In this document: positions 1 to 64,000 of the stretch, one piece after another
Layout: each line of letters opens with the position of its first letter
How positions within the stretch are numbered: position 1 is the stretch's first letter
Source: an uncultured Flavobacteriales bacterium
Lineage (GTDB): Bacteria > Bacteroidota > Bacteroidia > Flavobacteriales > Schleiferiaceae
NCBI GenBank assembly: GCA_913055685.1
Contig: CAJXKC010000004.1
Span: 148,988 to 212,987 of the forward strand
Length of the DNA stretch: 64,000 nt
Direction: 5' to 3'
Program-made: the position numbers and the translations under genes
The notes under the pieces: generated by a model
What the model was told of the DNA's origin: nothing
What the model saw: only the letters and a program-made list of their open reading frames with translations
Databases searched by the model: none

Positions 1-265
1 CAAGGTCATGCGCAAATTGGGCAATGCAGCGGCCGCCATTACCACACATCGTGCTTTCCCGGCCATCGCTGTTGTAATAAATCATCCTAAAATCATATCC
101 AGCTTCTTTAGCTAGAATGATTAGTCCGTCTGCACCAACACCAAATCGACGGTGACAAGCTTGGGCGATGTCATTTTGACTTAGCTTTGGGATTTCGCGA
201 CGTCCATCGATAAGAATGAAGTCATTTCCAGTACCTTGGTATTTATAAAAGTGAAGATTAGTCAA
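1..265 (-). CDS. dapF: Diaminopimelate epimerase DapF, N-terminal part (runs off the window edge; TTG start proposed)
   Basis: Minus-strand translation reads LTNLHFYKYQGTGNDFILIDGRREIPKLSQNDIAQACHRRFGVGADGLIILAKEAGYDFRMIYYNSDGRESTMCGNGGRCIAQFAHDL, with the DapF GTGNDF and MCGNGGRC motifs. Absent from the ORF track. Confidence 0.92.
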   Translation of the reverse strand, partial: MTNLHFYKYQGTGNDFILIDGRREIPKLSQNDIAQACHRRFGVGADGLIILAKEAGYDFRMIYYNSDGRESTMCGNGGRCIAQFAHDL

Positions 266-368
266 TTCTTGTTAAAATGTCGTTAAACCAAAGCCCTCAT
301 GGGCAACAGAATTTGCTTTGGAATAGTTATTGAAAAAAATTTGTTGCAAAGTAAAAATATAGGAGGAT

Positions 369-1820
369 ATGAAGAATATAGCAAAGCTCATTTTGGTTTC
401 AACTTTAGGCGGAATTATAAGCCTAGGGGCCTATAAAATGTTTTTTGAAAAGCCGGAGGTACGCACCTACTTCGAAGCACCGGCCAATTATCAGCCCAAG
501 CAAACGAATTATGTACCCGGAACCGCTCCTGAAGATTTTGTGATGGCGGCCGAAAAATCGGTTCATAGTGTGGTGCACGTTAAAACTGCGGTGGTGGCCA
601 ATATGCCTCAGGTGCAGTCTCCTTTCGATTTATTCTTTGGTATGCCTAAGGCAGCGCCCGATGGCCGTTTGCAATTGGGAACCGGCTCGGGGGTGATTAT
701 AAGTAAAGATGGTTATATCGTAACCAATAACCACGTAATTGAGAATGCCGAAGAAATTTTAGTGGGCCTGAACAGTGGAGAGGAGTATCGTGCGGAGGTA
801 ATCGGCACCGACCCCACTACCGATATTGCGCTCATTAAAATTAGCGATGAGGTAGATAGATTACCTTATTTGGATTTCAGCAATAGCGATAATATAAAGG
901 TTGGTGAATGGGTTCTTGCAGTAGGTAATCCCTTTAACCTAACCTCCACGGTTACCGCTGGCATCGTGAGTGCCAAAGCCCGCAGCATAGGTATTATTAA
1001 TGAAAGAGCAGCAATCGAATCTTTCATTCAGACAGATGCAGCGGTAAATCCCGGGAACAGTGGGGGAGCCTTAGTGAATACCAAAGGGGAATTGGTGGGC
1101 ATTAATTCTGCTATTAGTACTCGTACCGGTTCTTTTGAGGGTTATTCCTTTGCAGTGCCTAGTAATTTGGCCAAAAAAGTGGTGGCCGATCTCAAAGAGT
1201 ATGGCACTGTGCAACGCGCCTTTATTGGGGTTAATATTTCGGATGTAAATCAGAGTTTAGCCGATGAATTAGATCTCGACGTAAACTCCGGCGTGTATGT
1301 AGCGGGCTTGTCCGAAAATGGCGCTGCTGCGGATGCAGGTTTAATGAAAGGCGATGTGATTGTGGCCATTAACAATCGTAAAGTCTCAAAAAGTGCCGAG
1401 CTGCAAGAAATCATCGGTGCCAAGCGTCCAGGTGAAAAGGTAAAACTCTCTGTATTACGTGAAGGCGATACCGAAGATTTTGAAGTTACCCTACGCAATG
1501 TAAATGGTACTACCAAAAGAATCCGCAAAGAGGACTTGGAGTTCCTCACCCTGCTGGGTGGTAGCTTCCGCGAAATCAACGACAAGGAGAAACGTGCCTA
1601 TCGTATACCTTATGGTGTTAAAATTACCGAAGTAAATTCCGGAATCTTGGCCGATCAAGATATTCCTGAAGGATTCATCATTACGCAGATTAACCAAAAA
1701 CCCATAAAGAATATTGAAGATATTAATGAGGCCGGTATGAACCTTCCCAAAGAGAAGCCCGTGATAATCTTCGGCGTATTACCCAATGGTCGTGAGAAGT
1801 ACTTTGCCTTCGGATTCTAA
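369..1820 (+). CDS. Periplasmic Do/DegP-like serine protease with PDZ domains
   Basis: GSGVIISKDGYIVTNNHVI, TDIALIKI, NPGNSGGALVN catalytic motifs plus PDZ-like C-terminal segments. Confidence 0.95.
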   Translation: MKNIAKLILVSTLGGIISLGAYKMFFEKPEVRTYFEAPANYQPKQTNYVPGTAPEDFVMAAEKSVHSVVHVKTAVVANMPQVQSPFDLFFGMPKAAPDGRLQLGTGSGVIISKDGYIVTNNHVIENAEEILVGLNSGEEYRAEVIGTDPTTDIALIKISDEVDRLPYLDFSNSDNIKVGEWVLAVGNPFNLTSTVTAGIVSAKARSIGIINERAAIESFIQTDAAVNPGNSGGALVNTKGELVGINSAISTRTGSFEGYSFAVPSNLAKKVVADLKEYGTVQRAFIGVNISDVNQSLADELDLDVNSGVYVAGLSENGAAADAGLMKGDVIVAINNRKVSKSAELQEIIGAKRPGEKVKLSVLREGDTEDFEVTLRNVNGTTKRIRKEDLEFLTLLGGSFREINDKEKRAYRIPYGVKITEVNSGILADQDIPEGFIITQINQKPIKNIEDINEAGMNLPKEKPVIIFGVLPNGREKYFAFGF

Positions 1821-1843
1821 GGGATTAAGGCAAAAGCAAAAAT

Positions 1844-1872
1844 AAAAAAGCCCCAAGTCGGGGCTTTTTTTT
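1844..1872. terminator. Bidirectional intrinsic terminator between convergent htrA-like gene and valS
   Basis: aaaaaagccccaagtcggggctttttttt hairpin with T-tract. Confidence 0.85.
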
Positions 1873-1885
1873 ATTTGATAGTTCA

Positions 1886-4516
1886 TTAAAGCTTGGCTAG
1901 GCTTTCTTCCAAAGCTTTGATTTTTGCCTCCGCATCAGCTTGTTTGGCTTTTTCTTTCGCCACCACCGCTTCAGGGGCATTGTTTACAAATCGTTCGTTG
2001 GATAGTTTTTTCTCTACCGATTTTAAAAATCCTTTTAGGTAGGCCACTTCCTTTTGAATGCGCTCTTTTTCGGCTTCCATATCTACCGCTTCACCTGCAG
2101 GAACAAAAAACTCAAATTTTCCGGCTAAGAAACTAAAGCCTATCGCTTCTTGGTCGACCTTAACTTCGATGCGCTCCAAGTTAGCTAGTTTCGAAGCCAA
2201 GCTACGTAAACTAGGCTCCAGTGCCTCTTCGCTAGGATAGTAAAGTGCTAGTTTTTCTTTGGGAGATATGTTTTTCTCTGCTCTCAAATTGCGAACCCCG
2301 TTTACGACCGCTAACATCTGATCGAATTCACGTAAATAGGCCTGATCACTGTCCTGTAATTTGGGCCATTGACTCATGCAGAGGCTTTCTCCCGCTGAGC
2401 GATCCTTGAGGTTATGCCAAATCTCTTCGGTTAAGAATGGCATAAAAGGATGCAGTACCGTAACTACTTCCTCGAAGAAACTGATTGTTTGATTATAAAC
2501 GGCTTTGCTTATTGCTTCACCGTAAGGCGGTTTAATGGCTTCCAAATACCAATTGCAGAAATCGTCCCATACCCATTTATAACTAATCATTAGGGCTTCC
2601 GAAATTCGGTAAGAGCCAAAGCTCTTTTCCAATTGCTGCAGCACGTCCAATTTCTTTTCCGCAAACCAGCGCATGGCCGCAATATCCGATTCGCTAGGGG
2701 CCTTATCACTAAGTTCCCATGATTTTACTAAGCGTTGGGCATTCCAAATTTTATTGGAGAAGTTTCTGCCCTGCTCGCATAGTTCCTCATCGAAGGGTAG
2801 ATCATTACCAGCTGGAGAGGTGAGAAGCATACCCACGCGTACCCCGTCGGTACTGTATTTTTCCATCAATTCAATGGGGTCTGGGGAATTCCCAAGCGAC
2901 TTCGACATTTTTCGACCCTGTTTATCGCGTACGATACCCGTGAGGTAAACATTGCTAAAGGGCTTGGTGTCTCTTAATTCATAACCGATGATAATCATCC
3001 GCGCTACCCAGAAGAATAAAATTTCGGGAGCGGTAATTAGATCTCGGGTAGGGTAGTAGTAATTTATTTCTTCGTTTTCCGGATCCAGTACTCCGTTGAA
3101 TACCGATAAGGGCCATAGCCAGCTGGAGAACCAGGTGTCTAGTACATCTTCCTCCTGTTCTAAATCACTTATAGTTAAAGCAGGGTTGCCGGTTTTGGCC
3201 TGGGCTTTTTCCAAGGCCTCATCAGCGCTAAGCGCCACCACGATATTATTGCGATCGCCCTGGATGTAATAGGCTGGAATCTGATGCCCCCACCATAATT
3301 GACGAGAAATGTTCCAGTCAATTACATTTTCCATCCAGTGTCGATAGGTATTCTTGAATTTTTCGGGAATTAAATTGATTTCCGGATTTTCATCCATCAC
3401 CGCTTTAATAGCCGGTTCGGCAAGATCCTTCATCTTTAAGAACCATTGATCCGATAATCTGGGCTCGATAACCGCACCGGTTCGCTCACTGGTTCCAACT
3501 TTATTCTTATAGTCTTCGGCCTTTATTAAAAAGCCTTTTTCTTCTAGTTCTTTGGCAATGGCCTTACGCACCACAAAGCGATCCATGCCTTGGTAATGCA
3601 AACCATGGGCATTAAGCTTGCCTTCTTCATCCAATACATCGATAATCTCTAGATCGTGCTTTTGTCCGATCGTGTAGTCATTGATATCGTGGGCTGGGGT
3701 AATTTTTAAACAGCCGGTACCAAATTCCATGTCTACATATTCATCGGCAATAATGGGAATTTCACGATCACAAATCGGTACTCTTACCCTTTTCCCAACA
3801 ATGTCTTGGTAGCGCTCATCATTCGGATTTACGCAAATGGCCACATCCCCCAAAATGGTTTCGGGTCTGGTGGTAGCTACTTCAATGGCCCCATTGCCAT
3901 CTACCATTGGGTAACGTAAATGATAAAGTTTACCGTTTAATTCTTTGTGAATTACCTCCTCGTCGGATAGGGTGGTTTTGGCTTGGGGGTCCCAGTTTAC
4001 CATGCGGTAACCGCGGTAAATGAGCCCCTTGTCGTAAAGGTCAATGAATACTTTTAGCACCGATTCACTGCGCGTCTCATCCATAGTAAAGGCCTCACGA
4101 TCCCAATCGAAAGAGCAGCCTAAACGCTTTAATTGATCTTGGATAATGCCCCCGTGTTTGTGGGTCCATTCCCAGGCGTGTTTCAAAAATTCCTCGCGAC
4201 CAATTTCGAATTTATCGATACCATCTTCTTTTAGCTTAGCTACTACTTTAGCCTCGGTGGCGATCGATGCATGGTCGGTTCCTGGTACCCAACAGGCATT
4301 ATAGCCTAGCATACGCGCTCTGCGAATGAGCACATCTTGAAGGGTATTATTAAGCATATGTCCCATGTGTAAGACTCCCGTTACATTGGGCGGGGGAATC
4401 ACAATGGTGTAGGCTTCACGTTCATCCGGGACCGAAGCAAAAAACTTGTGATCCATCCAGTATTGGTACCACTTGTCTTCAGCGCTCAGGTGATCGAACT
4501 TAGCTGCTATGCTCAT
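1886..4516 (-). CDS. valS: Valyl-tRNA synthetase
   Basis: [13 protein letters not shown] signature, [12 protein letters not shown] motif, class I aaRS length 876 aa. Confidence 0.98.
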
Positions 4517-4668
4517 CGTCTAAATTTTTGAAAATAATTAAGCCGCCAAAGTTAATACTTAGCTAAGGGAAGCTTGCGAATACTTTGGTATAATTTTCGC
4601 GGACTAATTGGGCTATGTTAAAGGAGATAAAATTCCTAAATTTGAAAGGTCTAATTAAACAAAGTACA

Positions 4669-5112
4669 ATGAGACAAATGATCACTACCCTAGCAATGGT
4701 GTTTATTGGCTTCACTGCGATGGCGCAGCAGCAAGCGACTAATCCCAATGCTCCCCAAATCGAGTTCGAAACGGAAGTCGTAGACTATGGTACCATTGAG
4801 CAAGGTGCAAATGGTGTGCGTGAGTTTAAATTTACCAACAAAGGTAAAGAGCCATTAATCATTAAAAATGCCCGCGGATCCTGTGGTTGTACCGTGCCAA
4901 GCTGGCCAAAAGAACCTATTCAACCCGGACAAGACGCGGTTATTAAGGTGAAGTACGATACCCAGCGTATCGGACCCATCAATAAAAGTGTAACCGTTAC
5001 TACTAATGCTGCTACACCTACTAAGGTTTTACGCATTAAAGGTCAGGTTAAAAAGCCCGAACAGGTTAAGACTACTCCCGTAAAAGAGAAATCTTCTTTG
5101 ATGGCTAAGTAA
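4669..5112 (+). CDS. DUF1573 domain secreted protein
   Basis: Signal peptide MRQMITTLAMVFIGFTAMAQQ; FETEVVDYGTIEQG..FKFTNKGKEPLIIKNARGSCGCTVPSWPKEPI typical of DUF1573; internal ATG chosen over the 4615 ORF start. Confidence 0.85.
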   Translation: MRQMITTLAMVFIGFTAMAQQQATNPNAPQIEFETEVVDYGTIEQGANGVREFKFTNKGKEPLIIKNARGSCGCTVPSWPKEPIQPGQDAVIKVKYDTQRIGPINKSVTVTTNAATPTKVLRIKGQVKKPEQVKTTPVKEKSSLMAK

Positions 5113-5130
5113 GTCTTCTTATCCAATTAG

Positions 5131-5166
5131 AAAAAACGCCTCATTCTCAATGGGGCGTTTTTTTTT
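5131..5166. terminator. Intrinsic terminator between convergent genes
   Basis: aaaaaacgcctcattctcaatggggcgttttttttt. Confidence 0.75.
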
Positions 5167-5671
5167 AGGTCTTTATTCTTCGCTCTAATTCATCTTTCGA
5201 ATCTTCTCCGAACATCCATAGTCCGAATTCATCGAAGATTTTTTTGGCCTCAGGTTCGAGTAAGCCGCCAATTACTTCTGGTTTGGGGCCGAAGAAAGGA
5301 GGGAAGTGCTGTAATTCATCATCTTCCATAATATTCCATTTGCTGTGGCCGCCCATAAAAGGAGAGCGCAAAGCATACACTACTCGGCTCACTTTATATT
5401 CCCTGGCCATAAAGGCGCACATAGGGCAGGGCTCGCAATTGGAATAAAGAGTGGCTCCCACTAAATTGGAATGCCCCATTTTTTCATGGGCTTGGTGCAA
5501 AGCAATCACTTCAGCATGATCGGAGACCTTAGCACTGGCATTGTTTTCAGAAGCGCCGATAATTTCACCGTTTAACACTACCATAGAACCGAAAGGAGCG
5601 TCTCCTGCCGCAACGCTTCGGGCGGATAGCTCAATGCAATCCTTTACAAATTTTAAATCCTCTCCTTTCAT
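5165..5671 (-). CDS. Nucleoside/nucleotide deaminase (CMP/dCMP deaminase fold)
   Basis: HAEVIALHQA and PCPMCAFM zinc-binding motifs. Confidence 0.9.
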   Translation of the reverse strand: MKGEDLKFVKDCIELSARSVAAGDAPFGSMVVLNGEIIGASENNASAKVSDHAEVIALHQAHEKMGHSNLVGATLYSNCEPCPMCAFMAREYKVSRVVYALRSPFMGGHSKWNIMEDDELQHFPPFFGPKPEVIGGLLEPEAKKIFDEFGLWMFGEDSKDELERRIKT

Positions 5672-5746
5672 TGCTTTTCCTTTTGCGATTCAGCGAAATA
5701 AAGGAATTCCCTGAATTAAAATTGTAGCTTTGGAACAAATGTAATA

Positions 5747-6193
5747 ATGCGCTATTCTTCCGAAATACTAATTGAGCTGCCGCGAAAGCAGGTAATAGAT
5801 TTATTTGATGATGCCGACAACCTTTTTGAATGGATGAAAGGTTTGCAATCGGTTGAGCTAATTTTTGGTGAAGCCGGACAAGTTGGTGCTCAATCAAAAA
5901 TGAGCTTTGAAATGGGAAAGAGGCACATTGCTATGGTGGAAACCATTTTAGAGCGAAATTTCCCCGATTATTTTAAAACAGCTTATGAAACCAAAGGTGT
6001 TTACAATGAGGTGGAGAATTTCTTTATAGAAGAAGGAGAAATAACGCGCTATCGAACGGTGCATTATTTTCGATTCGACTCATGGGCCATGCGTCTCATG
6101 GCCAAACTAATGCCTAAGGCATTTAAAAAGCAATCCATGCAATACCTGAAAGATTTTAAAGCTTTTGCTGAATCAAATCAAGAACATGATTAA
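5747..6193 (+). CDS. SRPBCC (START-like) family protein
   Basis: Residue pattern and length typical of polyketide cyclase/SRPBCC proteins. Confidence 0.65.
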   Translation: MRYSSEILIELPRKQVIDLFDDADNLFEWMKGLQSVELIFGEAGQVGAQSKMSFEMGKRHIAMVETILERNFPDYFKTAYETKGVYNEVENFFIEEGEITRYRTVHYFRFDSWAMRLMAKLMPKAFKKQSMQYLKDFKAFAESNQEHD

Positions 6194-6686
6194 AACTGAG
6201 CGCTGTATTATTCGACCTTTAGAGGAAAAGGACTTCGAGGTACTTATCGATATGTACCAAGAACCTGACTCGAATAAGTATGTCGGCCCCCTTAGGGATA
6301 AAACCATCGATTTTTACCGCAGTTTTTTAGAGAACAAGAAGTTTTTAAATAATGAGGAACTAGGCTTTTTTAGCGTTAGTACTAAAGATAGCAAGGAAAT
6401 CATCGGTACCGTGAATGTCAATGTCTTTATGCTCTTAAAATTACCGCAAGTGGGAATTCACTTAAGGCGAAAGTACTGGCGCCAAGGCTATGCCAGCGAA
6501 TTAATGGCCGCTCTATTGGACTATGCGAAAACGGAAAAAAACTGGGATACTATATATGGGATTTTTGAAACCGATAATCAAGCCTCAAAATCTTTGATGA
6601 AAAAATTTGATTTTGAACCAAAGGAGCAGACAGATATCCAGGGAGTTAGTCTAGAAATTTATTCTAAATCCCTGAAAACCTTATAG
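6186..6686 (+). CDS. GNAT family N-acetyltransferase
   Basis: MIKTERCIIRPLEEKDFEVL.., LRRKYWRQGYASELMAALLDYAK, GIFETDNQASKSLMKKFDF; start moved to internal ATG. Confidence 0.9.
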   Translation: MIKTERCIIRPLEEKDFEVLIDMYQEPDSNKYVGPLRDKTIDFYRSFLENKKFLNNEELGFFSVSTKDSKEIIGTVNVNVFMLLKLPQVGIHLRRKYWRQGYASELMAALLDYAKTEKNWDTIYGIFETDNQASKSLMKKFDFEPKEQTDIQGVSLEIYSKSLKTL

Positions 6687-6803
6687 AGAAAGGGTTTGCA
6701 GGTGTAAATATTTTTTTTACCTTCACATCGGGAAGGGAATTTTAATAAGAGAATGGGCCGGGTGAAATTCTTCCTCGGCCCATCTTTTTTAAAGGGAAAG
6801 ACT

Positions 6804-7229
6804 ATGCATTTACGAACCGTCAGTCTTTTAGTATTCATTTTTTTTAGCAGCATGTCCGCGCAAGCGCAATTGGGTTTTGCGGTAGCCAAGAACCGATCGG
6901 GTTCTAGTTTAGATTATGCTCTAATCTTTAATGAGGGTTACCAATCGGAGTATCTGGCTAAACTCGACTTAAAGGAAAAAGGATTTCAAAGGGTTTATAA
7001 CCTTAATGGCGGTAGCGAACGCGGACATAATCTTCGCAGTGGTCATTATGTAGTTATTAAGGCAGTCCGCAAAAATTATCTCGGTAAGAAGATAATTAGT
7101 TACGGTATGGGGGCCAGTAATAACAGTGCCGAGGAGGCTAAGCGGCGTGCCATTTCTAATTTAAAGCAATACGATTGGGCCTGGAAGGAAGTCCATGGTT
7201 ACAGTATTATAGAAGAAGGAAGATTTTAG
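6804..7229 (+). CDS. Secreted hypothetical protein
   Basis: Signal peptide MHLRTVSLLVFIFFSSMSAQAQ; no family recognised. Confidence 0.6.
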   Translation: MHLRTVSLLVFIFFSSMSAQAQLGFAVAKNRSGSSLDYALIFNEGYQSEYLAKLDLKEKGFQRVYNLNGGSERGHNLRSGHYVVIKAVRKNYLGKKIISYGMGASNNSAEEAKRRAISNLKQYDWAWKEVHGYSIIEEGRF

Positions 7230-7299
7230 TGTGTATCTAAGGTTTGTTGAGAAGGTGGTATATTCATTGTACCACCTTTTTTATTGCTACCTTGTTGGC

Positions 7300-7806
7300 A
7301 TGCAAAGCTATTTCGCAATCTTACTTTTCGCATTAACATCTTTTAGCGGTCTGGCTCAGGCTTGTCCCTGTTGCACGGAAAATTATAATCAATTTGATTT
7401 TTGGCTAGGTAATTGGGAGGTGAAGGACACCAATGGAATTGCATTGGGTAGCAACCAAATTAGCGAAGCCGAGCAAAATTGTTTGATTGTTGAACATTGG
7501 ACCGGTGCAAGCGGTGGCACCGGGACATCCTATAATTATTACGATTCATCCGATTCTCTTTGGCATCAACTATGGGTAAGTAGCAATGGTTTTATTTTAA
7601 ACTTGAAAGGCAGTTGGCAAGGAGAGTCGATGCAACTGCGTTCCAAATTGCAGAAAGGTAAAAGTGTCGGGGATTTTTACCATCAAATTAGCTGGACCCC
7701 GCAAAAAGATGGAAGCATAATTCAGCGATGGGATTATCTCGGCACTAAAGGAGAGGTCCTGCAAACGGTATTCTACGGTATCTACCGCAAGGTCAACAAG
7801 GATTAG
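7300..7806 (+). CDS. Secreted hypothetical protein
   Basis: Signal peptide MQSYFAILLFALTSFSGLAQA followed by CPCCTENYNQFDFWLGNWEVKD.. Confidence 0.65.
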   Translation: MQSYFAILLFALTSFSGLAQACPCCTENYNQFDFWLGNWEVKDTNGIALGSNQISEAEQNCLIVEHWTGASGGTGTSYNYYDSSDSLWHQLWVSSNGFILNLKGSWQGESMQLRSKLQKGKSVGDFYHQISWTPQKDGSIIQRWDYLGTKGEVLQTVFYGIYRKVNKD

Positions 7807-8276
7807 TCGTGGTGATAGGGTTCACCCTTTAAAATAGTCGCCGCTCGGTACAATTGCTCTCCAAATAGGGCTCTTACAATTTGATGGGAGAAGGTCATCC
7901 GCGATAGGCTGAGCTTGTAATTGGCTCGCTGGTATACTTCTGGCGAAAAGCCATAAGGTCCGCCAATGCAAAAGACTAACCTTTTAGGTGATTGATTAAA
8001 CCACTGCTGAATTTGCTTTGCAAAAGCTCTTGAATGCAATTCCTTTCCTTTTTCATCCAACAATACCAACCAGTCTCCAGCTTGGAGTTCTTTAAAGAGC
8101 AATTTCCCTTCTTCTTCAGCAACCTGATTAAAGCTTAGTTTCTTGCTATTCTTAAGGTCTGGTATAACTTTGTGCTCGAAGGGCCAATAATGGCTCAAGC
8201 GCTGAAAGTACTCTCTTTCCAATTCGGCCACTGCCGACTGAGTGGTTTTTCCATGCATAATCAGAACTACTTTCAT
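7803..8276 (-). CDS. rlmH: 23S rRNA (pseudouridine1915-N3)-methyltransferase RlmH
   Basis: 157 aa; LDEKGKELHSRAFA, FCIGGPYGFSPEVY, LSLSRMTFSHQIVRALFGEQLYRA..GEPYHHD. Confidence 0.97.
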   Translation of the reverse strand: MKVVLIMHGKTTQSAVAELEREYFQRLSHYWPFEHKVIPDLKNSKKLSFNQVAEEEGKLLFKELQAGDWLVLLDEKGKELHSRAFAKQIQQWFNQSPKRLVFCIGGPYGFSPEVYQRANYKLSLSRMTFSHQIVRALFGEQLYRAATILKGEPYHHD

Positions 8277-8306
8277 CGCTAAAGGTTAATTCGGTAAATA
8301 AGAAAT

Positions 8307-8792
8307 ATGAGCGAAAGTAAGTTTTACCAACTGAGTGTAAAAGATACCAAAGGAGAAAGCATTGATATGTCTCAGTTTAAAGGGAAGCCCGTCTTAGTAG
8401 TTAATACCGCCACCAAATGCGGATTGGCACCGCAGTTTAATGGTTTGGAGGAATTGCACCAGAAGTATAAGGACCAGGGTTTGGTAGTTCTCGGTTTTCC
8501 TTGTAATCAGTTTCTTGGCCAAGAACCAGAGTCCAATGAAAGTATGGTAGAAGCTTGTTCCTTAAACTTTGGCGTTAGTTTTCAGCTAACGGAAAAGGTA
8601 AAGGTAAATGGTAGCGACACGCATCCAATCTTTGAATACCTTAAATCGGAGTTACCTGGTACCCTTAGCTCGGCTATCAAATGGAACTTCACCAAATTCT
8701 TAATCGATTCTGAGGGTAAGCCCTTAAAACGTTATTCGCCTCAAACCGAACCGGAGAAAATTGAAGCAGACATCAAATCGGTTCTGTCTTAA
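8307..8792 (+). CDS. Glutathione peroxidase family protein
   Basis: VVNTATKCGLAPQFNGLEEL, LGFPCNQFLGQEP, IKWNFTKFLID. Confidence 0.95.
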   Translation: MSESKFYQLSVKDTKGESIDMSQFKGKPVLVVNTATKCGLAPQFNGLEELHQKYKDQGLVVLGFPCNQFLGQEPESNESMVEACSLNFGVSFQLTEKVKVNGSDTHPIFEYLKSELPGTLSSAIKWNFTKFLIDSEGKPLKRYSPQTEPEKIEADIKSVLS

Positions 8793-8871
8793 ATAGCTAT
8801 CCTAAATATTTATTTAGCCAAGCTTCCAATCGCCTTAATTTGAATTAACTTAGTGTCATTAATTCATCTGA

Positions 8872-9957
8872 ATGAAACCAAAGCACCGCAATGTCCTTTT
8901 AATAGGTTATGATGAGCATTTATGCTTAAGCGTATTATACTGTCTTCGCAAGGAGAAGAATTATAATTTCTACGTTTTAACCACCAATGAGAAGAGCTCT
9001 GCGGGCTACTCCAGGCATGTGAAAGGCTTGGAATACGTTTCCTCTTACGATCAAATCGAAAAAGGAGCGGTAAAATGCATTCAGCAGTGGGATATTGATT
9101 TGTTGATGCCTTTTGGTGAGAAAGAAGGTTTAGCGGTAGCGGAGGCCAAAGATCGTTTGGCCAAGGTATGTCGCATTATGCCCCTTACCGAGCTCAATGA
9201 ATTTCAGATTGCTACTAATAAAAAACGACTAAATAACTTTTTGCTATCCAAGGGCTTACGCCTGATGCCCCAGACTCTGGACCTGGACGACCCCGATTTT
9301 AAATCTAAGTTTCAAAGTTTAAACTTCCCTTTACTCCTTAAACCGGCGGAGGGTGCCTTTGGACGCGGCATTCAAACCTTAAATACCAAAGAGGAAGCGA
9401 TAATGGCTTTGGATGAGGAAGGACTAGATCCCAAAGCACTCTATCTTCAAGAATACGTTGGCGGCAGTGATATCAATTGCAATGTTATCTGTGAAGATGG
9501 TGAGATAAAGCATTATACCATCCAAGAGTCGCCGTTAAAAACGCTCGGCAATTACAATAAGAACGACGACCTTATTTACAAAGATGATCCAGCGGTATTG
9601 GAAGTAGTAAAACCAATGCTTAAAGCCTTGAATTATCAAGGGGTGGCCTGTATCGATTTACGTCGGGATGTACTGCGCAATAAGGTCTATTTATTAGAAG
9701 TAAACGCGCGTTTTTGGGGCTCACTAATGGCTTCTTTAACCCGCGCTGGAGTTAACTTTCCGCTTATCATGCTTAAAATGGGCTTTGGCGAATCGGCACC
9801 TTCCTATCATAAGCGGGAAGGGAAACAAATAGCGGCCTCGACTTTTATTAAAAAGCTGCTTAAGTTCCAATGGCCCAAACCTAGTGAGTTAAAATTCTGG
9901 ACCTATTTGCATGATCCCTACGCGCGTTTCATGAAATATTGGCTGCAAAAATTTTAG
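8872..9957 (+). CDS. ATP-grasp domain protein
   Basis: PLLLKPAEGAFGRGIQTL, YLQEYVGGSDINCNVI, VYLLEVNARFWGS. Confidence 0.85.
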   Translation: MKPKHRNVLLIGYDEHLCLSVLYCLRKEKNYNFYVLTTNEKSSAGYSRHVKGLEYVSSYDQIEKGAVKCIQQWDIDLLMPFGEKEGLAVAEAKDRLAKVCRIMPLTELNEFQIATNKKRLNNFLLSKGLRLMPQTLDLDDPDFKSKFQSLNFPLLLKPAEGAFGRGIQTLNTKEEAIMALDEEGLDPKALYLQEYVGGSDINCNVICEDGEIKHYTIQESPLKTLGNYNKNDDLIYKDDPAVLEVVKPMLKALNYQGVACIDLRRDVLRNKVYLLEVNARFWGSLMASLTRAGVNFPLIMLKMGFGESAPSYHKREGKQIAASTFIKKLLKFQWPKPSELKFWTYLHDPYARFMKYWLQKF

Positions 9958-10015
9958 GGCATTTGCCGTATAGTTTGGGGCACCTAGAAATTGCATCTTT
10001 GAAAAAAGATAATCT

Positions 10016-10765
10016 ATGAATGCATCGAAAGCTATAAGTCTAGGCCTGGCCCTTTTACTATTTAGTGCCTGTGCTAAAGAGGAAGAAGCTCAAAGTCCAG
10101 ACACCTTAAATTTACCCGCTGGAATTAGTGGGGTTGATTATAATTTAGAATGTTCTTTTGCGGCCACGGGTGCTCCTAATCAAGTAGGGGATCAAGCTAG
10201 CTTTTCCTTTGGGAGTGATGGGTCTTTTGCGATTGACTTTAACCCGGCCGACAATGATGGCAATGAGGTTTTTGTTGCTTCGGGCGCACAAGAGGGCAAT
10301 GAGTTTGTATGGGAGGATCAGGGGGCTGGATATAAATATGCCCTAAGCTTAACCGCCGAGGATAGCTTAAATGAAGTAAATGTCTTCGACCTGCAAGGTA
10401 CCTTCCTAAATCAATGGAATCCTATTCCTGATGGTCCGGCTAATTTAAATCTCATTAAGGCCTTGGCCGGAAATTACCCGGTGCAGTCGGTCGATCAAGG
10501 AACCCACAACCGCATGAGCTTTAGCATCGCTGCTGATGGTAGTATCGATTTTGATTCGGGTATTAGTTTTAGCCCTAGCGACTATAATTTGATTACCGAT
10601 CGCATCGATGTTTTGGACGGTATTTGGATCGACATGAAGCCATGGCCCGATGAGCCTTACCCACGCATAGAACTTTTCGTGGACCCCAATGATTCTTCAC
10701 GCCTAGTGAAGGTGATCTACCGACCGAATTACCCTGGCAGTGGATCCACGGAAATAAGTTTATAA
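10016..10765 (+). CDS. Putative lipoprotein of unknown function
   Basis: Lipobox LLFSACAKEEE; no family recognised. Confidence 0.6.
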   Translation: MNASKAISLGLALLLFSACAKEEEAQSPDTLNLPAGISGVDYNLECSFAATGAPNQVGDQASFSFGSDGSFAIDFNPADNDGNEVFVASGAQEGNEFVWEDQGAGYKYALSLTAEDSLNEVNVFDLQGTFLNQWNPIPDGPANLNLIKALAGNYPVQSVDQGTHNRMSFSIAADGSIDFDSGISFSPSDYNLITDRIDVLDGIWIDMKPWPDEPYPRIELFVDPNDSSRLVKVIYRPNYPGSGSTEISL

Positions 10766-10768
10766 ATA

Positions 10769-10790
10769 GGCCCCGCAAGGGGCTTTTTTT
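10769..10790 (+). terminator. Intrinsic terminator
   Basis: ggccccgcaaggggcttttttt. Confidence 0.8.
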
Positions 10791-10804
10791 ATATTTTTAG
10801 TTTC

Positions 10805-12010
10805 ATGATAAAGCCCTTGATTCCTGAAAACGAAAAGGAACGATTAGCGAAATTATACGAGTACTCTCTATTAGACTCTTTGGAAGAAGAGGAATACGAT
10901 CAAATTACTCGCCTTGCCTCCAAAATATGCGATACGCCCATTTCTCTTATTTCACTTATCGATAAAGATCGTCAGTGGTTTAAGTCTAAGGTAGGATTGG
11001 ATCAAAAAGAAACCGAAAGAGACACCGCTTTTTGCGCCCATGCCATTAATGAACCCGACCATACCTTTATTGTTGAGGATTCACGAAAAGATGAGCGCTT
11101 TCACGATAATCCCCTGGTCGCTGATGACCCCAATGTGGTATTTTATGCGGGTGTTCCCCTAGTTTGTGATGACCAAGCCTTGGGCACTTTATGCGTAATC
11201 GATAATGAGCCCCGTGAGCTTAGTGATGATCAATTAGAAAGCTTATCGGACCTGGCTAATCAGCTGGTAAAACTCTTTGAACTGCGTAGGAATAAACTGT
11301 TGCTAGAGCGTACAGTTCGAGAGCTGGAACAGCGCAATAAGAATTTGGATGAGTTCGCACGTATCGCTGCTCATGATATAAAATCGCCCTTAGGCAATAT
11401 ATATGGCTTGGTAGAATTATTGGAGCAAAAGACTGCGGACTCCGATCCTGAAACTCAGGAAATAATTGGGATGATTCAGGATTCTGCTAAAGGGCTTAGC
11501 TCCCTGATTGATGGAATTTTAAAACATGCCAAAACCAATTCTTTGTTATTAGAGGAACGGAGCTTCTTTAGTTTAGCGGATCTTATCAAGGATACCTTAA
11601 AGCTCTTGGATCCGAAAGGAAAGCAGGGCTTGTCTTTAGAAATGGAAGGGGAGTCGGTTTACGCCAATAAAGTGGCCATTCAGCAAATCTTGATAAACCT
11701 TATTGCCAATGCCATTAAGTACAACACTAATCCTGAGCCGAAACTAGAAATAGGATTAAAGCAAGAACGTACAAAGGTAATTGTATCGATTAGCGATAAT
11801 GGTCCGGGTATAAAGCCTGAAGACCAAGAAAGAATCTTTAAAATTTTCCATACCACCAGTAATAAGGATGTCAATGGTTCCACCGGCACGGGAATTGGTC
11901 TGGCTACGGTAAAAAGCTTGGTCGAAGGAATGGGCGGTGAAATTAGCCTTAAGTCAGAGATTGGGCAGGGCTCTACCTTTTACGTACATCTCCCGGTAAT
12001 GGACATCTAG
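10805..12010 (+). CDS. GAF domain sensor histidine kinase
   Basis: GAF-like N-terminus (TPISLISLIDKDRQWFKSKVGL..AFCAHAI), HisKA FARIAAHDIKSPLGNI, HATPase NLIANAIKYN, GTGIGLATVK. Confidence 0.93.
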   Translation: MIKPLIPENEKERLAKLYEYSLLDSLEEEEYDQITRLASKICDTPISLISLIDKDRQWFKSKVGLDQKETERDTAFCAHAINEPDHTFIVEDSRKDERFHDNPLVADDPNVVFYAGVPLVCDDQALGTLCVIDNEPRELSDDQLESLSDLANQLVKLFELRRNKLLLERTVRELEQRNKNLDEFARIAAHDIKSPLGNIYGLVELLEQKTADSDPETQEIIGMIQDSAKGLSSLIDGILKHAKTNSLLLEERSFFSLADLIKDTLKLLDPKGKQGLSLEMEGESVYANKVAIQQILINLIANAIKYNTNPEPKLEIGLKQERTKVIVSISDNGPGIKPEDQERIFKIFHTTSNKDVNGSTGTGIGLATVKSLVEGMGGEISLKSEIGQGSTFYVHLPVMDI

Positions 12011-12181
12011 TTGATACACTTTTGGTTAACTCATGAAGTTCATTAAACTAAGTATTTCTACCGCTTTTCTATTCGTCTTGGAAAGAGGGGCGTTCGTCGA
12101 TTTATCTCTTTGAAAAGTATCTTCCTGGAACATATTTGTGTGAATAAATATTTACCATGAAGAGAAAAGGGTTTTTCCTAG

Positions 12182-12310
12182 CCCAAAGAGTTTAACCCCA
12201 TTAAGGAAGCTTATTTAAACTTTTCCATTTGGGCTACCTCTGGTGGTGCTAGTAATACTGACTGGTTTACCGATGCAGCAGGTAACCGCGACTTAACAAA
12301 GATTTATTAA
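12182..12310 (+). pseudogene. Decayed C-terminal remnant resembling an LruC-domain/DUF4842 protein
   Basis: In-frame PKEFNPIKEAYLNFSIWATSGGASNTDWFTDAAGNRDLTKIY-stop, immediately preceded by an in-frame TAG; WATSGG..DW...NIY-type ending resembles LruC-domain C-termini. Confidence 0.5.
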
Positions 12311-12323
12311 TAGGTCTATCTAT

Positions 12324-12372
12324 ACCCCCTCTATACAGAGCATTCCCTGGCCATTGGTCGGGGTTTGCTTTT
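12324..12372 (+). repeat. Terminator-like segment with one arm of a 15-nt inverted repeat plus a single diverged copy of the 43-bp array motif
   Basis: ACCCCCTCTATACAG is the exact reverse complement of 13685-13699; followed by CATTCCCTGGCCATTGGTCGGGG, similar to array CATTCCCTTGCCATGGTCGGTGG. Confidence 0.5.
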
Positions 12373-12449
12373 TTTAAGGCCTGACAATAAGTCGGGATTT
12401 AAAGGAAGGCAAGACCTTTGCGACCCTATAGGAAATTAAAATTTAAGTT

Positions 12450-12878
12450 ATGAGTAAAGTAAAGGCCAACGACACCGTACGTGTACACTACACTGGTAAA
12501 TTGGAAAATGGTGAAGTGTTTGACGATTCACGTGGTCGTGAGCCCTTCGAGTTCACTTTAGGTCAGGGTATGGTAATTCCAGGCTTCGAGAACGCTTTAA
12601 TTGATATGGAGGTTAATGAAACCAAATCTGTTAATATTCCTGCCGCTGAAGCTTATGGTGAGCACCGTGCCGAATTAGTACAAGATGTTCCTAAAAATCA
12701 GATTCCCGCCGAAATCAATCCTCAAGTAGGTATGCAATTGGTATCGCAAACCCCAGACGGACAACAGATTCCTATTATGGTTACCGAAGTTAAAGAGGAC
12801 AGCATCACCGTAGATGCCAACCCACCTTTAGCCGGAAAGGACCTAAACTTCGAATTAGAATTGGTGGAAATTAAATAA
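12450..12878 (+). CDS. FKBP-type peptidyl-prolyl cis-trans isomerase (SlyD-like)
   Basis: VRVHYTGKLENGEVFDDSRGREPFEFTLGQGMVIPGFENAL. Confidence 0.95.
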   Translation: MSKVKANDTVRVHYTGKLENGEVFDDSRGREPFEFTLGQGMVIPGFENALIDMEVNETKSVNIPAAEAYGEHRAELVQDVPKNQIPAEINPQVGMQLVSQTPDGQQIPIMVTEVKEDSITVDANPPLAGKDLNFELELVEIK

Positions 12879-12951
12879 GGATTTTGCCGGCTTTTTAGCC
12901 TTCGCAATAGAATTTCCTTTATTACATTTGCAGCCCGCTAATATTGGGCAT

Positions 12952-13024
12952 CGGGATGTAGCTCAGTTGGTAGAGTACACGTCTGGGGGGCGTGTGGTCG
13001 CTGGTTCAAGTCCAGTCATCCCGA
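12952..13024 (+). tRNA. tRNA-Pro (anticodon GGG)
   Basis: CGGGATG/CATCCCG acceptor stem; anticodon arm CACGT-CTGGGGG-GCGTG; T arm GCTGG-TTCAAGT-CCAGT; no encoded CCA. Confidence 0.93.
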
Positions 13025-13029
13025 CTAAT

Positions 13030-13062
13030 AAAAAAGGCAGCTTTTAAGCTGCCTTTTTTATT
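13030..13062 (+). terminator. Intrinsic terminator after tRNA-Pro
   Basis: aaaaaaggcagcttttaagctgccttttttatt. Confidence 0.85.
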
Positions 13063-13065
13063 AGA

Positions 13066-13127
13066 GTATAGAATCTAGAACCTAGACTAAACTGTCTAGA
13101 CTCTAAATTCTAGACTCTAGTCTCTAA
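13066..13127. repeat. Short degenerate TCTAGACT-type repeat cluster
   Basis: gaatctagaacctagactaaactgtctagactctaaattctagactctagtctcta. Confidence 0.6.
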
Positions 13128-13130
13128 GCC

Positions 13131-13493
13131 TCAGCTTACCACCAAATCCACATATTTCGGATTCAGCAATTGCAGTAGCTTATTGTTAAGCTCACGCTGA
13201 TAGTGGATTTCACTCTTTAGAAACTCCACTTCCGAACTGAGACGCTTGTTCTCAATTTTCAACAAATCTTTAGAGCTCACTTCGGTAATCCCTTCCAAGA
13301 GCTCGCAGGGATTGCTACCTAGCAGTTCACAGATCATCACAAAGCGTTCTATGGAAATTGGCGACTGACCATTTTCCATTTTTCGATAGCCACTGGTAGT
13401 AAGGTTTAAATCGGTGGCCAATTGGGCCTGTGAAATTTTTAATTCCAGTCTCCGGGCCTTTAAAAAGCTTCTAAGTTTATCAATATTAACCAT
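13131..13493 (-). CDS. XRE-family HTH transcriptional regulator
   Basis: LKARRLELKISQAQLATDLNLTTSGYRKMENGQSPISIERFVMICELLG HTH plus C-terminal coiled coil. Confidence 0.88.
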   Translation of the reverse strand: MVNIDKLRSFLKARRLELKISQAQLATDLNLTTSGYRKMENGQSPISIERFVMICELLGSNPCELLEGITEVSSKDLLKIENKRLSSEVEFLKSEIHYQRELNNKLLQLLNPKYVDLVVS

Positions 13494-13670
13494 AGGCAGA
13501 GCGGACTATTATTCCCACCAATGGGAATGTGAGGGTCACTTTAATTAGTTCAGCTAAGCTAAATTTGTCAGGTCTAATTACCAAGTTATTAGGTAAATAG
13601 AGATTAACAAAAGGAAAATAGTTTTAAACAGTTTATAGTCTAGCTCCTATTATAGTCTAGATCTGATTCG

Positions 13671-13713
13671 CAACCAAGAATGCCCTGTATAGAGGGGGTT
13701 CTTGGTTTTTTTA
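13671..13713 (+). terminator. Intrinsic terminator carrying the second arm of the 15-nt inverted repeat
   Basis: AACCAAGAA...TTCTTGGTT stem followed by TTTTTTA. Confidence 0.7.
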
Positions 13714-13926
13714 TTTCTCCCTTCGGTAATAGCTTAATGCTCCCGACGGACAAGCATCTATTTGGGCTATAAGCTCATCGCTACTAGCATTTTCGGGTTT
13801 AATCCAGGGTTTCTCCTTGGGATTGTAAACTTGGGGTAAACGGCGCACACAGACACCGGCATGTTGACAAAGCTTGGGTTTCCAAACGATGCTTATTTCT
13901 TGTTGTTTATATTCCTTTTGCTCCAT
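13711..13926 (-). CDS. YjdI-like [4Fe-4S] mono-cluster ferredoxin-type protein
   Basis: WKPKLCQHAGVCVRRLPQVYNPKEKPWIKPENASSDELIAQIDACPSGALSYYR. Confidence 0.88.
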   Translation of the reverse strand: MEQKEYKQQEISIVWKPKLCQHAGVCVRRLPQVYNPKEKPWIKPENASSDELIAQIDACPSGALSYYRREK

Positions 13927-14114
13927 CTTTCTTTTGCTTTATGGAATCAAGGTATTAAAAGATCTTCGAATTAATGGGATTTCACATTTGTGATAAACTA
14001 CTTCATTGGGCAGTAATTAACCTTTCTGCAAGGTCTACGGCTTCATTTTTCATGGTTTCGGGTATATATTGCCGCGTGAAGGGCAATCCTGGGCCCCGAT
14101 ATAGCAATTCTTGC

Positions 14115-14329
14115 CTATGGTCGGTTGCTTCCTTGACCCCAACACACCATTCCCTCGCTATGGTCGGTTGCTTCCTTGACCCCAACACACCATTCCCTCA
14201 CTATGGTCGGTTGCTTCCTGTGCTGTAACAGACCATTCCCATGCAATGGTCGGTCGCTTCCCATCCTAAGAGAGACCATTCCCTTGCCATGGTCGGTGGC
14301 TTCCCTGGCAATGATCGACTATAGCCTTA
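14115..14329 (+). repeat. Tandem array of five 43-bp units
   Basis: Units start at 14115, 14158, 14201, 14244, 14287; consensus C(T/C/A)ATGGTCGGTNGCTTCC-N13-ACCATTCCCNNG; units 1 and 2 differ at one base; unit 5 diverged in the 3' flank. Confidence 0.92.
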
Positions 14330-14740
14330 GCTAAGACGCGGACCTATTTTAATGCGCACTACCATCAATTTAGAGCAGACTACCATTAATTTAGGGCGAC
14401 GGCTTTATCTTTTGTAAGGTCGCTCGCTTCTTGCCCCTCGATCGCTTTATAAATTTTCTTGGTCGATTGCTTCTTGTGCTTAGAGAGGGCAAGTATTTTC
14501 TTCGACCGACCAATAGCAAGGAAAGAACAGGGCATTGCTTTGGTACCGAGAGACCATTAAATTTAAAGCACCGACCAGCATCAGGCGAAAGCCGTTCTAC
14601 TAAATTACAACATCGACCATAGGCGAAGAAGTGAACGACTATAGTCCTACAGTGGATCGACCATAGGCAGGGACAGTAACCACTTTAGTACTCAGCTTGC
14701 TAGACCAAGGACAGACTATATTCGGGTCTATCAAGGGGAA
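14330..14740. repeat. Degenerate and partly inverted continuation of the 43-bp family
   Basis: ggtcgctcgcttctt at 14418 and ggtcgattgcttctt at 14461 (43 apart); inverted cgaccgaccaatagcaag at 14503; gaccatag at 14615 and 14659; actaccatcaatttagagcag / actaccattaatttagggcga subrepeats. Confidence 0.65.
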
Positions 14741-14809
14741 AGCTGCTCAAGTTGAGGGCTTTTTGCGCTAAGAGTCTATGTTATACCTTTAAAACCAAAA
14801 TTAGCTCCT

Positions 14810-15226
14810 ATGTCTTTGCAGCCTTTTCATTTAGCGATACCGGTTAAAGAACTTCAAGCAACCCGCCACTTTTACAATAGCCTCTTGGGTTTTTCCGAAG
14901 GTCGTTCTTCCGAGCATTGGGTGGATCTCAATTTCTTTGGACATCAATTGGTCTTGCACCTCGCCGATGGGGCGGGTGAGAAGGAGCATAATCCCGTAGA
15001 TGGCCATTCGGTGCCGGTACCGCATTTTGGAGTAGTCTTAGAATGGGAACATTGGCATGAGTTTAAAGATCGTCTGCTTGCAGCGAAGATCGATTTTGTA
15101 ATTGAACCTTATATCCGTTTTGAAGGTCAGGTAGGGGAGCAGGCTACCATGTTCTTTTTAGACCCATCGGGTAATGCCTTAGAATTTAAGGCTTTCAAAG
15201 ACCCTTCAGAGCTTTTTAAGGCTTAA
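14810..15226 (+). CDS. Glyoxalase/VOC family protein
   Basis: [39 protein letters not shown]. Confidence 0.92.
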
Positions 15227-15233
15227 GCTTCAC

Positions 15234-16235
15234 CTACCATTTCCTTACTAGTCCACTGGGTAGGGCACCGGCTTGGAAATCATCGAGCACGGTTCCAGAA
15301 TTGGGATTAATACGCCGTATTCGATGAGGTTGCACAAATGACCTAGCATCGAAGAGAAACAGACTTTCGCTGGGAGCGTGAAAGGAGAGTCCGTAGAAAT
15401 TCTCACATTCAATGGCTATTAGTGGACTGCGAGCATAATTATTCTGGAGATTATGTACGTATAAACTATCTCCATCGTAAGAGAAGAAACGGTCTTTCGA
15501 CTCATCTACCACTCTATAGGAAAGGGGTAATTGGAAGCTGGCTAATGGGATGGGGTTTCCACCGCGACTAGGCCAGTGATAGACATTTCCATTTTCATAG
15601 CTGATGATTATACCCTCCCCAATCGTTATAATCTGATCAATATCTTGAAGGTTTGAAAAGCCACTGCGAAGAGATGCATTTACCGATTCTAAGTATTTCC
15701 ACCTTGATCCTTGGTAAAAGTGCAGTTGCTTTTCCCAAATAAACATTCGAGCATTCGAGAAGCCCAAATTGAATTCCGCTAAGAGCTTTCCATCGAGGTC
15801 GTATTGCCTTATTTTAGGACTGTATAGGTCGCTAAGCCAAATACTATTTTCCCAATAGGCCAAATGCACGGGAGCATTAATACCCGCACTCGCAGAAATT
15901 TCCTTCCAATTTAAATCGCATATTACTAATTCATTAGAACCGTTCATTACCAAGTAATATCGATTCTTTATGCGATGCGCTTCTTGCAATACATCACCTA
16001 AGGGCTGATTATTGGCATTGCGAAAAAGTCCATCTTCATAACTTTTACGCTCTGGATTATACTGTCCTAAGCTGGCATTGCCCCATTGGAAATTGCCCTC
16101 ATTTACGATGATAACCGCATTGGAATCGGGCCTTAAGATACCGCCATTCACGGCTTGTGGTCCATAATCTTTATGGCAAGCCGACAGTAGTCCCAGTAGA
16201 AGGATAACTAAAGCTATTCTTTTTCCCAATTCCAT
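15234..16235 (-). CDS. BtuG-like/YncE-type beta-propeller surface lipoprotein (candidate cobalamin binder)
   Basis: Lipobox LLSACHKD; repeated propeller-like WENSIWLSDLYSPKIRQYDLDGK, WEKQLHFYQGSRW; last gene downstream of a cobalamin riboswitch, next to a TonB receptor. Confidence 0.7.
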   Translation of the reverse strand: MELGKRIALVILLLGLLSACHKDYGPQAVNGGILRPDSNAVIIVNEGNFQWGNASLGQYNPERKSYEDGLFRNANNQPLGDVLQEAHRIKNRYYLVMNGSNELVICDLNWKEISASAGINAPVHLAYWENSIWLSDLYSPKIRQYDLDGKLLAEFNLGFSNARMFIWEKQLHFYQGSRWKYLESVNASLRSGFSNLQDIDQIITIGEGIIISYENGNVYHWPSRGGNPIPLASFQLPLSYRVVDESKDRFFSYDGDSLYVHNLQNNYARSPLIAIECENFYGLSFHAPSESLFLFDARSFVQPHRIRRINPNSGTVLDDFQAGALPSGLVRKW

Positions 16236-18109
16236 TGTAAACCAATTATAAAGTGGAGGCCGGGCTCGGGTCGCCAGGGAATGATTTGATAATCGCGATT
16301 GCCTAAATTATTAATGCCGACGAAGCCTCGGAGCTTATGTTTGCGGTATGACCAATTATAGTTGATGCGTAGGTCTTGCACCAAATAGGAAGGCATATAA
16401 TAGAAATTCCCTTCGTCTATAAAATAGCGATCGCTGTAATTCAATTGATAGCTCACTTGCAAGTTTTCATAGGCCAGGAATGCCCGAGCACTCAAATTAT
16501 GATCGGGATTGTAAATGGTGCGATTTCCCGAAAATGCCTCTTCGGCGGAGGAATTATTTATGCTGTTGAGGTATTGATATTGTAAGTCCAAGCCGCTTTG
16601 CCAATGCTCCCAATAACGCTCTAATCCAAAGCTCAGCGCTAAACCTGTATTCCGAACCTTTTTAAGGTTTTGAGCCCGCCATAAGCCTCCATTCGGTGCC
16701 CATTGAATCCAATTGTCGATATCCATGTAGAAGGCATTGAATTCCAATGAGAAAATCCACGGGCCAAAGTTTTGCTTAAACTTGGAACCAAGCTCGGTAT
16801 TGTAGGAGGTTTCGGGTAAAAGCTCGGGATTACCCCCAGGTTCCCAAAAGAGATCATTTAGGGCAGGCAAACGATAATTGCGGCCCAAGTTAGCATAGAG
16901 CTGGAGCTGAGGATTGATTTGATAGCCAAAGGCCAAACTACCGGTAAGAGGACTCAGGTTACTATTGGAATTATACTCTTGACGTAATTGAATTTGCGCA
17001 TTCCAGGTCTGGGGTATCACATAATTAATCTGCGCAAATGCGGCATGGGTCCAACGGTCTTGAGTATAGGTAGCAGATACGAAGTCAAAACGACTTTGCA
17101 GACTAAACTCCGATTCTAAATAAGCCCTTTCCGAAAGGTGTTTATGGGGCCCTTTGTAGCGAAGCATACTTTGTTGAGAACCCCATTCATTCCAGGCAGG
17201 AATTCCTTTAGCATTTAGGAAGAATTCATTACTTGAATAGATCGCTCCGCTAATCCAATGCAAATGCCCCTGGTTTTTTAATTGCTTTTGATAATCGAGG
17301 TTAAAGTACAGGTTGCGATCTTCCATGCGGTCGTGGGGACCAGCGACACTGAGGCTAATCACAGGGATATTCCGTAAAGTCTGATTGTACCAGGCTCTGA
17401 TGCTAAAGATGTGCTTTTGCTTGCGCCAGCTAAAGTATTGTTTGAGCTGCAATTGTTCGAAGTCCGCATTTTGTAGTTCTTGGGAACGCACTTCGCCATT
17501 GACCAAGCGGTAGGGATAATTATTGAGAGCCGAAGAATAGGAAAGAGCACTTTGGCCTTGAAAAGAGCTACTTCCATATTGGTTCTCAAAAGCGATTTGT
17601 TGTCGGCCAAAGCTTCCTCCTGCGAGTTTAAGATTTTGTTGGTACTTGTTTCCAAAATCAGGTCTAGAGTTAATAAGAAGTCCACCGCCTATATTTCCCG
17701 AAGAATAGGCTAGGGCACCATTACCAAAGCTAATTTCCATTTGTTCTAATCCGCTATTGGCTGGTAAGAGGGAAAGGTCGGAAAGTCCTAAGCCGGCCGG
17801 ACTAATGTCTAAACCATTCCAATAAACCTTAGTATGACCAGAGCCTGTTCCCCTAAGGTTGAGGGTGGCAATGCCATTGCTGCCATAAGATTTAACGAAA
17901 ATGGGACTGCCTTGCTTTAATTGCTCGGCCAGGTTTAGGGCTAGGTTTTGATTAATCGTATCGCTTAAACTGAGCTTGTAATGATTTTCGCTCGCTTCTA
18001 TCCAGTGGCTTTCGGTAATGGTGACCTCTTTTAGATACTCTGCAGTATCTGTTTGTGCTTTTAGCGAGAAAGCCGAAAGAAGCAAAGCTATGAACAAGCA
18101 AATTCGCAT
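16214..18109 (-). CDS. TonB-dependent outer membrane receptor, likely BtuB-type cobalamin transporter
   Basis: TonB-dependent plug (LRGTGSGHTKVYWNGLDISP..LPANSGLEQMEISFGNGALAYSSGNIGGGL) and beta-barrel; riboswitch context. Confidence 0.88.
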   Translation of the reverse strand: MRICLFIALLLSAFSLKAQTDTAEYLKEVTITESHWIEASENHYKLSLSDTINQNLALNLAEQLKQGSPIFVKSYGSNGIATLNLRGTGSGHTKVYWNGLDISPAGLGLSDLSLLPANSGLEQMEISFGNGALAYSSGNIGGGLLINSRPDFGNKYQQNLKLAGGSFGRQQIAFENQYGSSSFQGQSALSYSSALNNYPYRLVNGEVRSQELQNADFEQLQLKQYFSWRKQKHIFSIRAWYNQTLRNIPVISLSVAGPHDRMEDRNLYFNLDYQKQLKNQGHLHWISGAIYSSNEFFLNAKGIPAWNEWGSQQSMLRYKGPHKHLSERAYLESEFSLQSRFDFVSATYTQDRWTHAAFAQINYVIPQTWNAQIQLRQEYNSNSNLSPLTGSLAFGYQINPQLQLYANLGRNYRLPALNDLFWEPGGNPELLPETSYNTELGSKFKQNFGPWIFSLEFNAFYMDIDNWIQWAPNGGLWRAQNLKKVRNTGLALSFGLERYWEHWQSGLDLQYQYLNSINNSSAEEAFSGNRTIYNPDHNLSARAFLAYENLQVSYQLNYSDRYFIDEGNFYYMPSYLVQDLRINYNWSYRKHKLRGFVGINNLGNRDYQIIPWRPEPGLHFIIGLQWNWEKE

Positions 18110-19065
18110 CAGATTTTGATTATCAATTCAAGCTTCATTTCACCATTCAGCCCTTCGGCTTTTAGAAAATAGGTGCCTGGCATTAAGGGACTTAGATTTA
18201 TAGATTCACCTTCTGCTGCCAATAGGCTTGCGCCTGATAGACTATACACACTTAAGGCCACCGCCTTAGGCCAATGTATTTGCCCGGCACTTGGATTGGG
18301 ATAGGGTTTGGACTGCCTGAGCTCATATTCTTTTTCCGCTAATGAACTTGGGTGAAGGAAGGCCAAGGCATCTAAATCAAAGCCTCCCGAGGCATAAGCG
18401 GTGGGATAGGGGTCATTTACCACATTGCCAAAGGCATCCCGACTGCTATAGGGCTTTCCGACTGCCCCGATAACATCAACAAGGCGAATGTGACTGATGG
18501 AATTAATATTGACCCGACTCGAATCCTTTAGCTCTGCTAAGTCAAAAGGGACGCCGAAATCACCTCGATACTTCCCTGCAAAATTGTAGAGCAAGCTGGG
18601 CTCGGTTGCGCCGAAGCCCGCCGTTTGCGCACTATCTTGAACAAGGCTATGGGCCGGAAACCGCACAAAGTCGATACCATTACTGCTCACTTCCACAAAG
18701 GCCAATTCTAAGAATACATCACTAAAGGAGTTTTCAAAAATGGCAAAGTCAGGTCCATTAGCATCACTTATGGGAAAAGCCAAGTCGAAAGTAGCTAGGC
18801 CGCTGTCACCTAGGGATACTACTTGACCATCAGCCGGACCAATGGCATCAGCCGCTTGGCCATAAGTTACGGTGTCGAGGGCGGGTTTATCGATATCCCA
18901 ATAGCCACGCAGAACGCTGCAATTTGTGGCCCAAGACTTAATGATACTTGAATCTTTAGCGATGGCGGTTGAGCCCGGGCTACCAGCGGCGCTGCCATAA
19001 GGACCAAGAACCTGCCCTTGCAAGCAGGTTCCGATCAATATTAAAATGGCAAGGCTTAAACGCAT
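18109..19065 (-). CDS. Secreted cell-surface protein with T9SS-type C-terminal tail, cobalamin operon
   Basis: Signal peptide; GPDFAIFENSF, FVEVSSNGIDFVRFPA, ASGGFDLDALAFL; C-terminal PYPNPSAGQI...LMPGTYFLKAEG. Confidence 0.8.
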   Translation of the reverse strand: MRLSLAILILIGTCLQGQVLGPYGSAAGSPGSTAIAKDSSIIKSWATNCSVLRGYWDIDKPALDTVTYGQAADAIGPADGQVVSLGDSGLATFDLAFPISDANGPDFAIFENSFSDVFLELAFVEVSSNGIDFVRFPAHSLVQDSAQTAGFGATEPSLLYNFAGKYRGDFGVPFDLAELKDSSRVNINSISHIRLVDVIGAVGKPYSSRDAFGNVVNDPYPTAYASGGFDLDALAFLHPSSLAEKEYELRQSKPYPNPSAGQIHWPKAVALSVYSLSGASLLAAEGESINLSPLMPGTYFLKAEGLNGEMKLELIIKI

Positions 19066-20165
19066 TAGTTTAAAATAAAGGCTTCACTACTATTGCCATT
19101 GCGAAGGAAGTAGGCACCTCTTGGCCAATCACCTAGCTCAATTTGCTTTTTTCCCTCTACGTATCCCGACCATAGAAGCTGACCCATAGAATTAATGATT
19201 TCAAATTTACTGCGGGATTCGCTCTCAATACTAAGTTCATTTTGTACAGGGTTAGGGTAAAAGCTAAAGCGGATGTTCGGCCACTCTTGTTGACCAATAT
19301 TTTGCTCCTGATTAGGCGTTTTTGGCCGTAGTGCCGGAGCGAAGTCGGTATAAGAACAACCAAATAACTCGCCGCCTTTTACCCAAGTGCTAATCCCTGC
19401 ATTAAGGAACCAGTTGCCAATATTGGTGGCGCTCCAGGTCGACCAATAATCGGGGCTGCCTCCAATCCCATTCCAGCTACCATAGCTAATATCATTTAGG
19501 AAAGAACTGGCATTAACGCTAAGCATGGCATCCGCCTGATCTAAATCACTTAAGGCCTGACTCGCTTGGATGGAGTCATTGAAAAGAAGACCATAGGCGA
19601 TTCGGGCCGAATCACCCGGCAATTGAAAATCGATGATCACTACGGCCGAATCCATACCTGTGCCGATCCATTGTTGCACCTGACTAAAATCGAAGGCCCT
19701 TGGATTAAAGGCGGCAATAGGCAAGGCAGGTTTTAGAGCTGGATTAAAGTCGGTATAGCTAATAGCAAACCACTCACCATTTACCAAAGGCGTGGCAATG
19801 CCCGCATTCATCATCAAGCTGGCCGTGTCGGCACCGCTCCAGGTCGACCAATAATTAGGGCTACCTCCAATACCTTCATGGCGGTGGTAAATCACATCAT
19901 TTAAAAAGCCACCCGCGGTATTGATGCTAAAATTGACATCTGCAGCGGCAACTGCATTAAGAAGGTCTTCGCCATCTTCGCCTGGGTTAAAGCGATAGCC
20001 CCAAGCATACGACGAGTCGCTAGTACCATCATTAAAGCTTACAATAAGAAGGGTGGAGTCAGTACCCGAACCAATCCAGAATTCGGTCTGGGAAAAGGAG
20101 AATTGAGCCTTGCTGTTGAAGGCAATGAGACTAATGATAGTCCCTAGAAGTAGTTTTTTGTTCAT
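19065..20165 (-). CDS. Secreted protein with two tandem copies of a ~150-aa domain and a T9SS-type tail
   Basis: Repeated WIGSGTDSTLLIVSF...FLNDVIYHRHEGIGGSPNYWSTWS and WIGTGMDSAVVIIDF...FLNDISYGSWNGIGGSPDYWSTWS; tail FYPNPVQNELSIES..PRGAYFLR. Confidence 0.85.
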   Translation of the reverse strand: MNKKLLLGTIISLIAFNSKAQFSFSQTEFWIGSGTDSTLLIVSFNDGTSDSSYAWGYRFNPGEDGEDLLNAVAAADVNFSINTAGGFLNDVIYHRHEGIGGSPNYWSTWSGADTASLMMNAGIATPLVNGEWFAISYTDFNPALKPALPIAAFNPRAFDFSQVQQWIGTGMDSAVVIIDFQLPGDSARIAYGLLFNDSIQASQALSDLDQADAMLSVNASSFLNDISYGSWNGIGGSPDYWSTWSATNIGNWFLNAGISTWVKGGELFGCSYTDFAPALRPKTPNQEQNIGQQEWPNIRFSFYPNPVQNELSIESESRSKFEIINSMGQLLWSGYVEGKKQIELGDWPRGAYFLRNGNSSEAFILN

Positions 20166-20276
20166 CGTTCAAATTTTAGGTTAGGAACAAAAAACTTCCA
20201 GTTAGAGAGATTAGAGAAAAAGCCTTGCTTAAACAAGAGCTTCGTCAATAATAGCTTTTATCCTGAAAGCGAATTA

Positions 20277-20455
20277 TTTATGTGCTCTTGGCAGGTCTTC
20301 TGGCTTGTCTCAAGGGTAGAGGCCTTCCCGTTTTTACACAGTGGCGTTAATCTCAACCTTTAACGAGACTTACAGCTTCAGGAAAAGCTCAGGATTTACA
20401 CCTGATTCCCTTTTAATCCCTTTTCGGTAGACACCGAATCGGAAACCATAAGCAA
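20277..20455 (-). ncRNA. Cobalamin riboswitch
   Basis: Minus strand shows GGGAATCAGGTGTAAATCCTGAGCTTTTCCTGAAGCTGTAAGT, GCCACTGTG, GGGAAGGCC, and AGCCAGAAGACCTGCC (B12-box region). Confidence 0.95.
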
Positions 20456-20475
20456 GACAAAAGTAGAGAAAAGAA

Positions 20476-20898
20476 TTAGGCCATTTTCTTAATGACCCCT
20501 GTAACTACACCCCAGATGCGAAAATCCATGAACTGGGTGATTTTTAGCGCTTCAAAATCAGGGTTTTCGGGTTGAAGGTAGTATCCATCCGCTCTTTTTT
20601 GCAGCCGCTTCACGGTGTAATCTCCGTTAATTACCGCTAAAATGATCTGATTGTCTTTGGCTTCCAATTGTTTGTCCACAATTAAGAGGTCGCCATCATT
20701 TATTCCCGCCCCTACCATAGACTGACCGCTCACTCGCACGCAGAAGGTCGCCTTAGGATTAGGCACTAATTCTTGATTCAGATTAATGGAATCAGGGAAA
20801 TACTCTGTTACATAAGAAGGGTTTCCGGCGGCAACCCCCACGTCAAAGAAGGGAATTTCAATGCCCGTCTCTGCTGATAATTCGAATATTTCCACCAT
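20476..20898 (-). CDS. UmuD-like S24 self-cleaving peptidase
   Basis: Cleavage site VAAGNPSY; FCVRVSGQSMVGAGINDGDLLIVDK; VNGDYTVKRL. Confidence 0.93.
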   Translation of the reverse strand: MVEIFELSAETGIEIPFFDVGVAAGNPSYVTEYFPDSINLNQELVPNPKATFCVRVSGQSMVGAGINDGDLLIVDKQLEAKDNQIILAVINGDYTVKRLQKRADGYYLQPENPDFEALKITQFMDFRIWGVVTGVIKKMA

Positions 20899-20935
20899 GA
20901 TACTAGAATTAGGCTTCTAATATAGGTAGAATTTG

Positions 20936-21040
20936 GGATATGAGAGGTGGGATGTGAGATGTGAGATGTGGGAAGTGGGAAGTTTGATGAGCGACCTAAA
21001 TTTAGTCTCAAATCTCACGTCTTACGTCTCACGTCTTCTT
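20936..21040. repeat. Purine-rich short-period repeats with a partner pyrimidine-rich inverted tract
   Basis: gagatgtgagatgtgggaagtgggaag on + strand and ctcacgtcttacgtctcacgtcttctt ~50 bp downstream. Confidence 0.7.
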
Positions 21041-21061
21041 AACAGAACTAATGCTTTGAGC

Positions 21062-21859
21062 CTAAATTATCTTCTTAATCACCCTCAACTTATGGGTATG
21101 CCCGCGTTCTTCCGGATTAAAGATGCCGCTCTGGTCAAGGCGGTCGAGGCGAACCTTGCCGGAGGCATGGAGGATGTAATTGTCTTTTAGGATAATACCG
21201 ACGTGGGTGATGCGCCCTTCATTATTATCGAAAAAGGCCAAATCTCCTGGCTCCGATTCTTCGATAAAACTGAGGGTTTCTCCCAATTCGGCTTGTTGGT
21301 AAGCGTCACGGGGTATTTGATGTCCGCACAAGCGGTACACCATTTGAGTGAATCCCGAACAGTCAATGCCAAAAGGCGTGCGGCCTCCCCAAAGGTAGGG
21401 GGCATGCAAATACTGAAAAGCAATTTCTACCAATTGCTCGCGGTTTTGCTTTTTATTTACGGCTGGTCCATTAAAGTGAAACTTTTCATCGGCCAGCTTA
21501 AAGTTTTTTTCCTTGTCCAGGTTAGGAATCAAAGAACCCAAGAAGATGGGGAAAAAGCTTCCCCCATCTACTTGAGATACAATTTCTATTAAATCGGAGG
21601 CAATCCACAATTTGGCTTTTGCGCGTTTTTCGGCTTGCTTTTCGTCCATAATATGGAACTGCTTGCGATCGATCCAGCCTTCATAGCGGTCGTGATGCAA
21701 GCGTATACGAAGCCATTTTTTACGCTGCTCCAGTACATCATAACTCTCGCCGAAAATCACCTGATTTACCATCTCTGAGGCATCAGCCGCTTCCAGGCGC
21801 ATGGGTATCACGCTTAGTTTGCAGATTCCTTTGAGCATGTGCTTAGCCGAGGTTTTCAA
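21062..21859 (-). CDS. NlpC/P60 (C40) peptidoglycan peptidase with SH3-like N-terminus
   Basis: YLWGGRTPFGIDCSGFTQMVYRLCG, GDLAFFDNNEGRITHVGIIL, HASGKVRLDRL. Confidence 0.94.
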   Translation of the reverse strand: MKTSAKHMLKGICKLSVIPMRLEAADASEMVNQVIFGESYDVLEQRKKWLRIRLHHDRYEGWIDRKQFHIMDEKQAEKRAKAKLWIASDLIEIVSQVDGGSFFPIFLGSLIPNLDKEKNFKLADEKFHFNGPAVNKKQNREQLVEIAFQYLHAPYLWGGRTPFGIDCSGFTQMVYRLCGHQIPRDAYQQAELGETLSFIEESEPGDLAFFDNNEGRITHVGIILKDNYILHASGKVRLDRLDQSGIFNPEERGHTHKLRVIKKII

Positions 21860-23021
21860 TTACCATGGCCGAAGCACCACCGCCACCGTTACATATACCG
21901 GCCGCTCCGTATTTACCATTATTTTGTTTTAGGACATTGATAAGGGTAACAATGATTCGCGCCCCTGATGCTCCTAGAGGGTGACCCATAGAAACTGCTC
22001 CACCGTTAACATTGGTCTTGGCCGCATCAATACCTAAGATTTTAATATTCGCTAGGCCAACTACAGAGAAAGCTTCGTTTAATTCGAAGGCATCGATTTG
22101 TTCAATGCCAAGCCCGGCCTTGTCCAAAGCTTTTGGTAAAGCTTTAGCTGGAGCAGTAGTAAACCATTTTGGTTCATGAGCTGCATCTGCATAGGCACTA
22201 ATTTTTGCTAAAGGTTTTAAGCCTAAAGCTGCCGCTTTTTCGGCCGACATTAGAATTAAAGCCGCCGCTCCATCATTAATATTGGAGGCATTGGCAGCGG
22301 TAACCGTTCCTTCTTTATCGAATACCGGACGAAGGCTTGGTACCTTTTCGGCCTTTACCTTGAATACGTCCTCATCATTGCTTACCACTACTGGTTCGCC
22401 GCGACGCTGGGGAATGCTCACTGGAATTACTTCCTCGTCGAACTTGCCATTTTTCCAAGACTCCGCACTGCGACGGTAGCTCTCTAAGGCAAAATTATCT
22501 TGGTCTTCACGGCTAAATTCCATGTCTTTGGCGCAAAGCTCAGCGCAATTACCCATGTGTACATTGTCGTATACATCGATAAGGCCATCACGTAATAGAC
22601 CGTCCTTCATCTTGATATCGCCTAGCTTTACACCATTGCGACCATCAAGATAATGCGGAACATTACTCATGCTTTCCATACCACCTGCTACCACTACCTC
22701 AGCATCGCCGCAACGAATGGCTTGGGCGGCCTGCATTAAGGCTTTCATGCCCGAAGAACAAACTTTATTTACGGTAGTACAGGGTACCGTATCTGGAATA
22801 CCAGCGCCCATGGCCGCTTGGCGAGCGGGAGCCTGACCCACACCGGCTTGTAAAACATTACCCATTAGTACTTCCTGTACTTCTTTAGGGTCGAGATTAA
22901 TTTTATCCAATGCGCCTTTAATGGCGATTGATCCTAATTGCGTGGCGCTTAGGCTGGAAAGACTGCCTAAGAATCCGCCTAATGGCGTGCGTACTGCCGA
23001 AACAACTACTACTTCTTTCAT
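21843..23021 (-). CDS. Acetyl-CoA C-acetyltransferase (thiolase)
   Basis: NKVCSSGMKALMQA, NVNGGAVSMGHPLGASGARI, GICNGGGGASAMVIE. Confidence 0.97.
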   Translation of the reverse strand: MKEVVVVSAVRTPLGGFLGSLSSLSATQLGSIAIKGALDKINLDPKEVQEVLMGNVLQAGVGQAPARQAAMGAGIPDTVPCTTVNKVCSSGMKALMQAAQAIRCGDAEVVVAGGMESMSNVPHYLDGRNGVKLGDIKMKDGLLRDGLIDVYDNVHMGNCAELCAKDMEFSREDQDNFALESYRRSAESWKNGKFDEEVIPVSIPQRRGEPVVVSNDEDVFKVKAEKVPSLRPVFDKEGTVTAANASNINDGAAALILMSAEKAAALGLKPLAKISAYADAAHEPKWFTTAPAKALPKALDKAGLGIEQIDAFELNEAFSVVGLANIKILGIDAAKTNVNGGAVSMGHPLGASGARIIVTLINVLKQNNGKYGAAGICNGGGGASAMVIENLG

Positions 23022-23188
23022 GAGAGGTGATTTTTATGATTTTGAGACAGAATACCCTTCCTAAGCCAAATGTTTAGTAATTTGTAGGAAGACAAGATTG
23101 ATGAAATCATGTGGTATTCTAAGATTTGTCTTTACTTAGCAATGTGGGCGAAATTAAATAAAATAAGCCTTTAATTTAGTGGCCTTCC

Positions 23189-25285
23189 ATGAGAAAGCTA
23201 ATCCTCTTAATTCAAAACTATCAAACCCAGATATCCACGGCACTACTCTTTTTGTGTTCGGTAGCCTTAGTGGTATATCTGAGTCCCCGTGAAGCCAAGT
23301 TTAAGTACGAGTTTCAGAAGTCGAAGCCTTGGCAACATGAAAATCTTTTGGCACCTTTTGACTTTGCTATCGAGAAAACCGATGAAGAATTAGCGCTTGA
23401 GCGCAGTGCCCTCCAAGACAATAAAACCGTTTTTTTAAAGTGGGACGCCACACAGAGCGAAGACATTAAGATCAATTTTGAAAATGACTTTGCCCAGTCC
23501 TGGAAAGACGCCATTGCCGCCGGACGTTTCGAGCTAAGTGGGGATAGCAGCGAGCAAAAAACCTTGGGCGATAGCCTTCAAAACCTGGGGCTTAAAACCA
23601 TCGAGGCTCTTAGTGCTAAGGGTATTTTACAGCCCAGTGATGATCCTTCGCTAGAAGACTACGGCGAGATTTTGCTTTTAAAAGATGGTATCAGTAAACC
23701 AGTAGAACTGCAAGATTTCTTAAATATTCGAGAGGCGGCCGAATTAGCACGTAAACAATTGCAAGAGCAACTTTCCCCAGAACTAAGCTCTTTCTTGGCG
23801 GCTCGACTAAGCGCTAATCTGCGCTACAATGTCTTTTACGATTTAGAAACTACCCAGAAATACCTCGATAATCAATTAAAGTCGATTCTTTCTACTCGTG
23901 GTATGGTGGAAAAGGGCGAGCTAATAATTGCCCAGGGAAATTTGGTAGATGAGAGCCGTTTCGCGAAGCTTAACTCCTTAAAGCAGGTCTATGAAGGTTC
24001 GCTGGCCGGTTCTAATTCCTATTACGGATTGCTCTTTGGCCAAATTCTGCTTATTGGCATCTTGTTCCTGGCCATCTTTGCCTACCTGCGTCAATTCGAC
24101 CGACTAGTATTGGAAGACATTGCGCGACTCACCTTTATTCTCCTCAATATTTTAATTATGGTGGGGGTTGCGCGCCTTATTGCGCGTTGGGATCCAGATT
24201 TTCTTTACCTGGTGCCCTTTGCGATTCTGCCCATGGTAATTCGATCCTTTTTCGATATCCGCTTGGCGCTCTTTATGCATTTCATTGCGATGCTATTAAT
24301 AGCTTTCCAGGTACCGAATAGCTTTGAGTTTATTCTCTTGCAATTCGTAGCGGGAATATTCGCGGTTTTATTGGTGAATAATCTCTATAAACGTAGAGAT
24401 CTATTCCTTACCGCGGCTAAGATTACCCTAGTATACGCGGTTTCCTATTTTAGTTTAGCGATTCTCCAAGAGGGTAGCTTGGATAGTATTAACTACACGG
24501 TCTTTGGTTATTTTATGGCCAATGGACTCTTAACCTTGGTTTCTTTTCCCCTGATCTATTTTGAGGAACGCCTTTTTGGTTTAGTGTCGGAAATTTCGCT
24601 CTTGGAGCTAAGTGACACCAATAATCCACTTTTACGAGAAATGGCCGAATTGGCTCCGGGTACTTTCCACCATGTGATGCAGGTAGCCAATCTTACCGAA
24701 AATGCCTGCTTGGCCATCGGTGGTAATGCTTTGCTCGCCCGTACCGGTGCTCTGTACCATGATATTGGTAAGATGAATAGTCCGATGTACTTCATCGAAA
24801 ACCAGGCTACCGGTATTAATCCCCACGACGAACTTAGCTTCGAAGAAAGCGCTGAAATTATTATTGGTCACGTTAGCGATGGTATCCAATTAGCCAAGAA
24901 GCATAAATTACCGGATGTGCTTATTGACTTTATTCGTACCCATCACGGCACTTCTACCGTGATGTATTTCTACCGCCAATACATTAAAGATTTTCCCGAA
25001 GATGAAAAGGCCCTGGACAAGTTCACCTATCCTGGTCCTAAACCTTTTTCTAAGGAAACAGCAGTATTAATGATGGCTGATACGGTGGAAGCGGCTAGTC
25101 GCAGTATTAAGAATCCCGATCACGATCAATTGGACAATTTGGTAGAGAAGTTAATTGATGCCCAAATTTCCAGTGGTCAGTTTGAGAATGCACCCATAAC
25201 CTTACGGGAGATTAGAACTGTGAAAAAGATATTTAAGAAGATGTTGATGAATATTTACCACGTAAGAATCAAATATCCAGAATAA
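23189..25285 (+). CDS. 7TM-HD (PgpH-like) HDIG-domain phosphohydrolase
   Basis: Multiple TM helices, AELAPGTFHHVMQVANLTENACLAIG..ALYHDIGKM, FIRTHHGTS. Confidence 0.94.
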   Translation: MRKLILLIQNYQTQISTALLFLCSVALVVYLSPREAKFKYEFQKSKPWQHENLLAPFDFAIEKTDEELALERSALQDNKTVFLKWDATQSEDIKINFENDFAQSWKDAIAAGRFELSGDSSEQKTLGDSLQNLGLKTIEALSAKGILQPSDDPSLEDYGEILLLKDGISKPVELQDFLNIREAAELARKQLQEQLSPELSSFLAARLSANLRYNVFYDLETTQKYLDNQLKSILSTRGMVEKGELIIAQGNLVDESRFAKLNSLKQVYEGSLAGSNSYYGLLFGQILLIGILFLAIFAYLRQFDRLVLEDIARLTFILLNILIMVGVARLIARWDPDFLYLVPFAILPMVIRSFFDIRLALFMHFIAMLLIAFQVPNSFEFILLQFVAGIFAVLLVNNLYKRRDLFLTAAKITLVYAVSYFSLAILQEGSLDSINYTVFGYFMANGLLTLVSFPLIYFEERLFGLVSEISLLELSDTNNPLLREMAELAPGTFHHVMQVANLTENACLAIGGNALLARTGALYHDIGKMNSPMYFIENQATGINPHDELSFEESAEIIIGHVSDGIQLAKKHKLPDVLIDFIRTHHGTSTVMYFYRQYIKDFPEDEKALDKFTYPGPKPFSKETAVLMMADTVEAASRSIKNPDHDQLDNLVEKLIDAQISSGQFENAPITLREIRTVKKIFKKMLMNIYHVRIKYPE

Positions 25286-25314
25286 AAAAAAGCCTCCCGA
25301 TGGAGGCTTTTTTT
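25283..25314. terminator. Bidirectional intrinsic terminator
   Basis: taaaaaaaagcctcccgatggaggctttttttatt. Confidence 0.8.
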
Positions 25315-25624
25315 ATTCTTCTTCAGTTTCAATTGCTGCATTTTGCTGGAGCTCTACAAATCCAAAAAGGTTCTGTGCACCCAAGGGCAAGCTTTCGAGC
25401 TCTTCGAGCTCAAAGCGCTCGCGGTAATAATCTAAATATCGATTGGTAAAGGCATCATTGTCGGAGCAAAGCACCAGGTTATCGGAATCCTCGGCTTGCA
25501 TGATGGCAATTTGATAGCCCTTTTTCTCCCATAAATAGCGATTAGGCATAAGGGGCGCTTTCGCTAGAAACAGGTTGTCTACCTTAAATAAACGATGTTT
25601 GGGACTTAGTAAATAAACTTTCAT
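25313..25624 (-). CDS. Conserved hypothetical protein
   Basis: ORF starting MKVYLLSPKHRLFKVDNLFLAK; start moved to internal Met. Confidence 0.65.
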   Translation of the reverse strand: MKVYLLSPKHRLFKVDNLFLAKAPLMPNRYLWEKKGYQIAIMQAEDSDNLVLCSDNDAFTNRYLDYYRERFELEELESLPLGAQNLFGFVELQQNAAIETEEE

Positions 25625-25693
25625 TCGGCCAAAATTTGGATGATTAGCTAAAGGTACATAGGATTTTGTAAAAGCCAGAACCTTTAAAATCAA

Positions 25694-28126
25694 TTATTTG
25701 ATCAAAATTGGGAATCGCTCCTTATTGATGATTAGTAGGTACTGTCCGGCAGGATAATCGTCTATTGCGAATTGTAAACTTTTACCTTCAAACTGACCTA
25801 ATTCGGAGGAGTCCATTAACTTTTTCCCATCGCGACTAATTAACTCAAATTGAAAATCAATGTCTTCATCCCCGAGGTAATTGATGCGAATGTACTTTTC
25901 CGCCGGATTAGGAAATACTTCGAACTGAGCGCTTCGCAGGTGTAATTCCTCATTGGTGCCTAAGCTTTCCTTGCTATTGGCGAAGCAATAGTCTCCATCT
26001 AAAACCGTATCCAGCTTAAAGCTGCCAATCTTAGAATTAGGACTGCTTACCTGCTTTTGGGCAAAAGGATAGAGGCGCCATTGATGACTACCCTTGGCGC
26101 GGTAAAGGAGTACCAGCGAATCATTACCACTTTGCAATAAGGCTTGATCCTTGCCGCGGTTACTGCCATCAAATCGCAATTCGGCTTCAATGCTAGTATT
26201 TTGATAATACAATTGCTGTAAACTGAAATAACGGCTCTTGCTTAGATTAAAGTCAAAGGGATTAGCACTGTCTTTTTGAGGTGCTACTAAATGCTGCATG
26301 ACTATTGCCGAGCCACTGTCGCTGTAATTGTTGGTGCTCAGGGTCCATCCGCCGTAAGGCGCTGTCCAAGATCCATTCTGATCGATGCGAATATGATCCA
26401 CTCCAGTAGCAGTTAAGAAACTTGGCTCGTAGGAGGCTAAAACCGCAATAGGACGGAAGCCTAGTAATAGGCCTTGGTGCTGACTAAGCTCACCACTATG
26501 GTTTAGCTTGAAACTCACCTTGCGACCATCGGAAGCGAAACAAGTAACAGATACGGGCACTGAATTAAAGTAATTGGGAGCGGCGTAAACTCTTTGCTTT
26601 ATTTCGATATCGAGTCTTTGTAGGAGATCACTGTAATTCCAATTCTCTACCGAAAACTGAGGATAGCCGGGCTCAAAAACCCAGTCTTGCCAGAAGTCAG
26701 CCAAGGAGTTTAAGCCACTAATGCGAATCATTTCGTCGCGCATACTGGTGCTACTGAGGTTACCGTAAGCATGGTCATTGAAGAGTTGCTGTAAACTGCC
26801 AAAGAACAAGCTGTCTCCCATATAATGACGCATATTGTGGCCTACCATAGCTCCCTTTTGATAGACATGATAGCCATATACGTATTCATGCGGCATGCCA
26901 AAAAGTGGGCGGTGTAGATTACCATCTCGGGCTGCGGCAAGGTTTAAAACCTTCCAAGCATTGTCTTTTACCGTTTCGTAATAAGCCTTGGGACCATAAA
27001 CATATTCCTCATACAAATGTGAGCTAAACTCGGCCATGCCTTCGTTGATCCACATATCGTCCGAAGTTTCGCAAGTAATGAGATTACCAAACCAGTGATG
27101 TGCCAATTCGTGGGCCATAATGTCTTCCCCATTCAAATTGCCATTAATAAGGCTAATGGGAAAATGAATGCTTGTAGCATGTTCCATGGCACCCACGGTA
27201 GTTGCTGCATAGCCTACTCTAGGCCATTGATAGGGCCCAAAGTAATTTTCATAAGCGTGAAAGGTGGGTTTTAGATTGATGAAGGAGGCCTTTAAATTAT
27301 TGGTGTCGGCTGCTTTGGCGGCTAAAAGAATATCGATGATGCCATTGGCGCCCTGTACCGTGTCGGCGAGAAATTCATAATTGGCCAAGGCAAAACTCAC
27401 CAAATAAGTAGGAATTTCTTCCTGCAGTTCGGCACTGCTTATAAGGCTGTCGCCTGATATCACTCTGGTAATTTGATCGCCACTGATCAATGGTTTTAGG
27501 GGATCTTTACTTAAAACGCTTAGCGAATAGCTTGACTTTTCTACGAAATTGTCGTAACAAGGAAACCAAGCCCGGCCGTAGGTGTGCGGATTAGCACCAA
27601 AGCCAACGCCTAGGTTATAGTAGTATCCCGACTGACTATGGAAACCGCCCCAATTTAGTGGGTCACCTTGCGGACTACCGTGGTAGTAAATCCGCAGCTT
27701 GCCGCTATCGCCAGCAGCATAATTAGTAGAGAAAGTGACGGCCAAAAGCGAATCATTATAGCTGTGGCTGAAAGCGTTCGAGGCATTGCCATTTCTCCAG
27801 AATTGAATACTATCCACCTGCAGTTTGTACAAGTCTAGGTTGAGTCGGTTAATGCCATTTAGCTTGGCCGCAAAATCAATTTCCGCTACCGCTTTAAAAT
27901 TGGAACGACCCTGAGCGATGCTGTAGAGGTCTAAGCTTAAATCGTAATGCTTGATATCGAAGCTGTCGCTCTTGGCATTGTTATTAATGCTTATGCCGCT
28001 CATTCCTCCCGTGGCTTGCTTGGTGTCCATGCAGTTGTACTGGGCTTTCGCCTGATAAGCAAGGAGGAGGATAAGACTTAGAATAGCTTTTTTCATATCA
28101 AATAGATCGTTGACGGATAAGTTCAT
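25694..28126 (-). CDS. M1 family metallo-aminopeptidase with T9SS-type C-terminal tail
   Basis: GAMEH, HELAHHWFGNLIT..WINEGMAEF (HExxH-18-E); C-terminal VFPNPAEKYIRINY..YPAGQYLLII. Confidence 0.93.
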   Translation of the reverse strand: MNLSVNDLFDMKKAILSLILLLAYQAKAQYNCMDTKQATGGMSGISINNNAKSDSFDIKHYDLSLDLYSIAQGRSNFKAVAEIDFAAKLNGINRLNLDLYKLQVDSIQFWRNGNASNAFSHSYNDSLLAVTFSTNYAAGDSGKLRIYYHGSPQGDPLNWGGFHSQSGYYYNLGVGFGANPHTYGRAWFPCYDNFVEKSSYSLSVLSKDPLKPLISGDQITRVISGDSLISSAELQEEIPTYLVSFALANYEFLADTVQGANGIIDILLAAKAADTNNLKASFINLKPTFHAYENYFGPYQWPRVGYAATTVGAMEHATSIHFPISLINGNLNGEDIMAHELAHHWFGNLITCETSDDMWINEGMAEFSSHLYEEYVYGPKAYYETVKDNAWKVLNLAAARDGNLHRPLFGMPHEYVYGYHVYQKGAMVGHNMRHYMGDSLFFGSLQQLFNDHAYGNLSSTSMRDEMIRISGLNSLADFWQDWVFEPGYPQFSVENWNYSDLLQRLDIEIKQRVYAAPNYFNSVPVSVTCFASDGRKVSFKLNHSGELSQHQGLLLGFRPIAVLASYEPSFLTATGVDHIRIDQNGSWTAPYGGWTLSTNNYSDSGSAIVMQHLVAPQKDSANPFDFNLSKSRYFSLQQLYYQNTSIEAELRFDGSNRGKDQALLQSGNDSLVLLYRAKGSHQWRLYPFAQKQVSSPNSKIGSFKLDTVLDGDYCFANSKESLGTNEELHLRSAQFEVFPNPAEKYIRINYLGDEDIDFQFELISRDGKKLMDSSELGQFEGKSLQFAIDDYPAGQYLLIINKERFPILIK

Positions 28127-28853
28127 ACAATACCGCTCCGGCGGCTACCGATACATTTAAGGAGCCTACTTTACCCATCATAGGTAATTTAACCACCGCA
28201 TCGGCTGCTTTGAGTCGCTCTGGCGCTACACCTTTGTCTTCCGAGCCCATAACAATCGCCATCGGCCCTTTGAGGTCGGTTTCATAATGAAGGGTATCGG
28301 TTTTTTCACTGCAGGCTACCACCCGAATGCCACTCATCTGCAAATAGGTAATGGTTTCATTTAAATTACTCTCCTTGCATACTGGAAGATGGGCCAAGGC
28401 ACCAGCCGATGCTTTCATCGCATCGAGGTTAAATGCCGCCGAATTACGCATGGTGGTTACCAAGGCATGGGCTCCTACGGCATCGGCAGTACGGGCTATT
28501 GCCCCTAAGTTGCGTACATCACTAACCCGGTCCAGAATTACAATTAAGGGCTCTTCGCCTTTCTCGAAAGTGGCCTGCACAATTTCTTTGAGATCTACAC
28601 TCTGCACTACCGAGAGGGTCGCTACCACTCCTTGGTGATTCTTGCGGGTGAACTTATCCAGGCGACTTTTAGGAACAACGGTATAAGGAAGCTTATGCTC
28701 CTTAATTACGCCCCAAAGCTCCTTAAATAGCGCTCCTTGTAGGTTTTTTTGAATGTAAATTTTATCGAGTTCCTTGCCGGCTTCAATAGCCTCTAATAGT
28801 GGTCTAATACCACATAGGAGTTCGTGTTCGGTATTGGAGTTGGTCGTAGTCAT
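28098..28853 (-). CDS. rlmB: 23S rRNA 2'-O-methyltransferase RlmB/TrmH (SpoU) family
   Basis: LDRVSDVRNLGAIARTADAVGAHALV, AIVMGSEDKGVAPE, LPMMGKVGSLNVSVAAGAVLYE; start MTTTNSNTEHELLCG. Confidence 0.93.
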   Translation of the reverse strand: MTTTNSNTEHELLCGIRPLLEAIEAGKELDKIYIQKNLQGALFKELWGVIKEHKLPYTVVPKSRLDKFTRKNHQGVVATLSVVQSVDLKEIVQATFEKGEEPLIVILDRVSDVRNLGAIARTADAVGAHALVTTMRNSAAFNLDAMKASAGALAHLPVCKESNLNETITYLQMSGIRVVACSEKTDTLHYETDLKGPMAIVMGSEDKGVAPERLKAADAVVKLPMMGKVGSLNVSVAAGAVLYELIRQRSI

Positions 28854-30147
28854 CTTGCTCTCTGCGGATGTCTTTAGTGTTATATATATGTCCGCGTCGC
28901 CAAGCTTCGATAGCCTGACCCCAGCCATAACGGTATTGCGGGCTTCGCTCTAATTCGAAGTCATTGTCGCTAAAGGGATTATCGAGGCGAATAAAATTAA
29001 AGTAATAGGATAGACCAGAGCTTTCGTTGCCATATACCCAGGCCTCACCGGCCGAAGATCGGTATACCTTATTCGGGGGGCCGTATATGATATACAGAAT
29101 CCCGCGGTCGGTTTTCCAGCCTTCGTGATAAGAGCTAAAAAAGCGGTTGGCACTTTCTACTCTTTCGTAATATTCTCGGATCATATCGCGTGCACGCTGG
29201 GCATTCCCCGCCTTCCGAATCCAAAAATCATCGATCCAATCGCTAAGTTTTTGCGGTTGATCTAAGAGGGCTTGCAATTCATCGTACTCACTTTGGGTGG
29301 TTAAATAACGCAGCGGGCCCGCCATATCCCGGTGATTCCCCACCATAGGGAAATGCGGGTAAAAACTATATAGGGTAAAACCCGACCACTGACTAGTATC
29401 TAATCGGAAGTGGTAAAAGCCAATATTTCGTAAAGCTAAAACGGTATCGGCGGGCACTAAAAAGGTGGAGTCGGGTTGGATGTCGAAAGACTGACTTTCC
29501 CGGGAGGAATATGGGGGGAGTGCTAAAGGGAACTCCCTTTGGTAATAACTTACGTAGTAATACCTGGGCTCTAATTGGGTGTGGCTTAGTTGGAAGGGTA
29601 CACCGGCAGGCAAGTGGTTGGTAAAAAGAATGTGGCCACTGGTATCGCGTAAACTAAAATTATTGGGGTTGTTGAGGTTCCCTCTTTTCAAGAGAATAAA
29701 ATTGCTTTGCTCGCTGCCACGGTTTAAATCCACCGTGGTCACATAAAGGGTTAGTTTTTCTGGGCTTCTGCTCTCGGGCGGAAGTTTTAGGTAGAAACTT
29801 CCGTTTATTATCTTATTGCTAACGTCCTCCACCTGATGTTGCAAGCGAACGCTGCCACTATCCAATACCTGCTCTTGCTCCATACGCGGTAACAATTGGT
29901 ATTTGATATGTACATGGGCCTCGTAGGTTTTATCATCGGAGAGGCGCGTAAAGAGAAAGTTTCCAGTTTCGAGGCGATAATGAACCTTACAAAGAGTGTC
30001 TCCTAAGTATTCAAAACGGAAATAAGGCCTAAGGGCCATTTCCTGCTCATTGTAGAGATAGGATAAATTATTGGTCTGCAGCCCTTCCGGACCACGACAA
30101 GACCAAAGCAGGGTCGATATTAAAATAAAAATTACCGCCTTTCGCAT
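28804..30147 (-). CDS. GWxTD-domain lipoprotein
   Basis: Lipobox LLWSCRG; DELQALLDQPQKLSDWIDDFWIRKAGN..RVESANRFFSSYHEGWKTDRGILYIIYGPPNKVYR. Confidence 0.9.
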   Translation of the reverse strand: MRKAVIFILISTLLWSCRGPEGLQTNNLSYLYNEQEMALRPYFRFEYLGDTLCKVHYRLETGNFLFTRLSDDKTYEAHVHIKYQLLPRMEQEQVLDSGSVRLQHQVEDVSNKIINGSFYLKLPPESRSPEKLTLYVTTVDLNRGSEQSNFILLKRGNLNNPNNFSLRDTSGHILFTNHLPAGVPFQLSHTQLEPRYYYVSYYQREFPLALPPYSSRESQSFDIQPDSTFLVPADTVLALRNIGFYHFRLDTSQWSGFTLYSFYPHFPMVGNHRDMAGPLRYLTTQSEYDELQALLDQPQKLSDWIDDFWIRKAGNAQRARDMIREYYERVESANRFFSSYHEGWKTDRGILYIIYGPPNKVYRSSAGEAWVYGNESSGLSYYFNFIRLDNPFSDNDFELERSPQYRYGWGQAIEAWRRGHIYNTKDIRREQDDYDQLQYRTRTPMWY

Positions 30148-30176
30148 AGCACAAAGAAAAGAAATGTCGCGCAGCT

Positions 30177-31772
30177 TTAGAAAGTATTTACATAGGATAG
30201 ATGAACCTTAGTGCTGCGCCAATCATAGCTGTCATCGTCTGTCTGTCCTACTGCTAAGAATAACGAAAAGATACCCCCTTTAGTTTGGAAATTAATTCCG
30301 CCTCCCAGTCCACTATGCAGATTTTGGCTCACTAGTAGGGAACTATTGTTTTCACTGTAAGCCAAATCCCCAAATAAGCAGAGGTAGTCGTATTTGCCTA
30401 ACATATAGCGAATTTCGCTGCGCATAAGACCATAGGCGCTGCTAAAGAGACTTAGTTCGTTAAAACCACGCAAGCTATTAATACCACCTAAACGGAATAA
30501 CTCATTTTCGAATAGCGGCGAGCCGCCAATTCCCTCGCTGCTAAAGGCTTGGTGCCAAACCCAAGCCGAACCCATTTTATGATAATAGGCGGCATCAAAG
30601 CGCCAATCATATTGTTGCCATTCTGCCGCCTCCGCTTCTCGGTAGCGGCTACCTAATTCTATAGTAAAGCGGTAGCCTTGGGTGGCGACAATACTTTGGT
30701 TAAGTCGCTTCAGGCGAAAGCCTAAAGATAGGCCTGCGCTACTGTAGCTACCTAAATTTTGAAATTCGACACTACTCGCACCGAGTTGGTTGGAGGAGCG
30801 GAAGCGGGCATTTAACTCTAATGAAGCTTGATAAGCTATGCGGTAGTTGAACCCGGTTTCGAAAAAGCGTTGTATAAAACTGCTGTCTTGCCTAAAAAGC
30901 TCAACCCCAGCTTTAATACCCAGCGGACTACCCCAGAGATAGGGATAAGCAAAGCGCAGTTGAAAGTCCTGCACCGAGGTGTTAGGACTGCGCCACCGCA
31001 ATTGAATCGCTTCCCCTTTATTAAAAGTGTTGAGCAGGTTTAAGTTGAAATCGCCGTTTAAGGTGGTACGGCCATCGGCCTCGGTATTTAGTCCAATTAT
31101 TCCGCTGATCTGATTGCTACTGCGCTTGTTTAAATAAAGGTATAGATGAGCACTTTGAGGGTAGAAGGCCAGAGCGGGAGCCCTCTGGGCACTTAGATAA
31201 TCGCTGGCCTCTAATCTGTTTTGGACTTCCTGCAAGTATTTTTCCTGGTATAGACCCCCTTTCTGCCAATCTATTTCATAGCCTAGTAAATTGGGGTCTA
31301 CCTTGGTGTAGCCTAATACAATCAAGGAATCGAACCGAAATTGCTGACCTAATTTTAGGGTGGCAAATGCATGCAGCTCATTTTCTTGAACCAGGTAGTT
31401 AATGATTTCTAAGCTGGCAAAGAGATAGCCTTGATCGGCATAAGTGCTAAGTACTTGTTTTAGCTCAAATTTCCAGTTTTGAGCATTGAGGAGTTTTGGC
31501 TCCAAATTAAATTCGAGGCTGTCTATTCGTAAAGTTCCGAGGCTTAGTTTAGGTCCGCTCTGTAAAAGGGTATCTCTTCTTTCATGCAGCCAAAAGCCTG
31601 CCTCTTGCAGGGCGAGCGATTTTTGCGACCAGTGTTCTAAACTGCTATCGGCTAAAATTGCTTCTACCTCTTGCCGCCAGTTCAGTTGCGGGCTTTCCAC
31701 CGCTAACTGTGCAGTTATGGGCCCAGTAATTAGTATTAATATTAAAAAGCTCCTTACCAAGATAATCGCCAA
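30177..31772 (-). CDS. BamA/Omp85-like outer membrane protein
   Basis: POTRA-like N-terminus, surface-antigen-type barrel, LFRLGGINSLRGFNE motif. Confidence 0.85.
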   Translation of the reverse strand: MAIILVRSFLILILITGPITAQLAVESPQLNWRQEVEAILADSSLEHWSQKSLALQEAGFWLHERRDTLLQSGPKLSLGTLRIDSLEFNLEPKLLNAQNWKFELKQVLSTYADQGYLFASLEIINYLVQENELHAFATLKLGQQFRFDSLIVLGYTKVDPNLLGYEIDWQKGGLYQEKYLQEVQNRLEASDYLSAQRAPALAFYPQSAHLYLYLNKRSSNQISGIIGLNTEADGRTTLNGDFNLNLLNTFNKGEAIQLRWRSPNTSVQDFQLRFAYPYLWGSPLGIKAGVELFRQDSSFIQRFFETGFNYRIAYQASLELNARFRSSNQLGASSVEFQNLGSYSSAGLSLGFRLKRLNQSIVATQGYRFTIELGSRYREAEAAEWQQYDWRFDAAYYHKMGSAWVWHQAFSSEGIGGSPLFENELFRLGGINSLRGFNELSLFSSAYGLMRSEIRYMLGKYDYLCLFGDLAYSENNSSLLVSQNLHSGLGGGINFQTKGGIFSLFLAVGQTDDDSYDWRSTKVHLSYVNTF

Positions 31773-32446
31773 TTAATCGCTTCTAAGCCTTGCTTTAGTA
31801 AGAAGTCATTGCATAGCGAAAAGGGTTTAGAACCAAAGAATCCGTGGCGGGCCGAAAGGGGAGAGGGATGCGCCGACTTTATAATTAGGTGTTTCTGTGT
31901 ATCAATGAAAAGCTGCTTTTTTTGCGCCCAATTGCCCCAGAGTATAAACACCATTCTTTCCTTGTTGGCCGAAAGACTTTGGATAACCGCATCGGTAAAA
32001 AGCTCCCAACCCCATTTTTGATGGGAACCCGCTTTTCCTTCCTCAACACTCAAAAAGCTATTTAATAAGAGTACTCCTTGCTGCGCCCATTCGCTTAAAT
32101 CACCGCCAAAGGCAGGGTCGATGTTTAAATCACTTTTTAGCTCTTTATAGATGTTGCGTAAGCTAGGTGGGATCTTTTGGCCTTGCGGTACGGAGAAGGA
32201 TAAACCATCGGCTTGGCCTGGGCCGTGGTAAGGATCCTGACCCAAGATTAATACTTTACACTTATCCCACTTGCAAACATTAAAGGCCCTGAAACGGTTA
32301 TATTCTGCAGGGTATATAGGCTTGGTTTTCGCTTCCACTTCCAGCTTTTTAAGCAGACTTTGAAAGTCGGGATTATGCCAATAAGGCTCTAATACCTTTT
32401 GCCATCCTGGATCATGCAAGTAATTGTGAATGGGATAGGATACCAC
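31754..32446 (-). CDS. ung: Uracil-DNA glycosylase, family 1
   Basis: KVLILGQDPYHGPGQADGLSFSV and KSAHPSPLSARHGFFGSKPFS. Confidence 0.97.
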   Translation of the reverse strand: MVSYPIHNYLHDPGWQKVLEPYWHNPDFQSLLKKLEVEAKTKPIYPAEYNRFRAFNVCKWDKCKVLILGQDPYHGPGQADGLSFSVPQGQKIPPSLRNIYKELKSDLNIDPAFGGDLSEWAQQGVLLLNSFLSVEEGKAGSHQKWGWELFTDAVIQSLSANKERMVFILWGNWAQKKQLFIDTQKHLIIKSAHPSPLSARHGFFGSKPFSLCNDFLLKQGLEAINWRLSW

Positions 32447-32542
32447 GATGTACTTTTTGTAGTTATCTATAAAGGCATAAGGTTAGCGCAAAAAGTCTAA
32501 CTTTGTTGCAAGCTATTTTAAAAATATCTTAATCGAAAGAAC

Positions 32543-32665
32543 ATGAAAAAAGTATTGGTTGCGGTACTAATGATTTTAGGAGCTTTAGTGGTTCAATCTT
32601 GTGGTAGTTCAGAGAAATGTCCTGCCTATACTGCCGCACCAGAGGTGGAGCAGTTTAATGTGTAA
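32543..32665 (+). CDS. Short putative lipoprotein (40 aa)
   Basis: MKKVLVAVLMILGALVVQSCGSSEKCPAYTAAPEVEQFNV with lipobox VVQSC; its stop overlaps the next start (taATG). Below the ORF-track size cut-off. Confidence 0.7.
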   Translation: MKKVLVAVLMILGALVVQSCGSSEKCPAYTAAPEVEQFNV

Positions 32666-33003
32666 TGATTCGTAGGGAACTTCAAGATCCCTCGCAATTA
32701 GAGGAGATCGACCAAATATCAGCAGAGGGGCAGGTCGTGATTTTTAAGCATTCTACCCGCTGTCCCATAAGCGCCATGGCTTGGCGTAGAGTAAACGATG
32801 GTTGGGATGATGAATTGGCGGAAACGCCACTTTATTTTCTCGATCTTTTGCGTTTTCGGGAAACCTCTCAGGCAGTTAGCGTCCATTATGGAGTGCAACA
32901 TGAGTCGCCTCAAATACTGTTAGTTGAAAATGGAAGGGTAGTATACCAAACCTCCCATAATGGAATTAACGTTAAGGATATAAAGGGATTAATTGATGCG
33001 TAA
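32665..33003 (+). CDS. YtxJ-like bacillithiol-system monothiol redox protein
   Basis: VVIFKHSTRCPISAMAWRRV, YFLDLLRFRETSQAVSVHYGVQHESPQILLVENGRVVYQTSHNGI. Confidence 0.9.
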   Translation: MIRRELQDPSQLEEIDQISAEGQVVIFKHSTRCPISAMAWRRVNDGWDDELAETPLYFLDLLRFRETSQAVSVHYGVQHESPQILLVENGRVVYQTSHNGINVKDIKGLIDA

Positions 33004-33748
33004 GACGTTTCTTTTTTTATCGGCAATGCTTTTGGGCTTGACAGTACAAGCCCAATTGGATACTGATGCCGATTTTAAAAGAACCGTTAAAGACCGTGCA
33101 TACCAAGGAGGAATTATGTTTCATTCCCGTGGCTATGCCATAACAGGTAAATACCTCAAATACATTGATGGCTATACTGCCAGGGGTTTAGAAATTGATT
33201 TCTCGAAAATTCGCCATCCTAAAGAAACCATCTCTTCTGAGGACATTTTCAACAATTATCGAGGTTATGTAAAGGGCAGAATCAACTCTTTTTACACGCT
33301 AAGAGTAGGTTATGCCGAGGAAAAAATCCTTTACGATAAAACTGATCAAGGTACCATATCGATGGCCTGGGTTTACAGTGGTGGCTTGTCTTTAGGCTTT
33401 TTAAAGCCCATTTATCTGAGTGTTGATGTTTTTGGTGATGATGGCGACATGTATGCCGAGATTATCCGTTACACGGGTGAAACCAATCCGGCCAATATTA
33501 ATGGGGAGGCAAATTTTTTTCGCGGAATTGAGGAAACCAAATTCCAACCTGGCGTCTATCTTAAAACGGGCGTTAATTTCGACTATCAATTTTTAGACGA
33601 TAAGATCACCAATTTGGAAGCAGGCCTTATCTACGATTATTACGTACGTGAGGTGCCTATTTTTTATGAAGATAGCCAAGACGTAAACTGGTCGGGCTTT
33701 TTTCAGTTATATATTACAGTAAACTTTGGCTATAAGCTGAATAAGTAA
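32993..33748 (+). CDS. Putative outer membrane beta-barrel protein
   Basis: Signal peptide [20 protein letters not shown]; amphipathic pattern. Confidence 0.65.
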
Positions 33749-34638
33749 TGAGTGAACTTGTAGAAACAGTTGCTCCTGCAAAGGAGAATACCATAAGTAA
33801 AGGGAAACCAAAATGGTTGCGGGTAAAATTGCCCACTGGCAAGAATTACCGCAGCGTACGCAATTTGGTCGATAATTACGAGCTTCATACTATTTGTGAA
33901 AGTGGCAATTGCCCGAATATGGGTGAGTGTTGGGGTGCGGGCACCGCAACCTTTATGATTCTAGGGAACACCTGTACCCGTAGCTGCGGTTTTTGCGCGG
34001 TTGCTACTGGTAGGCCAGATAGTGTGGATTGGGACGAGCCCGAAAGAGTAGCGCGATCAGTGAAGCTCATGAAGGTGAAGCACTGTGTTATTACCTCAGT
34101 AGATCGCGACGATTTGCGTGATGGCGGATCCATCATTTGGAGGGAGACAGTTCGTGCTGTACGCCGTATGAGTCCGGGTACCACCATGGAAACCCTAATC
34201 CCAGATTTTAAAGGGGAGTGGCATAATATCGATCGCATCGTTGATGCAGCCCCCGAAATTGTTTCCCATAACATGGAAACGGTGCGTCGTCTTACTCGTA
34301 AAGTGCGCATTCAAGCGCAGTACGATCGTAGTTTAGCGGTGCTTCGTTACTTGAAAGACCAAGGCTTACCTCGCACTAAATCGGGAATTATGCTTGGTTT
34401 AGGGGAAACCGAAGAAGAAGTTATTGAAAGTTTAAAAGACTTAAGAGAGGCCAAGGTAGACATCATTACTTTGGGACAATACTTACAGCCAACTCCTAAG
34501 CATCTGCCTGTACAAGAATTTGTTAGGCCAGAGCAATTTGAAAAATACAAGGAGATTGGATTGGATATGGGCTTCCGATATGTGGAGAGCGGACCCTTGG
34601 TTCGTTCATCTTATCATGCGGAAAGACATATGTTTTAA
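33748..34638 (+). CDS. lipA: Lipoyl synthase
   Basis: [53 protein letters not shown]. Confidence 0.98.
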
Positions 34639-34696
34639 TTAAGTATTAAGTTTTAGCAATTATATTTGTCGCACAAGGAAAAAAACGGATAAACGA

Positions 34697-37600
34697 ATGA
34701 AAAGAGGATTACTTTTCTCCATTAGTGGCCTAATGTTAGCAGGATCTGCACTGTGGATTGGAAACGTCACTAATCAACAAACTCATTATCAACCCCGTCA
34801 GGAAAATACGGAGCTAAACGATGCCAGAGGTTACGATACTTTTTGGACCCGTTTACGCGCTAATCCCCAAACTGGAAAGGTGGAGGAAGCGGATATTCTT
34901 GCCGCTCGTGAAGAGCTAAAAAGAATGGCCAAAGGAAATTCTTCCCTAAATCTGCAGTGGGAAGAGATGGGACCAAATGACATGGGTGGTCGCACGCGTG
35001 CCATTCTTTTTGATCGCAATGACCCCAATAAAATGTGGGCTGCTTCGGTAAGTGGCGGTATTTTTTACAGTCCAAACCGCGGTCGTAGCTGGTTAGTTAT
35101 AGACGATATGATGGATAACCTAGCGGTGGTGAGCTTGGCTCAGGCTGCTAATGGCGATATCTATGCCGGTACCGGTGAGGATATGTATTACTTCGCTTCT
35201 GGCGCAGGTAGCGGTGGTATTCGTGGTGCAGGTATTTTCAAGTCTACCGATGGTGGACAGACTTTTGCGCAAATTCCTAGTACCGATCCAGCTAACAATC
35301 CTAACCAGGGTTGGGATGCGGTTGGTAAAATTGAAGCCGACCCAACTGATGCTAACCGTATATATGCCGCTACTTCAGCTGGTTTAAAAGTTAGTGATGA
35401 TGCTGGTGTATCTTGGACCGATGCTGGTTTAAGTTCAAATATCACGCGCGATTTACATATTACCCCAAGCGGTACCGTTTACGCTAAAGTGGGAACTCGT
35501 ATCTGGAAATCTACTTCTGGAGATCCTGGTACTTACACTGAAGTAACCTCTATTTCTGGAGACCCTAATACTATTGTTCGTCCTAGTGGTGACCGTATGC
35601 GTATTGCAGTTTCTCCTCAAGATGAGAACTACGTTTATATTCTTGAAACGGCCGGTGGCGATTACGATGCACTTTACAAGTCGACCGATGGTGGTGCAAC
35701 TTTTACTCCGGTACAAACACTACCAGGAGCGCTTAACCCAATTGATCAAGCTCCTTTTGCCGTAGCCTTAGGGGTGGATCCAAAGAATAAAGACCGCGTA
35801 CTTATTGGTGGTTTAACTTTATGGGAGTACTCAGAAAATGATGGTTGGCAGCAAATAGCTAGTCGTAGTGATCTAGCCCTAAACTTATATGTTCACGTAG
35901 ACATTCACGAAATTGAATGGAATCCGCATGACTCAACCGAAATTTGGGTAGGTAATGATGGTGGTTTATTCAAATCTGAGAACGACGGTGTAACTTGGTT
36001 AGAAGAGAATAAGGGTTATGCAACCATTCAGTTCTATAAGATGTCAGTTGGCCTCAATGGTGACATGTTAGGTGGTACTCAAGATAATGGTACTATTCTT
36101 ATTGATCCTAAAACTGGATTACCTAAAGCTGGTGAGCGTACCGTAGGTATTACTCAAAACAGCGGTCTAGTAGTAGACGGTGATGGTGGTTATACCGAAA
36201 TTTCTAAACTTGATCCTGAAGTACGTTTCAAGGCTATGCAATATGGTCGTTTAGGACGTTCTATTAATACTGGTGATGAGTATTCTTACTTCTACAGCAA
36301 TCGTATGGCTGGTCGTTACAATGCCTTCTCATTTGCTTTTGCTGATTTTGTTACTCCTTTCGCATTATGGGAGAAATTAGATGATCCTAATTCTACCGAT
36401 AGCGTATTCTTTAGCGCTGATACAATTAACTTAAGTATTGGTTTCGGTAATGGAAATACTCGTTATACGGGTCAGTATACCAAGCCTCAAGCTTCTACCA
36501 AATTTATTGCTAGCACCTTCCGTGCAGTAGCCGGTGGTCAGATTTTAACTTCTGACGCTAGTGGTAACCTAAGTGGAGATGGTACGGGTACTTTCGATGC
36601 AGTTACCGGTCAGTTCACACTAGAGTTTGCTAGTCCTACTAGTTTAGAAATTCGTACCAGCGTTGGTACTGAATATGACCCTGGCGCGGTAATCGTAGTA
36701 GAGAGTGAAACCGGTGAATTGCCTATCACCCATACCTTAAGTAATGGTTTAGCAAGTGGGGATACCGCCTTCATTCAGGATCCTGTACAGGCTATGTTTG
36801 CAGTAGGTTTAACTTCATACAACAATGCTTCTCAGCCTGGTAACAAAGGCGGTGGTATTTGGATGTGTCGTAATGTTTTATCCGACCGTACTCAAACTCC
36901 AGAGTGGTGGCACATTGGTGCGCTTAATGATGAAGAAGTTCCTTCTTCGATGGCCTTTAGTCATGATGGCGATGCCCTTTATGTTGGTACCAACTCAGGT
37001 CGCGTTTACCGCTTCCAAAACTTAACCAATGCCCGCTCGGAGGAAACTGCGGATATTGATATCGATTACCTACAAAACCCACCTGCACCTAGTCAGGCTG
37101 TGGTAGATGCAAAGGTTATTTTGACTGCTAGCCGCACAATTACAGGAATTGCTGTAGATACAGAAGATCCCGACCGCTTAATTGTTACTGCTGGTGGTTA
37201 TGGTGGTACTAGCCCTCATATTTACTACACCGAGCAAGCTACTTCAGCTAGCTTAACTTCAAGTGGCTTTATTGGTAAGGATGGAGATATGCCTAATGTA
37301 CCCGTTTACGATGCAGTATTTAACTACAACGACGCCACTGGTGGTCAGGTAATAATTGGTACCGATTTCGGTGTGTTCTCTACAACTGATATTACTGCTG
37401 GTAGTGTGAGCTGGACTCAGGAGAACCAAGGTTTCCCTAATGCACCAGTATTCGACTTATTACAAACTCGCACGGTGCGTTACGATCTTAAGACCAACCA
37501 AGACTTTGAAGGAGCAATTTATGCTGCTACTCACGGTCGTGGTATCTTTAAGACGAGTACCACGGCAGACTACGTTAGTGTCAAAGAGCCTGCAATTGAC

Positions 37601-37870
37601 TTCGAACCGGCTAAAACCCAATTGGGTATTTACCCGAATCCAGTTGTTGATTATGTTAATGTAGAATTAGCGCTTGAAGCGAATAGCGATTTACAAGTTA
37701 CGGTTCGTGATATGACCGGCCGTATGGTTCGCGCCTTTAACTACAATTCTGTTTCTCGTGATACCGAAAGCTTACGCTTGAATGTATCCGGACTTAAAAA
37801 CGGTAATTACATCATTAGCCTTATTAATGGTCAGGATGTTAAAACCGCAAAAATGATCGTAAGACACTAA
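34697..37870 (+). CDS. Large secreted BNR/VPS10-like beta-propeller protein with T9SS-type C-terminal tail
   Basis: GGIFKS-type repeats (GAGIFKSTDGGQTFAQIP, ALYKSTDGGATFTPV, GLFKSENDGVTW); C-terminal IYPNPVVDYVNVELAL..GNYIISLINGQDVKTAKMIVRH. Confidence 0.88.
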   Translation: MKRGLLFSISGLMLAGSALWIGNVTNQQTHYQPRQENTELNDARGYDTFWTRLRANPQTGKVEEADILAAREELKRMAKGNSSLNLQWEEMGPNDMGGRTRAILFDRNDPNKMWAASVSGGIFYSPNRGRSWLVIDDMMDNLAVVSLAQAANGDIYAGTGEDMYYFASGAGSGGIRGAGIFKSTDGGQTFAQIPSTDPANNPNQGWDAVGKIEADPTDANRIYAATSAGLKVSDDAGVSWTDAGLSSNITRDLHITPSGTVYAKVGTRIWKSTSGDPGTYTEVTSISGDPNTIVRPSGDRMRIAVSPQDENYVYILETAGGDYDALYKSTDGGATFTPVQTLPGALNPIDQAPFAVALGVDPKNKDRVLIGGLTLWEYSENDGWQQIASRSDLALNLYVHVDIHEIEWNPHDSTEIWVGNDGGLFKSENDGVTWLEENKGYATIQFYKMSVGLNGDMLGGTQDNGTILIDPKTGLPKAGERTVGITQNSGLVVDGDGGYTEISKLDPEVRFKAMQYGRLGRSINTGDEYSYFYSNRMAGRYNAFSFAFADFVTPFALWEKLDDPNSTDSVFFSADTINLSIGFGNGNTRYTGQYTKPQASTKFIASTFRAVAGGQILTSDASGNLSGDGTGTFDAVTGQFTLEFASPTSLEIRTSVGTEYDPGAVIVVESETGELPITHTLSNGLASGDTAFIQDPVQAMFAVGLTSYNNASQPGNKGGGIWMCRNVLSDRTQTPEWWHIGALNDEEVPSSMAFSHDGDALYVGTNSGRVYRFQNLTNARSEETADIDIDYLQNPPAPSQAVVDAKVILTASRTITGIAVDTEDPDRLIVTAGGYGGTSPHIYYTEQATSASLTSSGFIGKDGDMPNVPVYDAVFNYNDATGGQVIIGTDFGVFSTTDITAGSVSWTQENQGFPNAPVFDLLQTRTVRYDLKTNQDFEGAIYAATHGRGIFKTSTTADYVSVKEPAIDFEPAKTQLGIYPNPVVDYVNVELALEANSDLQVTVRDMTGRMVRAFNYNSVSRDTESLRLNVSGLKNGNYIISLINGQDVKTAKMIVRH

Positions 37871-37885
37871 TCGTTTTATAATTCA

Positions 37886-37917
37886 TAAAAAAGCCTTCTC
37901 TTTGGAGAGGGCTTTTT
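37886..37917 (+). terminator. Intrinsic terminator
   Basis: aaaaaagccttctctttggagagggctttttt. Confidence 0.75.
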
Positions 37918-37929
37918 TGTTTGATAGCT

Positions 37930-38919
37930 ATGAGAATTGCAATAAATGGTTTTGGTCGCATCGGAAGAACCTTGATGCGGGTTATTGAAAATCATCCCCA
38001 TATCGAGGTGGTGGCCATTAATGATTTGGCTCAGACCGATAATCTAGCGCATCTATTAAAATACGATACTACCCATCGCTTATTTTCCAGTGCCATTAGC
38101 TTCGAAGGCGATACTTTGAAGGTTGGTAGACATACTATTGCCGTAAGTCATGAGGCCAATCCGGAAAAGCTTAATTGGGCGCAATTTGACCTCGATTATA
38201 TCGTAGAAGCTACCGGGAAGTTTAGAACCGCTCAGTTACTGACTCCTCATTTAAAAATGGCTAAGCGCGTAATTCTAAGTGCCCCACCATTGGATAACAC
38301 TAAAACCGTGGTAATGGGCATAAATGAGTTCCAAATTGATACCGAGGACCGTATTTTGTCTAATGCTTCCTGTACCACCAATAGCGCCGCCCCTTTAATA
38401 AAGGTGGTCGATGACCTATGTGCGATCGAGCATGCCTTTATTACCACTGTGCATAGTTATACCACGGATCAACAATTACAGGATGGTCCACATAAAGACT
38501 TTAGACGGGGGAGGGCAGCGGCCGAATCGATAGTGCCTACTAGCACCGGAGCGGCCAAGGCAATCACCAAGGTATTCCCTCATCTCGATGGGGCCATCGG
38601 CGGAGCGGGAATAAGAGTACCGGTGCCCGATGGTAGTCTAACCGACATCACCTTTACCCTAAAAAAAACCGCCTCGGTAGAGGCGGTTAATGAGGCTTTT
38701 TTAAAAGCTTCAGAATCTTATTTAAAACCCTATCTCGGTTATACCAAGGATCCGATTGTTTCTCGCGATGTTATCGGTAGTCCCTTTTCTTGCCTTTACG
38801 ACGAAGAGCTCACCGCCGTATTAGGACCGATGCTAAAAGTGGTAGGCTGGTACGACAATGAAATGGGCTATTCCAATCGCTTGGTCGACCTAATGCTTTA
38901 CTTAGAGCACATCGTCTAA
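37930..38919 (+). CDS. Glyceraldehyde-3-phosphate dehydrogenase
   Basis: MRIAINGFGRIGRTLMR; SNASCTTNSAAPLIKV; WYDNEMGYSNRLVDL. Confidence 0.97.
   Translation: MRIAINGFGRIGRTLMRVIENHPHIEVVAINDLAQTDNLAHLLKYDTTHRLFSSAISFEGDTLKVGRHTIAVSHEANPEKLNWAQFDLDYIVEATGKFRTAQLLTPHLKMAKRVILSAPPLDNTKTVVMGINEFQIDTEDRILSNASCTTNSAAPLIKVVDDLCAIEHAFITTVHSYTTDQQLQDGPHKDFRRGRAAAESIVPTSTGAAKAITKVFPHLDGAIGGAGIRVPVPDGSLTDITFTLKKTASVEAVNEAFLKASESYLKPYLGYTKDPIVSRDVIGSPFSCLYDEELTAVLGPMLKVVGWYDNEMGYSNRLVDLMLYLEHIV
38661..38688 (-). terminator. Minus-strand intrinsic terminator embedded in the gapdh CDS
   Basis: Minus-strand AACCGCCTC-TACC-GAGGCGGTT perfect 9-bp stem followed by TTTTTT. Confidence 0.65.
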
Positions 38920-40086
38920 AATCGAACCTAATTGAGAGGGATGTAAGTTTTTCTCAATAATGGTTCCATCACGGTCGATTAATACCGTAAAGGGTATACT
39001 CTGAATACCGTAGAGCTGCGCCGCGGCATTGGTCCAACCTTTTAAATCACTTACGTGATGATCCCAAACTAGGCCATCTTGACGAATGGCAGCTAGCCAA
39101 TCCTGTTGAGGGGTTTGTTGTTGTGCTAGTCCATCTAAAGATACGCTGAAAACGGTAAAGCCTTGGTCTTTATACTTTTCATAAACCTTAACTAATTCGG
39201 GATTAGCAGCTCTACAAGGACGACACCAAGCTGCCCAGAAATCAATCAGTACCACTTTTCCACGTAGGTCAGATAGCTTTTGTAATTCACCTTTGCGGTC
39301 TGCCATTTCAATTTCGGGAGCAATATTCCCGGGCTGGATGGCTTCTTGCTTAGCCTTTAGTGCCTTTGATTGTTCCACCTGCAGGCGGATGCGATCCAGT
39401 TGCGCGGAGAAATTTTCTGCATGGGGATTGCCAGGATAGGCTTCATTAATGGCGCTATTTACCTTTTCGTAGTAGTCGAAATCCTCTTCAGCGGTCACTA
39501 ATTGACGGTTCGCAATACTCTGTGGCCAAATAAATAAATTGGCTAGACTTCCGGGGTTCTCATCAATCATCTGCTTTAAGGCAGCGCTAGTATTAGCGAT
39601 TTCACTTTCAAAAGCCGACTGCATTTCCGCTCTTACCTGAGCAAAGTTTGCACTATCGCGATAAGTACCAATAATATTTCCCAAGCTATCGATTCGTTTA
39701 CCGGCTGCATAAACCAAATCATTAATGGCCTTAATACGTGCACTTTCGTCATTGGCCTTAATTTCATAGCTACGATCAACTTCTCCAGTTAGGGGAGCAA
39801 TTTCAATTAGCACTTGCTCATTTCCCTTAGAGAAGAAAGGAACTCTTATGCCTTCATTGGCTATCATGTAGAAATTAGCGGTATCCACCTGCATCACGTA
39901 ATCGAAATTACCATCATCAGACCTTAGCGTGTCAATGGTGGTCACCCCATTTGGTGCTAATTTGCTTAAAACCAACTCGCTGGTGCCTTTAGAGCTTACG
40001 CGAATAGCGGTTTTGCCTTCACCGGGATTGGTGTTACAGGCGTTTAAGAGGAGGAGACTAAAAATGGCTAGACTTAGCTTTTTCAT
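38902..40086 (-). CDS. TlpA-like thioredoxin-fold lipoprotein with N-terminal DUF4369-like region
   Basis: Lipobox LLNACNT; LRGKVVLIDFWAAWCRPCRAANPELVKVYEKYKDQGFTVFSVSLD. Confidence 0.93.
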   Translation of the reverse strand: MKKLSLAIFSLLLLNACNTNPGEGKTAIRVSSKGTSELVLSKLAPNGVTTIDTLRSDDGNFDYVMQVDTANFYMIANEGIRVPFFSKGNEQVLIEIAPLTGEVDRSYEIKANDESARIKAINDLVYAAGKRIDSLGNIIGTYRDSANFAQVRAEMQSAFESEIANTSAALKQMIDENPGSLANLFIWPQSIANRQLVTAEEDFDYYEKVNSAINEAYPGNPHAENFSAQLDRIRLQVEQSKALKAKQEAIQPGNIAPEIEMADRKGELQKLSDLRGKVVLIDFWAAWCRPCRAANPELVKVYEKYKDQGFTVFSVSLDGLAQQQTPQQDWLAAIRQDGLVWDHHVSDLKGWTNAAAQLYGIQSIPFTVLIDRDGTIIEKNLHPSQLGSILDDVL

Positions 40087-40092
40087 TAAATA

Positions 40093-41562
40093 TTATTTTT
40101 CTAATGTTTCTTGAACTAGTTTACTGGCAAGTTTAGGGTCTGCCTTCCCGCGGGAGAGTTTCATTACTTCACCCATGAAAAGCCCAGTTAGACCTTTTTT
40201 TCCAGCTTTATATTCTTCTACTTTATCTGGATATTTTGCGAGGGCTTCATTAACCCAAGCCTGCAACTCGTCGGTATTGCTTTCTTGAATCAAATTCATT
40301 TGCTCTGCCAATTCTGCAGCACTTTTCTCTGGGTTTTCCAAAAGGGCCTTAAATAGATCACCATTAGCCGCGGTATTAGAAACTTTGGAATCATCTACTA
40401 ATTGGATGAGCTCCGCAATTTGCTCCGCTTTTAGAGGGAAATCCTTTATGTGGGCGGCCTTTTCGTTGAGATAGGACTTAATACTGCCCATCATCCAGTT
40501 GGCGGCGGCTTTATAATTGTTAGTATGGGCAATAATGGCCTCGTAATAAAGGGCAATTTCCTTGCTATCGGTGAGAAGAGCCGCGTCATACTCACTTAAG
40601 CCCAGCTTGCGGTATTTCTCGAACAATTCTTTCGGTAGCGGCGGTAAACCCGCTTTTACGCTATTCACGTATTCTTCTACCACTTCTACCGGCTGTAAAT
40701 CGGGTTCATTAAAATAGCGGTAATCGTGCGCGTCTTCCTTATCCCGTAATAGTTGAGTTTTACCACGAGCCGCATCGAAGGTAAAGGTTTGTTGCACTAC
40801 GGTGCCACCGTCTTCGATAAGGGCTATTTGCCGGTTTATTTCGTAATCAATGGCTTTTTGCACATTGCGGAAAGAGTTGAGGTTTTTTACCTCCACCTTG
40901 GTGCCAAATTTCTCCTGACCAACTGGACGCACCGAGATGTTCACGTCGCAACGCAAGCTTCCCTCTTCCATGTTTCCATCGCTAATCTCTAGGTATCGCA
41001 CCAAGCGCCGCATCTCTGTTAGGTATTGATAGGCCTCATCCCCGGTTCTAAACTCAGGCTCAGAAACTATCTCTAAAAGCGGAACGCCCGCACGGTTAAG
41101 GTCTATTAAAGTGTGGAATGGGTCAATATCATGCGAGCTCTTGCCCGAATCTTCTTCCATATGGATACGGGTGAGGTTTATCTTTTTAGGCTTGCCCTCT
41201 GCATCCTTAATTTCGATAAAACCACCATTGCAAATCGGAGTAAGATCTTGGGTTATTTGATAGCCCTTCGGTAAATCTGCGTAGAAGTAGTTTTTTCGTG
41301 CAAACTCATTATGCTCGCGAATGGTAGCCTGCACAGCAATACCCAATTTTACGGCCGACTCTAATACCGCTTCGTTGAACATTGGTAGGGTACCAGGGTG
41401 ACCAAGGGTAATAGGGCTAATTTGCGTATTCGGACTCGCACCATATTCGGTGGCATCACTAGAATAGGCCTTGCTTAATGAATTGAGCTGTACGTGAATC
41501 TCGATACCGATTACCGGTTCGTATTTCGCTCGAATATCTGGAGAAACAGTAGTATTTGCCAT
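40093..41562 (-). CDS. gatB: Aspartyl/glutamyl-tRNA amidotransferase subunit B
   Basis: YEPVIGIEIHVQLNSLSKAYS, YFYADLPKGYQI, LTGLFMGEVMKLSRGKADPK. Confidence 0.98.
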   Translation of the reverse strand: MANTTVSPDIRAKYEPVIGIEIHVQLNSLSKAYSSDATEYGASPNTQISPITLGHPGTLPMFNEAVLESAVKLGIAVQATIREHNEFARKNYFYADLPKGYQITQDLTPICNGGFIEIKDAEGKPKKINLTRIHMEEDSGKSSHDIDPFHTLIDLNRAGVPLLEIVSEPEFRTGDEAYQYLTEMRRLVRYLEISDGNMEEGSLRCDVNISVRPVGQEKFGTKVEVKNLNSFRNVQKAIDYEINRQIALIEDGGTVVQQTFTFDAARGKTQLLRDKEDAHDYRYFNEPDLQPVEVVEEYVNSVKAGLPPLPKELFEKYRKLGLSEYDAALLTDSKEIALYYEAIIAHTNNYKAAANWMMGSIKSYLNEKAAHIKDFPLKAEQIAELIQLVDDSKVSNTAANGDLFKALLENPEKSAAELAEQMNLIQESNTDELQAWVNEALAKYPDKVEEYKAGKKGLTGLFMGEVMKLSRGKADPKLASKLVQETLEK

Positions 41563-41594
41563 GCTGCAAAGATGCGAAATGAATTTGGCTCTCT

Positions 41595-42620
41595 CTAATC
41601 CTGAGCGGCCGAAAAACGCTCCTCGATCATGCTTTTCAAAATGGCTTCACCATCCTTAAAAAAGGCATGTTCAACTGGAAGGTAAAAGAGCTGATCTAAT
41701 TTGTTTAATTCCTGAAAGAGCGGCGCTAGCTTTACGTAGTCCTTCTCACTGCATATAAATTGTTTGTTGCCACGTTCATCGTCCCTTAGCATTGGCTCTA
41801 GGTCCTTCTGACTAAAAAGGTGATGGTCTTTAAATAACCAGCTTTTAACCAAGCGATGATGACGCGATACTTCATCGATAAGAACTTGGGGCTTGGCAAT
41901 GGCAGAAATTATTTCTACCGGCCCGGCTAGCGCTTCTTCACCCTTATTATTCTCTAATTTACCGTAACGAAGATGCGTGAATAGTACCGGTGCTTTACTG
42001 TAACTTTTACTCTTGTCGATTATCGCTCTTCGCGCTTCTTCGCTTAAGGCGGATGGACATTTGGTGATGATAATGCAATCGGCTCTTTTTGCACCTTTTC
42101 TTCTTTCCCTTAATCGACCTGAGGGTAATACATAGTCTTGGTAGTACGGCCGATCATAAGAGCTCAGAAGAATATGAAAATCACCACGCACGTATCGGTG
42201 TTGGAAGGCATCATCGTAAATGATGAAATCAGTTCCCGCGGTTTCTGCTGCTTGAGCTCCTAAAATCCTTTTCTCACTAACCCATAATTGCGCATCGGGA
42301 AATTTAGCCGCGATTTGCAAGCTTTCATCACCATATTGAGCGGCCTTGCCTCCCGACTCAACCTTTAATAATCCCTTACTTTCTCGACCATAGCCACGGC
42401 TTACTACCGCAGGTTTAGCTTTCAACCTTAGTTTTAAGAGCAGCTCTACCATGGGGGTTTTACCCGTCCCGCCCACGCTAAGGTTGCCTACTACAATACT
42501 GGGAATGCTAGACTGGTAGGACTTTAGCCAGCCAATATCAAAGAGCCGATTACGGATTTCCAAGATCAGGCCGTAAATTAAACTAAAAGGCATTAGCAGT
42601 ATCGCGAGTATTTTATTCAC
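41595..42620 (-). CDS. lpxK: Tetraacyldisaccharide 4'-kinase
   Basis: VVGNLSVGGTGKTPMVE, VVSRGYGRESKG, IIYDDAFQHRYVRGD. Confidence 0.97.
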   Translation of the reverse strand: MNKILAILLMPFSLIYGLILEIRNRLFDIGWLKSYQSSIPSIVVGNLSVGGTGKTPMVELLLKLRLKAKPAVVSRGYGRESKGLLKVESGGKAAQYGDESLQIAAKFPDAQLWVSEKRILGAQAAETAGTDFIIYDDAFQHRYVRGDFHILLSSYDRPYYQDYVLPSGRLRERRKGAKRADCIIITKCPSALSEEARRAIIDKSKSYSKAPVLFTHLRYGKLENNKGEEALAGPVEIISAIAKPQVLIDEVSRHHRLVKSWLFKDHHLFSQKDLEPMLRDDERGNKQFICSEKDYVKLAPLFQELNKLDQLFYLPVEHAFFKDGEAILKSMIEERFSAAQD

Positions 42621-43548
42621 CCTTGATCGCTTTTAAAATTCCCATCTTATCTTTTCGATGATACCAAAGCATGGCATCATTTTTTCGAAACCAAGTTAAC
42701 TGACGTTTGGCATAACGGCGACTATTCTTTTTAATTTCCTCTATGCAGTGTTCACGGCTATATTCCCCTCGGAAATAAGCAAAGAACTCTTTGTAGCCTA
42801 CAGTTTGAAGGCTGCTACGTTCTTGTTCTGCAATTAAAGATTTCGCCTCCTTTTCTAAACCTTCTTCTAGCATCAAATCCACTCGCTGATTGATACATTG
42901 ATAAAGAATTTCGCGCTCCTCGTACAAGGCAAACTGTAAAACTCGATAGGGTAGGTGGCGCTTTTTTTGATTGCGAAAGCTCGAGAATTTTTTCTGGGTT
43001 GCGCGAATAATTTCCAAAGCGCGGATAAGGCGTTGCGGATTGTTAAGATCCACATGCCTATAATATTCTGGATCTTTTTCCTCTAACTCCTTTTGCAGCG
43101 GACTTATTCCATTCAGCTCTAATTCAAGGTTGAGCTCAGCTCGAAATTTGGGGTCTATTTCAGGGAGCTCGTCGAAACCTTCTATAAGTGCTTTTAAGTA
43201 AAGGCCACTGCCACCAACTAAAACTAAATAATCTTGCCTTTGAAACAATTGTTCCATCAGGCTTAAAGCCTCCTGAGCATAAGAAGCCGCATTTAATTCC
43301 TCCTTAATACTGCGATCGAGGATAAAGTGATGCTTCACCCTTTTTAGTTCGGCAGCACTGGGAGGAGCAGTTCCAATTTTTAGTTCGCGGTAAAACTGGC
43401 GCGAATCGAAAGATAGAATCTCACAATTTAAAGCTTCAGCAATTTCAATCGCCATAGAGGTTTTTCCCACTGCCGTTGGGCCGGCAATACAAATAAGAGT
43501 TTTATTAGAGCCTTTCTCCACAGTACTGACAAAATTCGGCATTTGCAC
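42613..43548 (-). CDS. miaA: tRNA dimethylallyltransferase
   Basis: ICIAGPTAVGKTSMAIEIA, SFDSRQFYRELKIGTAPPS, YAKRQLTWFRK. Confidence 0.97.
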   Translation of the reverse strand: MQMPNFVSTVEKGSNKTLICIAGPTAVGKTSMAIEIAEALNCEILSFDSRQFYRELKIGTAPPSAAELKRVKHHFILDRSIKEELNAASYAQEALSLMEQLFQRQDYLVLVGGSGLYLKALIEGFDELPEIDPKFRAELNLELELNGISPLQKELEEKDPEYYRHVDLNNPQRLIRALEIIRATQKKFSSFRNQKKRHLPYRVLQFALYEEREILYQCINQRVDLMLEEGLEKEAKSLIAEQERSSLQTVGYKEFFAYFRGEYSREHCIEEIKKNSRRYAKRQLTWFRKNDAMLWYHRKDKMGILKAIKGE

Positions 43549-44326
43549 TCATACCACCGCTACCGCAAATCGAACAGTTTTTTTTCTGCGCCGCTTCGGC
43601 TTCGCGATTGCTTTTACTCAGTTCCGAGGTAACTATGCCGGTAGGTACCGCGATAATGCCGTAACCCAGAATCATAATTACCGAGGCTAGGAACTGTCCG
43701 AAAGGACTCTGCGGAGAAATATCGCCATAACCAACGGTGGTTAGGGTTACGATACACCAATAGATGGAAACAGGAATACTGGTAAAACCGTTTTCAGGCC
43801 CTTCGATAAGGTACATGGCTGTTCCCATTATAAAGGTCATACAAATTACGGCCACTAAGAACACCGCAATTTTATGTCGGGAGGCCCTTAAGGCACTACT
43901 TAAAACATTGGCCTCGCCTAGGAAGCGTACCATTTTTAGAACTCTAAATACGCGTAAAAGTCGAAGACTACGGATAACAATAAAGTATTGGGCACCACCC
44001 AATATTATAGCTAGATAGGCGGGTAGTACCGATACAAAATCGATAATGCCATAAAAACTTAAAGCGTAGCTAATCGGACGCTTTACAATGATTAGTCGGA
44101 TGATATATTCAATTGAAAAAAGTATTGTGAAGGCCCATTCCAAAATCACAAACCACTGTCGGTAATGTTTTTGCAAAGTAGGAACGCTCTCAAGCATGAT
44201 GACCAAAAGGCTGGCTAGAATAGCGATAAGCAGAATAACGTCGAAGCGCCTTCCTGCCTTGGTATCCGATTCAAAAATGATGGTATACCATTTTTTCTTC
44301 CATGCCTTGGGATTAGCTTCGGTCAT
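43505..44326 (-). CDS. Voltage-gated-type potassium channel with C-terminal zinc-ribbon-like tail
   Basis: S4-like RSLRLLRVFRVLKMVRF, TVGYGD filter, C-terminal NCSICGSGGMSANAEFCQYCGERL. Confidence 0.93.
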   Translation of the reverse strand: MTEANPKAWKKKWYTIIFESDTKAGRRFDVILLIAILASLLVIMLESVPTLQKHYRQWFVILEWAFTILFSIEYIIRLIIVKRPISYALSFYGIIDFVSVLPAYLAIILGGAQYFIVIRSLRLLRVFRVLKMVRFLGEANVLSSALRASRHKIAVFLVAVICMTFIMGTAMYLIEGPENGFTSIPVSIYWCIVTLTTVGYGDISPQSPFGQFLASVIMILGYGIIAVPTGIVTSELSKSNREAEAAQKKNCSICGSGGMSANAEFCQYCGERL

Positions 44327-45156
44327 AAATCTCTTTTTCGAAGGATAAATAAGCCTGTTCCAGCAAAGATAAAACTGTAAACTAGGCTAAGGCTAAATAG
44401 CTTCCAGTTTACCGAATCCGGACTTTCAACGTTTAAAAAGGACTGAATATTAAAGAGTCGGGTAAAAGGCTCATTTATCATGTCTCGTGAAGGCCGGGTG
44501 GGTAAATACTCTTTAATAGGTTCGCCTAAATAATAGCCTAAGGCTGGTTCCATTACGTAGTAAATCATCAAAATGATAATTGCGATGGCACTCCTTCGTA
44601 CTAAAATACCAAAGAGAAAGGCCAAGGAAAGGAGGGAAAATACTTCGGCAAAATAGGCTAGGAGGAAACTGCTTTGTTCTCCTAGTCCCGAAAGGGCCTC
44701 TTCATTGTGATAAATAGCTAATAAGCTAACCGTAAGTCCCACTACCAAGGTTGCCATCAGGGCGAAGGCAAATACGGTCATCAATTTGGAGAAAAAGAAC
44801 TGCGTGACCGAAAGGCCATCAATAATATTCTGACGATAGGTGCGGTATTCAAACTCTGAGCTCATAAAGAATAGCAGTAGGAAGGCCGGAATAAACTTAA
44901 AGAAGCTGGCAATATAGGTGGTGTTTTGCCAGATGAAGGGTAGGGTATAGAAGCCTGCTTCTTCCAAGTTCGCCGGAATCATCATGGTAACCATGTTCAT
45001 ATCCTCGGGGTCGGGTTGCCTGCCCGTTCCAAAGAGACTTAGTTTGCCGAAATAACCAAGAGTGGTAGTTACTAAAATGGCGAAAAGTCCCATCCCGATC
45101 CAGAAAAACCGGTGATTCCGGATCTTAAACCATTCAATTTGTGCTAAGCGGATCAT
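44323..45156 (-). CDS. ABC transporter permease (ABC-2 type)
   Basis: Multi-TM; directly downstream of ABC ATPase with 4-bp overlap. Confidence 0.85.
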   Translation of the reverse strand: MIRLAQIEWFKIRNHRFFWIGMGLFAILVTTTLGYFGKLSLFGTGRQPDPEDMNMVTMMIPANLEEAGFYTLPFIWQNTTYIASFFKFIPAFLLLFFMSSEFEYRTYRQNIIDGLSVTQFFFSKLMTVFAFALMATLVVGLTVSLLAIYHNEEALSGLGEQSSFLLAYFAEVFSLLSLAFLFGILVRRSAIAIIILMIYYVMEPALGYYLGEPIKEYLPTRPSRDMINEPFTRLFNIQSFLNVESPDSVNWKLFSLSLVYSFIFAGTGLFILRKRDL

Positions 45157-46043
45157 TGGTCTAGTAGTTTTAGGAAGCCTTCTTCGAGACTTTGTGGCTT
45201 AAGGTGAAGATGGGATAGGAAGATTCCCTTAGCGGCTAGAAACTCGTTGAGGTCTGCTGGACCATGACCTTCAGCTAAACTGAGCTCAAAGAAATCTGCT
45301 TCTCTTTCAAGCCTAAGTTTGTGGGGATATTCGTCCAGGGCAAGTGCTAACTTATCCATATCCAGGGCGGCTAATTCAACCCGGCCTTCGCTGCCGCTCA
45401 ATTCCTTTACCGAACCTTGGAAAAGGAGGCTACCTTTTCGTAAGACCGCTACATGATCGCAGATTTTTTCGACTTCTGCCAAAATGTGACTGGCAATAAT
45501 TACGGTAATTCCTTGAGCGCCAATTTCTAGGATGAGCTTACGTACTTCGGCTATTCCTTGGGGATCTAAGCCATTGGTGGGTTCGTCTAAAACTAGAACT
45601 TCTGGCTTACCGAGCAGACTTGCCGCAATGGCCAGTCGTTGTTTCATTCCTAGAGAGTAGGTTTTAAACTTATGCTGTGCCCTTTCTTCGAGATTAACCA
45701 ACTGCAGGCATTCCTCAATATTAGCCTCCTTTATACCCTTAATTTTTGCGACGAGTTCCAGGTTTTTCCTGGCCGACATATAAGGGTAGAAATTGGGGGT
45801 TTCCAATAAGGCTCCCATTTTGGTTTTGGCCTCTTGCAATGGCTTCTGGTCAAACCATTCGAAGCTACCAGCACTTGCCTTGGTAACCCCAAGGACAATA
45901 CCTAAGGTGGTGGTTTTTCCGCTTCCATTGGGACCCAAAATGCCATAGATACTACCGCTCGGAATATCCAGGTTTAAAGCATTTAGAGCTTGAACACGGC
46001 CGTAGTTCTTACTAAGCGAACGGATTTTTAATATAGATGTCAA
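45153..46043 (-). CDS. ABC transporter ATP-binding protein
   Basis: GILGPNGSGKTTTLGI, YSLGMKQRLAIAASLLGKPEVLVLDEPTNGLDP. Confidence 0.96.
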   Translation of the reverse strand: MTSILKIRSLSKNYGRVQALNALNLDIPSGSIYGILGPNGSGKTTTLGIVLGVTKASAGSFEWFDQKPLQEAKTKMGALLETPNFYPYMSARKNLELVAKIKGIKEANIEECLQLVNLEERAQHKFKTYSLGMKQRLAIAASLLGKPEVLVLDEPTNGLDPQGIAEVRKLILEIGAQGITVIIASHILAEVEKICDHVAVLRKGSLLFQGSVKELSGSEGRVELAALDMDKLALALDEYPHKLRLEREADFFELSLAEGHGPADLNEFLAAKGIFLSHLHLKPQSLEEGFLKLLDQ

Positions 46044-46091
46044 GGCAGGAAATTAACTATTTTTTACGTAAATTTAGAATGTAATATATTG

Positions 46092-46403
46092 ATGTTTATG
46101 GAAACTGATACTCGTAATTTTAAACGAATTGCGAAGGAAGAGTTAAATCTACTGGAGTTTCCATCCGATGATATACTGAACAATAGAGAAGAACTGGAAA
46201 AACGCCGACAGATGCTACATCGGGCTACCAGTCTGGGGAACTTGCAAAAGCACAAAGTTTTAATCCGTTTTGCGGATAAATCTGGGCCCAAAGAAGTTTA
46301 CACAACTATTTGGGCTGTAACTGATAACAAAGTTTTACTGAAAGCAGGGCAACTCATTCCAGTACATCGGATCCACTCCGTAGAGGTCACTTATTCTTCG
46401 TAG
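46092..46403 (+). CDS. Hypothetical protein
   Basis: ORF MFMETDTRNFKRIAKEELNLLEFPSDDILNNREELEKRRQMLHRATSLG..; ATG start at 46092. Confidence 0.7.
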   Translation: MFMETDTRNFKRIAKEELNLLEFPSDDILNNREELEKRRQMLHRATSLGNLQKHKVLIRFADKSGPKEVYTTIWAVTDNKVLLKAGQLIPVHRIHSVEVTYSS

Positions 46404-46876
46404 TCGTCCAGATCTTCAAACTCACCGAGGTCGAGATCTAAATCACCGAATAAATCGGAGTCACTTCTATTGTCTTTTTTCTCGGGCGCTTCTGGCGGCC
46501 GGTGGCCTTTTATTTGGGTAACTTTAATGCCTTCTGGTTCTTCTTCAAGGATATTCATGCTTTCCAAGTAGAAGGTCCACATCGATAAAAAGTCGTAGAC
46601 ATAAAGGAGCTTTTTACCTTTGGAGCTAAATATGTCTTCAACCAAGAAATGTTCCATGGTTGCTTGCTTATCGTCAAAAGCCATCATTGGAATTTCCTCC
46701 CCTTGATCCCAGTTTTCATTAGATCGGTAATAACTGGCCATTTCGCCGCTTGCTAGCTGAAAGGACTTTAAAATGGCATCGTGCAATTGCAATAAGTCGG
46801 TCTCTGCCGGTACCAGCAAATCGCGAAAAACATCTTCCTCCTCCCAATCGAGGATTACCCGAATACTTACACTCAT
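46391..46876 (-). CDS. pRiA4b ORF-3-like (IS1096 passenger TnpR-like) family protein
   Basis: SIRVILDWEEEDVFRDLLVPAETDLLQLHDAILKSFQ..ASYYRSNENWDQGEEIPMMAF; acidic C-terminus. Confidence 0.75.
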   Translation of the reverse strand: MSVSIRVILDWEEEDVFRDLLVPAETDLLQLHDAILKSFQLASGEMASYYRSNENWDQGEEIPMMAFDDKQATMEHFLVEDIFSSKGKKLLYVYDFLSMWTFYLESMNILEEEPEGIKVTQIKGHRPPEAPEKKDNRSDSDLFGDLDLDLGEFEDLDDYEE

Positions 46877-46877
46877 A

Positions 46878-48287
46878 TTATTTCGATTTCACAAGCCCCA
46901 TCTGGGCTGCTTTCTCTTGGATAAAGGCCAAAGCCTCATCGTAATTGTTCTTTATTTCACCGTCTAAAATAGCATCCTTTACCGCGGTTTTAAGAATGCC
47001 AATTTCTGGTCCAGGTTTTAATGCAAATAATTGCATAATCTCCTGCCCATCTACTGGAGGTTGAAAATTGCGAATTCGGTCCTTTTCTTCTACCTCTTTT
47101 ATTCGTTCTCTTACCTCCTGGTAGTTCTTTAGATAGCGCCTTTTCTTTTTTTCATTGCGGGTGGTGATGTCCGACTCACAAAGGAGCATTAAATCGTCGA
47201 TATCTTCACCCGCGTCAAATAGTAGTCGACGGGCAGCCGAATCGGTGGCATGATCTTCGGCCACCGCCTGCGGACGAGAAGATAATTCTACCATTTTTTT
47301 TACATAGCGCATCGGTTCGCCTAAAGGTAAACGCAGGCGTTTAAAAATGCGGTTTACCATTTTCGCCCCCACGAATTCGTGGCTGTGGAAGGTCCAACCT
47401 GTACCTTCGATAAATTTCTTGGTGACCGGTTTACCAATGTCATGGAAAAGCGCGGCGTATCGTAGCCATAGTTTATCGCTACGCTCAGCTAAATTATCCA
47501 CCACTATTGCGGTATGGTAAAAATTGTCTTTATGACTCTGACCTTCGATTTCTTCTACTCCAGCTAAAGCTACCACTTCCGGCAGGAAATGCTGTAGGAG
47601 ACCGGTCTTGTAAAGTAGGATTAAACCTTTTGAGGGTTTGGCTGAGGCCATAATTTTATGAAGCTCATCCACAATCCGCTCCATGCTAATGATCTTTAAT
47701 CGCTCGTTTTGCGACTGAATCGCTTCTAAGCAAGAATCTTCGATGTGAAAGTCGAGCTGTGTAGCAAAGCGAATGGCACGCATCATCCGTAAAGGATCAT
47801 CACTAAAGGTAATAATGGGATCCAAGGGAGTACGAATGATACCATTGTTAAGGTCCTCTTGGCCATTAAAAGGGTCTAGTAATTCGCCATAAGTCTCCTT
47901 GTTTAGAGATAAGGCCATGGCGTTTATCGTGAAATCGCGACGTTTCTGATCGTCTTCTCGACTACCATCTTCTACTATTGGTTTACGACTGTCCCTCTGG
48001 TAAGACTCCTTGCGGGCGCCAACAAATTCCAGTTCAAGATCGCCGTACTTTATTTGTGCGGTACCAAAATTCTTAAAGGTGTTTACTTTTAAGCCCCCCA
48101 AGTATTCGGCCACTTTTTCGGCTAATTCTATTCCGCTACCTACCGCTACGACATCAATATCCTTGGCTTGTTTACGCCCTAATATTTTGTCGCGCACATA
48201 GCCACCAATTAAATAGGTCTCTAAGCCTAAGTCATCGGCTGCGGCGCCAATGGTTTCGAATATTTCTAAATCTAAAAACTTCTTCAA
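46878..48287 (-). CDS. CCA tRNA nucleotidyltransferase / poly(A) polymerase family with HD domain
   Basis: YLIGGYVRDKILGRKQAKDIDVVAVGSG, RRDFTINAMALSL, DDPLRMMRAIRFATQL, ALFHDIGKP. Confidence 0.96.
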   Translation of the reverse strand: MKKFLDLEIFETIGAAADDLGLETYLIGGYVRDKILGRKQAKDIDVVAVGSGIELAEKVAEYLGGLKVNTFKNFGTAQIKYGDLELEFVGARKESYQRDSRKPIVEDGSREDDQKRRDFTINAMALSLNKETYGELLDPFNGQEDLNNGIIRTPLDPIITFSDDPLRMMRAIRFATQLDFHIEDSCLEAIQSQNERLKIISMERIVDELHKIMASAKPSKGLILLYKTGLLQHFLPEVVALAGVEEIEGQSHKDNFYHTAIVVDNLAERSDKLWLRYAALFHDIGKPVTKKFIEGTGWTFHSHEFVGAKMVNRIFKRLRLPLGEPMRYVKKMVELSSRPQAVAEDHATDSAARRLLFDAGEDIDDLMLLCESDITTRNEKKKRRYLKNYQEVRERIKEVEEKDRIRNFQPPVDGQEIMQLFALKPGPEIGILKTAVKDAILDGEIKNNYDEALAFIQEKAAQMGLVKSK

Positions 48288-48291
48288 AACC

Positions 48292-48660
48292 TTATGCTGG
48301 AAATACTTTTTCGGAATAAATACTAAGGATGATAAAGATGATGATGCCTAAGTATATTCCGATGTGACTCCTTTTAATACTCCTTTTGATGTCTAGCAGC
48401 TCTTGTTCTTCATCGTCTAGAACTATTGGATAAAGCATGGGGAAGAGTAAAAAAGCCTCCCATCTTAAACTTCTTTTTTTCTCGTCTTTCCAATCAAAAA
48501 AGAGAAATTTAGACAGGGCCTCCGCCTTCTTTTTTTGCTTGATTTGAAGGTACTGCATCTGCAATCCCATCTTTAGGTAGAAGAGCCCTGCTATGAATGC
48601 GATAATAGCGCCAATAAAAAGGATGTAGATGATTTCCATGCTCCGAATTTGCCGGGGCAA
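48292..48660 (-). CDS. Small membrane protein of unknown function
   Basis: N- and C-terminal hydrophobic helices. Confidence 0.6.
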   Translation of the reverse strand: MPRQIRSMEIIYILFIGAIIAFIAGLFYLKMGLQMQYLQIKQKKKAEALSKFLFFDWKDEKKRSLRWEAFLLFPMLYPIVLDDEEQELLDIKRSIKRSHIGIYLGIIIFIILSIYSEKVFPA

Positions 48661-48697
48661 AAATACGCTTTAATTAGCAGGCAGGAAACCGAATAAC

Positions 48698-49783
48698 TTA
48701 GTTTAGGTAGTGCCAGGCGGTTTTTTTGGCCATGGCCTGGGGTAGGAATTCTTGCAGTTTTATTTGCGCTTGAGCGACTAAGTTCTCAGCTAAGCTTGAA
48801 TCTGCTTTAATTTGAGCGACAAATTGGGCCAAGGTTTTAAAATCCTTTACTGGAGCTAGTAAACCAGTTTCACCGGGAATAACCATTTCTGGGATTCCAC
48901 CAGCTTGGGTAGCTACAACGGGGATTTTTGCTGCAAAGGCATCTAAAATGCTAGTACCTAGTCCTTCCATTTCGGAAGTAAATAGAAAGCAATTAAAGTC
49001 TAAAAGGAGGGAGGGAACATCTTCTCTAAAGCCCAGAAAGCTAACATGCTCACTAATTTTTAGGTCACTAGCCATTGCCTTTAATTCGGACTCTAATTCA
49101 CCTTTACCGGCAATAAAAAAGTGTATATCCTTATCGTGTTTTAAAAGCTCAGCAGCGACCGATAAAAAGGTCTTATGATCTTTATGGCCCGCTAAGGCCG
49201 CCACATTTCCAATCCAAAACTTGGCGGAAAATTCTGGATACTCTGATCTTAAAATGCCTTTTTCAGCCCTTTCAAACTTACTAGGGTCTATAGACGAGTG
49301 AACGGTAAAGACCTTATTGGGCTCTTTAATTGACTTCTTAAGGATCTTGGCAATGGCATCACTTACGGCTAGATACTTAGCTACTCCCTTAAAATTATAT
49401 TTAAATCTGCTCAGCATCGATTTAGCCACGGGAAAGTCGACTCGGCGAGATACTACTAATCTTTCTTTAGCACCAAATAGTGCTTTAGCATAAACCGCAA
49501 AGCCATGGGCATGGGCATCATGAGCATGCCAAATGGAGATTTCTTCTTGCTTACTGTATTGCTTTAGCCTTTTAGCGAAGCTCAAATCTAAAGAGCTCCG
49601 TTTTTTTAAGGCCAGGACCGGAATATTTTCTTTAATGGCCCATTGATGTAAGGGCGAATCACGGATGCAGGCTATATGCTGTTGCCAATTTTCTTTGCGA
49701 AGTTCTTTCACTAAATAGGCAATCTGTTGCTCTCCGCCGCGCCAAGAGCGAGCGGTTGAAATATGCAGCAGTTTAGGATTCAC
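48698..49783 (-). CDS. Glycosyltransferase (GT4-like)
   Basis: ISTARSWRGGEQQIAYL, HAHDAHAHGFAVYA, TSEMEGLGTSILDAFAAKIPVVATQAGGIPEMV. Confidence 0.93.
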   Translation of the reverse strand: MNPKLLHISTARSWRGGEQQIAYLVKELRKENWQQHIACIRDSPLHQWAIKENIPVLALKKRSSLDLSFAKRLKQYSKQEEISIWHAHDAHAHGFAVYAKALFGAKERLVVSRRVDFPVAKSMLSRFKYNFKGVAKYLAVSDAIAKILKKSIKEPNKVFTVHSSIDPSKFERAEKGILRSEYPEFSAKFWIGNVAALAGHKDHKTFLSVAAELLKHDKDIHFFIAGKGELESELKAMASDLKISEHVSFLGFREDVPSLLLDFNCFLFTSEMEGLGTSILDAFAAKIPVVATQAGGIPEMVIPGETGLLAPVKDFKTLAQFVAQIKADSSLAENLVAQAQIKLQEFLPQAMAKKTAWHYLN

Positions 49784-50531
49784 GACGCTGCAGTTTTAAG
49801 AGCTTAGTATATTTAAGGTAGGTGGCGTAAGCCGACCAGCGCGCAATCATCCAACCCTCTTTTCCATCGAGAAAGCCTAAACGAAAAAAATAAGCCCGGA
49901 TAAACTTTAGGCTAGGGGAGAAAATGATTTTAAACCAGTTAGAGCGCTTGCCTTTTTCGAAGGCTGCTTGGGAGGAGATGTCGGTGAATTTGCGGATTTG
50001 AGCCAGATGCTCCTCAAAGCTGTAAATGCTGTAATGCAATAAATTTCCTTCCAGCCTTGAGCTCTTTGCCCCGTCTTCCAAAATAAAGGTATCGTGAGGA
50101 TTTTGCCCACCCCAGGCGCCTTTTCGACTATCCCATAGCCGTAGTTTGCGATCGGGATACCACAGTCCATGTTTGATCCATTTCCCGATATAATTTGTTA
50201 GTCGGTTCAGATAATATCCATCGTAAGCCCAGTTTTCTTTAACCGCTAAGATGGAGGCTTTTAAAGTTTCGTCCAGGGCTTCATCGGCATCGAGGGATAA
50301 AACATGCGGGTATTTAGCCTGACTAATAGCCCAGTTTTTTTGCTGGATATGTCCTTCAAAAGTATGTTGTACGAAGCGAGCTCCTTTAGACTTTACAATT
50401 TCTTCGGTCCGATCCGTGCTGTAGGAGTCAACCACCACTATATCATCGGCCACCTCCAATAAAGAGTCTAGGCAACGTCCAATATTGCGTTCTTCGTTAA
50501 AGGTTATTATGACAGCTGAAATCTTAGGCAT
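49773..50531 (-). CDS. Glycosyltransferase family 2 (LPS core WaaE-like)
   Basis: ISAVIITFNEERNIGRCLDSLLEVADDIVVVDSYSTDRTEEI, HVLSLDADEALD. Confidence 0.94.
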   Translation of the reverse strand: MPKISAVIITFNEERNIGRCLDSLLEVADDIVVVDSYSTDRTEEIVKSKGARFVQHTFEGHIQQKNWAISQAKYPHVLSLDADEALDETLKASILAVKENWAYDGYYLNRLTNYIGKWIKHGLWYPDRKLRLWDSRKGAWGGQNPHDTFILEDGAKSSRLEGNLLHYSIYSFEEHLAQIRKFTDISSQAAFEKGKRSNWFKIIFSPSLKFIRAYFFRLGFLDGKEGWMIARWSAYATYLKYTKLLKLQRRES

Positions 50532-51627
50532 GAGCCTTCAAGTCTTGATAGGTTTGCATCCACTGTTCGGCAATTACCCTGGGATGAAATTGTTGTACAA
50601 AATTATAATTCTGTTTCACGGCCTTTTCGCGCTGTCCTCCATTCCAAAAATGATCGAGGCCTAATTTCAATGACTCTAAATCAATTGTATCCACTAAATA
50701 ACTTCCTGGCCCGGCTACTTCTTGCAGCGCCGAATTGCGCGCGGTTAGTAAGGCGGTTTTTGAAAACATTGCTTCTAAAAGGGGAATCCCAAAGCCTTCA
50801 AAAATAGAAGGGTAGGCCATAAGCTCGGACATCTGATAAAGGGCCGCTAATTCTGTATTGTCACCTACCTTTAATGGTTTTATCCACTGTTTTTCTTCTT
50901 CGCTCAGCGCATTGTAGAAATTGACCCAATAGCTAGTTGCACGGCCCACCAAGACCAGAGGGATTTTTAATTCGATACAGGCCTGAGCCAATAATACCGG
51001 GTTTTTCCGAGCTTCTAGAGTACCTACGAAGAGCGCATATCGTTCGGGTAACTTATACTTTGCCCGAATTTTGGCGTAACTGCTTTCATAGGACTCAAGA
51101 AATACCTTCTGACAAGACTGGCCAATCACCTTAATCTTTTCTGGGGCAATGCCCAGTAGTTGGATAAGGTCCATACGGGTTTGCTGACTTATCGCTACTA
51201 TTAATTTAGCATCCTTTGCCGCTTGACGAGCCTTACGTTTATAGATCTTGCGGTCAATTGGTTTGTAAAGCTCTGGGTAGCGCAAAAAGATTAAATCGTG
51301 TACCGTTAGTACCGAGGCTATTCCTCGTTTCATTAAGCCACTTGGTAATTCCCCGCTTAGGCCGTGATAAATCGACACCCCGTCTTGCTGGGCTTGTTTA
51401 GACACCAAAGACCGCCGCCAAATCTGACCGTAAAGCTTGTTCTTAAACTTTGGTCCGCACTCTTTTACATGCTCTGCCTTAAAGGGCACCTTTCCGGGCC
51501 AAGGGTTATAAAGCAGGTATTCGTTTTCAGGAAAATATTCGCTTAATGACTCTACCAGGTTACGCCCGTAATTCCCAAGACCACTGCGATTGTGGTAAAT
51601 TCGTTTGGCATCAAAAGCGATTTTCAT
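50524..51627 (-). CDS. Glycosyltransferase family 4
   Basis: YHNRSGLGNYGRNLVESL, PERYALFVGTLEARKNPVLLAQA, YPSIFEGFGIPLLEAM. Confidence 0.94.
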   Translation of the reverse strand: MKIAFDAKRIYHNRSGLGNYGRNLVESLSEYFPENEYLLYNPWPGKVPFKAEHVKECGPKFKNKLYGQIWRRSLVSKQAQQDGVSIYHGLSGELPSGLMKRGIASVLTVHDLIFLRYPELYKPIDRKIYKRKARQAAKDAKLIVAISQQTRMDLIQLLGIAPEKIKVIGQSCQKVFLESYESSYAKIRAKYKLPERYALFVGTLEARKNPVLLAQACIELKIPLVLVGRATSYWVNFYNALSEEEKQWIKPLKVGDNTELAALYQMSELMAYPSIFEGFGIPLLEAMFSKTALLTARNSALQEVAGPGSYLVDTIDLESLKLGLDHFWNGGQREKAVKQNYNFVQQFHPRVIAEQWMQTYQDLKAHA

Positions 51628-52922
51628 TAATCGAGGCTAATAAGCTGCTGGTTTTGATAGATGGCCAAGGCCTTACCTTTTAGGCTCATCCCTAGGAAGG
51701 GATTATTGGCCCCTTTGCTTTTTAAGTTTGAGGCTTCTAAGGTATAGCTCAGCTCAGGGTCAAATAAACTAAGTTCTACGGTTGCACCTTCTTCTATCTT
51801 TAGATCGGTTTGGTAGTTAAGAACTTCGCGCGGCCCCATACTTATAAGTTCTATTATACGGTCTAAGCCCAATTCATTGCCACAACTTGCATTGAGGGCA
51901 CCGAAAAAGCCCTCCAAGCTAGCCGCGCCAAATGCGGCTAAATCGAATTCACAACGCTTTTCTTCGATGGTTCTGGGCTGGTGATTACTGGCAATCGCTT
52001 TAATACTACCCTTTTTAAGAGCCGCTATTAATGCTTTTCGATCAGCTGCTGATCGCAAAGGGGGATAAACTTTTAAATTACTATCGTAGCTTTCCAAAGC
52101 CTCATCGGTGTAAACCAAATTCAGGAGGTTTACGTCGGCACTAATGTCCAATCCCTTGGCCTGCGCTTTTTCTAGTAATTCTACCGCCTCTTTGCTGCTT
52201 AAAGCTTGTAGGTGAAGGGGGGCAAGACAATAATCGGCTAAGGCAATATCACGGGCTATGCCTAAGCTTTCGGCTAGTTCTGGAATACCCTTTAAACCCA
52301 GCCAGGTACTTTTTTCGCCCTCGTGCATTTGCCCATTAGCGCGAATTTCTCTATCCTGCGATAGCACTTGTAGAGCGGGGCCAATTTCGCGGTTATAAAG
52401 CAAGGCTAAGCGCATAAGGGCGCTGTTAGTAACCGCTTTGGTGCCGTGTGAGAAACCAACTGCACCGGCAGCTTTCATATCGTAAATTTCACTAAGCTCT
52501 TCTCCCTTTAGACCTTTACTAAAAGCACCCATGGGCAGAACTTTTACCGGGAGATGGGGATTGTGCTTGGCTAGATATTGAATAGCCGCTTTATGATCTA
52601 CGGTTGGATTAGTGTCCGGACTTAGGGCAACGCTTGTAAACCCGCCCTGAGCGGCCGCAGCTGCACCCGAGTTGAGATCTTCGCGGTCTTCATTACCAGG
52701 ATCATTGAAGTTTGCTCTTAAATCTAACCATCCGATACTTAGGTGAAGGTTATCAGCGCTAAACTCTTGCGCCTTTGGATCGGATAAATTTGAACCAATT
52801 TTTTCGATTTTCCCCTCCGAAAGTAAAAGGTCAACCACCTTTTGGTGGAAAGAGGAGCGAGGGTCAATCACCTTCGCGTTTTTAATGAGAAATTTTTGCG
52901 CGCTCATGTGGTTCTTTTCCAA
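51627..52922 (-). CDS. Dihydroorotase-like amidohydrolase lacking canonical metal ligands (pseudo-dihydroorotase)
   Basis: DHOase architecture (EDLNSGAAAAAQGGFTSVALSPDTNPTVD) but HxH site reads DLRANFNDPG and IATDHAPH-type site reads IASNHQPR. Confidence 0.85.
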   Translation of the reverse strand: MEKNHMSAQKFLIKNAKVIDPRSSFHQKVVDLLLSEGKIEKIGSNLSDPKAQEFSADNLHLSIGWLDLRANFNDPGNEDREDLNSGAAAAAQGGFTSVALSPDTNPTVDHKAAIQYLAKHNPHLPVKVLPMGAFSKGLKGEELSEIYDMKAAGAVGFSHGTKAVTNSALMRLALLYNREIGPALQVLSQDREIRANGQMHEGEKSTWLGLKGIPELAESLGIARDIALADYCLAPLHLQALSSKEAVELLEKAQAKGLDISADVNLLNLVYTDEALESYDSNLKVYPPLRSAADRKALIAALKKGSIKAIASNHQPRTIEEKRCEFDLAAFGAASLEGFFGALNASCGNELGLDRIIELISMGPREVLNYQTDLKIEEGATVELSLFDPELSYTLEASNLKSKGANNPFLGMSLKGKALAIYQNQQLISLD

Positions 52923-54907
52923 AGTAAAATCATTTCCAAGGCAAGGAATAACAAGGCTGCAAAGATAAAGCTTGCTCCTAAGCTTCGGTCTTTGAAGGTT
53001 AAGCCTGCCTTTAATTTATTTAAACGGCTAGTTTCTTCAGGATTAATCAATTCCGCATTTGGACCAAAATACGCTCTTAATTGGTCTTCTTCAAGCTGCT
53101 TTAAATCCGACTCTCGCCTATCGATATTTACGGAAAGGTAGGCAATTTCCTGCCCTGAATTTTTCACCAAGTATTGTCCGGGGTCAAGATTGGCTCCTTC
53201 GCCCATTATTCGGTACATACCCTTTTGGTAATTTTGAGGAGGGATAAGCTCCCCAACATCAGTGATCAGTTTTAAACTTTGATCGGCACTTCCTTGGGCT
53301 TTAATTTCTTGATGGGCATCATCCTGACCTAAAGTGAGGTAATAACTTAAGCCTTGGTCTTTGAAAAGTGCCGCGTTCACCAGAATAGGGGCAAAGCTTT
53401 CGTGGTTTAAGATATTGCTCGAATTCCGATCCAATTTTGAGTTACAATAGAAGATCTGCCCTTTTGCAAAGGCCAGACGAGATAGGAGCTTTCGATTGCC
53501 ACTTAAACTAATTAGTGACTGACTTTGGCTCGTAAAGTCATTAAGATAGGCCGTAGTATAGGGTAGGTCGGGGTTATCTAATTCCTCGATAAAAACATCT
53601 TTGTAAAAGGGGTCGGCATAATTTATCTCTTGGGCGCGACTACTATCGTTTTGCCATTTTTCGGAAAGCCTAATCTGGAAGCGCGCCAGATTTTGTTTAA
53701 AAGCAGAAGCAGATTGTCCTGGTAAAAAACAAAGGTTTCCACCTCTTTTTAAGTGGTTCTGCAAGTTGACTTGCAATTTTTCTAAGTCTTGATCGGTGGT
53801 AATTACGATAAGATCTGCAGCTTCAAATTTAGCGTAGTCAAGCTGATTAAGCGGAGACCGGAAATATTCAAAAAACTTGCTGTCAAATAAGTCAGATAAA
53901 GGCTCAATATGCTGCTCTCCTAGGAGGTACACCAGAGGTGGCTTTTGGTTTTGCCAGCTAAAGAAAAACTGATTGTCGAATTCGGGTTCACCTTTGTCAA
54001 TCTTTAATTGGGCCCGATGAAACTTCCCAGGTGGGACTACAAAAGGTAAACTTAGCTTCGGAGTTTGATCTTCATTCAAGTCTACTAATTGCGCGGAATA
54101 AAGGCTATCATCCAATTTCAGCTCTAAGCTTAAGTTACTTATTTGTTCACCATGACTTTTTAGCCAGAGCTGGATTTTCTGCTCCATTCCCGCCACGAAA
54201 ATGGGCTTTTCAAAACTCAATGAATCGATTGCGATGTTTTTGCTTCCTTCCACACTGCTTAAAGGAAGTAATACTAGTTCTTCCTCGAATTGGGTAGCGC
54301 CTAGTTGCTCGTTAAATAAACTATTTTGAAAGTCGCTGATAAGATAGACCTTATGCAAAGCTCCTTCGGTATAATTGGCTCGTAGCGATTCTAGCATTTG
54401 CTTGATTCCCAAAAAGCGGCTGTGAAAATTGAGCCGGTCTACAAGCTCTACTGCCGTCTGAGGCTTTGTGTTGGAGGCAAATAAGGAACTACTATTGTTA
54501 CTGATTAATTGCACATCAGCGTCCTCGCTAAAGCTTTGTATTAAATCGACCGCTAAATTTTTCGCTTGGTAAAATAAGGGGCCTTCCGCTCCATTACGCT
54601 TCATGGAGAAGCTGTTATCCAAATAAATGTGGTGGTAGACCTTTTTAGTTTGCGAATCGCCGCCAACTTCGTCTACTTCCGGCTGAGCAAATGCAAACAC
54701 TAGCATGCTTAGCGCTAAGGCCCTTAGGGCAAAGATTAACCAGTAGCGTAGCTTCTTTACCGCTTTACTTTCTTGTTCGAGCCTTCTTAAAAATCGGGTA
54801 TTGCTAAAAAAAACGGTTTTGGCCTTCCTGAAATTGAAGAGGTGAATGAGTAGGGGAATACTCAGTGCGGTTAGGGCCCATAGAAATTGAGGAAAACCGA
54901 AATTCAT
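52904..54907 (-). CDS. BatA-domain membrane protein (VWA-like)
   Basis: FGFPQFLWALTALSIPLLIHLFNFRKAKTVFFSNTRFLRRLEQESKAVKKLRYWLIFALRALALSMLVFAFAQP; YLDNSFSM. Confidence 0.93.
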   Translation of the reverse strand: MNFGFPQFLWALTALSIPLLIHLFNFRKAKTVFFSNTRFLRRLEQESKAVKKLRYWLIFALRALALSMLVFAFAQPEVDEVGGDSQTKKVYHHIYLDNSFSMKRNGAEGPLFYQAKNLAVDLIQSFSEDADVQLISNNSSSLFASNTKPQTAVELVDRLNFHSRFLGIKQMLESLRANYTEGALHKVYLISDFQNSLFNEQLGATQFEEELVLLPLSSVEGSKNIAIDSLSFEKPIFVAGMEQKIQLWLKSHGEQISNLSLELKLDDSLYSAQLVDLNEDQTPKLSLPFVVPPGKFHRAQLKIDKGEPEFDNQFFFSWQNQKPPLVYLLGEQHIEPLSDLFDSKFFEYFRSPLNQLDYAKFEAADLIVITTDQDLEKLQVNLQNHLKRGGNLCFLPGQSASAFKQNLARFQIRLSEKWQNDSSRAQEINYADPFYKDVFIEELDNPDLPYTTAYLNDFTSQSQSLISLSGNRKLLSRLAFAKGQIFYCNSKLDRNSSNILNHESFAPILVNAALFKDQGLSYYLTLGQDDAHQEIKAQGSADQSLKLITDVGELIPPQNYQKGMYRIMGEGANLDPGQYLVKNSGQEIAYLSVNIDRRESDLKQLEEDQLRAYFGPNAELINPEETSRLNKLKAGLTFKDRSLGASFIFAALLFLALEMILLWKRTT

Positions 54908-54954
54908 TAAAAAACAAAAGTAAAGCTTTGGAGCTTACTGCAATGAATCAATTC

Positions 54955-55938
54955 TTATTTGTGAAGAATTTCCTCCAAGAATTTTTCAATCGCCGCTCTA
55001 ACGGCCTCCGGGTCCTGACTCTTAATAGGGTTTGCCAGCACGTGGTCCCCTACATCTGCCAACTCGACCAATCGTTTTTTATGCTTCGGACTACCTAGGC
55101 TTTCGTGCATCCATCGAATTTTATCGACCGAAACTACCGGGTCTTGTTCCTCCTCATTTTTATAGAAACAAAGATTTAGGGTGGGACATTTAACTTTAGC
55201 GAAAGTGCTATCCACCAAGGTGGATTCTAACAAGTGCTGCAGTTCTACTAAGGCATTAACCGTGTAAAGTGTATCCCAATAGAGCGCATAGGCAGCAGTG
55301 TCGGCTACAATTCTGCGCTTATCCCCCAAAACTAGGTGAGCAATTTCTAAGCCCCAAGGGCCATTTAATAATGCTGCAGCAGGATCTTTTACTCGAATGT
55401 TTGGTGATAAGTTAACCAGGGCATTCACCGACTTTGGAAAACTAGCGGCTAAATTAATGGCATAGCTGCAACCAGTAGAAGTACCCATTAGTAGTACTTT
55501 CTTACCTAATTTTTGTCCAATTGCTAGTGCTTCTTTGGCGTCGGCCCAGGCACTTTCAGCGGTAAAATCATGTAGGCTTTCACGGCGATAGCCATGACCA
55601 CTCAAGCGACTTAAAAACAAATTCGCGCCTAATTTATTCGCGATTTCACGATGCACGGGCGCGCCTTCTGGATGAGAAGCAGAAAAGCCATGCAGGTACA
55701 CAATGGCCCATTCGGTTTGATGCAGGCTATCACCAAACCATTCTATTCTAGCCTCATTTTCGCTGCGAAGATCAAATTTAGATTCCTTATTAAGCAGAAA
55801 TGAATCTAGCTCAGCCAGATTACTGGGAATAGCGGGTAGGTCTGACTTTAAATTTAATGGTTCTGGCTTTGGCCCGGCCAAATAGCCCATAGCTAAAAGG
55901 CTAAAAAAAAAGAGTAAGAGGTAAACTATTTTTTTCAT
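54955..55938 (-). CDS. Alpha/beta hydrolase
   Basis: AIVYLHGFSASHPEGAPVHREIA, LLMGTSTGCSYAINLA, catalytic-His candidate DVGDHVL. Confidence 0.9.
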   Translation of the reverse strand: MKKIVYLLLFFFSLLAMGYLAGPKPEPLNLKSDLPAIPSNLAELDSFLLNKESKFDLRSENEARIEWFGDSLHQTEWAIVYLHGFSASHPEGAPVHREIANKLGANLFLSRLSGHGYRRESLHDFTAESAWADAKEALAIGQKLGKKVLLMGTSTGCSYAINLAASFPKSVNALVNLSPNIRVKDPAAALLNGPWGLEIAHLVLGDKRRIVADTAAYALYWDTLYTVNALVELQHLLESTLVDSTFAKVKCPTLNLCFYKNEEEQDPVVSVDKIRWMHESLGSPKHKKRLVELADVGDHVLANPIKSQDPEAVRAAIEKFLEEILHK

Positions 55939-56378
55939 CGGTCTACGGCTTCACAAGCTTCTAAAATGTAATTAAACTGCTCGAAATCATCACTGTTTAG
56001 TCGAAGCCTGCCTTTAATGAAAACCACTTCATCCGTTTCGAAGCGCCGGGGTGATTCTTTGAATTTTAGGGCAATAACACTTTCGGGACCCGCACCACCG
56101 CAAAAGAAGCAAGCGCTAAAGGGGTAGGCCGATAAAGCGTACTCGCCGCCATCCACATCCAATGGAATCATATATCCTTTGATAAGAACTTCTTGGTCCT
56201 TGAGGGCTTTTACTTCCATGGAAAATTCAGGCACTAAATACCAGGCCTCAAAATCCTCGAAATAGCGGTCTACAAATTCCACTTTAGACAGTAGTTTCCA
56301 GTCAATGATACGAGCGGCCTGCTGTGCGATTAAGTCTTGACTAAGGATAAAGAATATGATTATTGTAAGCTTTTTCAT
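55935..56378 (-). CDS. Secreted CFFCG-motif protein A (DUF3299-like)
   Basis: Signal peptide; GYMIPLDVDGGEYALSAYPFSACFFCGGAGPESVIALKF; paralogous to the adjacent gene. Confidence 0.75.
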   Translation of the reverse strand: MKKLTIIIFFILSQDLIAQQAARIIDWKLLSKVEFVDRYFEDFEAWYLVPEFSMEVKALKDQEVLIKGYMIPLDVDGGEYALSAYPFSACFFCGGAGPESVIALKFKESPRRFETDEVVFIKGRLRLNSDDFEQFNYILEACEAVDR

Positions 56379-56797
56379 CCGGCTATACTTGCTTGGGTGA
56401 GCGTGAAAAATAGTCCGCTTCCATTGCGGTTTAAGCGCAGCACTCCTTTAATGGGAAGGTACTTATCAGTTGCAAAACGCCCTGGGTCCTTCGCGAATTT
56501 TAATTGAATTGCCGTTTCTGGTCCCGCATTTCCACAGAAGAAGCAACTGCTAAAAGGGTTTTTGGAAAGCGCGTAAGTATTGGCTTCAACATCAATAGGA
56601 ATAAGGTAGCCCGCTATGATTACTTCTTCTCCCTCAAACTGAGATTCAAGGATAGAAGGGAATTTCGGAAAAAACTGACCGCTATTGGGGTCTTGGTCAT
56701 AGGTGGTCATGCCTAATACCGGCCAGGCCAAACTTTTTTGGGCCCATCCATCCGCCGAAAGGCTAATGAGAAATATGAAGGTTAGGAGCCTAAGCAT
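56375..56797 (-). CDS. Secreted CFFCG-motif protein B (DUF3299-like)
   Basis: Signal peptide MLRLLTFIFLISLSADGWAQ; GYLIPIDVEANTYALSKNPFSSCFFCGNAGPETAIQLKF. Confidence 0.75.
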   Translation of the reverse strand: MLRLLTFIFLISLSADGWAQKSLAWPVLGMTTYDQDPNSGQFFPKFPSILESQFEGEEVIIAGYLIPIDVEANTYALSKNPFSSCFFCGNAGPETAIQLKFAKDPGRFATDKYLPIKGVLRLNRNGSGLFFTLTQASIAG

Positions 56798-57953
56798 CTT
56801 GAAGAGATTTAATGATATTAATGCGATAAGCATGCCAAGCGGGAAGCAGGGAGGCGACTCCCACAATTAGACAGAGACTTAGGAAGGTATATAAGGTTTT
56901 AAGGTCGACAATGATGCTGTGCCAAGGAATTTTGTAAGCGGGACTCAGATACTGACCAATTAAGGCGAAACTTATTAGGTTGAAAAGCACCGCCGCGATA
57001 AAGGCGAAAAAAGCAAGAATAAGGCCTTTGCTAAGAAGTAGGGTAATAATCTTTTTTCGCGGACTGCCTATCGCCCTTAAAAAAGCGAGCTGGGGCTCAT
57101 CATCCTTTAGGCCTTGAAATAAAGCTAAGAAGACACTGAGGGTCGCGATCAGGATCATTATATAGGCTAAAATATTGAGGAAAAGGATAGCATTGGCTCC
57201 TAGACTAAAAAGTCGATTAACCTCAATGGCGGGCAGGGCCGCTTGCATGCTAGTATTTTTATTCACTAATCGCGGTAAGCGTAAGTTGGCCATTGGGCTT
57301 TTAAAGCGAAAGAGGCCTGCGGTAATTTCTTTAGGTCCTTCGCTATGGTGGACTTCCCAAAGAGTGCTTAGCGGACTTAGAATTAGCTCATCGATAACCG
57401 TGCCGCTGGCCTGATAAATACCTACAACTTTAAAAGGATGATGGTGATGATCGCCCTTGGCTTGAAGGCCATGGGACCCTTCAAACTGATCTCCAATCTG
57501 AAGGCCAGTTGCTTCGGCTACTGCAGCACCTAGACATACTTCCATGCTTTTTGAGGCTAATTTGCCACTGGCTAGTTTAACTCCGTACCATTCTGCATAG
57601 CGCTGACTAGTACCAACAATTCTCCAGGATTGATAATTGTCGCCATAGGATAGTGGCACGGACTCTTTTACTAAAGGGTTTTTACTTAGTTTCTCGAATT
57701 CCTCTAATGGGATATTTCCAGTGGGAGGGTCGATATGATAAACGGAGGCTAATATTATTTGCAGAGGGCTGCCTTTGGCACCCACTACCATGTCTATGTT
57801 TTTAATATTGTCCTTAAAGCTGGCCTCAAAGCGCTCTTGAGCGTGGAGTAATAAAAGCACTAAACCAGTGCTAAAGGATAGAAGCAATACGCTTAAAATG
57901 CTATGCAGGCTTCGGTGTTTAAGGCTTTGCCAAGCAGTTTTCCACACTCTCAT
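56790..57953 (-). CDS. FtsX/MacB-like ABC transporter permease with His-rich periplasmic loop
   Basis: Four TM segments; QAKGDHHHHPFKVVGIYQASGTVIDELI; adjacent to ATPase. Confidence 0.9.
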   Translation of the reverse strand: MRVWKTAWQSLKHRSLHSILSVLLLSFSTGLVLLLLHAQERFEASFKDNIKNIDMVVGAKGSPLQIILASVYHIDPPTGNIPLEEFEKLSKNPLVKESVPLSYGDNYQSWRIVGTSQRYAEWYGVKLASGKLASKSMEVCLGAAVAEATGLQIGDQFEGSHGLQAKGDHHHHPFKVVGIYQASGTVIDELILSPLSTLWEVHHSEGPKEITAGLFRFKSPMANLRLPRLVNKNTSMQAALPAIEVNRLFSLGANAILFLNILAYIMILIATLSVFLALFQGLKDDEPQLAFLRAIGSPRKKIITLLLSKGLILAFFAFIAAVLFNLISFALIGQYLSPAYKIPWHSIIVDLKTLYTFLSLCLIVGVASLLPAWHAYRINIIKSLQDA

Positions 57954-58579
57954 AAGTTATAGCTTTTTGAGATTTTGGATTTTAGGCGCGCATCATGGGT
58001 AACGATAAGCAGCGCACTTTGATGCTTTTCGCAAAGCTCGATGAGCAGGGAGGCCACTAGGTCGGCATTTTTATCGTCTAAGGCTGAGCTCGGCTCATCG
58101 GCTAAAAGAATAGGTGGTTCATGCATTAAGGCTCTGGCTATGGAGGCCCTTTGCTGTTCACCGATACTGCAAACTGCTGGTTTTTTATGACGTAAATTAT
58201 AGATGCCCAGATCTTTAAATAATTGATGGATTTTTTGAAGATTGGGTTTGTGGCCTTGATAGCGGGCGGCTAGCAATAAGTTATCTTCTAAGCTGAGGTA
58301 GGGTAGGAAATAGCTTTTTTGAAAAACTAAGCCATAGTGTTTGGCCCTAAACTTTTCCAGCTGCCTAGGGTTTAATTCTTTAAGCGACTGACCCAAAACT
58401 TCTATGCTTCCTTGCTGCAGCTCTTGAAGTCCTGCAAGTAAATTTAATAATGTAGACTTTCCACTGCCTGATGGGCCTAGCAGTAACGCCGTTTCTCCTC
58501 TATGGAGATTCACATCAGGAAATTCGAGGGCCTCTTGGGAGGGATAACTGAATTTAAGTTCAGAGCTTTGTAAGACCAT
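57950..58579 (-). CDS. LolD/MacB-type ABC ATPase
   Basis: LLLGPSGSGKSTLLNLLAGL, VCSIGEQQRASIARALMHEPPILLADEPSSALD. Confidence 0.95.
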   Translation of the reverse strand: MVLQSSELKFSYPSQEALEFPDVNLHRGETALLLGPSGSGKSTLLNLLAGLQELQQGSIEVLGQSLKELNPRQLEKFRAKHYGLVFQKSYFLPYLSLEDNLLLAARYQGHKPNLQKIHQLFKDLGIYNLRHKKPAVCSIGEQQRASIARALMHEPPILLADEPSSALDDKNADLVASLLIELCEKHQSALLIVTHDARLKSKISKSYNL

Positions 58580-58605
58580 AGGACAAACTTACTAAGAAAG
58601 AAATC

Positions 58606-58962
58606 ATGAAAACACTAGTAATTGGTGCAAGCACTAAAGCAGAGCGATACTCTAATATCGCCATGAATATGTTGCACGATTATAAACATGAAGTAGTGGC
58701 TTTAGGTAGAAAAGAAGCGGATACAGATATTGTTCACATCGATGCAGGATTCCCTAACTATAAAGATGTAGACACAGTAAGTTTATATGTAGGGCCTAAA
58801 AATCAAGAGGAGTATATTCCATATGTGATCTCCTTAAATCCACGACGGGTGATCTTTAATCCAGGCACCGAAAACCCCGATTTTTACCAAGCGCTAGAAT
58901 CAGCAGGCATTGATTACGAGGTGGCTTGTACGCTTGTCCTTTTGCGAACGGGGCAGTTTTAA
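58606..58962 (+). CDS. CoA-binding (Rossmann) domain protein
   Basis: TLVIGASTKAERYSNIAMNML, SLYVGPKNQEEY, RRVIFNPGTENPDF. Confidence 0.92.
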   Translation: MKTLVIGASTKAERYSNIAMNMLHDYKHEVVALGRKEADTDIVHIDAGFPNYKDVDTVSLYVGPKNQEEYIPYVISLNPRRVIFNPGTENPDFYQALESAGIDYEVACTLVLLRTGQF

Positions 58963-59447
58963 TTTTCGCGATAGTCAATTTCTAATTGATCGTTGACGCG
59001 CAGATTTACCACTTCCGGGCCTTGGCCCAAGCCTTGGAGGTCAAAATAGGCAGTGGTTTCCATCAACATCTCACACGGACCAGCACCCCTTATCACCATT
59101 TTGAGGTTTTGAGTAAAGCCCATCTTATTTTGCACTACAGGCTGTTTTATAAGAAAAGCTTGGCCCATCTGACAGCCGCTGAATTGATACTTGACTTCGA
59201 GGCAGTTATCGCGCAGCTCGAGCTTTATTAGACCCGCGTATTGATCTTCATTGTCCATACTAAAATCACTGGCATCCAAAACTTTAGTACACTGCGATTC
59301 TTTTTCCTCTTCTTTTTTCACCGGCTTTGAGTCCCTCTCTTCGAGCTTAAGACCCAACTCAATTTCTTCTACCTCTGGACTTGTTTTATGACTCTTACAG
59401 CCAATTCCTATAGCTAATAAGGCGAAAATTAGGCTAAATCTTTTCAT
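58959..59447 (-). CDS. Putative lipoprotein
   Basis: Lipobox LLAIGIGCKSH; no family recognised. Confidence 0.65.
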   Translation of the reverse strand: MKRFSLIFALLAIGIGCKSHKTSPEVEEIELGLKLEERDSKPVKKEEEKESQCTKVLDASDFSMDNEDQYAGLIKLELRDNCLEVKYQFSGCQMGQAFLIKQPVVQNKMGFTQNLKMVIRGAGPCEMLMETTAYFDLQGLGQGPEVVNLRVNDQLEIDYREN

Positions 59448-61033
59448 AATTTCATAATCTTAAATTGCTTTATACTGCTGCCCTGTATTACTTCAACCAG
59501 GTATATACCAGCTTCTTGGAATGGACAATTAAGCTCAATTTCTCCGTCTAAGCGAGGAGGGTGAAATTCTTCAATGCGGATCTTTCCTCCTAAATCTGTC
59601 CAACGCACCTTAAGTGGTTCTTGAATATTTTGTAATCCAATTAGACTTAGCGATTGAGTCGAAGTAAAGGGGTTTGGGGCGATTGTCCATTGCGGACTCA
59701 CCCGGGGATTGAGGCCCTCATTTTCTTCCATACCGTCGAGGGCCAAGGTACCGCTGTTAATAGGGTCTAGCCAATCTCTTAACCTGCGATTGGCGTTATT
59801 CCCATTAGAGTCCCAGTGATAATCGAAACGACCAAAGTAATCTGGAGCTTCTAAGTTGTCGCAAGCACTGCCTCCACCAGTTAAGGTTCCAACCACTAAG
59901 CCGTTTTGGTCAAAGATGGGTGCGCCACTACTACCGGCCTCGGTTGTGCCGTGGCCAGCGCTGTTTGCGGACCATTCAATTTTCCAGTGTGTGTTTTGCG
60001 ACAATTCAGTGAAGGAGGAGCTTACCGCATCTTTTTTATAGCTGCTCACCTTTAAAATGTCTCCTGCTGGAAAATGATAGCACAATCCCGATTTTGCCGC
60101 TCGATCCCAGCGATTCCAACCAGCATAATAGGCATTGAAACTAGAAGGTATATTTTGATTTAACTCCAATAGCAATAGGTCCGAGCCATAATCTCCACCA
60201 TTATCGTCACTTCGGGCTAATAAATTGGCACCCACTAGTCGGTCTTGGTTAATAGCTTGCGGGCTATTTGGGTTTTTACAACTCCTACTGAAGTAATTAA
60301 AGGTGAAGGCCCATCGGGCGAAGTCAGACGAAGAGCTCAGATTAGGCGTTAAGGCACAATGCTCGGCACTTAGAATGTAAGGCTTAAAGTCTAAAGCGGT
60401 ATTATTTACGAGACTACCACTGCAAAATCCGGCAAGGTTTCCATTGACCCAAAGAATGTGAACCATAGCGCGTAGATTTTGATTGGTGCTGTCTAAGCAA
60501 AAGGGGTTTATCTGACAGGCTCCCGCATCACCAAAGTCGGCTATGCTTTTGGGGCGATAAATTAGACCCTTAACCGTGATGCTTGAATTGTTATAAGGAG
60601 GGGCGTCTTTTAAAACTAGCTCCCGCGTAGATGAAAAAGGCCCAAGTAGCTCTAATCTAGATTCCTTGAGCCTAAAGAGGCTTTCGTCTAAAAACAGGCT
60701 GTCTTCTGCGGCAATTAAATAGGAGAGGTAGTAATAGGTAGTGAGTGCCTCGTGCCCTAATCTTTGACTGTGCGTCTTTTTAGCCCGACTGTCCGAAAAA
60801 AGTGGTTGGTTCAGGCTTTGATAGAATCCGGCCAAAGCCTTATCGGGATTGGCATTCTCACTGCTTTTGAAAGAATGGGATAATTGTTTTAAATCGAGCT
60901 GAGAAAAGGCTAAGTCTGTTTCTTCAATAGATTGAGCCGAAACGGATAAGCAGCAGAAAAATAGCGATAGCGAGCCCCAGTTAAAAAGACTAAGAAAGAA
61001 GCTTTTGGCGTAAAAGGAATTCCAGTTGTTCAT
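59444..61033 (-). CDS. Secreted trypsin-like/lysyl-endopeptidase-type serine protease with T9SS-type tail
   Basis: FKPYILSAEHCA (His), YGSDLLLLEL (Asp), AGSSGAPIFDQNG (Ser); tail IAPNPFTSTQSLSLIG..GIYLVEVIQG. Confidence 0.9.
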   Translation of the reverse strand: MNNWNSFYAKSFFLSLFNWGSLSLFFCCLSVSAQSIEETDLAFSQLDLKQLSHSFKSSENANPDKALAGFYQSLNQPLFSDSRAKKTHSQRLGHEALTTYYYLSYLIAAEDSLFLDESLFRLKESRLELLGPFSSTRELVLKDAPPYNNSSITVKGLIYRPKSIADFGDAGACQINPFCLDSTNQNLRAMVHILWVNGNLAGFCSGSLVNNTALDFKPYILSAEHCALTPNLSSSSDFARWAFTFNYFSRSCKNPNSPQAINQDRLVGANLLARSDDNGGDYGSDLLLLELNQNIPSSFNAYYAGWNRWDRAAKSGLCYHFPAGDILKVSSYKKDAVSSSFTELSQNTHWKIEWSANSAGHGTTEAGSSGAPIFDQNGLVVGTLTGGGSACDNLEAPDYFGRFDYHWDSNGNNANRRLRDWLDPINSGTLALDGMEENEGLNPRVSPQWTIAPNPFTSTQSLSLIGLQNIQEPLKVRWTDLGGKIRIEEFHPPRLDGEIELNCPFQEAGIYLVEVIQGSSIKQFKIMKL

Positions 61034-61460
61034 TAGCACGAGCTAATTTATCAATCAATTCCTTGTTTTCTCGTCTTAATCTAAAAACTTCGTGAGCCGA
61101 TAAAATTGTTGATTTTAGATCCTCGTAATGCCAAGGTTTATTGAGGTAGCGATAAACCTGACCTCGGTTAATTGCGTCAATTACCGCATTAATGTCCGAA
61201 TAACCAGTGATGAGAATTCGCATTGGCTCAGGGTTTACCTTTTGAACCTCAACTAAGAATTCAATACCAGTCATATTGGGCATTCTCTGGTCGGTTAGGA
61301 TAATATTTAGCTCTTCTTTCTTGAAGATTTCTAGACCCTCAGCGCCTGATTCTGCGGTAAATATGGTGAAATCACGACGAAAATTAGCTTTAAAGGCTTG
61401 GAGGTTATGGGCCTCGTCATCGACGTACAAGATTTTCACGTTACTGTTCATCTCTAAATC
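60990..61460 (-). CDS. Response regulator receiver protein
   Basis: KILYVDDEAHNLQAF, IILTDQRMPNMTGIEFL, LITGYSD, YLNKPW. Confidence 0.94.
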   Translation of the reverse strand, partial: DLEMNSNVKILYVDDEAHNLQAFKANFRRDFTIFTAESGAEGLEIFKKEELNIILTDQRMPNMTGIEFLVEVQKVNPEPMRILITGYSDINAVIDAINRGQVYRYLNKPWHYEDLKSTILSAHEVFRLRRENKELIDKLARANEQLEFLLRQKLLS

Positions 61461-61507
61461 AAAAATATAGGGTAAAAGTAAAGTATTTTTCAATACAAAG
61501 ATGTAAT

Positions 61508-63865
61508 TTGGCTCATAATTTCAAAGGTCACTTTGTGATGAAAAATAAACAAAGATTTGACTTAAAAGACTGTAATACAGCTAAGTCGCTTAGCTCTGAT
61601 TATTTATTTAGACCACGGGTTTACCACATGTCTAGCGACCTAGATATTGCGGAGTTTAAAACATTTATTGATAGCAATTATTCACATTTAAATGTTCATA
61701 ACAATATTGAGGGTCAGCTAAAAGAATTGCTGAAAATCGATAATCCAAAGCGAAAACTGAGTTCAAATGAACTAGATAATTTATATCAGGATTGGATTCA
61801 GGGAAAAGACCTTGATTATTACGGTACTTGGGTTTATTACCCATGGAATAATAATCTCGTGCATTTGCTTGAAGAGACAGATTTTATTCGTTTAAGGACT
61901 TCAAGGAATCAATATAAAATCACCCCTGAGGAGCAATCGGACTTAGGGGGGAAGAAGGTGGGCGTAATTGGTTTGTCCGTAGGGCAGTCGGTGGCTCTTA
62001 CCATGGCCATGGAGCGGGTTTTCGGAACCTTGCGCATCGCTGACTTTGATCATTTAGACTTATCCAATCTTAACCGTATACGGTCGGGCGTGGCTAATAT
62101 TGGTTTGCCAAAGACGATTATTGTTGCCCGTGAAATTGCCGAAATCGATCCATTTTTGAAGATTGAACTATACCCAGACGGTATTACCGATGAAAATCTG
62201 GACGAGTTTTTAGGGGAGGGAGAGAGTAAGCTAGATTTATTAGTTGAGGAATGTGATTCCCTCGATATAAAAATCAAGGCCCGAATTAAGGCAAGAGCCA
62301 AGTCTATCCCGGTAATCATGGATACCAGTGATAGAGGAATGATGGATATTGAGCGCTTTGACCTTGACAATACCCTACCCATAATGCACGGCATGGTAGA
62401 TGAAGGCAGAGCGAACCAAATAGATCAGTGGACTGCGAAAGAACGCTTAGCTCTGGTGATGGATATGGTAGGCGCCGAAAACATTTCGAGCCGATTAAAA
62501 GCTTCACTTTTAGAAGTGGAAGAAACCTTGACCACCTGGCCTCAGTTGGCTTCCTCGGTTGTTCTAGGGGGTGCCATTAGTACGGTGGTGGTTCGCCAAA
62601 TTTTACTGCGTCAAGCGGTAAAATCAGGTCGCTATTATTTGGATGTCGATGATAAATATAAAGCTCAGCCTGCCGCAACGAAAGAGCGATTTGCCGAAAC
62701 GGAAAGACCGGCGGAGCTAAGTTTCTCGGACTGTAAAAAAATACTTAGCGAAACTGCGCTTGTTATGCCGGCGGATGCTAAGGTAATAGGGGAAGAAATT
62801 GCAGCCGACCTAGTCGAGCATGCTTGTTTAGCGCCTAGTGGTGGAAATGTACAGGCCTGGAAATGGATTTATCAGGACGGGATGATGGCTTTGTTTCACG
62901 ATATGCACTTTTCCCATTCCTTTTTGGATTTTAAACATCGAGGGAGCTTTATCGGCTTTGGTGCTGCAGTTGAGAACCTTAATCAAAGGGCAGCATATCA
63001 CGGTTTGGAGCTCATTGAACTGAAAAGCCCGGAATATTTGGGGGAGAAATTACTGGCGGTTTATTCCTTTAAGGAGCAGCCGGCCGCCGCTAAGTCTTCA
63101 TTTTATTTTGGTGATAAATTGACTCTGCGACTTACCAATCGGAAAAAGGCCGCCGATTATCGGGCTATTGATGCTAAAGTTAAGGCTGAAATAGAAAATG
63201 AACTTGAAGGAACAGCTTTTCGAATAGCTTGGATCGAAGATCGACAGAAGTTAAGATCATTGGCTCAAATAGTTGGAAAAGTTGAGCGTCAGCGAATTCT
63301 GGATCCTTGGGGTCATTCCGACTTTATAGCGGAAGCACGCTGGACTGCAGAAGCGGCAGAAAGCACACGAAATGGGGTAGATTTACGCACTTTAGACCTT
63401 AATGAAGCGGACAAGGTCGGTTTTAAATTAATTCGTGATGCCAAGGCTATCGAGAGCTTGCGTAATTGGGACCGAGGATCGGCTCTAATTAAAATGAGTG
63501 CTGATGCGATTGAAAACTCCTCTTTGTGTTTGCTTTATACTATGGACCATAGTCCCAAGGCAGTATTTGAAGGCGGCCAATGGGTAGAGAAGTTATGGCT
63601 CTACTTTAATGCAAATGGAATAGCCTATCAACCTGTTTCGCCGGCAACCTTTATGTTTGCGCGATTAGCGGAAGATGATTCAAGCACAAGTCCCTATCTT
63701 AGAGAAAATTTAAAGAATTTGCGGCAGGAATACCTGCAAATATTAGGTTTGCCTGAAGGGCTAAACGACTTATTTTTATCACGACTTTTTTACGCCGAGG
63801 AACCAAAGGTGAAATCATTAAGAAAGCCTTTAACCGCAGTGTATAAGAATTTTAATACCAACTAG
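61508..63865 (+). CDS. ThiF/E1-like adenylyltransferase fused to a nitroreductase domain (Rv1355c-like)
   Basis: GGKKVGVIGLSVGQSVALTMAM..RIADFDHLDLSNLNRIRSGVANIGLPKTIIVAREIAEIDPFLKIELY; C-terminal nitroreductase-like HACLAPSGGNVQAWKWIY. Confidence 0.9.
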   Translation: MAHNFKGHFVMKNKQRFDLKDCNTAKSLSSDYLFRPRVYHMSSDLDIAEFKTFIDSNYSHLNVHNNIEGQLKELLKIDNPKRKLSSNELDNLYQDWIQGKDLDYYGTWVYYPWNNNLVHLLEETDFIRLRTSRNQYKITPEEQSDLGGKKVGVIGLSVGQSVALTMAMERVFGTLRIADFDHLDLSNLNRIRSGVANIGLPKTIIVAREIAEIDPFLKIELYPDGITDENLDEFLGEGESKLDLLVEECDSLDIKIKARIKARAKSIPVIMDTSDRGMMDIERFDLDNTLPIMHGMVDEGRANQIDQWTAKERLALVMDMVGAENISSRLKASLLEVEETLTTWPQLASSVVLGGAISTVVVRQILLRQAVKSGRYYLDVDDKYKAQPAATKERFAETERPAELSFSDCKKILSETALVMPADAKVIGEEIAADLVEHACLAPSGGNVQAWKWIYQDGMMALFHDMHFSHSFLDFKHRGSFIGFGAAVENLNQRAAYHGLELIELKSPEYLGEKLLAVYSFKEQPAAAKSSFYFGDKLTLRLTNRKKAADYRAIDAKVKAEIENELEGTAFRIAWIEDRQKLRSLAQIVGKVERQRILDPWGHSDFIAEARWTAEAAESTRNGVDLRTLDLNEADKVGFKLIRDAKAIESLRNWDRGSALIKMSADAIENSSLCLLYTMDHSPKAVFEGGQWVEKLWLYFNANGIAYQPVSPATFMFARLAEDDSSTSPYLRENLKNLRQEYLQILGLPEGLNDLFLSRLFYAEEPKVKSLRKPLTAVYKNFNTN

Positions 63866-63867
63866 CA

Positions 63868-64000
63868 GTGTTACAATTAAGGGCATTTAAAGCATTAGAT
63901 GATCAAGAGAGTTGCGAGAAGTTCTTGGAAGTTATCCATAGTCTGCACGGAATCAGTCAATTGTGTAGTTCGTTTTTATTCTGTGGGACGTTTGTCGCCC
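63868..64000 (+). CDS. 5' end of a further CDS downstream of the ThiF fusion (partial, GTG start proposed)
   Basis: Open frame VLQLRAFKALDDQESCEKFLEVIHSLHGISQLCSSFLFCGTFVA running off the window. Confidence 0.5.
   Translation, partial: MLQLRAFKALDDQESCEKFLEVIHSLHGISQLCSSFLFCGTFVA

What the first reader, a model, noticed from the sequence alone, without database searches (positions are those of the whole stretch)
14330..14740. Array continues as decayed copies and then flips orientation
GGTCGCTCGCTTCTT (14418) and GGTCGATTGCTTCTT (14461) are again 43 bp apart and match the unit 5' flank. From ~14500 the motif appears inverted: CGACCGACCAATAGCAAG at 14503, GACCATAG at 14615 and 14659 (44 apart). 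On the minus strand CTATGGTC-GATCCACTGTAG-GACTATAG forms an 8-bp stem with one G-U. A second motif, actaccatcaatttagagcag / actaccattaatttagggcga / gagaccattaaatttaaagca, is interspersed. The whole 14.1-14.7 kb block looks like a large, decayed inverted arrangement of one element family.
Basis: partly seen in the sequence, partly recalled or inferred. Interest (0 to 1): 0.68.

Follow-up and report, generated by a model that had tools for sequence, protein, structure and literature searches.

The report
Two-helical-turn intergenic repeat arrays
A gene-free stretch of this bacterium's chromosome is built from about thirty worn copies of a 21-22 letter DNA unit, some facing each way but all on the same evenly spaced grid (two turns of the double helix), and the same genome holds two more such stretches plus a fourth with an unrelated sequence on the same grid; what they do is not known.

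Summary
Window 14102-14744 divides into about 30 units of 21 or 22 bp. The left 200 bp is a young 43-bp tandem array (two units per period). The rest is old, diverged units (43-49% identity within a class), with the core site in both orientations on one fixed grid. The "flip" is therefore in register and not a large palindrome. Direct and inverted matches far exceed shuffled controls. The same genome carries two related islands (C2:703.4-704.1 kb and C5:72.9-73.6 kb). No other genome tested has it: 0 of 87 other genomes of the family, 0 of 297 others sampled from the order, none in the 84,980-species collection by exact pattern, none in phages or plasmids. A period scan found a fourth island (C2:123.3-124.0 kb), unrelated in sequence, whose 34 complete units are all 21 or 22 bp. 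RNA structure, coding and regulatory roles are disfavoured. Best reading: a species-specific bacterial satellite growing in two-helical-turn steps. Main rival: a helically phased array of protein-binding sites that works like F-plasmid sopC (also 43-bp repeats), but no partner protein or linked par genes were found. Simulation shows the grid alone does not prove selection.

The parts
14102..14744 (.). Island A: about 30 consecutive units of 21 or 22 bp (15 of 21, 14 of 22, 1 of 20)
   Evidence: Cyclic profile segmentation, score 112.6 against -102 to -118 for shuffles; period 21.2 power 6.3 against a shuffled maximum of 3.15
14115..14304 (.). Young homogeneous 43-bp tandem array (4.4 copies); each period holds one site in each orientation (CACCATTCCCTCGCTATGGTC + GGTTGCTTCCTTGACCCCAACA)
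   Evidence: TRF score 215; the repeat finder D1, spacing 43,43,43
14317..14359 (.). Diverged units between the 43-bp array and the AT-cored units (GACTATAGCCTTAGCTAAGAC, GCGGACCTATTTTAATGCGCAC)
   Evidence: Segmentation; same place in islands B and C in the alignment
14360..14400 (+). Two AT-cored units TACCATCAATTTAGAGCAGAC / TACCATTAATTTAGGGCGAC; the segment best shared in order with islands B and C
   Evidence: Alignment A1; unit 12 of A against unit 15 of B scores 17 on a scale where 21 is identity
14418..14475 (-). Reverse-orientation sites GGTCGCTCGCTTCTT and GGTCGATTGCTTCTT, 43 bp apart
   Evidence: segmentation
14503..14744 (+). Forward-orientation diverged units (GACCAATAGCAAGGAAAG, GACCATTAAATTTAAAGCACC, GACCATAGGCGAAGAAGTG ...)
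   Evidence: segmentation; profile matches at 14449-14548, 14552-14608 and 14626-14694

Best explanation
The block is one of three copies of a species-specific, satellite-like intergenic element. It arose by repeated tandem duplication of a 21-22 bp unit (two helical turns) in whole-unit steps, was copied or seeded at three chromosomal sites, and then diverged. The left edge still grows as a homogeneous 43-bp (two-unit) array, and the rest is older. Reverse-orientation units lie on the same grid because the unit core (...GGTC|GACC...) sits at a shared centre, so inverting a unit does not break the phase. It makes no protein and no specifically folded RNA, and is most likely kept passively in gene-free gaps; slippage or recombination in steps near two helical turns sets the period. 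SHOWN: the grid, both orientations, three related islands, absence from the relatives tested, local homogenisation, and a fourth island on the same grid with unrelated sequence. INFERRED: the duplication mechanism, the relative ages, and the lack of function.
For: Units are 20-23 bp in all three islands, nearly all 21 or 22. Autocorrelation peaks fall at 21/22, 43, 64/65, 86, 107/108 and 129. Island-specific 43-mers are homogeneous within A and within B. A unit profile finds only these three islands in 88 family genomes and in 298 genomes sampled from the order. DNA searches find nothing in 38 relatives, including 6 congeners. Flanks are unrelated and gene orientation differs: A lies between genes pointing away from it, B between convergent genes. 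Congeners carry other intergenic satellites of other periods (88-90, 117 and 133 bp), so such arrays are a habit of the genus. A simulation of neutral decay with indel/substitution ratios up to 0.1 keeps as much period power as observed.
Against: Conservation within the unit is uneven (21-mers p=3e-8, 22-mers p=1.4e-5; last base C 96% in 21-mers, core GACCA 61-75%), which uniform decay would not give, though fitting the grid inflates this. Two sequence-unrelated families in one genome share a 21.6-bp grid, which chance slippage does not readily explain. Order outside the 43-mers is only weakly shared between islands (permutation p 0.82, 0.04, 0.01), so common descent of whole islands is not established.
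Confidence: 0.5

Rival explanations
1. A functional array of protein-binding sites. A sequence-specific protein binds the bipartite core at the unit junctions on one face of the helix every two turns, about 30 sites per island, and nucleates a large nucleoprotein complex (centromere-like or nucleoid-organising). It works like F-plasmid sopC with its 43-bp repeats.
For: Spacing of 21.2-21.6 bp is two turns of negatively supercoiled DNA (about 11 bp, PMC4132750). The 43-bp period with internal inverted half-sites GACCAT-N9-ATGGTC resembles sopC (twelve 43-bp repeats with 16-bp inverted motifs, PMC6238139, PMC9178275). Uneven conservation in the unit. The grid is shared by the unrelated island D. 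Sites occur in both orientations in register (profile against its own reverse complement 0.48, null 0.20 sd 0.06).
Against: Only one ParB-family gene in the genome, at C2:350 kb, far from all islands. No par genes were recognised beside B or C. No parS-like palindrome near island A. The element is limited to one species. Neutral simulation keeps the grid too. No cognate protein identified.
Confidence: 0.33
2. A long structured non-coding RNA transcribed across the island.
For: Plus-strand folding is better than dinucleotide shuffles in all three islands (z -2.7, -3.3, -3.7).
Against: Shuffling unit order removes most of the advantage (plus-strand z +0.68, -1.18, -1.00; only B minus stands out at -2.66). 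RNAalifold covariation term is unfavourable, +7.3 kcal/mol. No Rfam match at the gathering score in the island.
Confidence: 0.07
3. A decayed mobile element (MITE-like) or one large inverted repeat.
For: Three dispersed copies; inverted matches between the two halves.
Against: Island starts and ends differ between copies and no shared terminal inverted repeat was seen in the alignment. Inverted matches are unit-level and in register, not one long pair of arms: 12-27 nt at 70-100% complementarity. No related element in congeners, phages or plasmids.
Confidence: 0.07

Closest known systems
F-plasmid sopC (parS of F): twelve 43-bp direct repeats with a 16-bp inverted repeat bound by SopB
   Same: 43-bp period; several tandem copies; inverted half-sites inside each period
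   Different: Chromosomal intergenic, three sites; most of the island is a diverged 21/22-bp grid; no linked sopAB-type genes recognised and only one ParB-family gene in the genome; sequence comparison with sopC was not made
Plasmid iteron arrays and ParR-type centromere repeats (about 20-22 or 10-11 bp; from general knowledge)
   Same: Unit length near one or two helical turns; head-to-tail sites on one face
   Different: About 30 strongly diverged units in both orientations; no Rep or ParR gene recognised nearby; no plasmid match (with island C)
Bacterial intergenic tandem repeats / satellite-like DNA (VNTR type)
   Same: Gene-free, species-specific, locally homogenised tandem arrays; congeners have their own
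   Different: Period held at two helical turns in two sequence-unrelated families of one genome; unit inversions kept in phase

Membership tests
Bacterial tandem-repeat (satellite-like) DNA | Head-to-tail repeats above chance | tested here: met
   TRF score 215; autocorrelation z up to 18
Bacterial tandem-repeat (satellite-like) DNA | Non-coding | tested here: met
   Only an 84-aa ORF (13974-14228) enters the block and the 43-bp period is not a multiple of 3
Bacterial tandem-repeat (satellite-like) DNA | Lineage-restricted with rapid turnover | tested here: met
   Absent from 6 congeners, 87 other family genomes and 297 other genomes sampled from the order
sopC / ParABS centromere | 43-bp tandem repeats with an internal inverted repeat | tested here: met
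   14115-14304, GACCAT-N9-ATGGTC
sopC / ParABS centromere | Linked parA/parB operon | tested here: not met
   The only ParB_N gene is at C2:350 kb, not beside any island; flanking genes searched are unrelated
sopC / ParABS centromere | Binding by a ParB/SopB protein | not testable with these tools
   Needs EMSA or ChIP
Structured ncRNA | Fold conserved with compensatory changes | tested here: not met
CRISPR | Identical repeats separated by unique spacers | tested here: not met
   The 43-bp unit is continuous, without variable spacers
MITE / insertion element | Terminal inverted repeats and target duplication | tested here: inconclusive
   No shared ends seen in the three-island alignment; no empty site available for comparison

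The most novel reading that the evidence does not exclude
The chromosome carries several scaffolds in which the spacing, two helical turns on one face of DNA, is the selected feature while the sequence turns over quickly: a bacterial counterpart of centromeric satellites, read by an unidentified DNA-binding protein or by DNA topology itself, with two unrelated sequence families (A/B/C and D) in one genome.
Probability: 0.18. Interest if true: 0.8.

Novelty: new variant of a known kind. Interest (0 to 1): 0.45.

Why it matters
Long, strongly diverged tandem arrays that stay on a two-helical-turn grid, in two unrelated sequences within one bacterial genome, would separate 'spacing matters' from 'sequence matters' for chromosomal DNA. 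If functional they are candidate nucleoprotein scaffolds; if neutral they show that bacterial slippage or recombination favours helical multiples. Either claim can be tested with a few deletions and a pull-down.

Tried and rejected
Hairpin or RNA reading: global folds, consensus fold, unit-order shuffle control, within-site dyad test, Rfam - rejected. Intrinsic curvature with a wedge model (parameters from memory): z 0.1, 2.1 and 2.1 for A, B and C, not convincing. Lattice rigidity as proof of selection: simulation shows period power does not discriminate indel rates up to 0.1 per substitution - dropped as an argument. Colinearity of whole islands: weak, p 0.82, 0.04, 0.01. Synteny in congeners: neighbours of murQ and of the glyoxalase gene are rearranged, so no empty site could be read. 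Common descent of D with A/B/C: profile similarity no better than permuted columns, p 0.90. Replication-strand bias: GC skew of flanks uninformative. Paper searches found no description of such arrays; only open-licence papers were searched.

Full report
OBSERVATION. A self-comparison with 60 dinucleotide shuffles shows direct and inverted matches well above chance within and between the two halves of the block. TRF reports a 43-bp array at 14115-14304 (4.4 copies) and a 21-bp echo at 14346-14392.

WHAT IT IS. Alignment-free periodicity shows one grid through the whole block: autocorrelation peaks at 21/22, 43, 65, 86 and 129 and a spectral peak at 21.2 bp, power 6.3 against a shuffled maximum of 3.15. 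A cyclic profile with free insertions and deletions cuts 14102-14744 into about 30 units of 21 or 22 bp, plus one of 20. Two classes recur: a 21-bp AT-cored unit (GACCAATaAATTTAtgcaAcC) and a 22-bp unit (GACCAtTaCCcagGAaagGAcC). Within a class, units are only 49% and 43% identical. The left 200 bp is a homogeneous 43-bp array in which the two units of each period carry the core in opposite orientations (ACACACCATTCCC and ATGGTCGGTTGCTTCC). The core straddles the unit boundary (GGTC|GACC), and the unit profile resembles its own reverse complement far more than permuted columns do (0.48 against 0.20, sd 0.06). Individual sites are not palindromes.

RELATED SEQUENCES. The same genome holds two more islands of this family: B at C2:703.4-704.1 kb and C at C5:72.9-73.6 kb. 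Both show the same grid (21.45 and 21.55 bp) and the same layout: 43-bp array first, then AT-cored and mixed units; in C the 43-bp array is itself diverged. Shared order outside the array is weak by unit permutation, apart from a short anchor around TACCATTAATTTAGAGCAGAC. A sequence profile of four-unit blocks recovers all three islands and nothing else in the window, flanks and congener loci searched, in 88 genomes of the family or in 298 genomes sampled from the order (strict filters). BLAST-type searches of 39 genomes including 6 congeners, the phage and plasmid collections and an exact pattern over 84,980 species found nothing outside the own genome. Records of the window's own species may be left out of the public collections.

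A FOURTH ISLAND. A period scan of 0.8 Mb of the own genome and 0.8 Mb of each of two congeners found one further clear non-coding 21.5-bp peak, in the own genome: C2:123.3-124.0 kb (island D, locus L075:3271-4030). Its peaks are at 10.8 and 21.65 bp, with lags 22, 43, 65, 87, 108, 130, 152, 173 and 195. It cuts into 34 complete units, all 21 or 22 bp (for example TAAAGCGATGCTAGGCTGCGGG, TACCCTGTTGGGCTCTGAGTA), with a four-unit higher-order period of 86-87. Its sequence is unrelated to A/B/C (profile similarity no better than permuted columns, p 0.90) and it is absent from the six congeners. The congener samples hold other intergenic satellites of 88-90, 117 and 133 bp.

HOW IT PROBABLY WORKS. 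Coding is excluded by the period and by the lack of ORFs. A cis-regulatory role is unlikely because A lies between genes that point away from it and B between convergent genes. The RNA reading fails the unit-order control. Two explanations remain. First, a satellite-like array growing by whole-unit duplication: supported by island-specific homogenised 43-mers, arbitrary contexts, restriction to one species, and a simulation in which neutral decay with indels keeps the grid visible. Second, a helically phased binding array: supported by the two-turn spacing in two unrelated families, uneven conservation in the unit, and the likeness to F-plasmid sopC, twelve 43-bp repeats with inverted motifs (PMC6238139, PMC9178275). 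The second lacks a partner: the only ParB-family gene lies at C2:350 kb. I give the first about 0.5 and the second about 0.33.

KNOWN OR NEW. It works somewhat like sopC but is not filed there, because the linked par operon was tested and not found. As tandem repeat DNA it is a known kind. The two-turn grid kept across strongly diverged units and across two unrelated sequences, with in-register inversions, makes it a variant for which the papers searched gave no description.

Noticed in passing
L075:3271-4030 (G000:C2:123.3-124.0 kb): Fourth island, unrelated sequence, 34 complete units all of 21 or 22 bp, peaks at 10.8 and 21.65 bp; flanked by a dispersed GAACGTAAAACGTTCC repeat and 67-nt inverted arms (94% complementary).
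   Followed up: partly
L006:4540-4900: Another intergenic repeat family (CTTCGTGGCCTTCGTGTGAGGC) directly left of island C; a reverse-complement-like stretch occurs in L014 near 2255-2300.
   Followed up: no
window 20934-20983: Short purine-rich 7/14/21-bp tandem array (TGGGATGTGAGAAG); similar TGAGACGTGAGA runs lie downstream of murQ in congener locus L033.
   Followed up: no
L101:12198-13304, L150:13789-14699, L160:17473-18300 (congener G003): Intergenic satellites of 88-90 bp sharing CGCGTTC/ACGCAGATGA motifs, several hundred bp to 1.1 kb long.
   Followed up: partly
L164:2157-3907 (congener G003): Looks like a CRISPR array: 36-bp repeat GTCAGAGCAACCTTCCAACTCAAATAGGATTACGAC, period about 71.
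   Followed up: no
L128:15152-15812 and L184:18378-18943 (congener G005): Non-coding tandem arrays of 117 and 133 bp, further satellite-like families in the genus.
   Followed up: no
window 20273-20465: Cobalamin riboswitch on the minus strand (Rfam RF00174, 98.7 bits).
   Followed up: no
G003:C1:1276136-1276542: The glyoxalase-family gene beside island A appears broken by stop codons in this congener.
   Followed up: no
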